A stretch of 37,202 bases of DNA from Sphingomonas sp. (lineage in GTDB: Bacteria; Pseudomonadota; Alphaproteobacteria; Sphingomonadales; Sphingomonadaceae): positions 1 to 37,202 of the forward strand of contig NZ_JACDDV010000018.1 of assembly GCF_013816785.1 (NCBI RefSeq), written 5' to 3'. The position numbers and the translations under genes are program-made. Each line of letters opens with the position of its first letter. Position 1 is the first letter of the stretch. The notes below the pieces were generated by a model that saw only the letters and a program-made list of their open reading frames with translations, searched no databases and was not told where the DNA came from. This document shows positions 1-37,202 of the stretch, in pieces.

Positions 1-1803
1 GTCGAGCACCATCTCCCGATCCCACGGCATCAGCGTGCGCAAGTCGATGAGGTCGGCGCTGATCCCGTCGGCAGCGGCCTCGCATCGCGGCACCATCGCG
101 CCCCAGGTGACGACCGTAATGGCATCGCCTTCGCGTACCTTCTTCGCCCTCCCGAACGGCAGGACGAATGCATCGCCCGGCCACGGCCGTCGGGCCCAGG
201 CATCGTCGAGCATCGCGCGATGCTCGAAAAAGATCACCGGGTCGTTGCCGCGTAAGGCAGCGCGCAACAGCCCGACCGCATCCTCGGCATTCGACGGCAC
301 TGCGACCTGCCAGCCAGGATTATGGACGAATTGCACTTCGTTGGTTTGGCTGTGCCACGGGTCGCCGCACTTGAAGAAACCGCCGGGGATGCGCAGGACC
401 ATCGGTGCCGAAAAGCGGTTGGCGGTGCGCCAGCGCATCGTCCCGCAATCGTTGATCTGCTCGGTCGCCGGCTCGGCATATTTGCGGAACTGGATTTCAG
501 GCACCGGCATCAAACCTGCCAGCGCCATGCCGACCGCGCGGCCGATAATGCCCTCTTCGTTGAGCGAGGTATCGAACACCCGGTCGTGGCCGTATTTGTC
601 TTGCAGGCCGAGGGTCACCGCGTGGACCCCACCCTTGGGTCCGACATCCTCGCCAAACACCAGCACCTTCGGATTGGCCGCCAGTTCCTGATCGAGCACT
701 CGGCGGATGGCGGTGACCATGTTGATCCGCTGTCCCTCCGGCCGCGGCTCATCACTGCTGCCGTCGACGCTCAGCCCTGCCCGGCCACCAACCCTGCTCG
801 GCTCGCCCTCGAAAAAAACGTTGCTCGTCACACGATCCGGCGACGACACGCCGCGCGCCTCGGCTTCCTCACGCGCCTTCTCGACCTCGGCCCCGGCTAG
901 GGATTCGATCGAGTCCCAATCGAGGTCGCCGGCGAACATCTTGAGCTTGGGCAGGGGGTCGCGCGCCCATTCCGCCTCGATCGTCTTTTCACTCTTGTAG
1001 GTCTGTGTGTCCTGGAAGCTGTGGCCTTCCAGCCGCGGCACCGTCAGCCGAATCAGTGCCGGGCCTTTACGGCCCCGCACATGCCCAATTGCGTCGCCGA
1101 TCAGCCGCGCGGATTCGGCCGGCTCGGTCCCGTCACCGCTGAAGATGGTGAGGTTCTTAAAGCTGCCGAGGTTGGCGGCGATATCGCGCCCCGGCGTCTG
1201 GTAATCCGACGGCACCGAAATGCCGTAGCCATTGTCCTCGATGTAAAATAGCATTGGCAAGGATTGCGTTGTCGCAATTGTTAGCGCTGCCCAAAATCCA
1301 CCCGTCGCGCAGCTGGCGTCACCGCCCAGCACCACACTGATCGCGCCGTTCGCTGGCTCGCCGAGCACGCGCTCCTTGTATATAATTGCCTGCGCCCAGC
1401 CTGCCGCCGGCGTATATTGCGCGCCGACCCCGCCGCACATCGGCAAGGCGTGACAGCCGCCCGGATTGGGGTAGTTGAACACCACGCCGATGTCGCGGCC
1501 GTCCGAATAGCCGCCTTCGCGGCCCATGCCCGACCCCAGCGCATCGGCCAGCGGCACGCCGAGCGCGAGCAGCATTGGCCGCGAACGATAATAGCCGCAC
1601 GCCGCGTCGCCATCGCGAAGCTGCAGGCCGAGAATAACCTGCGCCAGATCATGCCCGCGCGCCGAGAACTGATAGAGAATCTTTTTTTCGGGAACGAGCC
1701 TGGTCTCTTCGAGCGCGTCGAGTGCCCGGCTTGTGGTCACCAACCGCGCCACTTCCGCCCAGTCGAGGCCCGCCGCGGTCGCCCTAAAATGGGCGTCAGC
1801 CAT
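1..1803 (-). CDS. Fused alpha/beta E1 component of a TPP-dependent 2-oxoacid dehydrogenase (3' end outside window)
   Basis: The reading frame starts at ATG 1803-1801 and stays open to the left edge, giving 601 codons with the C-terminus missing. The N-terminal half is E1-alpha-like, with a TPP/Mg motif (GGDAS followed about 25 residues later by EDNGYGIS). The second half is E1-beta-like, with FGEDVGPKGGV, NEEGIIGRAVGMAL, DAITVVTWGAMV and LIDLRTLMPWD. Fused E1 proteins of this kind decarboxylate branched-chain or aryl 2-oxoacids and pass the acyl group to an E2 lipoyl protein. No E2 or E3 is visible here. The start overlaps the stop of the aminotransferase by 8 bp, which suggests translational coupling. 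I infer from the paa context that phenylpyruvate could be a substrate. A general 2-oxoisovalerate role is the main alternative. Confidence 0.88.
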   Translation of the reverse strand, partial: MADAHFRATAAGLDWAEVARLVTTSRALDALEETRLVPEKKILYQFSARGHDLAQVILGLQLRDGDAACGYYRSRPMLLALGVPLADALGSGMGREGGYSDGRDIGVVFNYPNPGGCHALPMCGGVGAQYTPAAGWAQAIIYKERVLGEPANGAISVVLGGDASCATGGFWAALTIATTQSLPMLFYIEDNGYGISVPSDYQTPGRDIAANLGSFKNLTIFSGDGTEPAESARLIGDAIGHVRGRKGPALIRLTVPRLEGHSFQDTQTYKSEKTIEAEWARDPLPKLKMFAGDLDWDSIESLAGAEVEKAREEAEARGVSSPDRVTSNVFFEGEPSRVGGRAGLSVDGSSDEPRPEGQRINMVTAIRRVLDQELAANPKVLVFGEDVGPKGGVHAVTLGLQDKYGHDRVFDTSLNEEGIIGRAVGMALAGLMPVPEIQFRKYAEPATEQINDCGTMRWRTANRFSAPMVLRIPGGFFKCGDPWHSQTNEVQFVHNPGWQVAVPSNAEDAVGLLRAALRGNDPVIFFEHRAMLDDAWARRPWPGDAFVLPFGRAKKVREGDAITVVTWGAMVPRCEAAADGISADLIDLRTLMPWDREMVLD

Positions 1804-3010
1804 TCATCGCCCCGACCACGGCGGCGACAAAACGATCGATTGCATCGTCGGCCATGCCGACGACGTTGAACCGGCCGCTGTCCGCCATGTAGATCGCGTG
1901 CGTGTCGCGCAGCTGCCGCACTTGGTGGGCATCGAACGGCAGCATCGAGAACATGCCGAATTGACCGCCGATGTAGGCCAGCCGCGGGTCGGCCGCCGCG
2001 ATCCGCGCGCGGATATTGTTGATCCGCGCCCGCATCCCGGCCAGTTCGACCTGCCAGTCTGCGGTCAGCGCTTGGTCGTCGAGCACGGTCCGCACCGCCG
2101 CCGCGCCATGGTCGGGCGGCATCGACCACATTTCGCGCGCAATCTGCGCGACATGGTCCATCGCCCGGCCCGATGTCGCGGCATCGGCCGACTTGATCCA
2201 CAGTGATCCGACGCGGTCGCGATAGACGCCGAAATTCTTGTCGCAGCTCTGCGCGACGATCACCTCGTCACAGACTTCGAGCAATGCGTGCAGCCCGGCC
2301 GCATCCTCGCCCAATCCGCACGCCAGCCCTTGGTAGGCGATGTCGACCAGCGGCAGCAGCCCGCGATGCGCGACCGTGCGAACGACATCCGCCCATTGGT
2401 CTTGGCTGAGGTCGGCGCCGGTGGGGTTGTGGCAGCATCCGTGGAGCAACACGACATCACCAGCCCGCGCGCCATCGAGCATCGACATCATCTCGTCGAA
2501 GCGGATGGCCTGCGCGTCGCGGTCGTAGTAGCCGTAGCGAACAATCTCCAAGCCGGCGGCGTTGATCACCGGCGCATGGTTGGGCCAGGTTGGCGTCCCA
2601 ACCAGCACCCGCGCTGTGGGGTTGGCGGCGGCGACCAACTTGAAGCCGAGCGCTAGCGCCCCGCAGCCGCCCGGCGTCTGCAATCCGAGCAACCGCTCGT
2701 CGCCGGCGTGGCGCCCCAGCACGAACGGCCGCAGCAATTCGGTGAACCGCCGGTCGCCCATGCTGCCAAGATAGCTTTTGCTGTTTTGGTGCTGCCACAG
2801 GATCTGCTCGGCGGCTTTGATGCAGCGGAAGATCGGCGTGCCCCCCGCCCCGTCACGATAGACGCCGACGCCGACGTCGATCTTATCGTTGCGTGGGTCG
2901 GCCTCGGCCAGCGCAATCAGCGCGAGCAGCGAGTCGCTCTTGATCGGGTCAAGGGCCTCAAGCAATTGGGCGCTCGCGCGCATTCCCGTCGTCGTCGGCT
3001 GGTCCAGCAT
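1796..3010 (-). CDS. Aspartate/aromatic amino acid aminotransferase (class I, TyrB/AspC type)
   Basis: 404-residue PLP enzyme of the aspartate/tyrosine aminotransferase family. The fold markers appear in order: DKIDVGVGVYRD near the N-terminus, GTPTWPNH (Trp stacking on PLP), HGCCHNPTGAD (Asn), DIAYQG (Asp/Tyr), and SCDKNFGVYRDRVG with the Schiff-base lysine. The usual start of the family aligns near residue 10, so ATG 2983 is a possible alternative start. The gene lies 77 bp after paaE and overlaps the downstream E1 gene by 8 bp. Transamination of phenylalanine or tyrosine to the arylpyruvate is the reading the neighbours favour. Aspartate transamination cannot be excluded from sequence alone. 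Confidence 0.9.
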   Translation of the reverse strand: MLDQPTTTGMRASAQLLEALDPIKSDSLLALIALAEADPRNDKIDVGVGVYRDGAGGTPIFRCIKAAEQILWQHQNSKSYLGSMGDRRFTELLRPFVLGRHAGDERLLGLQTPGGCGALALGFKLVAAANPTARVLVGTPTWPNHAPVINAAGLEIVRYGYYDRDAQAIRFDEMMSMLDGARAGDVVLLHGCCHNPTGADLSQDQWADVVRTVAHRGLLPLVDIAYQGLACGLGEDAAGLHALLEVCDEVIVAQSCDKNFGVYRDRVGSLWIKSADAATSGRAMDHVAQIAREMWSMPPDHGAAAVRTVLDDQALTADWQVELAGMRARINNIRARIAAADPRLAYIGGQFGMFSMLPFDAHQVRQLRDTHAIYMADSGRFNVVGMADDAIDRFVAAVVGAMNG

Positions 3011-3087
3011 GACGAGCGGCCTAGCCGATTCGTTGCGCCCGCGTAAAGCGTGCCCCTACCGGCTGGTGGTGCGGAGGATAAACGCCA

Positions 3088-4161
3088 TCACGCGTCGTAA
3101 TCGACCGCCACGCCCTCGCCGCACGGGACCGATTGGCAGGTCAGGATATAACCGGCCGCTACTTCTTCATCGGAGAGGCCGTAATGAACCGCCATATCGA
3201 CCTTGCCGCGCAATACCTTGGCTCGGCACGTCGCACACACTCCGGCCTTGCAGGCGAACGGCGCGGGCAGTCCGGCGTCGCGCGCGCTGTCCAGGATGTT
3301 CCGTCCATCGAACTGAACCTTGCGGGTCCGCCCGTCGAGCGTGACGCTGATCGACAGGCCGGCCGCTTCCTGCTGCAATACCGCCTGTCGCGCCGCCGCG
3401 GCCGCCGACGGTTTTCCGGCGATGAACCGCTCGATATGAATGCGGTCGTGCGCCACGTATCGGTCGGTCAACGCGGCCTCGGCCGCGTCCATCATCGGGC
3501 CTGGCCCACAGATGAACCAGGCGTCGACCTTGTCGGGCTCATCGACCAGCGCGCCGATCGCCGCGTCGCAGGTTGCGCGGTCGAGCATGCCGTTGAACAG
3601 GTCGACCTCGCCTTCCTCGTCGCTGAGGAAATGATAGAGTTCGAACCGCCCCATGTAGCGGTCCTTGAGCGCCGCCAGTGCTTCGAGAAAAATCACCGAA
3701 TTGGATTCGCGATTGCCGTAAAACAGCGTGAAGCGCGATCCGGGCTCGCAGCTCAGGGAGGTGCGGATCAGCGAAATCACCGGCGTGATCCCCGATCCGC
3801 CCGCGAACGCCACATAACGCCGCTTTGACGCGGGATCGAATGCCGTGGTGAACGATCCGTGCGGCGGCATCACATCGATCGTGTCGCCTGGCTTCAGCGC
3901 GTCCCCGACCCAGTTTGAAAAAACGCCGCCGGCGACCCGCTTGACGGTCACCAGCCACTGACCATCGTCGGGTGCGACGCACAGCGAGTAATTGCGCCTG
4001 ACTTCCTCGCCGCCGATGTCGGTGCGCAGGGTCAAATGCTGCCCGGCGCGAAAACGGAACGCATCGCGCAATTCGGCGGGCATCTCAAAGCGGATCGAAT
4101 TCGCCTCGTCGGTCTCGGCGACGATTTCCGCTACCTTGAGCGGGTAGAAATGTTCGGCCAT
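3088..4161 (-). CDS. paaE: Phenylacetyl-CoA 1,2-epoxidase reductase subunit PaaE
   Basis: 357-residue flavin/iron-sulfur reductase that passes electrons from NAD(P)H to the diiron PaaA subunit. It has an N-terminal FAD-binding barrel (RRNYSLC), a nucleotide-binding domain (GGSGITPVISLI, then CGPGPMMDAAE), and a C-terminal plant-type 2Fe-2S ferredoxin domain with CKAGVCATC and a later Cys in LTCQSVP. Length and domain order match PaaE. The ATG overlaps the paaC stop as TAATG, leaving no room for paaD, which in many paa operons lies between paaC and paaE. Confidence 0.94.
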   Translation of the reverse strand: MAEHFYPLKVAEIVAETDEANSIRFEMPAELRDAFRFRAGQHLTLRTDIGGEEVRRNYSLCVAPDDGQWLVTVKRVAGGVFSNWVGDALKPGDTIDVMPPHGSFTTAFDPASKRRYVAFAGGSGITPVISLIRTSLSCEPGSRFTLFYGNRESNSVIFLEALAALKDRYMGRFELYHFLSDEEGEVDLFNGMLDRATCDAAIGALVDEPDKVDAWFICGPGPMMDAAEAALTDRYVAHDRIHIERFIAGKPSAAAAARQAVLQQEAAGLSISVTLDGRTRKVQFDGRNILDSARDAGLPAPFACKAGVCATCRAKVLRGKVDMAVHYGLSDEEVAAGYILTCQSVPCGEGVAVDYDA

Positions 4162-4985
4162 TACCAGGTCGAGTCGGGATAGGTTCGCGGCAGAAACTGC
4201 ATCACCGCCAGCAGATGGCCGAGATGCTCGCTGTGATGTCCGCGTCGCCCGCCGAGGATCGGCCGCTGGTCGGGCGGAGGATCGAGCTTCGCTTCGCTCA
4301 GGACCCGCACAACCTCCGCGCGATATTCCTCCTCGAATGACCGGGGATCGACCGCGACGCCGCGCGTGATCAGTTCTTCGAGCTTCTCGTCGACCTCAAA
4401 CAGTTCGGGCACGAAGCGCCAGCACCAGTCGAGTCCTTCGGCCATCCGCCGCGCGCTCTCCTCGGTTCCGTCGCCCAGCCTGATCACCCAGTCGGCGGCC
4501 AGTTCGCGATGATATGCGACCTCCTTGACCGCCTTGGCGGCAATCCCCGCGATTCCCGGCTGGCTGGACCCGGTTAGCCGGGTCAGCAGCATGTGCTGCC
4601 AGGTCGAATAGAGGAATTGCCGCGCCATTGTCCGCGCGAAATCGCCGTTGGGCTGCTCGACCAGCCAGCAATTCTTGTAATCGAGCACATCGCGGTGAAA
4701 CGCGAGTTCGTCCACATCCCCGGCGAGCGACAGAAAATGCGTCGCCTGCCCGATCAGGTCGAGCCCGATGTTCGCCAAGCTGAGATCGACTTCGAGCGCC
4801 GGCGCATGCCCGCACCATTCGCTGAGGCGCTGCCCCAGTATCAGCGCATCATCGCCCAAACGACATGCGTAATCGGCTAGCGCAGCGTCATGCTCGTCGA
4901 TTGTCGGCGCATCGAACGCCCCGCCGTCGGGCGCCGTGCCGGCGTGACGTACCTGGTCTTTTTCAATCACTGGCAGCGAAGGCAT
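4161..4985 (-). CDS. paaC: Phenylacetyl-CoA 1,2-epoxidase structural subunit PaaC
   Basis: 274-residue ferritin-like, catalytically silent partner of PaaA in the epoxidase. Family landmarks are LGDDALILGQRLSEW, LSLANIGLDLIGQA, GDVDELAFHRD, the helix ending in VAYHRELAADWVIRLGDGT, and the C-terminal PRTYPDSTW. An upstream in-frame ATG at 5111 exists, but it would overlap most of the DUF3291 gene and adds residues unlike PaaC. The start chosen, ATG 4985-4983, overlaps the DUF3291 stop as TGATG and gives the normal length. Confidence 0.93.
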   Translation of the reverse strand: MPSLPVIEKDQVRHAGTAPDGGAFDAPTIDEHDAALADYACRLGDDALILGQRLSEWCGHAPALEVDLSLANIGLDLIGQATHFLSLAGDVDELAFHRDVLDYKNCWLVEQPNGDFARTMARQFLYSTWQHMLLTRLTGSSQPGIAGIAAKAVKEVAYHRELAADWVIRLGDGTEESARRMAEGLDWCWRFVPELFEVDEKLEELITRGVAVDPRSFEEEYRAEVVRVLSEAKLDPPPDQRPILGGRRGHHSEHLGHLLAVMQFLPRTYPDSTW

Positions 4986-5491
4986 CAGGCGCGACCAACG
5001 CACCATGGATCGGGTTGCATATCGACCGGTGGCCCGGCGCGGTCCGGCGGCGCGAACCGGGCCTTGAAAGTGAAGGCGTGAAGGCTCGGACCGAATCGGT
5101 CGAGCTGCCATAGCCGTGACAGGCCATCATTGATCGTCGGGATCGCCCCGGTCGGCACCCACCACAGCGCCTGATAAGCACCCTCTGAGACATTAAAATA
5201 TTCGCGCCGCCGGGCCATCTCCGGCGTATGGCCGCTGCGGTAGACATAGGCGAACAACGCATCCGAGTCCGTCCAAACCGACAGTTTGATAATGAACAAC
5301 GGATCGGGGCTGACCTCGATCTCCGTCGCATTGCCGCCTTCAGCCTGCAACCGCCAGATGAAGCCGGGGCTTTGATCGGCAAGCGCGTTGATCCGGTCGA
5401 GCGCGTCGAAGAACGGCTGGACCGCGGCGTCGCCCCTGGGCGCGACAAGCCGCCCGACATTGATCTGCGCTAGCTGCCAGTCGCTCGTCAT
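4985..5491 (-). CDS. DUF3291 family protein inside the paa epoxidase operon
   Basis: 168-residue protein with the DUF3291 pattern: LAQINVGRLVAPRGD at the start, DALDRINALADQSPGFIWRL, then LSVWTDSDALFAYVYRSGH and a Trp-rich segment near ALWWVP. The fold expected for the family is a ferredoxin-like dimeric alpha/beta barrel, as in small monooxygenases and heme-degrading proteins. The biochemical role is not known to me. It is coupled at both ends: ATGA with paaB upstream and TGATG with paaC downstream. It is therefore a true operon member, made in step with the epoxidase, and sits where I would expect paaB to be followed directly by paaC. Confidence 0.85.
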   Translation of the reverse strand: MTSDWQLAQINVGRLVAPRGDAAVQPFFDALDRINALADQSPGFIWRLQAEGGNATEIEVSPDPLFIIKLSVWTDSDALFAYVYRSGHTPEMARRREYFNVSEGAYQALWWVPTGAIPTINDGLSRLWQLDRFGPSLHAFTFKARFAPPDRAGPPVDMQPDPWCVGRA

Positions 5492-5769
5492 ATATGCTTC
5501 ACCTCGTTGGGGATGTCATAGAAGGTCGGGTGTCGATAGACCTTGTCTTCGGCCGGCTCGAACAGCGGTCCGCTGTCGGCGGGATCGCTCGCGGTGATCG
5601 ACGCCGACGGCACCACCCACAGGCTCACCCCTTCCTGCCGGCGCGTATAAGTGTCGCGAGCGTGGCGGAGCGCGAGTTCCGAATCAGGCGCATGAACGCT
5701 GCCGACGTGGCGATGATTGAGCCCGCCCTTCGAGCGGACGAACACTTCCCACAGCGGCCAGTCGCTCAC
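5488..5769 (-). CDS. paaB: Phenylacetyl-CoA 1,2-epoxidase subunit PaaB
   Basis: 93-residue PaaB, the small bridging subunit of the epoxidase. The start is GTG 5769-5767, overlapping the paaA stop as GTGA, and gives [17 protein letters not shown], which matches the conserved PaaB N-terminus. Conserved downstream patterns are [34 protein letters not shown] and [14 protein letters not shown] longer ATG-initiated version from 5841 would run through the paaA coding region and adds low-complexity Gly/Arg residues, so it was rejected. Confidence 0.93.
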
Positions 5770-6749
5770 GCCGCGGCCCTGGCCAGCCTCTTGGCCTCGT
5801 AAGCCGCCGCCGCGTCGCGCACCCAGGCACCCTCGTCCCACGCCTTACGTCGAGCTTCCATTCGCTCCTTGGCGACTGGCCCTTCGCCGCGCACCACCGC
5901 GTAAAATTCTTCCCAGTCGACTTCGCCGAAATCATAACCGCCCTTCGCCTCGTTCCACACGAGGTGGGCGTCGGGAACGGTCAGGCCAAGAAAATCCGCC
6001 TGCGGCACGGTAATGTCGACGAATTTCTGTCGCAGCTCGTCATTGGTCTCGCGCTTGATCCGCCAACGCATCGAGCGTTCGCTGTTGGGGCTATTGTCGT
6101 CGGGCGGCCCGAACATCATCAGGCTTGGCCACCACCAGCGGTTGAGCGCATCCTGCGCCATCCGCTTCTGCTCGGCAGTGCCATTGGCCAGCGCGATCAT
6201 GATCTCATAGCCCTGGCGCTGGTGAAAACTCTCCTCCTTGCACACGCGGACCATCGCACGGGCGTAGGGACCGTAGGAGGCGCGCTGCAGCGGCACCTGG
6301 TTCATGATCGCGGCGCCGTCGACCAGCCAGCCGATCGCTCCCATGTCGGCCCAGGTCAGCGTCGGATAGTTGAAGATGGTGGAATATTTGGCTCTGCCCG
6401 AATGGAGCGCATCGATCATCTGCTCGCGACTGGTCCCCAGCGTTTCCGCCGCGCAATAGAGGTAGAGCCCGTGCCCCGCTTCGTCCTGCACCTTGGCGAG
6501 CAGGATCGCCTTCCTCCGCAGCGACGGCGCACGCGTGATCCAATTGCCCTCGGGCAGCATGCCGACGATTTCGCTATGCGCATGCTGCGAAATCTGCCGC
6601 ACCAGCGTTTTGCGATAGGCCTCAGGCATCCAGTCCTTGGGCTCAATGAATTCGTCCGCGGCGACCCGCGCCTCGAACGCCGCGACCAGCGCGGGATCTT
6701 CGGAGCTATCGATTGAGGCAACATTCTTGCCGAGTTCAGTAGTGTACAT
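5766..6749 (-). CDS. paaA: Phenylacetyl-CoA 1,2-epoxidase catalytic subunit PaaA
   Basis: 327-residue diiron subunit that epoxidises the ring of phenylacetyl-CoA. The ferritin-like core shows [20 protein letters not shown], the ligand helix [17 protein letters not shown], and the second ligand helix [13 protein letters not shown]. The [12 protein letters not shown] loop and the C-terminal [19 protein letters not shown] are also typical. ATG 6749 was chosen because the family begins near MYTTEL, whereas the open frame extends 80 codons further upstream into non-homologous sequence. It is the first gene of the minus-strand operon and diverges from the hydroxylase gene at 6888. Confidence 0.95.
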
Positions 6750-6887
6750 AAGGATGATGTAGCGCGTCCTGCGGCCCGCTTCAAATCCCTCGATATTCCA
6801 CGGCGACTGCGGTTGCAGACCCATAGGAGGCGACCTACTAGAACCTGCCAAGCAAGAATTTTGACGTTTCGTAAGGAATAATGGGCC

Positions 6888-7829
6888 ATGCGCCTCAGCA
6901 AGCCGCTGCTGCAGCTCCCAATCCGCTTCAGCGCCGACAAGCTGGCGGCGGAGGTTCGGGCCTTGCCGCGGTCTGCCTGGATGCCGCATCCCACGGGCTT
7001 TGCAGGCAATGAGGCGGTGCCGCTGGTTTCACCCCAAGGCGAAATGACGGACGCGTTCGAAGGTCCAATGCGACCGACCGAACATCTCGAACAATGTCCC
7101 TACATCATGTCCTTGATGGCCGAATTAAACTGCGTGTGGGGGCGTAGCCGGCTGATGGCGCTCGCCGCCGGTGCGGAGGTGCCCGAACATATCGACATTC
7201 ATTATTATTGGCGAACCCACGTCCGGATCCACATTCCGGTGATCACCAATCCCGGCGTGCTGTTCACCTGTAATGGGGAGACGGTGCACATGGAGGCTGG
7301 CGAATGTTGGGCGTTCGACTCTTTCGCGCTGCACAATGTGCAAAACCAGGGAAGCGAGCGCCGCGTACACCTTGTCCTCGATACGGTCGGCGGGGAAAGA
7401 CTTTGGGATCTGCTAGAAGCGGCCTCGGCCGGAACCCCACCAGACCCTGGTACAGGGAACGATGCCTCAAGCGAGGCGACCAGCGATCCGCTTACGTTCG
7501 AACAGATTAATCGACCCAAGGTCATGTCGCCGTGGGAGATTGAGCGACACCTAATTTATATCTTGGACCATGCCCCGGTTGACGCACGGAGCGGGCCGGT
7601 CGCGAAGCGGCTCGACCGGTTCATCTCTGCATGGCGCGCCGCCTGGGCGCGCTTCGGCGAATCGGATGAGGGCCTGCCGACCTATCGTGCATTGATCGAG
7701 GATATGCGCGGCGAGCTCAAATCCTTGAACGCAGGCAATATTCGGCTGAGCAACAATCAGGGCCTGGATTTCACGATAGACGCGCTAGTTTTGTGGAACG
7801 CCGTGTCGCCCGTCCCGACGCGACACTGA
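6888..7829 (+). CDS. Aspartyl/asparaginyl beta-hydroxylase family protein with C-terminal extension
   Basis: 313 residues. The first 170 or so form an Fe(II)/2-oxoglutarate dioxygenase domain of the Asp/Asn hydroxylase family. The metal site is visible as HID within [12 protein letters not shown] and the distal His in [10 protein letters not shown], and a basic 2-oxoglutarate-binding residue is expected in [10 protein letters not shown]. The [14 protein letters not shown] strand and the PGE-like turn ([10 protein letters not shown]) are family hallmarks. About 140 residues follow that I do not recognise, rich in charged helices. The gene opens a same-strand run with a sulfotransferase and a second hydroxylase. 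The substrate is unknown. There is no obvious signal peptide, so it is probably cytoplasmic. Confidence 0.85.
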
Positions 7830-7875
7830 CCGCCAGCATGTCCTACAAGTCGATTGAATTGACGGCGCAAGGCCG

Positions 7876-8496
7876 ATGATTATTTCTTCCCTGCACAAAT
7901 TTATCTTCGTCGCAGTCCCCAAGACCGGGACTCACTCCGTGCGTCAGGCACTTAGGAAGCATTTGGGGGCGCAGGACCTGGAGCAGGTCGGCCTGTTCCT
8001 CAAAAAGCATTTCCCGATTCCAGAGCTTGCCAAATTGCAGCATGGCCACCTCAGCCTAAAGCAGATCCGGCCCTATCTGAGGCAGGAGGAATGGGAGACT
8101 TTTTTCAAATTCGCCTTCGTTCGAAACCCGTTCGACCGCTTCGTTTCCTACTGTGCCTTCATGACCCGGGACAGCGGCCAGTTCGACCGCGATCCGCAGG
8201 CCGTGATGCGCGATATTCTGGAGAAGCCGCCGCTGCATCACATTCTATTCCAGCCGCAGCACTTGCTGGTGACGGATACCGAGGGCGAGCTGTTGACCGA
8301 TCATGTCGGCAGGGTCGAGGAGATGCAGCGCTCTTACGATGAGATTTGCGATCGGATCGGCATCCCGACAGCGCCCCTCGAAAAGATCAACTCGTCGCAG
8401 CGCAGGAACTATCGGGAATATTACGACCAGCCGTTGATCGACAAGGTCGCCAACCTCTATAGCCGCGACCTGGAATTGTTCGATTACCGCTTCTGA
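7876..8496 (+). CDS. Sulfotransferase family protein
   Basis: 206-residue PAPS-dependent sulfotransferase fold. The 5'-phosphosulfate loop is seen near the N-terminus as FVAVPKTGTHSVRQAL, and the 3'-phosphate-binding segment as FAFVRNPFDRFVSYCAF around residues 80-96. The C-terminal YSRDLELFDYRF resembles Sulfotransfer_2-type carbohydrate or membrane-lipid sulfotransferases. It sits 46 bp after the first hydroxylase and 9 bp before the second, so the three genes are probably co-transcribed. The acceptor cannot be read from sequence. Confidence 0.85.
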   Translation: MIISSLHKFIFVAVPKTGTHSVRQALRKHLGAQDLEQVGLFLKKHFPIPELAKLQHGHLSLKQIRPYLRQEEWETFFKFAFVRNPFDRFVSYCAFMTRDSGQFDRDPQAVMRDILEKPPLHHILFQPQHLLVTDTEGELLTDHVGRVEEMQRSYDEICDRIGIPTAPLEKINSSQRRNYREYYDQPLIDKVANLYSRDLELFDYRF

Positions 8497-8505
8497 AGAT
8501 CAAGG

Positions 8506-9102
8506 ATGCAGCCGAACCCCCGCAAGACCAAGAGCGTTCGCCATCTGGGCACCGTCGACGTCGCGCGGCTTCGCGAGGCCGTGATCGCGATTCCCGACGC
8601 CATTTGGGACATGGAAGACGCCACCAAGCCCAATCGGTTTGGAGCGCTCGATGCGACGCGCCACATCATCTTCCGTTTTGTCTCGAGCTTCAACGACTGG
8701 CGGACCTCCGACGACAAGCCGTTATGGGCGGAATGGCGATCGATGCTTGAGCCGGTATTGGCGGCCGCAACCGCACCTTATGGCTACGTCCAGGGCGCCT
8801 TTCCTCGAATCATGCTGGCGAAGATGCGGCCGGGCGGTGTCATCCATCCGCACCGCGATGCCAATCCGGCTGCCAAATGGCCGCACAAGATCCACGTGCC
8901 GATCCAGACCAATGACGACGTAACCTTCTTCGTCGACGGAACCGGCTATAAATTTGCGGTCGGCGAAGCGATCGAAGTGAACAATATGGGCGTTCACGCG
9001 GTCCAGAACCTCGGCAGCACGGATCGAATTCATCTGATTTTTGAATATTACGACCTCGACCAGCCCGAACCCGACTGGCTTTCAGCAGCGGGCGCGGCCT
9101 GA
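8506..9102 (+). CDS. Second aspartyl/asparaginyl beta-hydroxylase family protein
   Basis: 198-residue Fe(II)/2-oxoglutarate dioxygenase of the same family as the product of 6888-7829, but only the catalytic domain. The metal ligands are HRD in VIHPHRDANP and His in NNMGVHAVQNLGS. The C-terminal TDRIHLIFEYYD supplies the expected 2-oxoglutarate-binding Arg. IHVPIQTNDDVTFFV and FAVGEAIEVNN correspond to the core strands. The start follows a purine-rich AAGG a few bases upstream. The two hydroxylases differ clearly in sequence, so this is not a recent tandem duplication. Confidence 0.85.
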   Translation: MQPNPRKTKSVRHLGTVDVARLREAVIAIPDAIWDMEDATKPNRFGALDATRHIIFRFVSSFNDWRTSDDKPLWAEWRSMLEPVLAAATAPYGYVQGAFPRIMLAKMRPGGVIHPHRDANPAAKWPHKIHVPIQTNDDVTFFVDGTGYKFAVGEAIEVNNMGVHAVQNLGSTDRIHLIFEYYDLDQPEPDWLSAAGAA

Positions 9103-9123
9103 TCGCGGCCAAAAGCCGTACAG

Positions 9124-9627
9124 TCACTGATAATCGACAGTAATCTCCACGTTCCCGCTGTACAGCCCATCGGCGGTGGTCGGGGTGAGAGCGATCGAAC
9201 CGCCGACGTTGAAATCGTCGCCTTTGCTGCCGGAGTTGGCGAGGGTGAGCGTCGTCGGTGCGTTAGGGGTGAAAGCGACGCTATTGCCCGTGGCGTTGGT
9301 CAGGCTGGAGGGCGCGGTCACGATACGCACCGGCGTGTTGTTGGTGCCGGTCAGGCTGAAGATCGCCGGCAGCGATGCTCCCGAGCAGGTCAGGCCAACG
9401 CCGCACGTCTTGACGCCGGCCTGGCTGATGGAAACGCTGGTCGGCGCGGTGACGCGAGTCAGGATGATTAGGCCGAAATCCAAATTTTGCTTGGCGGTCA
9501 GGACCAACGGCTTCACGGTCTTGACCGACGCGGTCACATTGACGCTCGCCGCGGTGGCACGCGCGCCCGGTATCGCCGCGAACAGAGCGCTCGCCAGCCA
9601 GATCCCGGTCTTGCGTGGAAAAGCCAT
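9124..9627 (-). CDS. Exported DUF4402 domain protein
   Basis: 167 residues with a clear Sec signal peptide (basic start, hydrophobic core, cleavage near ARATAAS). The mature part is beta-rich with the DUF4402 layout: LVLTAKQNLDFGLIIL, a central SGASLPAIFSLTG, a TLTLANSGSKGDDFNVGG segment and a terminal DGLYSGNVEITVDYQ. DUF4402 proteins are common in proteobacteria and resemble secreted pilin-like or surface beta-sandwich subunits; the exact function is unknown. A Cys pair (KTCGVGLTCSG) may form a disulfide. The gene ends tail to tail with the second hydroxylase, 21 bp away, and appears to be monocistronic. Confidence 0.8.
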   Translation of the reverse strand: MAFPRKTGIWLASALFAAIPGARATAASVNVTASVKTVKPLVLTAKQNLDFGLIILTRVTAPTSVSISQAGVKTCGVGLTCSGASLPAIFSLTGTNNTPVRIVTAPSSLTNATGNSVAFTPNAPTTLTLANSGSKGDDFNVGGSIALTPTTADGLYSGNVEITVDYQ

Positions 9628-9757
9628 TTGAATTGCAAAAACCCCGGCCGATTACCCCAAATGGAATAGCCTCGCGCGGTTACGAAGCCGTTAACCAAGG
9701 CTCGGCAGTGCCAAAGCCGACTTGATCCGGCATGCCCCTTGGCCTTTAGGAAGAAAG

Positions 9758-10537
9758 ATGACGTACGAAATGATCCAGCTTGCCCGCGCCGACGGCATCG
9801 CCCGCATTACTCTCAACCGGCCCGAGCGGCTCAACAGCTTTACCAAAGCGATGCATGCCGAGCTTCGCGACGCGCTCGACAACCTCGGCAAGGCTCGTGT
9901 CGTCATCCTCACCGGCGCCGGACGTGGCTTTTGCGCGGGGCAGGATTTGAACGACCGTGCGGTTGCGGGCGAGGAGCCGGTCGATCTGGGCGAAACGGTC
10001 GAGGCGAGCTGGAATCCGCTGGTCCGCACGCTGGCCGCTCTGCCGCAGCCGGTCGTCGCCCGCGTCAATGGAGTCGCCGCCGGCGCCGGCGCCAATATCG
10101 CGTTCGCCTGCGACCTGGTTGTCGCCGCCAAGTCGGCCAAGTTCATCCAGAGCTTCTCCGCGCTCGGCCTGATCCCCGACAGCGGCGGAAGCTGGCACCT
10201 CCCCCGCCTCGTTGGGCAGGCCCGCGCGCTAGGCCTCGCGCTGACCGGTGAGGCGCTGCCCGCCGCGAAAGCCGCCGACTGGGGCCTCATCTGGAAATGC
10301 GTCGAAGACGACGCGCTTGACGCCGAGGTCGATGCGCTCGCCGCGAAACTTGCCAGCCTCCCCCCACTCGGCCTTGCCGCGATTAAGGCGATCATCCGCA
10401 CCACCGGATCGCGCACCCTTGACCAGGAACTCGACCTCCAGCGCGACGAAATGCGCCGCCTCGGCTTCACCGCCGACTATCGCGAAGGCGTAACGGCGTT
10501 TCTCGAAAAGCGCCCGGCAAAGTTCGAGGGACGTTGA
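9758..10537 (+). CDS. paaG: 2-(1,2-epoxy-1,2-dihydrophenyl)acetyl-CoA isomerase PaaG
   Basis: 259-residue crotonase-fold enzyme that turns the ring epoxide made by PaaABCE into oxepin-CoA. Features are LNRPERLNSFTKAMHAEL at the N-terminus, the oxyanion-hole segment GAGRGFCAGQDLNDR, VARVNGVAAGAGANIAFACD, and the acidic catalytic segment LIPDSGGSWHLPRLVG. ATG 9758 is preceded by AGGAAG at good spacing; an ATG 36 bp upstream lacks this. It heads the plus-strand paa run toward paaZ. Confidence 0.9.
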   Translation: MTYEMIQLARADGIARITLNRPERLNSFTKAMHAELRDALDNLGKARVVILTGAGRGFCAGQDLNDRAVAGEEPVDLGETVEASWNPLVRTLAALPQPVVARVNGVAAGAGANIAFACDLVVAAKSAKFIQSFSALGLIPDSGGSWHLPRLVGQARALGLALTGEALPAAKAADWGLIWKCVEDDALDAEVDALAAKLASLPPLGLAAIKAIIRTTGSRTLDQELDLQRDEMRRLGFTADYREGVTAFLEKRPAKFEGR

Positions 10538-10569
10538 ACGCGCGGAACGATCCTGCCGCCGCTTCAGTT

Positions 10570-10641
10570 AACGGTCGTCCCGACGCCAACGGCGGTCCCT
10601 TGACCAATCACCCAGGCGATTGAATGACGGTCGTTCCCGAC
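10570..10641. promoter_or_regulatory. Two copies of an ACGGTCGT-type imperfect palindrome between paaG and the VOC gene
   Basis: AACGGTCGTCCCGAC at 10570-10584 and GACGGTCGTTCCCGAC at 10626-10641 share a core and lie 56 bp apart, upstream of the VOC-paaZ run. Each half resembles the AACG-NN-CGTT style of palindrome bound by TetR-type regulators. That these are operators for a PaaR-like repressor is inference only. I did not find the same core upstream of paaA. Confidence 0.3.
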
Positions 10642-10660
10642 AGTCCGAATGGAGAAAGGC

Positions 10661-11083
10661 GTGATATCCTACGCAACGATCGGCACCAACAATCTGCCGC
10701 GGGCGCTCGCCTTCTATGACGCCCTGTTGGCAACGCTCGGCGCCAGGCGTCTTCTGGAGCCGCCCGATCACGCCGGCTTCACCATGTACGGAGTGGATCG
10801 GCAAAGCCCGTCGCTCGTGATTACCGGGCCTTACGACGGACAGCCGGCGACCGTCGGCAACGGCAGCATGATCGCCATGGCCATGCCGAGCCGAGGCGCG
10901 GTCGATCGATTCCATGCGCAGGCGCTCGCGCTTGGAGCGGCCGACGACGGCGCGCCCGGCCTTAGAAGCGATGAGGGCGAGCGAGCCTTTTATGGGGCCT
11001 ACTTTCGCGACCTCGATGGCCACAAATTCTGCGTGATGCGTATTGGCCCGGCAGACCGAAGCGGCGAAGGACAGAATCGATGA
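10661..11083 (+). CDS. VOC (glyoxalase/dioxygenase superfamily) protein
   Basis: 140-residue single VOC-fold protein: VISYATIGTNNLPRALAFYDALLATLGARR opens the first beta-alpha-beta module, and YGAYFRDLDGHKFCVMR closes the second, with the usual metal-ligand Glu position replaced or unclear. GTG 10661 is preferred because GGAGAAAGG lies just upstream and typical family members start at this motif. An ATG at 10649 is in frame and adds four residues. The stop overlaps the paaZ start as ATGA, so the two are translationally coupled. A role in handling a paa intermediate or toxic aldehyde is inference. Confidence 0.8.
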   Translation: MISYATIGTNNLPRALAFYDALLATLGARRLLEPPDHAGFTMYGVDRQSPSLVITGPYDGQPATVGNGSMIAMAMPSRGAVDRFHAQALALGAADDGAPGLRSDEGERAFYGAYFRDLDGHKFCVMRIGPADRSGEGQNR

Positions 11084-13101
11084 AGACCGCCCAACTCCTC
11101 AATTACTCCCATGACACGTGGATTCCCGGCTCCGGGCAGCTCGCGGAAATTGCCTCGGCGATCGACGGCAGCCTGGTCGCCACCACGGGCTCGGGCGGAC
11201 TCGATTTCAAGGGTATGCTCGATCACGCCCGCACCGTCGGCGGCCCCGCCCTGCGCAAGCTGACATTCCATGAGCGTGCACGGATCATCAAAGGCCTCGG
11301 CCTTGCCATCCTCGATCGCAAGGAAGAGCTGTACGAGCTCAACTACCTCACCGGTGCGACCCGCAAGGACGGATGGATCGACATCGAAGGCGGCGCGGGG
11401 ACATTGCTCAGCTTTTCGTCGAAGGGCCGCCGCGAGCTGCCAGACGCGCACGTGCTACTCGACGGTGCGCTCGAACCGCTATCGAAGAACGGCACCTTCC
11501 AGGGGCAGCATATCTATACGTCGATGCACGGCGCGGCGGTCCACATCAACGCGTTCAACTTCCCGGTGTGGGGAATGCTCGAAAAGCTCGCCCCGACACT
11601 GCTCGCCGGCATGCCCGCGATCGTCAAACCTGCCTCGTCGACCGCCTATCTCTGTGAAGCCGCTGTCCGGGTGATGATCGACAGCGGATTACTGCCCGAA
11701 GGCGCGGTGCAGCTGATTGTCGGCGGGGTCGGCGATCTGTTCGACCATCTCGGCGGTCAGGACGTCGTCAGTTTCACAGGTTCGGCGGCGACGGCGCTAA
11801 AGCTCAAGTCACACCCCGTCGTGCAGCGTGAAAGCGTCAGGTTCGTCGCCGAGCAGGACAGCCTCAACGCCTCGATCCTCGGCCCGGAGGCCGGCCCGGG
11901 CACTCCGGAATTCGACCTATTCGTCAAAGAGGTGGTCAACGAGATGACGGTCAAGGCGGGGCAGAAATGCACCGCGATCCGCCGCGCCATGGCCCCGGCG
12001 AAGCACCTCGACGCGCTCGAAGCCGCGATCCGCGAGCGCTTGGGGAAAACCACGGTCGGCGACCCCCGCGACCAGGAATCGCGAATGGGCTCGCTCGTTT
12101 CCTGCGCCCAGCGGGACGACGTCCGCGCCCAAGTGCAGAAGCTCATCGCTGCCGGGGCACGGATTGTCGCCGGTGACCCCGCCGCGTCGCCCGGACCCGA
12201 CGGCGGAGCCTTCATGGACCCGATCCTGCTCCGCGCCGACGATCCCTGGACGGCGAGCGCGGTTCATGATGTCGAGGCGTTCGGCCCGGTGTCGACGATC
12301 ATGCCCTACCGTGACAGCGCCGACGCCATCGCACTCGCCAATCGCGGCATGGGCAGTCTCGCCTTGTCGCTATTCACTCACTCGCCCGACGCCGCCCGCG
12401 AGTTTATCCAGGGCGCCGCCTCCTTCCACGGCCGGATGCTGGTCATCAACCGCGACAATGCCGCGGAAAGCACTGGGCATGGCTCGCCCCTCCCGGTGCT
12501 GGTCCACGGCGGCCCTGGCCGCGCCGGCGGGTCGGAGGAAATGGGTGGCATCCGCGGTGTGAAGCATTACATGCAACGGACCGCGATCCAGTCGACGCCA
12601 GCTATGCTGGCCGCGATCAGCGAGCAATATATCCCCGGCGCGCCCAAGCATTTCGTCGAAGGCCACCCGTTCACGAAGCGCATGGGCGAGCTTCGCATCG
12701 GTGACACGCTCAAGACCACCAGCCGCACCGTGACCATTGCCGATATCGAGCATTTCGCCGAGTTCACCGGCGACAAATTCTACGCTCATATGGACGAGGA
12801 AGCGGCCAAAGCCTCGCCGATCTTTGAAGGGCGCGTGGCCCACGGCTATCTGATCCTCAGCTTCGCCGCTGGTCTGTTCGTGTGGCCCGATCCCGGCCCC
12901 GTCCTCGCCAACACCGGGCTTGAGAATCTGCGCTTCCTGACCCCGCTCTATCCAGGCGATTCGATGCGGGTCGAACTCACTGTCCGTTCGAAATCCCTCA
13001 AGAGCGAGGACAGCGGCGTGGTCCGCTGGGCGGTCGAAGTCTTCAACCAGAAGGACGAGCTGGTCGCGACCTACGACCTGTTGACGGAGAATTTGCCGTG
13101 A
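11080..13101 (+). CDS. paaZ: Bifunctional oxepin-CoA hydrolase / 3-oxo-5,6-dehydrosuberyl-CoA semialdehyde dehydrogenase PaaZ
   Basis: 673-residue fusion. Residues 1 to about 520 are an aldehyde dehydrogenase with general-base Glu258 (FVAEQDSLN) and nucleophile Cys297 ([11 protein letters not shown]). Residues from about 535 form a MaoC-like hydratase with [15 protein letters not shown] and [13 protein letters not shown], which hydrolyses the oxepin ring. The order and length match full PaaZ, so both ring opening and oxidation of the resulting semialdehyde should occur. It is coupled upstream to the VOC gene (ATGA) and downstream to the next gene (GTGA). Confidence 0.95.
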
Positions 13102-13541
13102 CGGCAACCGCCTCCATCACTCGGCTTCGCATCCGGCGGCTTCGCTTTCTCCCCGGATTTCTGTTCGACACGCTGCGCAGTCAGCGTCAGTTGCGGCGCA
13201 GCGAGGGCTTCGTCAGCGGCTACACCGCCTTGGGTCCGAAATTCACCTTCTGGACCGTGACGGTCTGGCGAGACCGCGACGCGATGCTCGCCTTCCGCCG
13301 GTCCGGCGCTCATCTCAAGGCCATGCCGAAGCTGCTCGATTGGTGTGACGAGGCATCGGTTGTGACCCTTGCCGAAGCCAGTGAAACCGCGCCCGATACG
13401 ATTGACGCCGCTCGGTTCCTGCAAGAGGGCGGGCGGATCTCGAAAGTGCGCAACCCATCGCCCGCCCAAGCGCGCGGCGAGCTGTGGCCGGACAATATTC
13501 TGCCGCGACGCGGCTCGGTGATCCTGCCGATCCGAACCTGA
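13098..13541 (+). CDS. Small DUF3291-like / monooxygenase-fold protein coupled to paaZ
   Basis: 147-residue protein starting at GTG 13098, overlapping the paaZ stop as GTGA. Its middle, FTFWTVTVWRDRDAMLAFRRSGAH followed by MPKLLDWCDEAS, resembles the strand-helix unit of dimeric alpha/beta-barrel proteins and the LSVWTDSDALFAYVYRSGH stretch of the DUF3291 gene at 4985-5491. The C-terminal third is polar and unrecognised. The function is unknown. The coupling suggests a role with paa intermediates. The family assignment is only by visible similarity. Confidence 0.75.
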   Translation: MTATASITRLRIRRLRFLPGFLFDTLRSQRQLRRSEGFVSGYTALGPKFTFWTVTVWRDRDAMLAFRRSGAHLKAMPKLLDWCDEASVVTLAEASETAPDTIDAARFLQEGGRISKVRNPSPAQARGELWPDNILPRRGSVILPIRT

Positions 13542-13650
13542 GTGCCGCTGGAAAACTCGCTAAAACGTCCCATACGCATCGCTTCCCGGAACGGCGCTCG
13601 CCGCCCGTTCGTTCTCTCCGCGAATCTTTTGATTCGTTAGGGAGAGAAAA

Positions 13651-14085
13651 ATGGCGACCGTTCGCGACTTGATGACCAGCGATGTTGAAACCATCGGCCC
13701 CGACCAGACCGCGCGAGAAGCGGCCGCTTTCATGCTCTCGGCCGATACCGGATCGATCCCGGTGTGCGAGAATGACAAGGTCATCGGCATGATCACCGAC
13801 CGCGATATTGCGGTGCGCGGTGTCGCCGAAGGAAGGAGTCCCGACTGCAGAGTTCGCGACTTGATGAGCAGTGACGTGATTTGTGCCCGCGACACCGATG
13901 ACGCCCAGAGCGTCGCGCAACGGATGAGCGATGCCCAGGTCCGCCGCTTGCCCGTTCTCGATCAGGGCAACCGCATTGTCGGGATGATCAGCCTTGGCGA
14001 TCTTAGCCGCGAGGGAAAGCAGGAAGCCGCGTCGCAGGCGCTCGAAGGCGTCTCGGCTTCAGGCGGCCAGCACCAGCAAGCCTAG
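13651..14085 (+). CDS. CBS domain pair protein
   Basis: 144 residues made of two CBS domains. The first spans roughly residues 1-60 (VRDLMTSDVETIGPDQTAREAAAFML, then GSIPVCENDKVIGMITDRDI). The second spans roughly 70-130 (VRDLMSSDVICARDTDDAQSVAQRM, then VRRLPVLDQGNRIVGMISLGDL). Such stand-alone pairs bind adenosine nucleotides and act as energy or stress sensors; the partner is unknown. AGGGAGAG precedes the ATG at normal spacing. It ends tail to tail with the ATP synthase b gene, with only 3 bp between stops. Confidence 0.9.
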   Translation: MATVRDLMTSDVETIGPDQTAREAAAFMLSADTGSIPVCENDKVIGMITDRDIAVRGVAEGRSPDCRVRDLMSSDVICARDTDDAQSVAQRMSDAQVRRLPVLDQGNRIVGMISLGDLSREGKQEAASQALEGVSASGGQHQQA

Positions 14086-14088
14086 CGG

Positions 14089-14640
14089 CTAAAGGCCCGC
14101 GATGGCCTTGTCGGTCAGCGGCTTGTCGTTCTCGGCGTCGTTGCGCGCAGCGATCAAGCTCGCCGCCGCCGCGGTCGCGGCCCTGGCGGCGGTAGCCCGC
14201 AATTCGTCGATCGCGGCGCGTTCCTCCGCGGCGATCTTGTCCTCGGCCATCTTACCGCGCCGCTCGACCAGCGCCTCGGCATCCTGCTTGGCCTTGGCGA
14301 CGATCGTCTCGGCATCCTTTTTGGCGCGCTCGACCATCGCTTTGGCTTCCTCGCCCGCGACATCGGCCTTGGCCTGATATTCGGCTTTCAGCGCCTCGGC
14401 TTCCTCACGCAGCGCCTTGGCTTCGTCGAGCTGCTCGCGGATGCCGGCAATCTTGGAGTCGAGCGCCTTGCCGATCGCGTTCGGCACTTTTTTCCAGGTC
14501 ATCAGCGCCAACACCGCGACCATCGCCAGCGCGACCCACCCGGTCGGGTCGAAGCCCAACGCGGTCGGGTCGACATGCTCAACGGCGCCATGGCCCCCGG
14601 CCGCAACCGCAGCGGACGTCAGCGTGAATAGCTCAACCAT
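14089..14640 (-). CDS. atpF: F0F1 ATP synthase subunit b
   Basis: 183 residues: a short periplasmic-side N-terminus, one membrane helix (WVALAMVAVLALMTW), then a long charged Ala/Glu/Lys coiled coil that forms the peripheral stalk. The start overlaps the upstream b' stop by 8 bp. It is the last gene of the F0 operon in the order atpI, atpB, atpE, b', b, which is usual for Alphaproteobacteria; the F1 genes lie elsewhere. Confidence 0.92.
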   Translation of the reverse strand: MVELFTLTSAAVAAGGHGAVEHVDPTALGFDPTGWVALAMVAVLALMTWKKVPNAIGKALDSKIAGIREQLDEAKALREEAEALKAEYQAKADVAGEEAKAMVERAKKDAETIVAKAKQDAEALVERRGKMAEDKIAAEERAAIDELRATAARAATAAAASLIAARNDAENDKPLTDKAIAGL

Positions 14641-15127
14641 CGACCATCACCGCTTTTACCGCCTTGGCGGCGTCCGCCTCGCTGACTGACAGGCCGGCAA
14701 CCTTGTCGGCGATATCCTTCGCGAAGCCGGCTGCCAACGCTTCGATCTCGCCGACCGCCGCCGTGCGGCTTGCCTTGATGCGAGCCTCGGCCTCGGCCGC
14801 CTTGGCCTGGATCGAGGCGTCTGCCTCGGCGACCCTCTGCTCGGTCGCCAGCGCCCCTTCGGACTTGGCCTTGACCGCCAGCTTCATCGCCTCGCCCCGG
14901 CTTTCGTCCATCTTCGCGCGATAGGCTTCCTCGGTCGCATCCGCTTCGGTCCGCGCCCGGTCGGCCGCGGCGATATCCCCGGCGATACGGCTCTCTCGCG
15001 CCTCGACCGTCGACTGGATTTTCGGCAGCATCGCCTTGCCGATCCCGAAATATATCAGGCCGAGCACAAGGAGCAGCCAGAAAAACTGCGAATAGGCGAC
15101 GAGCGCGAGCTGGTTTAGCTGAGGCAT
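14633..15127 (-). CDS. atpG: F0F1 ATP synthase subunit b'
   Basis: 164 residues. MPQLNQLALVAYSQFFWLLL, then LGLIYFGIGKAMLPKIQSTVEAR, is the typical b' N-terminal membrane helix, followed by an Ala/Glu-rich coiled coil. Alphaproteobacteria carry divergent b and b' subunits that pair as a heterodimer in the stator. It lies 49 bp downstream of atpE. The symbol atpG (also written atpF2 or atpX) varies between databases. Confidence 0.92.
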   Translation of the reverse strand: MPQLNQLALVAYSQFFWLLLVLGLIYFGIGKAMLPKIQSTVEARESRIAGDIAAADRARTEADATEEAYRAKMDESRGEAMKLAVKAKSEGALATEQRVAEADASIQAKAAEAEARIKASRTAAVGEIEALAAGFAKDIADKVAGLSVSEADAAKAVKAVMVDG

Positions 15128-15176
15128 TCAACTATCCTTCGAGGACAGAGCCGGATGAGCCCGGCTCCATCGACGC

Positions 15177-15404
15177 TTAGACGGCGTAGAGAATGATCAT
15201 CGCCACGGCGAAGGCGATCAGACCCAACAGCTCGGCGGCGGCAAAGCCGATGAACAGCCGGCCCTGCTGGCCATCGGCGGCCGCCGGGTTGCGCAGCGCG
15301 CCCTGGAGGAAGGAACCGAAGACGTTGCCGACGCCGGCTGCGGCAGCGCCGACGCCGATCGCGGCGAGGCCTGCACCGATAACTTTTGCTGAAGCGAGAT
15401 CCAT
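15177..15404 (-). CDS. atpE: F0F1 ATP synthase subunit c
   Basis: 75-residue proteolipid with two membrane helices joined by the polar loop LRNPAAADGQQGRL. The proton-carrying carboxylate is Glu58 in GFAAAELLGLIAFAV. The first helix is rich in Gly/Ala, as needed for ring packing. No Na+-binding signature is obvious, so H+ coupling is expected. Confidence 0.96.
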   Translation of the reverse strand: MDLASAKVIGAGLAAIGVGAAAAGVGNVFGSFLQGALRNPAAADGQQGRLFIGFAAAELLGLIAFAVAMIILYAV

Positions 15405-15436
15405 GATGTGTACTCCTTGGGTGAAAACGAGTTACT

Positions 15437-16216
15437 CTAGTGAAGATTGACTGCGTCGTTGATGTAGAGCGACGTCAGCAACGCGAAGACATAGGCCTGG
15501 ATCGCGCTCACCAGCAGCTCCAATGCGCTCACCCCGGCTATGAACAGGAACGACAGCGCGCTGATCCCAAGCGAGGTCGGGGTCCCGGTCTGGATGCCCT
15601 GGATGATGAAATAGGCGAACACCTTGATCAGAATGTGTCCCGCAATCATTGCAACGAACAGCCGCAGCGCCAGGCTGAACGGCCGCACCATGAAGCTCAG
15701 CAGCTCGACCAGGAAGATGAAGGGAATCATCACCAGCGGCGTGCCACGGGGCACGAACAGTGAGAAGAAATGGAATTTGTGGCGCCAGAAGCCGACGATC
15801 AGCACGATCGAGAAGCTGATGATCGCCATCAGCCCGGTCACCGTGAACTGGCTGGTGACGGTGAACGGATGGACACCCGGAATTACCCCGAACGGCATCA
15901 TACCCATCAGGTTGGCGAACAGGATGAAGATGAAGACCGTAAACACCCAGGGCACATATTTCCGCCCCTCCGGCCCTACATTGGTGTCGAGCATTGAGGT
16001 AATGAAACCAGTCACCCCTTCGACCGCGACCTGCCAGCGGCCGGGGATCAGCTCGCGCTTCATCCCGCCGATCATGAACAGCCACACCGCGCCGAGCACG
16101 ATCAGCATCCACAACGCGCTGTTGGTGAAGACGAACGGGTTGCCAGGTTCCAGATGCCCGAACAGCGGGTCGATCTGAAACTGGTACATCGGGTCGATCT
16201 TGGTTTCGGCCGCCAC
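15437..16216 (-). CDS. atpB: F0F1 ATP synthase subunit a
   Basis: 259-residue membrane subunit with the essential Arg in SLALRLFVAMIAGH and the C-terminal SALELLVSAIQAYVFALL helix. The start chosen is GTG 16216 (VAAETKIDPMYQFQID), which lies just after the atpI stop with a purine-rich GGGAAATAAGA before it. An open frame continues upstream for about 118 codons, but it overlaps atpI in another frame and has no homology. ATG 16189 is a second possible start nine codons inside. Confidence 0.93.
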   Translation of the reverse strand: MAAETKIDPMYQFQIDPLFGHLEPGNPFVFTNSALWMLIVLGAVWLFMIGGMKRELIPGRWQVAVEGVTGFITSMLDTNVGPEGRKYVPWVFTVFIFILFANLMGMMPFGVIPGVHPFTVTSQFTVTGLMAIISFSIVLIVGFWRHKFHFFSLFVPRGTPLVMIPFIFLVELLSFMVRPFSLALRLFVAMIAGHILIKVFAYFIIQGIQTGTPTSLGISALSFLFIAGVSALELLVSAIQAYVFALLTSLYINDAVNLH

Positions 16217-16218
16217 TC

Positions 16219-16560
16219 TTATTTCCCACTGCCCTCGCCGGGGCGCTGATTCGCTGCGCGCATGACGCTTCTGACGGCAAGGCCGAACCCCAGGAACAGC
16301 ATCGCCAGCATCACCCAAGGCGTCGTCCCGGCCCACCGGTCGAGCAGCCAGCCAATAAGGCCGGCGCCGAACGGCAGCCCGATAAGGTCGGACAGGATGC
16401 GCATGCCGACCGATCGGATCAGCCGTTGCGACTCTTCGGACGGCTTGGTGCCGGCCCGAAGGGCTTCCTCGCGCTTGGCCCGGTCGAGCCGCTGGTCGAG
16501 CGACGTCAGGCGGGCATCCTGCGGGGAATGTGCATCCTGTTCGTTCTCGTCCACAGCCAT
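16219..16560 (-). CDS. atpI: AtpI/AtpZ family ATP synthase assembly protein
   Basis: 113 residues: a charged N-terminal half (SLDQRLDRAKREEALRAG), then two membrane helices (LIGLPFGAGLIGWLLDRW and WVMLAMLFLGFGLAVRSVM). This matches the small AtpI-type protein that opens F0 operons and helps c-ring assembly or Mg2+ uptake. AGGAGTGAAGG precedes the ATG. The stop is 2 bp before the atpB GTG. Confidence 0.88.
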   Translation of the reverse strand: MAVDENEQDAHSPQDARLTSLDQRLDRAKREEALRAGTKPSEESQRLIRSVGMRILSDLIGLPFGAGLIGWLLDRWAGTTPWVMLAMLFLGFGLAVRSVMRAANQRPGEGSGK

Positions 16561-16655
16561 GACCCTTCACTCCTCATGTGCGCGGCGACGCTTGTGAAGC
16601 GCGCTCGCGAAAGGCAAGGAACATGGCGGCGTCAGAGCCCGCCAAGGCGCCGCCC

Positions 16656-16683
16656 CTTTATGAAGCGCGCCGCATTTAGTCAA
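16656..16683 (-). promoter_or_regulatory. Candidate promoter of the F0 ATP synthase operon
   Basis: On the minus strand TTGACT (16683-16678) is followed by CATAAAG, giving 15-16 bp between the two elements, about 100 bp upstream of atpI. The -35 is good; the -10 and the spacing are weak. It is the only plausible sigma-70-like pair I see in the gap between ydbL and atpI. Confidence 0.3.
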
Positions 16684-16708
16684 CCGGTTGGAGGCCCTCG
16701 AAGCCCGC

Positions 16709-17086
16709 TTAGCCGCAATAATCGGGGCGCGGCGCTGCTTGTCCCGGCGCGCGGCGCTGCCATCCGCCCTCGCTGGCCAGATAATATCCCCCCACCGGCA
16801 CGCGCGCGAACAAGGTGCAGGAAGCGGCAATGCCGACTTCCTGCGGCGTCGCCTTGCGGCTCGCGGCGAGGTTCGAATAGAGCGACCGGCGGCGAATGTT
16901 GATCGTGCTGACTTGGCGGCGAAGCGCGTCGGACGGGGCCGTGACGTAGCCTAGATAGCCGTCGAACCGCTCGCCAATCAGCCCCGCGCCGCGCGCCTGG
17001 ACGACAATGGGCGGCTCCTGGGCGGCCGCCGGGGCACCTCCCATCGCCGCCATCGCGGCCAGCACCATTGTCAGCCTCAATCTCAT
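16709..17086 (-). CDS. ydbL: YdbL family (DUF1318) periplasmic protein
   Basis: 125 residues with a signal peptide (MRLRLTMVLAAMAAMGGAPAA). The mature part contains ARGAGLIGERFDGYLGYV and VSTINIRRRSLYSNLAASR, the recognisable DUF1318 core, plus two Cys (AASCTLFA and the C-terminal DYCG). YdbL assists the YdbH-YnbE envelope bridge. The ATG overlaps the ynbE stop as ATGA. Confidence 0.85.
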   Translation of the reverse strand: MRLRLTMVLAAMAAMGGAPAAAQEPPIVVQARGAGLIGERFDGYLGYVTAPSDALRRQVSTINIRRRSLYSNLAASRKATPQEVGIAASCTLFARVPVGGYYLASEGGWQRRAPGQAAPRPDYCG

Positions 17087-17316
17087 TTCTGCCTCGGCGG
17101 CGCCGTCTGCGGAAAGGCATCAGGGTTCTGGTTGATCAGCTGCTCGACGTCCTTCTGCAACCTGACGACCACCTCCTGGCGGATGGTGACGTTCAAATTG
17201 ATCTCGATAGGCTTGTCGGGTGTGTCGACGGTGATGCAGCCGCCCAGCGGCAACATCAGGGCCGCGCCGCAGGCGGCGGGCAGCAGGCGGTGTCTCGGCA
17301 TGGGCTTCATCCTCAT
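17083..17316 (-). CDS. ynbE: YnbE-like outer-membrane lipoprotein
   Basis: 77 residues with a lipobox, LPLGGC, near residue 27, so it should be lipidated. After it comes ITVDTPDKPIEINLNVTIRQ, the YnbE signature, then a helix and a Pro-rich tail. YnbE stacks on YdbH by beta-strand augmentation to complete a bridge across the periplasm. ATGA overlaps occur at both ends (with ydbH and ydbL), showing tight coupling of the trio. Confidence 0.88.
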   Translation of the reverse strand: MRMKPMPRHRLLPAACGAALMLPLGGCITVDTPDKPIEINLNVTIRQEVVVRLQKDVEQLINQNPDAFPQTAPPRQK

Positions 17317-20300
17317 GGCTTGCTCTTAGGGGTGGGCGTAATTTTTTGCTCGACCGGCGTTTGGGTCTGCTGCTGACTCTCTTCCTGGCGACGGGTCTCG
17401 AAAACGATCCCCGGCACCTTGTCGAGCGGGCGTGGCAGCGTCGGCTCGATCACCGTGGTCGGGTCGCGGAAGCTCTTGGCGGTGGCGATCAGGGCGCGGA
17501 ACGGTCCCTTGATGCTCACATTGAACTTGAACGGGATCTTGTTGATCGAACGGATCAGCCGCTGCGCGCTGGTGTTGCCAAGCCCGACGCCCTCCACCGT
17601 CAGCCGGGAGGCGAATTCGCCGTCGAGATAGCCGTCGAGGCGGATGATCATCGACTTGAACTTGAGATCGCGCAGCGCGTCGAACGCGAACCCGCCCATC
17701 ATGCCGAGGTTGGCGCGGTTGACGACGCCGTTATAGGCCAACGTCCCGCCGCCTTGGCGGCTGTCGAGCCGACCGCCGACGATCCGCCCGCCTTCGTCGT
17801 CGAAGATCATCGGCAACACGCCATCGAACGTGCCGGTGGCATTGATCTCGGCGAAGCCCATCGTGTCGACGAATGTCTTGGCGTTAAGCCCGACGACTTC
17901 GAACGTCAGCCGCTTGGGCGCGTTGCGGCCGAAGTTGAGGATCGTTTCCTGAAGGATCAGCCGCCCGCCCATGAAAGGCCATTCCCCGCGCTCGACCTTG
18001 ACGAGCTGATTGGGCAGCAGCTGATAGCGGATGACCCCATTTTCGACCAGGATGCCGGGGTTGACGGTTGCCAACGTCAGCGTCTGGCCGGGCGCGGTCC
18101 GGAGGCCGAGCAGGTCGGTAAAATGGATCGTTCCCTTAACGCCGGTGACCGGGCCGAAAGTCGCGGCCAGGTCGGTGCCGTCGGTGGTAAAATCACCGGT
18201 CGAGGTGACCTTGCCGGCGCCATTCCAGTCGACCCGGCCTTGTCCGCGCACTTCGCCCCTGACCAGCGCGATCACTCCGGCGGCAAGACGGGTCAGTTCC
18301 TCGGGCTGAAGGCCGGGCCCAAAGCGGATACCCGGCACGTCCAGCAGGGCATTGCCGGTTCCATTACGAAGGTTGTGAATGATCGTCACGTCGCTAACTT
18401 TGGTGCCACTATCGGGATGGCGCAAACTGCCGGTCGCGCGGATCATGTTGTCGGCCAGCGTGAAGTGCACGTCGTTGCTCTTGAGCGGATAGAATTTGGA
18501 CGGCTCGGCGCGGTCGGACACGGTCAGCCCGCCGTCGAGCGCGAGATTTCCATCGTTGAGCCGCCATTTGCCCGAAGCGTCGCTCAGCAATAGCGGCACC
18601 TTGCCGATGATCGCATCGGTTCCGGCGAACGTTCCGTTGACCCCGGCGCCGCCAAAGCTGCCCTTGACCTGCTTGGCGTTGATCAGCACCGGCGTGTCGG
18701 CTTGGCCCATCCGCACCGCAATGCCGCTGGCGTCGAACGCGTTGCTGCCGACCAGCCGCGCCAGCCGGGCGTTGAGCGCGAAGGGCGATTTGCCGATCGC
18801 CCCGCGCAACCGGACGTTTTGGGTCGCAAGGCCAACGCGAACGGCGCCGCCCGCAGGCCGGGTAACGATCGCCCCCTGGGTCGCGCACAGCGGAAGCCGC
18901 GTCGGGCCCAGCCGAAGTGCCCCCGCCGTCAGGCTGGCGAAACCCGCGTCGATACATCCTTCGCCAAAGCGCAATGCACCGCCAGCGCCGAAGCGGCCAT
19001 GGATCGGCACCCGCAACCCGACCACGCGCCCGCTGGAGAAGGGTCCGTCGAGCAAGGCGACCGCGTCGACCTCGGTCCAGCCTCCGGGACGCGCGGCAAA
19101 GCGAATCGTCGACAAGGTGATCTTGGCCCCGCCCGCCGCATAGGGCGCGAAGTCGGCGGTGCCGCTCATCGGCGCGCCGCTCCTCGGCTGACTGAGTGTC
19201 ACGCGCGCGGTTGGCAGCCCGCCGCCCTGCGTCCTGACCGTCCCGTTGAAACGGATGCGGTTGCCCGGCCAATAATAGGTCACGCCGTCGCCGCCGGATA
19301 TGTTGATCCGGGCGCCGCTGGCCATGCGAGCACGCGCGGATTCGATCCGTACCCCGCCGCCGCCCCGCCGGTTGATCAGCCGCAGCGAGCCGTCGACATC
19401 GAAGCGCCGGACTGCGCTGGTGATAGCTCCCGAGATCGCGTTGGCGATCGGGCCTAACGGCGTGCCTTTGGCCGAAGCGAGCGGACCGGTCAGCCCGGCG
19501 GTCAAGCCTGGCGCCAGCGCCACGCCGGCCGCGCCATAGTCGCCGACCAAAATCAGCCCGCCGCGCCGCGCATCGAGCCGGTAGCGTCCGTCGAATCGCG
19601 TTCTCTGCGCCAGGATTTGCGCCAACCGCGCCTGCTGGGCGCCAAGGTTGATCCGGCCGATTATGGTCGTCGGCGTACCTTTGAATGTAACGTTGCTGGT
19701 GACGTTAGCCAGTCCGTTGACGCCTGCTACCGCCGACGCGAACGTCATCCGCCCCTTGCCGTCGAATTGGTCGAAGCCTTCGGAAAATTGCGAATCTATG
19801 TCCATCCTCGGCGCGCCGAGGACGAGATTGCTCGCCGGACAGGCGAACGCCTTCGCGCCGATCGGTCCGACGACATGCGGCCGGCGGGCGGTGACCCCGA
19901 GCTTCACCATGCCGCGAAATTGGTCGAGCGTGCAGGCGCCGGGCCTGAGTGCGTGGGCAACGACTGCCAGCCGCCCCTTGAACCCGCCCGACAAATTGCC
20001 GCGTCCTTCGACCGCAAAGCCGAGCGGGCCGTAAGGCGTCGCCAGCGCGACGGTCGCGTCCTTCAAGTCGACGACCAGGTTCGGCAGCGTGAACGGCTTG
20101 CCGCTCGGCGGCGGCAGCAGCTTGTCGATCTGGCCCCAACTGACCTTGTTGCCGATCACCCGGCCGCGCAGCCGCACGCCCCGCGCGGCGACGCGATAAA
20201 CTTCGAAGCTGCCGTTCCACTTGATCCGGACCTGGATCACCGCCCGCCGAGCCACCAGGTCGGGCTTGGCCGGGTCGCCGATGACAAGGTTGCTGACCTG

Positions 20301-20582
20301 CTGGGTGCGCAGGCTTACCCGGTCGAGCGTGTAGCTGGCGGCGACGCCGCGCTTGGCGAGTTCGTCGCGGATCAGGTCGTTGGCCAGTGGTTTGCGGAAT
20401 ATCCACACTGCGGCGAAGGCAATCAGCGCCAGGGCCAGGATGATCAGCAGGCCACGACGCGTGATCCGCCAGACGCGATGCCAATGGCCATGGTCCCGAA
20501 CGACAACCGGCTCGATCAGCCCGTCCTCGCTCAGCTCTTCCGCCACCTTTCCGGGTCGGCCATCGTGATCGCTCTCACTCAT
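17313..20582 (-). CDS. ydbH: YdbH-family AsmA-like intermembrane phospholipid transport protein
   Basis: 1089 residues, with one N-terminal transmembrane helix (GLLIILALALIAFAAVWIF near residues 45-63) and then a very long repetitive beta-rich periplasmic region. The C-terminal part, with ILVENGVIRYQLLPNQLVKVERG, GEWPFMGGRLIL, FDALRDLKFKSMIIRLDGYLDG and GVGLGNTSAQRLIRSINKIPFKFNV, is typical of YdbH (DUF3971-like). YdbH, TamB and YhdP move phospholipids to the outer membrane in Escherichia coli. The C-terminal Gln/Pro tail is low complexity. It is first in its operon and diverges from radC across a 105-bp gap. Confidence 0.9.
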   Translation of the reverse strand: MSESDHDGRPGKVAEELSEDGLIEPVVVRDHGHWHRVWRITRRGLLIILALALIAFAAVWIFRKPLANDLIRDELAKRGVAASYTLDRVSLRTQQVSNLVIGDPAKPDLVARRAVIQVRIKWNGSFEVYRVAARGVRLRGRVIGNKVSWGQIDKLLPPPSGKPFTLPNLVVDLKDATVALATPYGPLGFAVEGRGNLSGGFKGRLAVVAHALRPGACTLDQFRGMVKLGVTARRPHVVGPIGAKAFACPASNLVLGAPRMDIDSQFSEGFDQFDGKGRMTFASAVAGVNGLANVTSNVTFKGTPTTIIGRINLGAQQARLAQILAQRTRFDGRYRLDARRGGLILVGDYGAAGVALAPGLTAGLTGPLASAKGTPLGPIANAISGAITSAVRRFDVDGSLRLINRRGGGGVRIESARARMASGARINISGGDGVTYYWPGNRIRFNGTVRTQGGGLPTARVTLSQPRSGAPMSGTADFAPYAAGGAKITLSTIRFAARPGGWTEVDAVALLDGPFSSGRVVGLRVPIHGRFGAGGALRFGEGCIDAGFASLTAGALRLGPTRLPLCATQGAIVTRPAGGAVRVGLATQNVRLRGAIGKSPFALNARLARLVGSNAFDASGIAVRMGQADTPVLINAKQVKGSFGGAGVNGTFAGTDAIIGKVPLLLSDASGKWRLNDGNLALDGGLTVSDRAEPSKFYPLKSNDVHFTLADNMIRATGSLRHPDSGTKVSDVTIIHNLRNGTGNALLDVPGIRFGPGLQPEELTRLAAGVIALVRGEVRGQGRVDWNGAGKVTSTGDFTTDGTDLAATFGPVTGVKGTIHFTDLLGLRTAPGQTLTLATVNPGILVENGVIRYQLLPNQLVKVERGEWPFMGGRLILQETILNFGRNAPKRLTFEVVGLNAKTFVDTMGFAEINATGTFDGVLPMIFDDEGGRIVGGRLDSRQGGGTLAYNGVVNRANLGMMGGFAFDALRDLKFKSMIIRLDGYLDGEFASRLTVEGVGLGNTSAQRLIRSINKIPFKFNVSIKGPFRALIATAKSFRDPTTVIEPTLPRPLDKVPGIVFETRRQEESQQQTQTPVEQKITPTPKSKP

Positions 20583-20687
20583 CCCGCTTGAAAACCTCCC
20601 GCGACGCCGACCGTTCCGCCTTATCGTTCCGTAGGCGTCACGCTTGGCGCTTGTCGATCCGCCAGTGCGACCTTAGCATCGGCCCCA

Positions 20688-21380
20688 ATGGCCGATGACC
20701 AGCCCCGCGGCGCGCCCAGCGCCTCCGGCCACCGCGCCCGGCTTCGTCAGCGGCTGTTCGACGGCGGCGGCAAGGCGCTGCTCGACCATGAGCTGGTCGA
20801 ATATCTGCTGGCCTTAGCCATTCCCCGTCGCGACACCAAGGACCAGGCCAAGGAGCTCATTGCTCGCTTCGGCGGGATCGGGCCGCTGCTCGCCGCCGAC
20901 GCCGACACCCTGCGTCGCGAGGGGCTCAGCGATGGCGTGATCGGAGCGCTCAAGATCGCGGAGGCAAGCGCTCTGCGGCTGCTTGAGACCCGAATCGAGG
21001 GCCGGCCGATCCTGTCGAGCTGGGACGCGCTCGGCGATTATCTCTCGGCGGCGATGGCCCACAGCGCTATCGAGGAAGTGCGCGTGCTGTTCCTCAATGC
21101 CAAGAACATGCTGATCGCCAACGAGGCGATGTGGCGCGGCTCGGTCGACGAAGCTTCGGTCCATGTCCGCGAGGTCATCGCCCGCGCCATAGCGCTCGGC
21201 GCGACCGCGATCATCATCGTCCACAATCACCCCTCGGGCGACCCCAGCCCCAGCCAGCAAGATATCCGCCTCACCAGGGACCTGGTCGAAGCCGGCCGCC
21301 ACATGAAGATCACCGTCCACGACCATGTCATCGTCGGCAGCCAAGGGCGGAGCAGCATGAAGGCGCTGGGGTTGATTTGA
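20688..21380 (+). CDS. radC: RadC family JAB-domain protein
   Basis: 230 residues. An N-terminal helix-hairpin-helix-like region (HRARLRQRLFDGGGKALLDHELVEYLLALAI; FGGIGPLLAADADTLRREGLSDGVI) is followed by the MPN/JAB domain with the metal motif HNHPSGDPSPSQQD and MKITVHDHVIVG. RadC was named for DNA repair, but a direct role is doubtful in most species. Its last 90 bases are duplicated exactly 1.46 kb downstream. Confidence 0.93.
   Translation: MADDQPRGAPSASGHRARLRQRLFDGGGKALLDHELVEYLLALAIPRRDTKDQAKELIARFGGIGPLLAADADTLRREGLSDGVIGALKIAEASALRLLETRIEGRPILSSWDALGDYLSAAMAHSAIEEVRVLFLNAKNMLIANEAMWRGSVDEASVHVREVIARAIALGATAIIIVHNHPSGDPSPSQQDIRLTRDLVEAGRHMKITVHDHVIVGSQGRSSMKALGLI
21289..21378 (+). 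repeat. 90-bp perfect direct repeat, copy 1 (3' end of radC)
   Basis: This stretch, from AAGCCGGCCGCCACATG to GGGGTTGATTT, is identical base for base to 22748-22837. Immediately upstream the two loci are still homologous but differ at 11 of about 86 positions. Downstream they diverge at the stop codon (TGA here, TAG in copy 2). Confidence 0.95.
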
Positions 21381-21548
21381 GGGGGCGAACGGCGTCCGCG
21401 ATCGGCCTATCTTGCCGTTCACGGGTAGATCAGAGGCGCTAGTAAGCGGCCGCTGGCGGGCACTGGTCGGTCCATGTCAAACCGCAAGATCGGTCGAGCG
21501 CTTCATGTCCGCGAGCGCCTAGCTGATGTCGCCACGGAGGACAGAGCG

Positions 21549-22433
21549 ATGAAGGCGGCACTTGAAAACTACCATGCCCGGATGCAGCGGGTGCTGGACC
21601 ACATAGACCAGCATCTGGACGACGATCTGGATTTGGAAGCGATGAGTGGCGTCGCGGCGTTCTCGAAATACCATTTCCACCGGCAGTTCACGTCAACCTT
21701 CGGGTTGTCCGTGCATCGCTATGTCCAGCTCGCCCGAATGAAGCGCGCTTCGTACGGGCTGGCCGACGGGGACGCCCAAAGCGTCACGGACATCGCGATG
21801 GATGCCGGTTACGACGCACCGGATGCCTTCGCCCGCGCCTTTCGACAACGGTTCGGACAATCGCCTTCGTCGTTCCGGAAGTCTCCCGATTGGGAGCCGT
21901 GGCTTGCGGCCTTCGGGCCTTTAGACAATGCGAGGAGCAAGCTCATGCAGATAATCTTTGACCAAGACGACGTGACGATCCGCGATGTGCCCCCGACGCC
22001 GGTGGCGATCATGGAGCATCGGGGCGACCGGGCGAAGCTCGGCCATACGATCCAGCGGTTCAGGGCCTGGCGTAAGGCGGCTGGCCTGTCGCCCGAGGCA
22101 AGCCCAACCTTCATGGTCTTCCGCTCCGAGAGGTCTCCCGCAGTCCCGGAAGACTATAGCATTGACCTGTGCGCTGAGACTGACCAGGCGATCGAGACAA
22201 ACGACGAGCAGGTGAAGGCTGGCGTGATCCCCGGCGGACGCTGCGCGGTGCTGCGCTACCCCGGCAATACCAACAATCTCGAGCCCGCCGTGCTCTATCT
22301 TTATCGTGATTGGCTTCCGGCCAGCGGCGAGGAAGCACGCGACTTCCCGATCTATTGTCGACGCCGACTATCCTTGACCCCGGAGGTGCCGATACATGAA
22401 GTCGTCGTGGAGTTGTTTCTGCCGCTGAAATAG
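21549..22433 (+). CDS. AraC family transcriptional regulator with GyrI-like effector domain
   Basis: 294 residues. The N-terminal AraC-type double helix-turn-helix spans about residues 10-105 (LEAMSGVAAFSKYHFHRQFTS and SVTDIAMDAGYDAPDAFARAFRQRFG). The C-terminal half is a GyrI/Bacterial_effector domain that binds small hydrophobic or cationic ligands (VTIRDVPPTPVAIMEHRGDR; VIPGGRCAVLRYPGN). ATG 21549 is preceded by GGAGG 8 bp upstream; the frame is open from an earlier ATG at 21474 without such a site. It lies between radC and the radC fragment and has no obvious target gene beside it. Confidence 0.9.
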   Translation: MKAALENYHARMQRVLDHIDQHLDDDLDLEAMSGVAAFSKYHFHRQFTSTFGLSVHRYVQLARMKRASYGLADGDAQSVTDIAMDAGYDAPDAFARAFRQRFGQSPSSFRKSPDWEPWLAAFGPLDNARSKLMQIIFDQDDVTIRDVPPTPVAIMEHRGDRAKLGHTIQRFRAWRKAAGLSPEASPTFMVFRSERSPAVPEDYSIDLCAETDQAIETNDEQVKAGVIPGGRCAVLRYPGNTNNLEPAVLYLYRDWLPASGEEARDFPIYCRRRLSLTPEVPIHEVVVELFLPLK

Positions 22434-22621
22434 CGCCGTCGGATGGCCGCTTGTCCCTTCCGATCGCGGGAAGCGGACAGGCCGCTATCCAACACCCAAG
22501 CTGACACCGCCGAAAAGCCTGTCCTACGGCAGTACAGTTGTGCCATGAACGTCATGGCTATTTCTCATTCTGCGCTTTGCTAACGGATAGGAAATGACGA
22601 CCTAAAAACCTCATGGCAACC

Positions 22622-22643
22622 GTGAACATTGGGAATATCCGCG
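22622..22643 (+). repeat. 22-bp imperfect repeat, copy 1
   Basis: The sequence around GAACATTGGGAA at 22622-22643 matches 24446-24467 at 18 of 22 positions, in direct orientation. It lies right at the edge where homology of the radC fragment begins. Confidence 0.6.
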
Positions 22644-22644
22644 G

Positions 22645-22839
22645 CCCTCTCCGCCAGCGCCACCGCGATCATCATCGTCCACAACCACCCGTCGGGCCAC
22701 CCCAGTCCTAGCCACCAGGACATTCGCCTGACCAGGGACCTCGTCGAAAGCCGGCCGCCACATGAAGATCACCGTCCACGACCATGTCATCGTCGGCAGC
22801 CAAGGGCGGAGCAGCATGAAGGCGCTGGGGTTGATTTAG
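22645..22839 (+). pseudogene. radC 3' fragment, frameshifted
   Basis: Residues ATAIIIVHNHPSGHPSPSHQ are readable in one frame. One extra A in GTCGAAAGCC then shifts the frame, after which the remaining 90 bp equal the end of intact radC including its frame and a stop (TAG 22837-22839). There is no start or N-terminal half. In the first 86 bp most differences from radC are at third codon positions, so this part descends from a functional but diverged radC. The Asp of the JAB motif is His here, so the fragment could not be active even without the frameshift. Confidence 0.88.
22748..22837 (+). repeat. 90-bp perfect direct repeat, copy 2
   Basis: Identical to 21289-21378. Together the two copies bracket about 1.37 kb that contains the AraC/GyrI regulator and the diverged part of the radC fragment. 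Confidence 0.95.
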
Positions 22840-22958
22840 TCGGACCGCCTAGGCCTACGCTCGACGCATTGCGGACGTTTGAGGCCGGCACGCCGGCGAT
22901 TTGCGGGCAAGTCTGCTGGCTGAGAATGGTGGTCTGGATGGTCGCCGAACGTCCTTCA

Positions 22959-24221
22959 TCAATCGCTGGGCGAAGCGGAGTCGGAGATTTTTGCCGGCGC
23001 CCGGACGCCAAAGCGAGCGAGGTCGACCAGTACCCGCCGGTTGATGAAAAACAGTCCGGCCGCGGCCGCCATGTAAAACCAGGCAAAGGCCGTCAGGGTT
23101 GTGATCAGACGCGCTTCATCGTGCTGGAGCACAACGGCGATCACAAACTGTCCAAGAAACAGCCCAAGCAATATGCCTGCGCTGCGCAGACCAAAGCGAA
23201 GCTTCAGGAGCAGGGCGACCGCGAACAGCGACTGCGCCGCGGTCAGGAAAAACTCTTCCTTCTGCCTGCCGTCGAGCGGCAGGGCCAGAAGACGACCTGC
23301 TCCCAGTGAATAGATGATCGGCAAGGATCCCACCAAAAGCGTCCATTGGTTGATCTTGTCGCTGATCAGCGCCCCCAGCGCGTAGCCGGGGCGAAGGCTG
23401 AGCGTGAACAGCACCATGATGATGATCTCGGGGGTCTCACTGGCCAACGGCCCCAGCCACTGGATCAACAGGAACTCGCTCACCCCCAGCGCACCGGCGC
23501 CGCCGATCAACGCCTGCGCGAAAGGCTCCGCCTCAAGGAGGATTACGGCGCCGGCGGCGATTGCGAGTCCGCCGATGATCTTGAATTGCTGAGAGCGCGG
23601 TAGAGTGGACAACGCCGCTGCGGGTCCGACTTCCTCGCCTTCATCATCATCGTCGTCGTCATCATTTCCGCGCGGCATTTTGCCGAGGCGCCAAAGATAT
23701 CCACCGAACAGCGCAAACAGGATGACGAAATCCGTCCAGTCGATCTGCCCTTTGAGCACGATGACGAAGGAGTAGATGCTACCGATCGCGAGGAAGGAAA
23801 CTTCAACCGCGTTGCCGCGGTTCAATTCCACCGCGCGTTTGCCGCTGCGCCACCAGTAAAGCAGGGCGATCGCCGGCCAGCCCAGCCCGACCAGAAGACG
23901 GTTGGCCCCAGTCATGTTGGCGGCGGCGTATTGCACATAGTTGGAGCTGGGATCGCGACCCGCCTGAAACGCATAATAAAGGTCGATGACATATTCCGGC
24001 AGCACGGTGATGAGGGCCAGCACCGCCAGTGCCAGTCCACGCGAGATATGCTCTTCGGCGGCTTCGACACCCCAAGAGAGCAGGAAGCCAGCGGATAGCA
24101 TTGCCGCCCCGGAAACGGCCATCTCGGTAAGCGGTGGCAAGGGAATTGCGGCGAAGCGGAAATAGAGACCGGGCAGCAGGCCAAGGACCGCCAGCATCAC
24201 TGCGCGCCAAAACCTCATCAT
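22959..24221 (-). CDS. CaCA-type (sodium/calcium exchanger-like) cation antiporter
   Basis: 420 residues with about 10-12 hydrophobic segments in two halves. Alpha-repeat 1 shows GVEAAEEHISRGLALAVLAL, then TVLPEYVIDLYYAF and NYVQYAAANMTGANRLLVG. Alpha-repeat 2 shows SEFLLIQWLGPLASETPEI and YALGALISDKINQWTLLVGS. The halves are joined by a cytoplasmic loop with seven consecutive Asp and then EGEE, which could bind divalent ions. ATG 24221 (followed by a second ATG) has AAGGA 9 bp upstream; an earlier in-frame start at 24263 lacks it. The transported ion is not certain. Confidence 0.85.
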   Translation of the reverse strand: MMRFWRAVMLAVLGLLPGLYFRFAAIPLPPLTEMAVSGAAMLSAGFLLSWGVEAAEEHISRGLALAVLALITVLPEYVIDLYYAFQAGRDPSSNYVQYAAANMTGANRLLVGLGWPAIALLYWWRSGKRAVELNRGNAVEVSFLAIGSIYSFVIVLKGQIDWTDFVILFALFGGYLWRLGKMPRGNDDDDDDDEGEEVGPAAALSTLPRSQQFKIIGGLAIAAGAVILLEAEPFAQALIGGAGALGVSEFLLIQWLGPLASETPEIIIMVLFTLSLRPGYALGALISDKINQWTLLVGSLPIIYSLGAGRLLALPLDGRQKEEFFLTAAQSLFAVALLLKLRFGLRSAGILLGLFLGQFVIAVVLQHDEARLITTLTAFAWFYMAAAAGLFFINRRVLVDLARFGVRAPAKISDSASPSD

Positions 24222-24416
24222 GGGCAAAATCCTTGCGTGTAGAATCCCGGCACTGAGAGCCACGATGCGGGCGGGATGTCCACCTCGATTTTACGCCCAT
24301 AAGCAGCCGCATCGAAGACAAATCCGGATGTCCGCTTTCCTACAGTCGCCAAATCGGGCAAACCGAGTTGCGGGGCTCTTTCTCAGGTTGACTAGGAACG
24401 CAAATCAGTTCTGGTT

Positions 24417-24445
24417 TTGAACCCGCTGAATTCTTCGCTATTAAT
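24417..24445 (+). promoter_or_regulatory. Candidate sigma-70 promoter of purB
   Basis: TTGAAC (24417-24422) and ATTAAT (24440-24445) are separated by 17 bp and lie 85 bp before the purB start. No PurR-type box was recognised. Confidence 0.45.
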
Positions 24446-24467
24446 GCGAACATTGGGAACGTTCGCG
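24446..24467 (+). repeat. 22-bp imperfect repeat, copy 2
   Basis: Pairs with 22622-22643 (18 of 22 matching). In this copy GCGAAC and GTTCGC also form a 6-bp inverted repeat around a 9-bp centre, just downstream of the purB -10 element, so it might act as an operator. Confidence 0.55.
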
Positions 24468-24529
24468 ATACCTCGTCGCTTGCGCCCGGTGGATTGCGAC
24501 TTCTTCCCGCCCCTGCTAGCCGCGCCACC

Positions 24530-25855
<1,326 letters not shown>

Positions 25856-25861
25856 TCCGCG

Positions 25862-26701
25862 ATGGCCGAGGCCCTGGCAATTCAGCCGATCGGGTTTCAT
25901 GTCCAACTTGCCAGCGATTGGCGCGTCAGCGCGGTGTCGACCAATATCGCCGATTTCCTGCCCGTATCCGTTGACGCCATCATCGGCCAGTCCGTCACCG
26001 GGCTATTTTCGGAAAGTGCGATCCACGATATTCGCAATCGTATGGCGTTGTTGCGCGGGAGCGAGGCGGTCGAACATCTGTTCCGGATCGTCCTGGTCGA
26101 TGGTGGCGAGCCGTTCGATCTTTCGATCCGTCATTCGGGCAGCGGCTACGGCCTCGACGCCGAGCGCTGTTCCGACCGTGGCTTCGGAGACGCGACGGGC
26201 ATCATCGAAGGAATGCTCGCGCGGAGCGAGGAAATCGACGATGTCGCGCAGCTTTGCGAGCAGGCCGCTCGCCAGGTGCGCGCGCTGACCGGATTCGATC
26301 AGGTATCGGTCTGGATAGGCGAGGAACGGATCGCACTATCCGCGCGGAGGTCCTGCTCCCGGCCATTATCGACCCCTGGCGGAGCTGAAGTCATGATCGT
26401 CGATCTCGACATGGCGCCAGTCCTCATCCGCCTCGCGCGGGGCTGCGGTGTCGGCGCGCTCCACTCTGCCCTGCGTGTCCCCTCGCACGAGGAACGGGAC
26501 TGGCTGGTGGGCACCGGCGCGCGCGCGGCCGTGGCATTTCCCCTCTCCGGCAGTGGTAAGCCATGGGGCTTGATCTGTTGCCAGCACCAATCGCCACGCC
26601 ATTTGAACCTGGAACGGCGGAACATTGCGCGGCTGTTCGCCCGGATTCTCGGCCTGAGGCTCGAGGTCGCCCGACTGCGTTCGGCGGTGTTACGTGCCTA
26701 G
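25862..26701 (+). CDS. Phytochrome-like PAS-GAF protein without chromophore Cys or kinase
   Basis: 279 residues that read as the N-terminal photosensory part of a bacteriophytochrome. The PAS_2 domain spans about residues 7-100 (AIQPIGFHVQLASDWRVSAVSTNIADFL; FRIVLVDGGEPFDLSIRHSG). The GAF domain spans about 115-270 (CEQAARQVRALTGFDQVSVWI; PWGLICCQHQSPRHLNLERR). The N-terminal Cys that binds biliverdin is absent, since only six residues precede the PAS core. The PxSDIP-type loop of the GAF domain is missing, and there is no PHY or histidine kinase domain. A blind, ligand-free or protein-binding role is inferred. It is 6 bp after purB, and its stop overlaps the dnaJ 3' end by 12 bp. Confidence 0.72.
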   Translation: MAEALAIQPIGFHVQLASDWRVSAVSTNIADFLPVSVDAIIGQSVTGLFSESAIHDIRNRMALLRGSEAVEHLFRIVLVDGGEPFDLSIRHSGSGYGLDAERCSDRGFGDATGIIEGMLARSEEIDDVAQLCEQAARQVRALTGFDQVSVWIGEERIALSARRSCSRPLSTPGGAEVMIVDLDMAPVLIRLARGCGVGALHSALRVPSHEERDWLVGTGARAAVAFPLSGSGKPWGLICCQHQSPRHLNLERRNIARLFARILGLRLEVARLRSAVLRA

Positions 26702-27808
26702 CTTGTCGCGGATGCGGCTGAAGAAGCCCTTGCTCGCCGGGCATTCGTCGCCGGTCTCGGTGCCACGAAATTGTTCGAGGATCGCCTTTTGCTCCTTCGA
26801 CAGCCTGGTTGGCGTTTCGACCAGGATGCGCGTCATCAGATCGCCGCGGCCGCGCGCGTTGAGCACGCTCATCCCCCCGCCGCGATGGCGCAGCGTTTCG
26901 CCGGACTGGATGCCCGCGGGAATCTTGATGTCGATCATTTCGCCGTCGATGGCCGGAATGGCGATCGTCCCGCCCAGCGCGGCGATGGTGAAGCTAATCG
27001 GTGCCTCGGCGATCAACGTCGCGCCCTCACGCTGAAAGAGGGCGTGGCGCTTCATGTGGACGAACAAATAAAGGTCGCCCGGCGTCGCGCCGCGCACCCC
27101 CGTCTCACCTTCGCCGGCGACGCGAATGCGGGTGCCGTCGTCAACCCCGGCGGGAATGTTGACGTTTAATTTGCGATTCTTGAGCGCGCGCCCTTCGCCG
27201 TCGCAGGCGCCGCACGGATCGGCCACCGTCTGGCCCGATCCCATGCAGGTCGGGCAGCCGCGTTCGACCACGAAGAAGCCCTGTTTGGCGCGCACCTTGC
27301 CCGCGCCGCCGCAGGTCGCGCAGGTGCGTGCCGCCGACTGACCGCGCGATCCCGACGCGTTGCACGTCTCGCACGCCGCCAGCGCTTGGATGGCGATCGT
27401 TTTTTCGACCCCGGCAAAAGCCTCCTCCAGGCTCAGTTCCAGATCGTAGCGCAGGTCGGACCCGCGCGCCGCGCTGGCCTGTTGCGCGCGCGGATCCATG
27501 AACTCGCCGAAGATCGACGAAAAAATGTCGGAAAAACCCTCGAACCCCTGCCCGCCGCCAAATGGCCCGCCCGCCGCGCCATTCTGGAAGGCGGCGTGGC
27601 CGAAGCGGTCGTAGGCGGCGCGCTTTTGCGGATCCTTGAGGCAGTCATAGGCCTCGGACAGCGCCTTGAACTTGGTTTCCTGATCGGTGCAGCCGCCGTG
27701 CCGGTCGGGATGGCATTGCATCGCCAGTTTTCGGTAAGCCGACTTGATCGTCGCCGCGTCGGCATCGCGCGCGATGCCGAGCAGTTCGTAATAGTCCTCG
27801 CTGACCAT
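26690..27808 (-). CDS. dnaJ: Chaperone protein DnaJ
   Basis: 372 residues. The J domain occupies residues 1-70 with the HPD motif (QCHPDRHGG). A Gly/Phe-rich linker follows (GGPFGGGQGFEGF). Four CxxCxGxG zinc repeats are visible (CETCNASG, CATCGGAG, CPTCMGSG, CGACDGEG), then the substrate-binding C-terminal barrel. ATG 27808 is preferred; GTG 27811 immediately upstream is also in frame. It lies 65 bp after dnaK, so the two probably share the dnaK heat-shock promoter. Confidence 0.96.
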   Translation of the reverse strand: MVSEDYYELLGIARDADAATIKSAYRKLAMQCHPDRHGGCTDQETKFKALSEAYDCLKDPQKRAAYDRFGHAAFQNGAAGGPFGGGQGFEGFSDIFSSIFGEFMDPRAQQASAARGSDLRYDLELSLEEAFAGVEKTIAIQALAACETCNASGSRGQSAARTCATCGGAGKVRAKQGFFVVERGCPTCMGSGQTVADPCGACDGEGRALKNRKLNVNIPAGVDDGTRIRVAGEGETGVRGATPGDLYLFVHMKRHALFQREGATLIAEAPISFTIAALGGTIAIPAIDGEMIDIKIPAGIQSGETLRHRGGGMSVLNARGRGDLMTRILVETPTRLSKEQKAILEQFRGTETGDECPASKGFFSRIRDKLGT

Positions 27809-27873
27809 CACGGTCCCCCACGCAAGACAAGCGGCGCCGACTGAGCTTCAGCCGGCACCGCGATCGTCATCCC

Positions 27874-29811
<1,938 letters not shown>

Positions 29812-29878
29812 AGTCTCTGCCCTCTATTAGCCCCTCGGGCGCCAATCGATGCGCCCGCGTATTGAATGATTGGAGGCG

Positions 29879-29906
29879 ATATAGGTGCGCTCAGCAACCC
29901 GACAAG
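29879..29906 (-). promoter_or_regulatory. Sigma-32 (RpoH) heat-shock promoter of dnaKJ
   Basis: On the minus strand CTTG (29906-29903) is followed after 17 bp by CCTATAT (29885-29879), close to the alphaproteobacterial RpoH pattern. It lies 68 bp before the dnaK ATG. I saw no CIRCE palindrome nearby. Confidence 0.65.
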
Positions 29907-29997
29907 GGTTGCAAGCTGCCGAGGACAAGCGATGATTTGCGAAGCGAAACCTCGCTTGTATCGAAGAGACAGCAAGAGCCGGCGTTCTCCCCTGCCT

Positions 29998-30735
29998 TTA
30001 CGGCATCGCCATCCCGCCGTTGACGTGCAGCGTCTGCCCGGTGACATAGCCAGCCTCGCGGCTGGCGAGATAGACCACCGCCGTGCCGACATCCTCCCCA
30101 GCGCCCATCGCGCCGGCGGGAATGCGCGACAATATGCCGGCTTTTTGCTGCTCATTCAGCGCATCGGTCATCGCCGAGGTCATGAACCCGGGCGCGACGC
30201 AATTGACCGTGATGCCGCGGCTGGCGACTTCCTGCGCGATCGCCTTGGACATGCCGATCAGGCCCGCTTTCGATGCGACATAATTGGCCTGCCCCGGATT
30301 GCCGGTCACCCCGACCACCGAGGTCACCGACACGATCCGCCCGAAGCGGGCGCGCATCATCGGCTTGCAGGCGGCGCGCATCAGCCGGAACGCGGCTTCT
30401 AAATTGACGCGGATCACCTGGTCCCACTCCTCGTCCTTCATCCGCATGGCGAGGTTGTCGCGAGTCACCCCGGCGTTGTTGACGAGAATATCGAGCTTGC
30501 CCAGTGCTTCGACCGCGCGCGGCACCAACTGGTCAACCTGGGCCGCATCGCCAAGATCGCACACCAGCGCCACATGATCGCCGCCCAACTCCTTGGCGAA
30601 CGCCTCGAGCTTGGCCGCGTTGGACCCCGACAAGGCCAGCCGAGCGCCCTGAGCGCTGAGCGCGCGCGCAATCGAACTCCCCAACCCGCCCGAAGCCCCC
30701 GTCACCAATGCCGTCATTCCGTTGAGGTCAAACAT
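29998..30735 (-). CDS. fabG: 3-oxoacyl-[acyl-carrier-protein] reductase FabG
   Basis: 245-residue short-chain dehydrogenase that reduces 3-oxoacyl-ACP with NADPH in fatty acid synthesis. It shows TGASGGLGSSIARAL, NNAGVTRDN, and the catalytic Ser and Tyr-x-x-x-Lys (VSVTSVVGVTG; NYVASKAG). ATG 30735 has AGGA 7 bp upstream; a TTG at 30750 is a spurious extension. Its first 8 bases overlap the end of the GxxExxY gene. Confidence 0.94.
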   Translation of the reverse strand: MFDLNGMTALVTGASGGLGSSIARALSAQGARLALSGSNAAKLEAFAKELGGDHVALVCDLGDAAQVDQLVPRAVEALGKLDILVNNAGVTRDNLAMRMKDEEWDQVIRVNLEAAFRLMRAACKPMMRARFGRIVSVTSVVGVTGNPGQANYVASKAGLIGMSKAIAQEVASRGITVNCVAPGFMTSAMTDALNEQQKAGILSRIPAGAMGAGEDVGTAVVYLASREAGYVTGQTLHVNGGMAMP

Positions 30736-31165
30736 TCGTCGATCCTTCAATTTGTTCGCGCAGAGGCGCAGAGGCGCAGAGAGATCGGTGATCGTTGACG
30801 AGCCTTCTAATCCCTCCCTTCAGCGTCTCGCCGCCAAAGTTGAGAAGCAACCCCACGGGCTGCTTAGTCAGCCGCAAATAGGTCAACAGCTGCTTGCTGT
30901 GAACCGCGCTCAGTCGCTCGACCGACTTGATCTCGACGAGCAATCGCTCGTCCACCAGCAAATCGATGCGGAACGCCGCCGGAAATTGCAGGCCTTCAAA
31001 CTCAATGTCGATCGCTCGCTGGCGAGCGACCGAATAGCCCATTTGCGAAAGCCGTGCGGCGAGCACCATTTCATAAACTGATTCAAGAAGTCCGGGACCG
31101 AGCTCGCGGTGAAGACGTAAGGCCACATCGATCACGTCACCGCTAATCCGATTAATATCGATCAC
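30728..31165 (-). CDS. GxxExxY protein (PD-(D/E)xK-like) on a small cassette
   Basis: 145 residues from GTG 31165, with GAGGG 6 bp upstream. The family-defining GLLESVYE lies near residue 25, and a nuclease-like core FRIDLLVDERLLVEIKSVE (Asp, then Glu-x-Lys) is seen around residues 65-83. The function of the family is not established. The last residues (LCASAPLREQ) are encoded by the left inverted-repeat arm, and the very last ones (IEGSTNV) by the fabG leader, so the stop overlaps the fabG start by 8 bp. Confidence 0.88.
   Translation of the reverse strand: MIDINRISGDVIDVALRLHRELGPGLLESVYEMVLAARLSQMGYSVARQRAIDIEFEGLQFPAAFRIDLLVDERLLVEIKSVERLSAVHSKQLLTYLRLTKQPVGLLLNFGGETLKGGIRRLVNDHRSLCASAPLREQIEGSTNV
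30754..30783 (+). repeat. Inverted repeat, left arm
   Basis: Made of GTTC plus a tandem GCGCAGAG repeated three times and a trailing AG. It is the exact reverse complement of 31174-31203 over 30 bases. Confidence 0.95.
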
Positions 31166-31173
31166 GCGAAACC

Positions 31174-31203
31174 CTCTCTGCGCCTCTGCGCCTCTGCGCG
31201 AAC
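31174..31203 (-). repeat. Inverted repeat, right arm
   Basis: Reverse complement of 30754-30783. Its inner edge supplies part of the ribosome binding site of the GxxExxY gene (GAGAGGG). Confidence 0.95.
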
Positions 31204-31205
31204 TC

Positions 31206-32141
31206 CTAAAGTGATTTCGCCAGCGCTTCGATATCTTCCATGGTCACCACGCTCGTCACCCTGGCGTCGGGGGCGATGCGCTTAACCATGGGGCCGAGCA
31301 CCTTGCCCCCCAGCTCGACGAACTCCTCGACCCCGGCCGCAGCCATGTTGGCGATGCTTTCGCGCCAGCGGACCATGCCGGTGACCTGCTCGACCAGCTG
31401 CTCGCGGATCGTCCCCGGATCGAGCACCGGCGCGGCGGTGACGTTGGCGTAGAGCGCCACGTTGGGGGCCTTGATTTCGGTCGCGGCCAGCGCCTCGGCC
31501 ATGGCATCGGCGGCGGGCTGCATCAATGGACAGTGGAACGGCGCCGACACCGGCAGCAAAAGCGCCCGCTTGGCGCCCATTTCCTTGGCTAGTCCGATCG
31601 CCCGCTCGATCGCGCCCACGTGCCCCGAAATGACGACCTGCGAAGGATCATTGTCGTTGGCGACGGTGCACACCTCGCCCTGCGCAGCTGCCTCGGCGAT
31701 CTTCTGGGCGAGCTCGATATCGGCGCCGAGCAGCGCCGCCATCGCACCCATACCGACCGGCACCGCCGCCTGCATCGCCCGCCCGCGCAGCTTCAATAGT
31801 TTGGCCGTCGTCGCCAGGTCGAACGACCCCGCCGCCGAAAGCGCCGAATATTCGCCGAGGCTATGCCCGGCGACGAAGCTCGCGGCCCTGCCCAGCTCGA
31901 CCCCGCCCTCGCGGGTCAGCGCCGCGAACACCGCTAGCGCATGCGCCATGATCGCCGGCTGCGCGTTCTCGGTCAGCTTGAGCTCTTCCTCGGGTCCCTC
32001 GCGCATCAGTCGGAAGAGCGATTGGCCGAGCGCCTCATCGACCTCGGCGAACGTGTCGCGCGCGGCGCGGCTCGCCTCAGCCAAGGCCGCGCCCATGCCG
32101 ACCGCCTGGCTGCCTTGGCCGGGAAAAAGAAACGCGCGCAT
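31206..32141 (-). CDS. fabD: Malonyl-CoA:ACP transacylase FabD
   Basis: 311-residue acyltransferase that loads malonyl onto ACP. MRAFLFPGQGSQAVGMG opens the protein, the catalytic Ser lies in VAGHSLGEYSAL, and the catalytic His in SAPFHCPLMQPA. ATG 32141 has AGGGG 6 bp upstream; ATG 32147, two codons earlier, is nearly as likely. The gene would normally be followed directly by fabG, but a 450-bp cassette intervenes. Confidence 0.95.
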   Translation of the reverse strand: MRAFLFPGQGSQAVGMGAALAEASRAARDTFAEVDEALGQSLFRLMREGPEEELKLTENAQPAIMAHALAVFAALTREGGVELGRAASFVAGHSLGEYSALSAAGSFDLATTAKLLKLRGRAMQAAVPVGMGAMAALLGADIELAQKIAEAAAQGEVCTVANDNDPSQVVISGHVGAIERAIGLAKEMGAKRALLLPVSAPFHCPLMQPAADAMAEALAATEIKAPNVALYANVTAAPVLDPGTIREQLVEQVTGMVRWRESIANMAAAGVEEFVELGGKVLGPMVKRIAPDARVTSVVTMEDIEALAKSL

Positions 32142-32206
32142 CGTCATCCCCTGGTTGTTGCCGCGCGACTAGGACGGCGCTGACCGATTGCCAAGACCGC
32201 GCGCAG

Positions 32207-33562
32207 ATGCAAAGCCGTGCCATGGAGCTTCATGCCGCCCCGCCGCCGCCGCCTCGCCCGCCGCAATCAAAGCGCCTCGGCGGGGTCATGAGCCTCGCCA
32301 TGGTGGTCGGCACGATCATCGGCTCCGGCATCTACGTCCTACCGGCAACGGTCGCGCCTTATGGCTGGAACATCGTCATTGCCTTTGCGGTCACGATCGC
32401 CGGTACCGTCTGCCTTGCTCTTTCCATGGCCCGGCTTGCCCGGCGCCTGCCGGGTGGCCCGTACAGCTATATTACGGTGGCATTCGGCGACACCGCGGCG
32501 TTTGTCACGATGTGGACCTATCTCGTGTCGCAATGGACTGGTATCGCGGCGGTCGCAATCGCCGCCGGCGGTGCGCTGGGTTATGTCTTCCCGGCCGTCG
32601 GTTCGGGCGTTCCATTGGCCGTCGTCGCGATTGTCTCGATCATCGCCTTGACGCTCGTCAACATGTCAGGCGCGCGATCGGCAGGGTTTGTCCAGGTCGC
32701 GGCCACACTCATCAAGATCGTGCCGTTGCTGCTCGTCGTCCTGCTCGTCCTGCTCCGCCTCGGCAGCGGGCAAGCGCTCGAGCCGCTCTCTTCGGCCCCG
32801 ATCAGCCTGGCCGGCATTACCGCCGCTGCGGCGCTCATGCTGTTTGCGTTCACCGGCTTCGAATCCGCCGCGGTGAGCGCCAATGTCACCGACCACGACA
32901 CTGACGTCGTGCCCAGCGCGACGATCAACGGCACCGTTTTCGTCGCTGCCATCTACCTCACAGCGACGCTCGCCGTGCTGTTCCTGCTGCCAAGCGTAGT
33001 GGCGGGTGCATCGGGCGCGCCCTTCGCCGATGCGACCGCCCCGGTGCTTGGAACCGTCGCGGGCGCATTTGTCGCCATCGTCGCTGCGATCAGCGCGCTT
33101 GGCGCCGGGAACGCCCTGATCTTGCTTTCGGCCGAAGTCGCCCGCGCCATTGCCAATGCGGGCGACCTGCCGCCAGCTTTCGCGCGCACCAATCGGGCGG
33201 GCGTTTCGCCCGTTTCGCTCATCGCCGGCGCCGTGGTCGCCATCCTGCTGGTTCTCGCCAGCATCAGCGACAGCTTCGTCGCGGTGTTCACGTTCGTTGC
33301 GCTGATTTCGGCGGTTTCCGCGTTGGTGCTTTACCTCGTCTGCGCGCTGGCAGCGCTTAAGCTGAAGGCGGAAAAGCCGCTCCTCGCCGGTATCGCCATC
33401 CTTTACGCGATCGCCATGTTCATTGGCGCGGGACTAGAGGCAACGTTGTGGGGCCTCGCCCTCGCCGCCGCCGGGCTCCCGGTCCGCTGGCTGTCGCGCC
33501 GCTTCAGTTCCGCCGCGACCAGCCCGGCGGCGGCAACCGTTCCAGCCGCGCCTCGGGAATGA
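32207..33562 (+). CDS. APC superfamily amino acid permease
   Basis: 451 residues with about 12 membrane helices. The unwound first helix carries GTIIGSGIYVLP, a consensus of the APC/AdiC branch, followed by ALSMARLARRLPGGPYSYI. A Pro/Ala-rich N-terminus precedes the membrane part. ATG 32222 is an alternative start. The C-terminal tail (SSAATSPAAATVPAAPRE) is low complexity and overlaps the Rieske gene on the other strand by 59 bp. Substrate unknown; arginine/agmatine-type exchange is possible by similarity to AdiC. Confidence 0.88.
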   Translation: MQSRAMELHAAPPPPPRPPQSKRLGGVMSLAMVVGTIIGSGIYVLPATVAPYGWNIVIAFAVTIAGTVCLALSMARLARRLPGGPYSYITVAFGDTAAFVTMWTYLVSQWTGIAAVAIAAGGALGYVFPAVGSGVPLAVVAIVSIIALTLVNMSGARSAGFVQVAATLIKIVPLLLVVLLVLLRLGSGQALEPLSSAPISLAGITAAAALMLFAFTGFESAAVSANVTDHDTDVVPSATINGTVFVAAIYLTATLAVLFLLPSVVAGASGAPFADATAPVLGTVAGAFVAIVAAISALGAGNALILLSAEVARAIANAGDLPPAFARTNRAGVSPVSLIAGAVVAILLVLASISDSFVAVFTFVALISAVSALVLYLVCALAALKLKAEKPLLAGIAILYAIAMFIGAGLEATLWGLALAAAGLPVRWLSRRFSSAATSPAAATVPAAPRE

Positions 33563-34676
33563 GCCGCCGCAATTTCTGAGCGAACGCGCGTAACGACACT
33601 TCGCTCGTCCCCAGCGGCCCGGCTATATAGGACGGCGAGCCCATCCCCGCCTGCACCCGGCTGATCAACTCAGTATCCTCGGCATTGACCCGCCGGTTGA
33701 TCCGCCAGTTCAAATAGCGCGCCACCTTCATCTCCCTTCGACAATCGGGCAGCGCATAGCTAATTTCGCGGATCACCGTCTCGGTCGCCGACACCGGCAG
33801 GAACTGCATGAAGTCGACCTGGTCGGGATAAATGTCGAACGCGACATTGGGGAACAGTTTGTAATAAAGCCACTTCTTGCGGTGCGACGGCGGCAGATAC
33901 TCCACCTCCGGCAGAAACTTCTGATAGGCCCGCTCGCTCGGGTTGGCCGACGGCGTTTCGCGCAGCTCGCCCTCCATCCGGTCGACATGCTCCTGCGCTT
34001 CGATTCCATAGCTCCGCCCGAACAACCGCGTCAGCCCGGGATGCCCGACCGGAATGTGCAGCGCGTCCGAATAATTGTCGGCGATGGTCTTCCAGTTGAG
34101 CGGGCGGCGGCGAAGCGTCACCCGCCCGATCGCCCGCAATTCCTCGAACCGGTAAGGCGCCACTTCGTCCTCATAGGGCGCCATCATCTCGACCACCGAC
34201 GGCGCGCCGGGCTCCAGCGTCACGAACAGGAAGCCGCGCCACGCCTCCAGCGCTACCGGGAACAGCCCCAACTTGGCCGGGTCCAGCCCCGGATAATCGC
34301 TCCGGTGCGGCACGCCGAGAAGCGCCCCGTCACGGCCATAGCTCCACGCATGATAGGGGCAGGTCAGCACCCGGGCGCATCCCGCCTCACCGTCGACCAG
34401 CCGCGATCCGCGGTGGCGGCAGACGTTGGCGAAGGCCCGCACCACGCCATCGTCGCCGCGCATGGCGATCACGCTCTCGTTCAGATAATCGAGGCTGCGC
34501 CACTCGCCCGGCTCGGCGATCTCGCTCTCGTGGCAGACGATTTGAGGCGCCGCGCGCAGGAATGCCCGCGTCTCCGCCGCCAGGAACTCGGCGTCGTGAT
34601 ACAGCCAACCCGGCAAGCTCATCCCGTCGAGCGCGTCGGGCTCGGGTATCGGCCGAATGGGCAGCGCTTCGTTCAT
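33504..34676 (-). CDS. Rieske non-heme iron ring-hydroxylating oxygenase, alpha subunit
   Basis: 390 residues. The Rieske 2Fe-2S site is CRHRGSRLVDG with the second pair in LTCPYHAWSYG (about residues 85-110). The mononuclear iron site is DNYSDALHIPVGHPGL (about 200-215), followed by the oxygenase domain with VAFDIYPDQVDFMQFLPVS. No beta subunit, ferredoxin or reductase is next to it, so partners must be encoded elsewhere. Possible substrates include aromatics or quaternary ammonium compounds; sequence alone does not decide. The start is divergent from the cyclase gene. Confidence 0.88.
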   Translation of the reverse strand: MNEALPIRPIPEPDALDGMSLPGWLYHDAEFLAAETRAFLRAAPQIVCHESEIAEPGEWRSLDYLNESVIAMRGDDGVVRAFANVCRHRGSRLVDGEAGCARVLTCPYHAWSYGRDGALLGVPHRSDYPGLDPAKLGLFPVALEAWRGFLFVTLEPGAPSVVEMMAPYEDEVAPYRFEELRAIGRVTLRRRPLNWKTIADNYSDALHIPVGHPGLTRLFGRSYGIEAQEHVDRMEGELRETPSANPSERAYQKFLPEVEYLPPSHRKKWLYYKLFPNVAFDIYPDQVDFMQFLPVSATETVIREISYALPDCRREMKVARYLNWRINRRVNAEDTELISRVQAGMGSPSYIAGPLGTSEVSLRAFAQKLRRLIPEARLERLPPPGWSRRN

Positions 34677-34760
34677 CCCGGCTTCTTATCAGCAAACAGG
34701 CTTTCGCAAACAGGTCGATTCAGGTTATTGACCCGGGTAACGAAATTGGGGGGCGCATTC

Positions 34761-35591
34761 ATGCCGCTGTTTCTCGACATTCATCGGGTTCCCGGGGCCA
34801 GCTCGGAAGATTTGCGCAAGGCCCACATGGCCGATCTCGATGTGCAGAAGAAGCATCGCGTCGACTATCGGAAATACTGGTTCGATCAGAAATGCGGCAA
34901 GGCCTTCTGTCTGGTCGAGGCGCCCGATGCCGAGGCGGCCATGGCGGTTCATCGCGAATCGCACGGGCTGGTGGCGGAAAAGATCATCGAGATCGATCCC
35001 GACCTCGCCGAAGGCTTTCTCGGCGGCGGAATGGTCAACGACGCCGGCGCGGCGATGGTCCCCGGCAGCCGTGACCAATATGACAATGCCGTACGCAGCG
35101 TGTTGTTCACCGACCTCGTCGGCTCGACCGAGATGGCCCAGCGGATGGGCGACCAGGCCGCGTTCGACCTTCTGTCGGTCCACGACCGCATCGTCCGCGA
35201 AGCGGTCGAGGCGAGCCACGGCAAGGTCATCAAGCACACCGGCGACGGCATCATGGCGGTGTTCGTGTCACCCGTCAGCGCGGTCAAATGCGCCTGCCGG
35301 ATCCAGGAGGCGGTACGCGCCGCCCAGGCCGACGAGGCAACGCCGGCCTTCGCCATCCGCATCGGCGCTTCGGCGGGCGAGCCGATCGAGCGCGACAACG
35401 ACTTCTTCGGCACCACCGTCAACCTCGCCGCGCGGCTGTGCGCCGCGGCCAAGCCGGGCACCGTGCTGGTCACCAACGGGATTGCCGAGCTGTGCCTCGG
35501 CAAAGGCATGCGCTTCGCCGATCTAAAGCGCGTCACCATCCGCGGCTTCGACGAAAAAATCGGCACCCGCGAAGTCATGATTAGCTGCTAG
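34761..35591 (+). CDS. DUF4242 - class III adenylate/guanylate cyclase fusion protein
   Basis: 276 residues. The N-terminal 80 or so form a DUF4242 domain (MPLFLDIHRVPGASSEDLRKAHMADLDVQKK; KAFCLVEAPDAEAAMAVHRESHG), a small ferredoxin-like fold proposed to bind nickel. Then comes a class III cyclase domain with metal-binding Asp in VLFTDLVGSTEMA and KHTGDGIMAVF, and the dimer segment FFGTTVNLAARLC. It has no membrane segment, so it is probably cytoplasmic. ATG 34761 follows a GGGGGG run; the frame is open for 290 codons upstream, but only as antisense of the Rieske gene. Confidence 0.88.
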   Translation: MPLFLDIHRVPGASSEDLRKAHMADLDVQKKHRVDYRKYWFDQKCGKAFCLVEAPDAEAAMAVHRESHGLVAEKIIEIDPDLAEGFLGGGMVNDAGAAMVPGSRDQYDNAVRSVLFTDLVGSTEMAQRMGDQAAFDLLSVHDRIVREAVEASHGKVIKHTGDGIMAVFVSPVSAVKCACRIQEAVRAAQADEATPAFAIRIGASAGEPIERDNDFFGTTVNLAARLCAAAKPGTVLVTNGIAELCLGKGMRFADLKRVTIRGFDEKIGTREVMISC

Positions 35592-35604
35592 CCGAGCCAC
35601 CGAG

Positions 35605-35642
35605 CATAGCGACGCCGGCGCGCAGCGCCGCCGACGCTATGT
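35605..35642 (+). terminator. Long GC-rich hairpin after the cyclase gene
   Basis: CATAGCG at 35605-35611 pairs with CGCTATG at 35636-35642, and most of the inner bases pair too, with two mismatches. It starts 14 bp after the cyclase stop. No T-run follows, so if it terminates transcription it is not a classic intrinsic terminator. Confidence 0.4.
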
Positions 35643-35692
35643 CGAGAGACGGCGAGGCCCGGCCGACGAGTCGCGAAGCGAACCCGATCGAC

Positions 35693-35713
35693 GTCACGGA
35701 TTCACTCCGTGAC
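35693..35713 (+). other. Perfect 8-bp stem hairpin upstream of the restriction-methyltransferase gene
   Basis: GTCACGGA and TCCGTGAC flank a 5-base loop, 60 bp before the GTG start of the next gene. It could be a regulator site, such as for a C-protein-like controller, or a transcription attenuator. No controller gene is visible. Confidence 0.4.
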
Positions 35714-35772
35714 GGCCCTTGCACTGCCCGCCGCGCCAATGCACGGTCGCCCCGCTCGGGAGTGGAGGGTGC

Positions 35773-37202
35773 GTGACGGTCGAAGAGTTCATCGCCAAGT
35801 GGGAAAATTGCTCGGGCAGCGAGCGCGCCAACTACGCGGTTTTTCTGACTGAGTTCGCCGGTGTGCTCGGCGTCGAGGCTCCCGGCCCATCGGATGATTA
35901 CCGCATCGACGCGCCCGTCTCCGGCGGCGCGGAAAAGGGCGGCACCGGCTTCATCGATCTGTACAAGCGCGGCCATTTCATCCTTGAAGCCAAGCAGAGC
36001 AAGGTCTGCGAACTGCCGTCGCTCCCCGGATTTGGCGGGCCAGCCACTGAAACCGGCGGGCGATACGATGAGCTGATGCGCCGCGCATTTCGCCAGGGGC
36101 GGCGATATGCACAAAGCCTGCCTGACCCGCCGTGGCCACCGTTCATCATCGTCCTTGATGTCGGCCGCGCCTTCGAAATCTACTTCGATTACGGCGGCAA
36201 TGGGCGCGACTACCGCTTCTTCCCGGACCGATCCGGCTATCGCATCCCCCTAAGGGCGCTGCGCGATCCGAACATCCGCGAGCGATTTCGGGCGATCTGG
36301 ACCAATCCAAAAAGCCTCGACCCTGCGCTGGTTACCGCCGAAGTCACGCGCGACATCGCGCGGCGTCTCGGCTCGGTCAGCAGCTGGCTGGAGGAAACCC
36401 AGCGCCTGAAAAGCGGGGCCAATGCGGCGGATTGGGAACATTCGCGCGAGCTTGAGGAAACCAGCCTCTTCCTGATGCGCATCCTGTTCTGCATGTTTGC
36501 GGAAGATGCCCAGCTCCTTGCCGACGACCCCGACGAGCGCCCGTTCAAAAACTTCCTCCGGCGCACGCTGAACGACGACGAGGGGTTCCGTCGCGGACTT
36601 GCCGACCTTTGGCAGAAAATGGGGCAAGCCCACCTTGCCGACCGCTGGACCTTCGCGTTCGAGCACCCCGTCAAATATTTCAACGGCAGCCTGTTTGCCG
36701 AGACGCGAATCTACGAGCTGGCCCGGGCGGAGCGGGGCGAATTGCTCGCCGCCGCAGAGCATGAATGGAAGAATGTCGAACCAGCGATTTTCGGTACGCT
36801 TCTCGAACAGGCGCTGACCGCCAGCCAGCGCTCGCATCTTGGTGCGCACTATACGCCGCGTCCATTCGTCGAGCCCATCGTCGAAGCGACGATCACCGAG
36901 GTGCTCCGTGGCGAATGGGAGGTTTTGGAAGCCGGCATCGAAGGGCTGGAAACCGCGGACCGCCTCCGCCAACTGCGTACTTTCCACGACCGACTGGCGT
37001 CGGTTGCCGTACTCGACCCCGCCTGCGGCACCGGAAACTTCCTCTACGTCGCGATGGAGGCGTTGCTCGGCCTCGAAGCCAAGGTCATTCAGGCGATCGA
37101 GGATTTGAGCGGCGAGGTCGCATCGCGCGTCGGCCCCGGCCAGTTCCACGGGCTCGAAAAGAACCCGCGCGCCGCCAAGATCGCCGAGCTGGTGCTGTGG
37201 AT
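35773..37202 (+). CDS. MmeI-like (type IIL) restriction endonuclease-methyltransferase, N-terminal part
   Basis: The frame starts at GTG 35773, with GGAGG just upstream, and is open to the window end (476 codons; members are usually about 900 or more residues). The N-terminal nuclease domain keeps Asp62, Glu72 and Lys74 (FIDLYKRGHFILEAKQS), a D-x9-E-x-K spacing like that of MmeI. A helical spacer follows (LEETSLFLMRILFCMFAEDAQLL; EHEWKNVEPAIFGTLLEQAL; HLGAHYTPRPFVE), then SAM motif I, DPACGTGNF, at residue 415. The adenine methylase motif IV and the target recognition domain lie beyond the edge. DrmMI of DISARM is a related alternative, but the retained nuclease triad argues for a stand-alone enzyme. 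Confidence 0.85.
   Translation, partial: MTVEEFIAKWENCSGSERANYAVFLTEFAGVLGVEAPGPSDDYRIDAPVSGGAEKGGTGFIDLYKRGHFILEAKQSKVCELPSLPGFGGPATETGGRYDELMRRAFRQGRRYAQSLPDPPWPPFIIVLDVGRAFEIYFDYGGNGRDYRFFPDRSGYRIPLRALRDPNIRERFRAIWTNPKSLDPALVTAEVTRDIARRLGSVSSWLEETQRLKSGANAADWEHSRELEETSLFLMRILFCMFAEDAQLLADDPDERPFKNFLRRTLNDDEGFRRGLADLWQKMGQAHLADRWTFAFEHPVKYFNGSLFAETRIYELARAERGELLAAAEHEWKNVEPAIFGTLLEQALTASQRSHLGAHYTPRPFVEPIVEATITEVLRGEWEVLEAGIEGLETADRLRQLRTFHDRLASVAVLDPACGTGNFLYVAMEALLGLEAKVIQAIEDLSGEVASRVGPGQFHGLEKNPRAAKIAELVLW

What the first reader, a model, noticed from the sequence alone, without database searches (positions are those of the whole stretch)
1..6749. Aromatic aminotransferase and fused 2-oxoacid dehydrogenase E1 continue the phenylacetate epoxidase operon
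paaA-B-DUF3291-C-E is followed on the same strand by a TyrB/AspC-type aminotransferase and an E1 alpha/beta fusion, with the last two overlapping by 8 bp. Seen directly: gene order, overlaps, motifs. Known: PaaABCE needs phenylacetyl-CoA, usually made by PaaK from free phenylacetate. Inferred: this operon could make phenylacetyl-CoA straight from phenylalanine by transamination and oxidative decarboxylation of phenylpyruvate, without phenylacetaldehyde or PaaK. No E2 or E3 is visible, so the complex would need partners from outside the window.
Basis: partly seen in the sequence, partly recalled or inferred. Interest (0 to 1): 0.72.

Follow-up and report, generated by a model that had tools for sequence, protein, structure and literature searches.

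The report
Phenylalanine shortcut into phenylacetate breakdown
This bacterium appears to feed phenylalanine into the phenylacetate ring-breaking pathway through a dedicated enzyme complex that makes phenylacetyl-CoA directly from phenylpyruvate, so it does not need the usual ATP-consuming ligase.

Summary
In detail: paaA-B-(DUF3291)-C-E are followed on the same strand by an aromatic aminotransferase and a fused E1 alpha/beta. The window is a whole contig; contig C40 of the same genome starts with 45 bases matching the window's end (3 mismatches), completes E1, and encodes an E2 two bases later. Four same-genus genomes show paaABCE-aminotransferase-E1-E2 uninterrupted.

The own genome has no PaaK and no indolepyruvate oxidoreductase by family search, but has separate PDH, BKD-type and OGDH complexes and an E3. 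In 249 family genomes, 23 of 24 with this E1 have paaA, against 4 of 225 without it. Of 80 named E1 loci, 50 carry paa genes nearby; of the other 30 genomes, 28 have paaA elsewhere. None of 23 genomes with the uninterrupted order has PaaK.

Most likely: a dedicated phenylpyruvate dehydrogenase complex for phenylalanine breakdown. The substrate is inferred, not shown. PglB/PglC of pristinamycin biosynthesis is a described parallel; in nine full-text searches I saw no catabolic version. Against exclusivity: an aromatic amino acid hydroxylase is also present, and E1 occurs in most paaA genomes of the family, with or without PaaK.

The parts
5766..6749 (-). paaA, phenylacetyl-CoA epoxidase catalytic subunit
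   Evidence: TIGR02156 528 bits; 70% identical to E. coli PaaA
5488..5769 (-). paaB, epoxidase subunit; GTG start overlaps paaA stop (GTGA)
   Evidence: TIGR02157 140 bits; junction
4985..5491 (-). DUF3291 protein inserted between paaB and paaC, overlapping both neighbours (ATGA, TGATG)
   Evidence: PF11695 164 bits; of the 20 relatives' loci and 80 named loci examined, found only in L119
4161..4985 (-). paaC, epoxidase structural subunit (start inferred from the TGATG junction)
   Evidence: TIGR02158 271 bits; junction
3088..4161 (-). paaE, epoxidase reductase
   Evidence: TIGR02160 416.2 bits, cut-off 420.8; 43% identical to E. coli PaaE
1796..3010 (-). aromatic aminotransferase (AroAT/TyrB/AspC type), proposed phenylalanine to phenylpyruvate
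   Evidence: NF006719 457 bits, cut-off 377; best solved relative 1ay4 AROMATIC AMINO ACID AMINOTRANSFERASE, E 6.7e-97, with aspartate aminotransferases close behind
1..1803 (-). fused 2-oxoacid dehydrogenase E1 alpha/beta (E1f), proposed phenylpyruvate dehydrogenase E1; its last 77 residues and the E2 lie on contig C40
   Evidence: PF00676 + PF02779 + PF02780; completion on C40
1..45 (.). contig end; reverse complement matches the first 45 b of contig C40 with 3 mismatches
   Evidence: C40 then encodes the E1f C-terminus (79-96% identical to that of 25 relatives' loci) and an E2
9722..10537 (+). paaG, ring epoxide isomerase, divergent to the paaA operon
   Evidence: ECH_1 203 bits; 55% identical to E. 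coli PaaG
11080..13101 (+). paaZ, fused aldehyde dehydrogenase / oxepin-CoA hydrolase
   Evidence: Aldedh + MaoC domains; 53% identical to E. coli PaaZ

Best explanation
The operon is a phenylalanine-to-ring-cleavage unit. The aminotransferase turns phenylalanine into phenylpyruvate. The fused TPP-dependent E1 (E1f) decarboxylates phenylpyruvate and, with the E2 encoded right behind it and a lipoamide dehydrogenase E3 shared with the 2-oxoglutarate complex, passes the phenylacetyl group to CoA, giving phenylacetyl-CoA, CO2 and NADH. PaaABCE, PaaG and PaaZ then open the ring. This bypasses phenylacetaldehyde, free phenylacetate and the ATP-dependent ligase PaaK, which was not found in the genome. 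Shown here: gene content, order, overlaps, the E2, no PaaK and no indolepyruvate oxidoreductase by family search, and the genome-wide association of E1f with paa. Inferred: the substrate of E1f, the sharing of E3, and co-transcription.
For: Gene order and overlaps. E2 with lipoyl, E3-binding and catalytic domains behind E1f: own genome across contigs C57/C40; an E2 in the same place in 20 of 20 relatives' loci and 78 of 80 named loci, the other two (L126, L137) being cut by contig ends. Uninterrupted paaABCE-aminotransferase-E1f-E2 in the 4 other genomes of the genus drawn and, in the same order and strand, in 23 of 23 loci L089-L111 (L105 shows no paaA, its contig being short). Indolepyruvate:ferredoxin oxidoreductase: best 27 bits, cut-off 651. 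PDH, OGDH with E3, and a BKD-type complex are separately encoded. Association: family, E1f in 23 of 27 paaA+ and 1 of 222 paaA- genomes, Fisher P 2e-27; class, 4 of 385 genomes (the own one included) have E1f and all 4 have paaA, background 48 of 385; named loci, 50 of 80 with a paa gene in the fetched flanks and paaA over cut-off elsewhere in 28 of the 30 others. Two E1f stretches, QFRKYAEP and FKCGDPWHSQ, differ from PDH and BKD (the own BKD-type beta reads QFADYIYP and GGIFGGQTHSQ); all but one of their residues are invariant in 16 of 16 relatives.
Against: No enzyme assay, structure or expression data. The genome also has a biopterin-dependent aromatic amino acid hydroxylase (PF00351, 136 bits), so phenylalanine may go to tyrosine instead. 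Among the 27 paaA+ family genomes E1f and PaaK are not significantly exclusive (P 0.62): 13 have both, so E1f does not simply replace PaaK. One paaA+ genome (G189) shows neither. Genomes are related and the family and named samples overlap, so the evidence is less independent than the counts suggest. The aminotransferase neighbour is not universal (family loci: 15 of 20 upstream on the same strand, 2 on the other strand, 3 none; named loci: 37 of 80 upstream on the same strand, 10 elsewhere). The C57/C40 overlap is short and imperfect, and C40's genes beyond E2 recur downstream of E2 in only 2 of 25 relatives' loci. The predicted E1f model was too poor around the putative active site to test the pocket.
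Confidence: 0.8

Rival explanations
1. E1f-E2 is a second branched-chain (BKD-like) 2-oxoacid dehydrogenase that happens to sit beside paa; phenylacetyl-CoA comes from another CoA ligase or CoA-transferase acting on free phenylacetate.
For: The E1 beta half is closest to the own BKD-type beta (47%). An ORF family, one member of which is Lrp/AsnC-type by Pfam, recurs beside E1f in 18 of 30 loci without nearby paa; Lrp-type regulators also control bkd operons (recalled, no call).
Against: A BKD-type complex is already encoded on C91. E1f was met almost only in paaA+ genomes, over several orders and with several gene arrangements. Distinct, conserved sequence loops.
Confidence: 0.1
2. E1f-E2 takes a wider range of aryl-pyruvates (4-hydroxyphenylpyruvate, indolepyruvate) and its main flux is not phenylalanine.
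For: AroAT-type aminotransferases take several aromatic amino acids (recalled); some Pseudomonas and Rhizobium loci have E1f without paa in the fetched flanks.
Against: Even there paaA is in the genome (28 of 30 over cut-off), and the partner in paa loci is the phenylacetyl-CoA epoxidase. Genes for degrading other aryl-acetyl-CoAs were not searched for.
Confidence: 0.08
3. The unit is biosynthetic: phenylacetyl-CoA is made for a tropone or phenylglycine-type product, as with PglB/PglC.
For: PglB/PglC are described as a phenylpyruvate dehydrogenase in L-phenylglycine biosynthesis (PMC10685826 and PMC7089894, passages read).
Against: A full-length PaaZ with both aldehyde dehydrogenase and hydratase domains lies in the same window, as needed for degradation; no NRPS domain turned up in the 25 window ORFs scanned with Pfam, which do not cover the whole window.
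Confidence: 0.02

Closest known systems
PglB/PglC phenylpyruvate dehydrogenase of Streptomyces pristinaespiralis (L-phenylglycine biosynthesis)
   Same: PDH-like E1 alpha and beta said to turn phenylpyruvate into phenylacetyl-CoA (PMC7089894, PMC10685826; passages read)
   Different: separate subunits, antibiotic biosynthesis in an actinomycete; here one fused chain with its own E2 in a degradation operon. The sequence relation was not tested: those genes were not fetched.
Canonical phenylacetate catabolon (E. coli paaABCDEFGHIJK, paaZ)
   Same: PaaA, B, C, E, G and Z have clear counterparts (43-70% identity)
   Different: no PaaK found in the genome, no PaaD between C and E, aminotransferase + E1f + E2 in the operon instead
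Branched-chain 2-oxoacid dehydrogenase (BKD) and PDH E1 of the alpha2beta2 type
   Same: same TPP domain order, E2 with lipoyl, E3-binding and catalytic domains
   Different: alpha and beta fused in one chain, different loops near the conserved HSQ motif, scores far under the PDH equivalog cut-offs
Direct phenylalanine to phenylacetyl-CoA conversion in Phaeobacter inhibens (tropodithietic acid)
   Same: phenylacetate is skipped as an intermediate (PMC7497051, passage read)
   Different: the enzyme there is, as recalled, an indolepyruvate:ferredoxin oxidoreductase, which was not found in the own genome

Membership tests
2-oxoacid dehydrogenase complex, E1 (alpha2beta2 type) | TPP-binding E1_dh domain, transketolase pyrimidine-binding domain and C-terminal domain | tested here: met
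   PF00676 95 bits, PF02779 110 bits, PF02780 43.5 bits, all over gathering
2-oxoacid dehydrogenase complex, E1 (alpha2beta2 type) | dedicated E2 with lipoyl, E3-binding and acyltransferase domains | tested here: met
   C40 E2: PF00364, PF02817, PF00198 all over cut-off, 2 bases behind the E1 stop if read from the GTG that aligns with relatives' starts
2-oxoacid dehydrogenase complex, E1 (alpha2beta2 type) | E3 available | tested here: met
   lipoamide dehydrogenase TIGR01350 573 bits beside sucB on C12; that it serves this complex is inferred
Pyruvate dehydrogenase E1 (equivalog) | score over the TIGR03181, TIGR03182 or NF008854 cut-off | tested here: not met
   109, 94 and 152 bits against cut-offs of 411, 394 and 454; the protein is incomplete at its C-terminus
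Phenylpyruvate dehydrogenase (PglB/C-like activity) | CoA- and NAD-dependent oxidation of phenylpyruvate to phenylacetyl-CoA | not testable with these tools
   no assay; supported by context only
Phenylacetyl-CoA epoxidase PaaABCE | PaaA, PaaB, PaaC over NCBIfam cut-offs in one operon | tested here: met
Phenylacetyl-CoA epoxidase PaaABCE | PaaE over TIGR02160 cut-off | tested here: inconclusive
   416.2 bits, cut-off 420.8; domains and gene position fit
Aromatic amino acid aminotransferase (NF006719) | score over cut-off | tested here: met
   457 bits, cut-off 377; nearest solved structure 1ay4. Preference for Phe over Asp not tested.
Canonical phenylacetate catabolon | PaaK phenylacetate-CoA ligase in the genome | tested here: not met
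   best 28 bits, cut-off 646, in a genome rated 99.95% complete

The most novel reading that the evidence does not exclude
E1f-E2 is a widespread, so far undescribed catabolic phenylpyruvate dehydrogenase complex of alphaproteobacteria and some pseudomonads. In a whole sphingomonad group (23 of 23 genomes checked, plus the window's genome) it is the only entrance to the phenylacetate pathway, so that 'phenylacetate degradation' there is really a phenylalanine pathway that cannot use free phenylacetate.
Probability: 0.6. Interest if true: 0.7.

Novelty: new variant of a known kind. Interest (0 to 1): 0.62.

Why it matters
It would add an ATP-free entrance to a common aromatic degradation pathway: NADH is gained and the ATP-to-AMP cost of PaaK is saved (stoichiometry from general knowledge). 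It could explain paaK-less genomes: a 2020 genome study reports PaaK absent in Sphingopyxis sp. YF1 and C-1 (PMC7273453, passage read), though E1f was not looked for in those strains. It bears on surveys that use PaaK as the anchor of the pathway (PMC13186573, passages read), and gives a function to a conserved fused E1 that passes the cut-off of no NCBIfam model.

Tried and rejected
The structure model of E1f (the protein of L069 with 15 rows) had mean pLDDT 64 and under 50 at residues 439-503, which hold the loops of interest, so it was not used for pocket analysis and no fold search was made. A test for mutual exclusion of E1f and PaaK among paaA+ genomes gave no support (P 0.62), and I do not claim it. 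The idea that the operon depends on a partner outside the genome was dropped when the E2 was found on C40. Indolepyruvate:ferredoxin oxidoreductase as the source of phenylacetyl-CoA was tested and not found. A promoter/terminator scan of 1-7200 gave numbers no better than shuffles. Lower-pathway genes paaF, paaH and paaJ were not searched genome-wide; the only related gene met is a thiolase on C40, 44% identical to E. coli PaaJ. PaaD elsewhere in the genome was not searched. Literature: nine full-text searches on the topic and one on Sphingopyxis and microcystin showed no catabolic phenylpyruvate dehydrogenase complex with paa; some listings were capped (20 of 57, 20 of 77, 20 of 29) and most subscription journals are not held, so this is weak evidence of novelty.
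Full report
Observation. The window is the whole of contig C57 of a 2.28 Mb genome in 95 contigs, rated 99.95% complete. On the minus strand, in order of transcription, lie paaA, paaB, a DUF3291 gene, paaC, paaE, an aromatic aminotransferase and a fused E1 alpha/beta. Five of the six junctions overlap; the exception is 77 bases between paaE and the aminotransferase. PaaA, B, C and the aminotransferase pass their curated cut-offs; PaaE misses its own by 4.6 bits. paaG and paaZ lie divergently in the same window, behind a small group of other genes.

The missing E2. E1 runs off the left end of the contig. An own-genome search for the E2 catalytic domain gave four places. One is on contig C40 (7111 b), whose first 45 bases match the reverse complement of window 1-45 with 3 mismatches. 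Two bases behind its stop, if read from the GTG that aligns with relatives' starts, begins an E2 with lipoyl, E3-binding and acyltransferase domains. C40's further genes recur downstream of E2 in two of those 25 loci (L099, L106) and not in the rest, apart from a weak thiolase match in L098, so this synteny supports the join only in part. In the four other genomes of the genus that were drawn, the order paaABCE-aminotransferase-E1-E2 is uninterrupted.

Other complexes. The same genome encodes PDH (pdhA and lipoyl-pdhB on C82, pdhC on C12), OGDH with a lipoamide dehydrogenase (C12) and a BKD-type E1 alpha, E1 beta, E2 set (C91). The E1 subunits of the C91 set score under the PDH cut-offs; calling it BKD-type rests on its loops, which resemble those of solved 2-oxoisovalerate dehydrogenases. 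The fused E1 (E1f) is therefore a fourth complex. Its beta half is 47% and its alpha half 28% identical to the BKD-type subunits.

No usual source of phenylacetyl-CoA was found. PaaK: the best hit has 28 bits against a cut-off of 646, and lies in a fatty acyl-AMP ligase. Indolepyruvate:ferredoxin oxidoreductase: 27 bits against 651. A biopterin-dependent aromatic amino acid hydroxylase is present, so phenylalanine has another possible route.

Association within the family. Of 249 family genomes, 24 have E1f (E up to 1e-100), 27 have paaA and 16 have PaaK (E up to 1e-100; 15 over the cut-off). 23 of 24 E1f genomes have paaA, against 4 of 225 others (Fisher P 2e-27; relatedness not corrected). 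In 15 of the 23 the two genes lie within 12 kb on one contig (coordinates). Of 11 paaA genomes without PaaK, 10 have E1f; of 16 with PaaK, 13 have it. E1f and PaaK are thus not mutually exclusive (P 0.62). One genome, G189, has paaA and neither at these thresholds.

Association beyond the family. In 385 genomes of the class, 4 (the own one included) have E1f and all 4 have paaA, against a background of 48 in 385. The scan looks for the peptides FKCGDPW and YQFSARGH, so relatives with neither would be missed. 50 of 80 carry at least one paa gene (A, B, C, D, E, G, K or Z) in the fetched flanks, 40 of 80 an epoxidase gene, in several arrangements. Of the 30 others, 28 have paaA over the cut-off elsewhere, one has only a 51-position fragment, and one (L135, an Oleiphilaceae MAG) has none. 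These loci are the best-scoring ones, not an even sample; some are the same genomes as in the family survey; and the class is not a matched background for Pseudomonas. PaaK was tested in 50 of the 80 genomes (E up to 1e-80): 0 of 23 for L089-L111, all of which carry paa genes, aminotransferase, E1f and E2 in this order on one strand, and 19 of 27 for L112-L138. Several of these genomes are MAGs and may be incomplete.

Mechanism. The simplest reading is phenylalanine to phenylpyruvate (aminotransferase), phenylpyruvate + CoA + NAD to phenylacetyl-CoA + CO2 + NADH (E1f, E2, shared E3), then epoxidation and ring opening by PaaABCE, PaaG and PaaZ. Two stretches of E1f, QFRKYAEP and FKCGDPWHSQ, are invariant in 16 of 16 sequences but for one position, and align with QFADYIYP and the HSQ loop of BKD-type chains. 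They differ from PDH and BKD and bring extra aromatic residues, which would suit an aromatic substrate. That these stretches line the active site is recalled knowledge of E1 structures, not tested; a structure model was too poor there.

What is known. PglB/PglC are described as a phenylpyruvate dehydrogenase in phenylglycine biosynthesis (passages in PMC10685826, and PMC7089894). A review says that Phaeobacter inhibens converts phenylalanine to phenylacetyl-CoA through phenylpyruvate (passage in PMC7497051). A Pseudomonas tropolone cluster has a decarboxylase and a PaaK homologue instead (passages in PMC11481866). A 2026 survey of the pathway inspects the surroundings of PaaK; a term search of its main text found no mention of phenylpyruvate or aminotransferase (passages in PMC13186573). 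A Sphingopyxis study notes missing PaaK in two strains (passage in PMC7273453). A 2009 study of paa clusters, searched by term only, held no match for sphingomonad names or aminotransferase (PMC2653477). Nine searches on the topic showed no catabolic phenylpyruvate dehydrogenase linked to paa.

Verdict. I rate it a new variant of a known kind.

Noticed in passing
window 4985-5491: A DUF3291 gene sits inside the epoxidase operon between paaB and paaC, overlapping both. The same insertion was seen in one other locus (L119, Sphingosinicella MAG, 76% identical); no match was found in the other 79 named loci or the 20 relatives' loci.
   Followed up: partly
window 4161 (paaC/paaE junction); L068-L071: No paaD between paaC and paaE in the window or in four same-genus loci, whereas 9 of 9 other family loci with both paaC and paaE in view have it there. 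Whether PaaD lies elsewhere was not tested.
   Followed up: partly
window 6888-9102: Two aspartyl/asparaginyl beta-hydroxylase genes with a sulfotransferase gene between them lie between paaA and paaG; counterparts of all three lie around paaG in L091, and the sulfotransferase beside paaG in L110.
   Followed up: partly
L124, L132, L141, L147 and other loci without nearby paa: An ORF family recurs beside E1f in 18 of 30 loci, mostly on the opposite strand in the part printed; the one member checked is Lrp/AsnC-type by Pfam (L147); a possible amino-acid-sensing control.
   Followed up: partly
G189 (unnamed family genome): paaA over cut-off but neither PaaK nor E1f at E up to 1e-100: a third source of phenylacetyl-CoA may exist, or a more distant PaaK.
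   Followed up: no
window 1-45 and contig C40 1-45: The overlap of the two contig ends carries 3 mismatches in 45 bases, which do not change the translated residues; this suggests strain variation at the assembly break.
   Followed up: partly
window 32207-34676: An amino acid permease gene (+) and a Rieske ring-hydroxylating oxygenase alpha gene (-) overlap at their 3' ends by coordinates; no link to the paa operon was tested.
   Followed up: no
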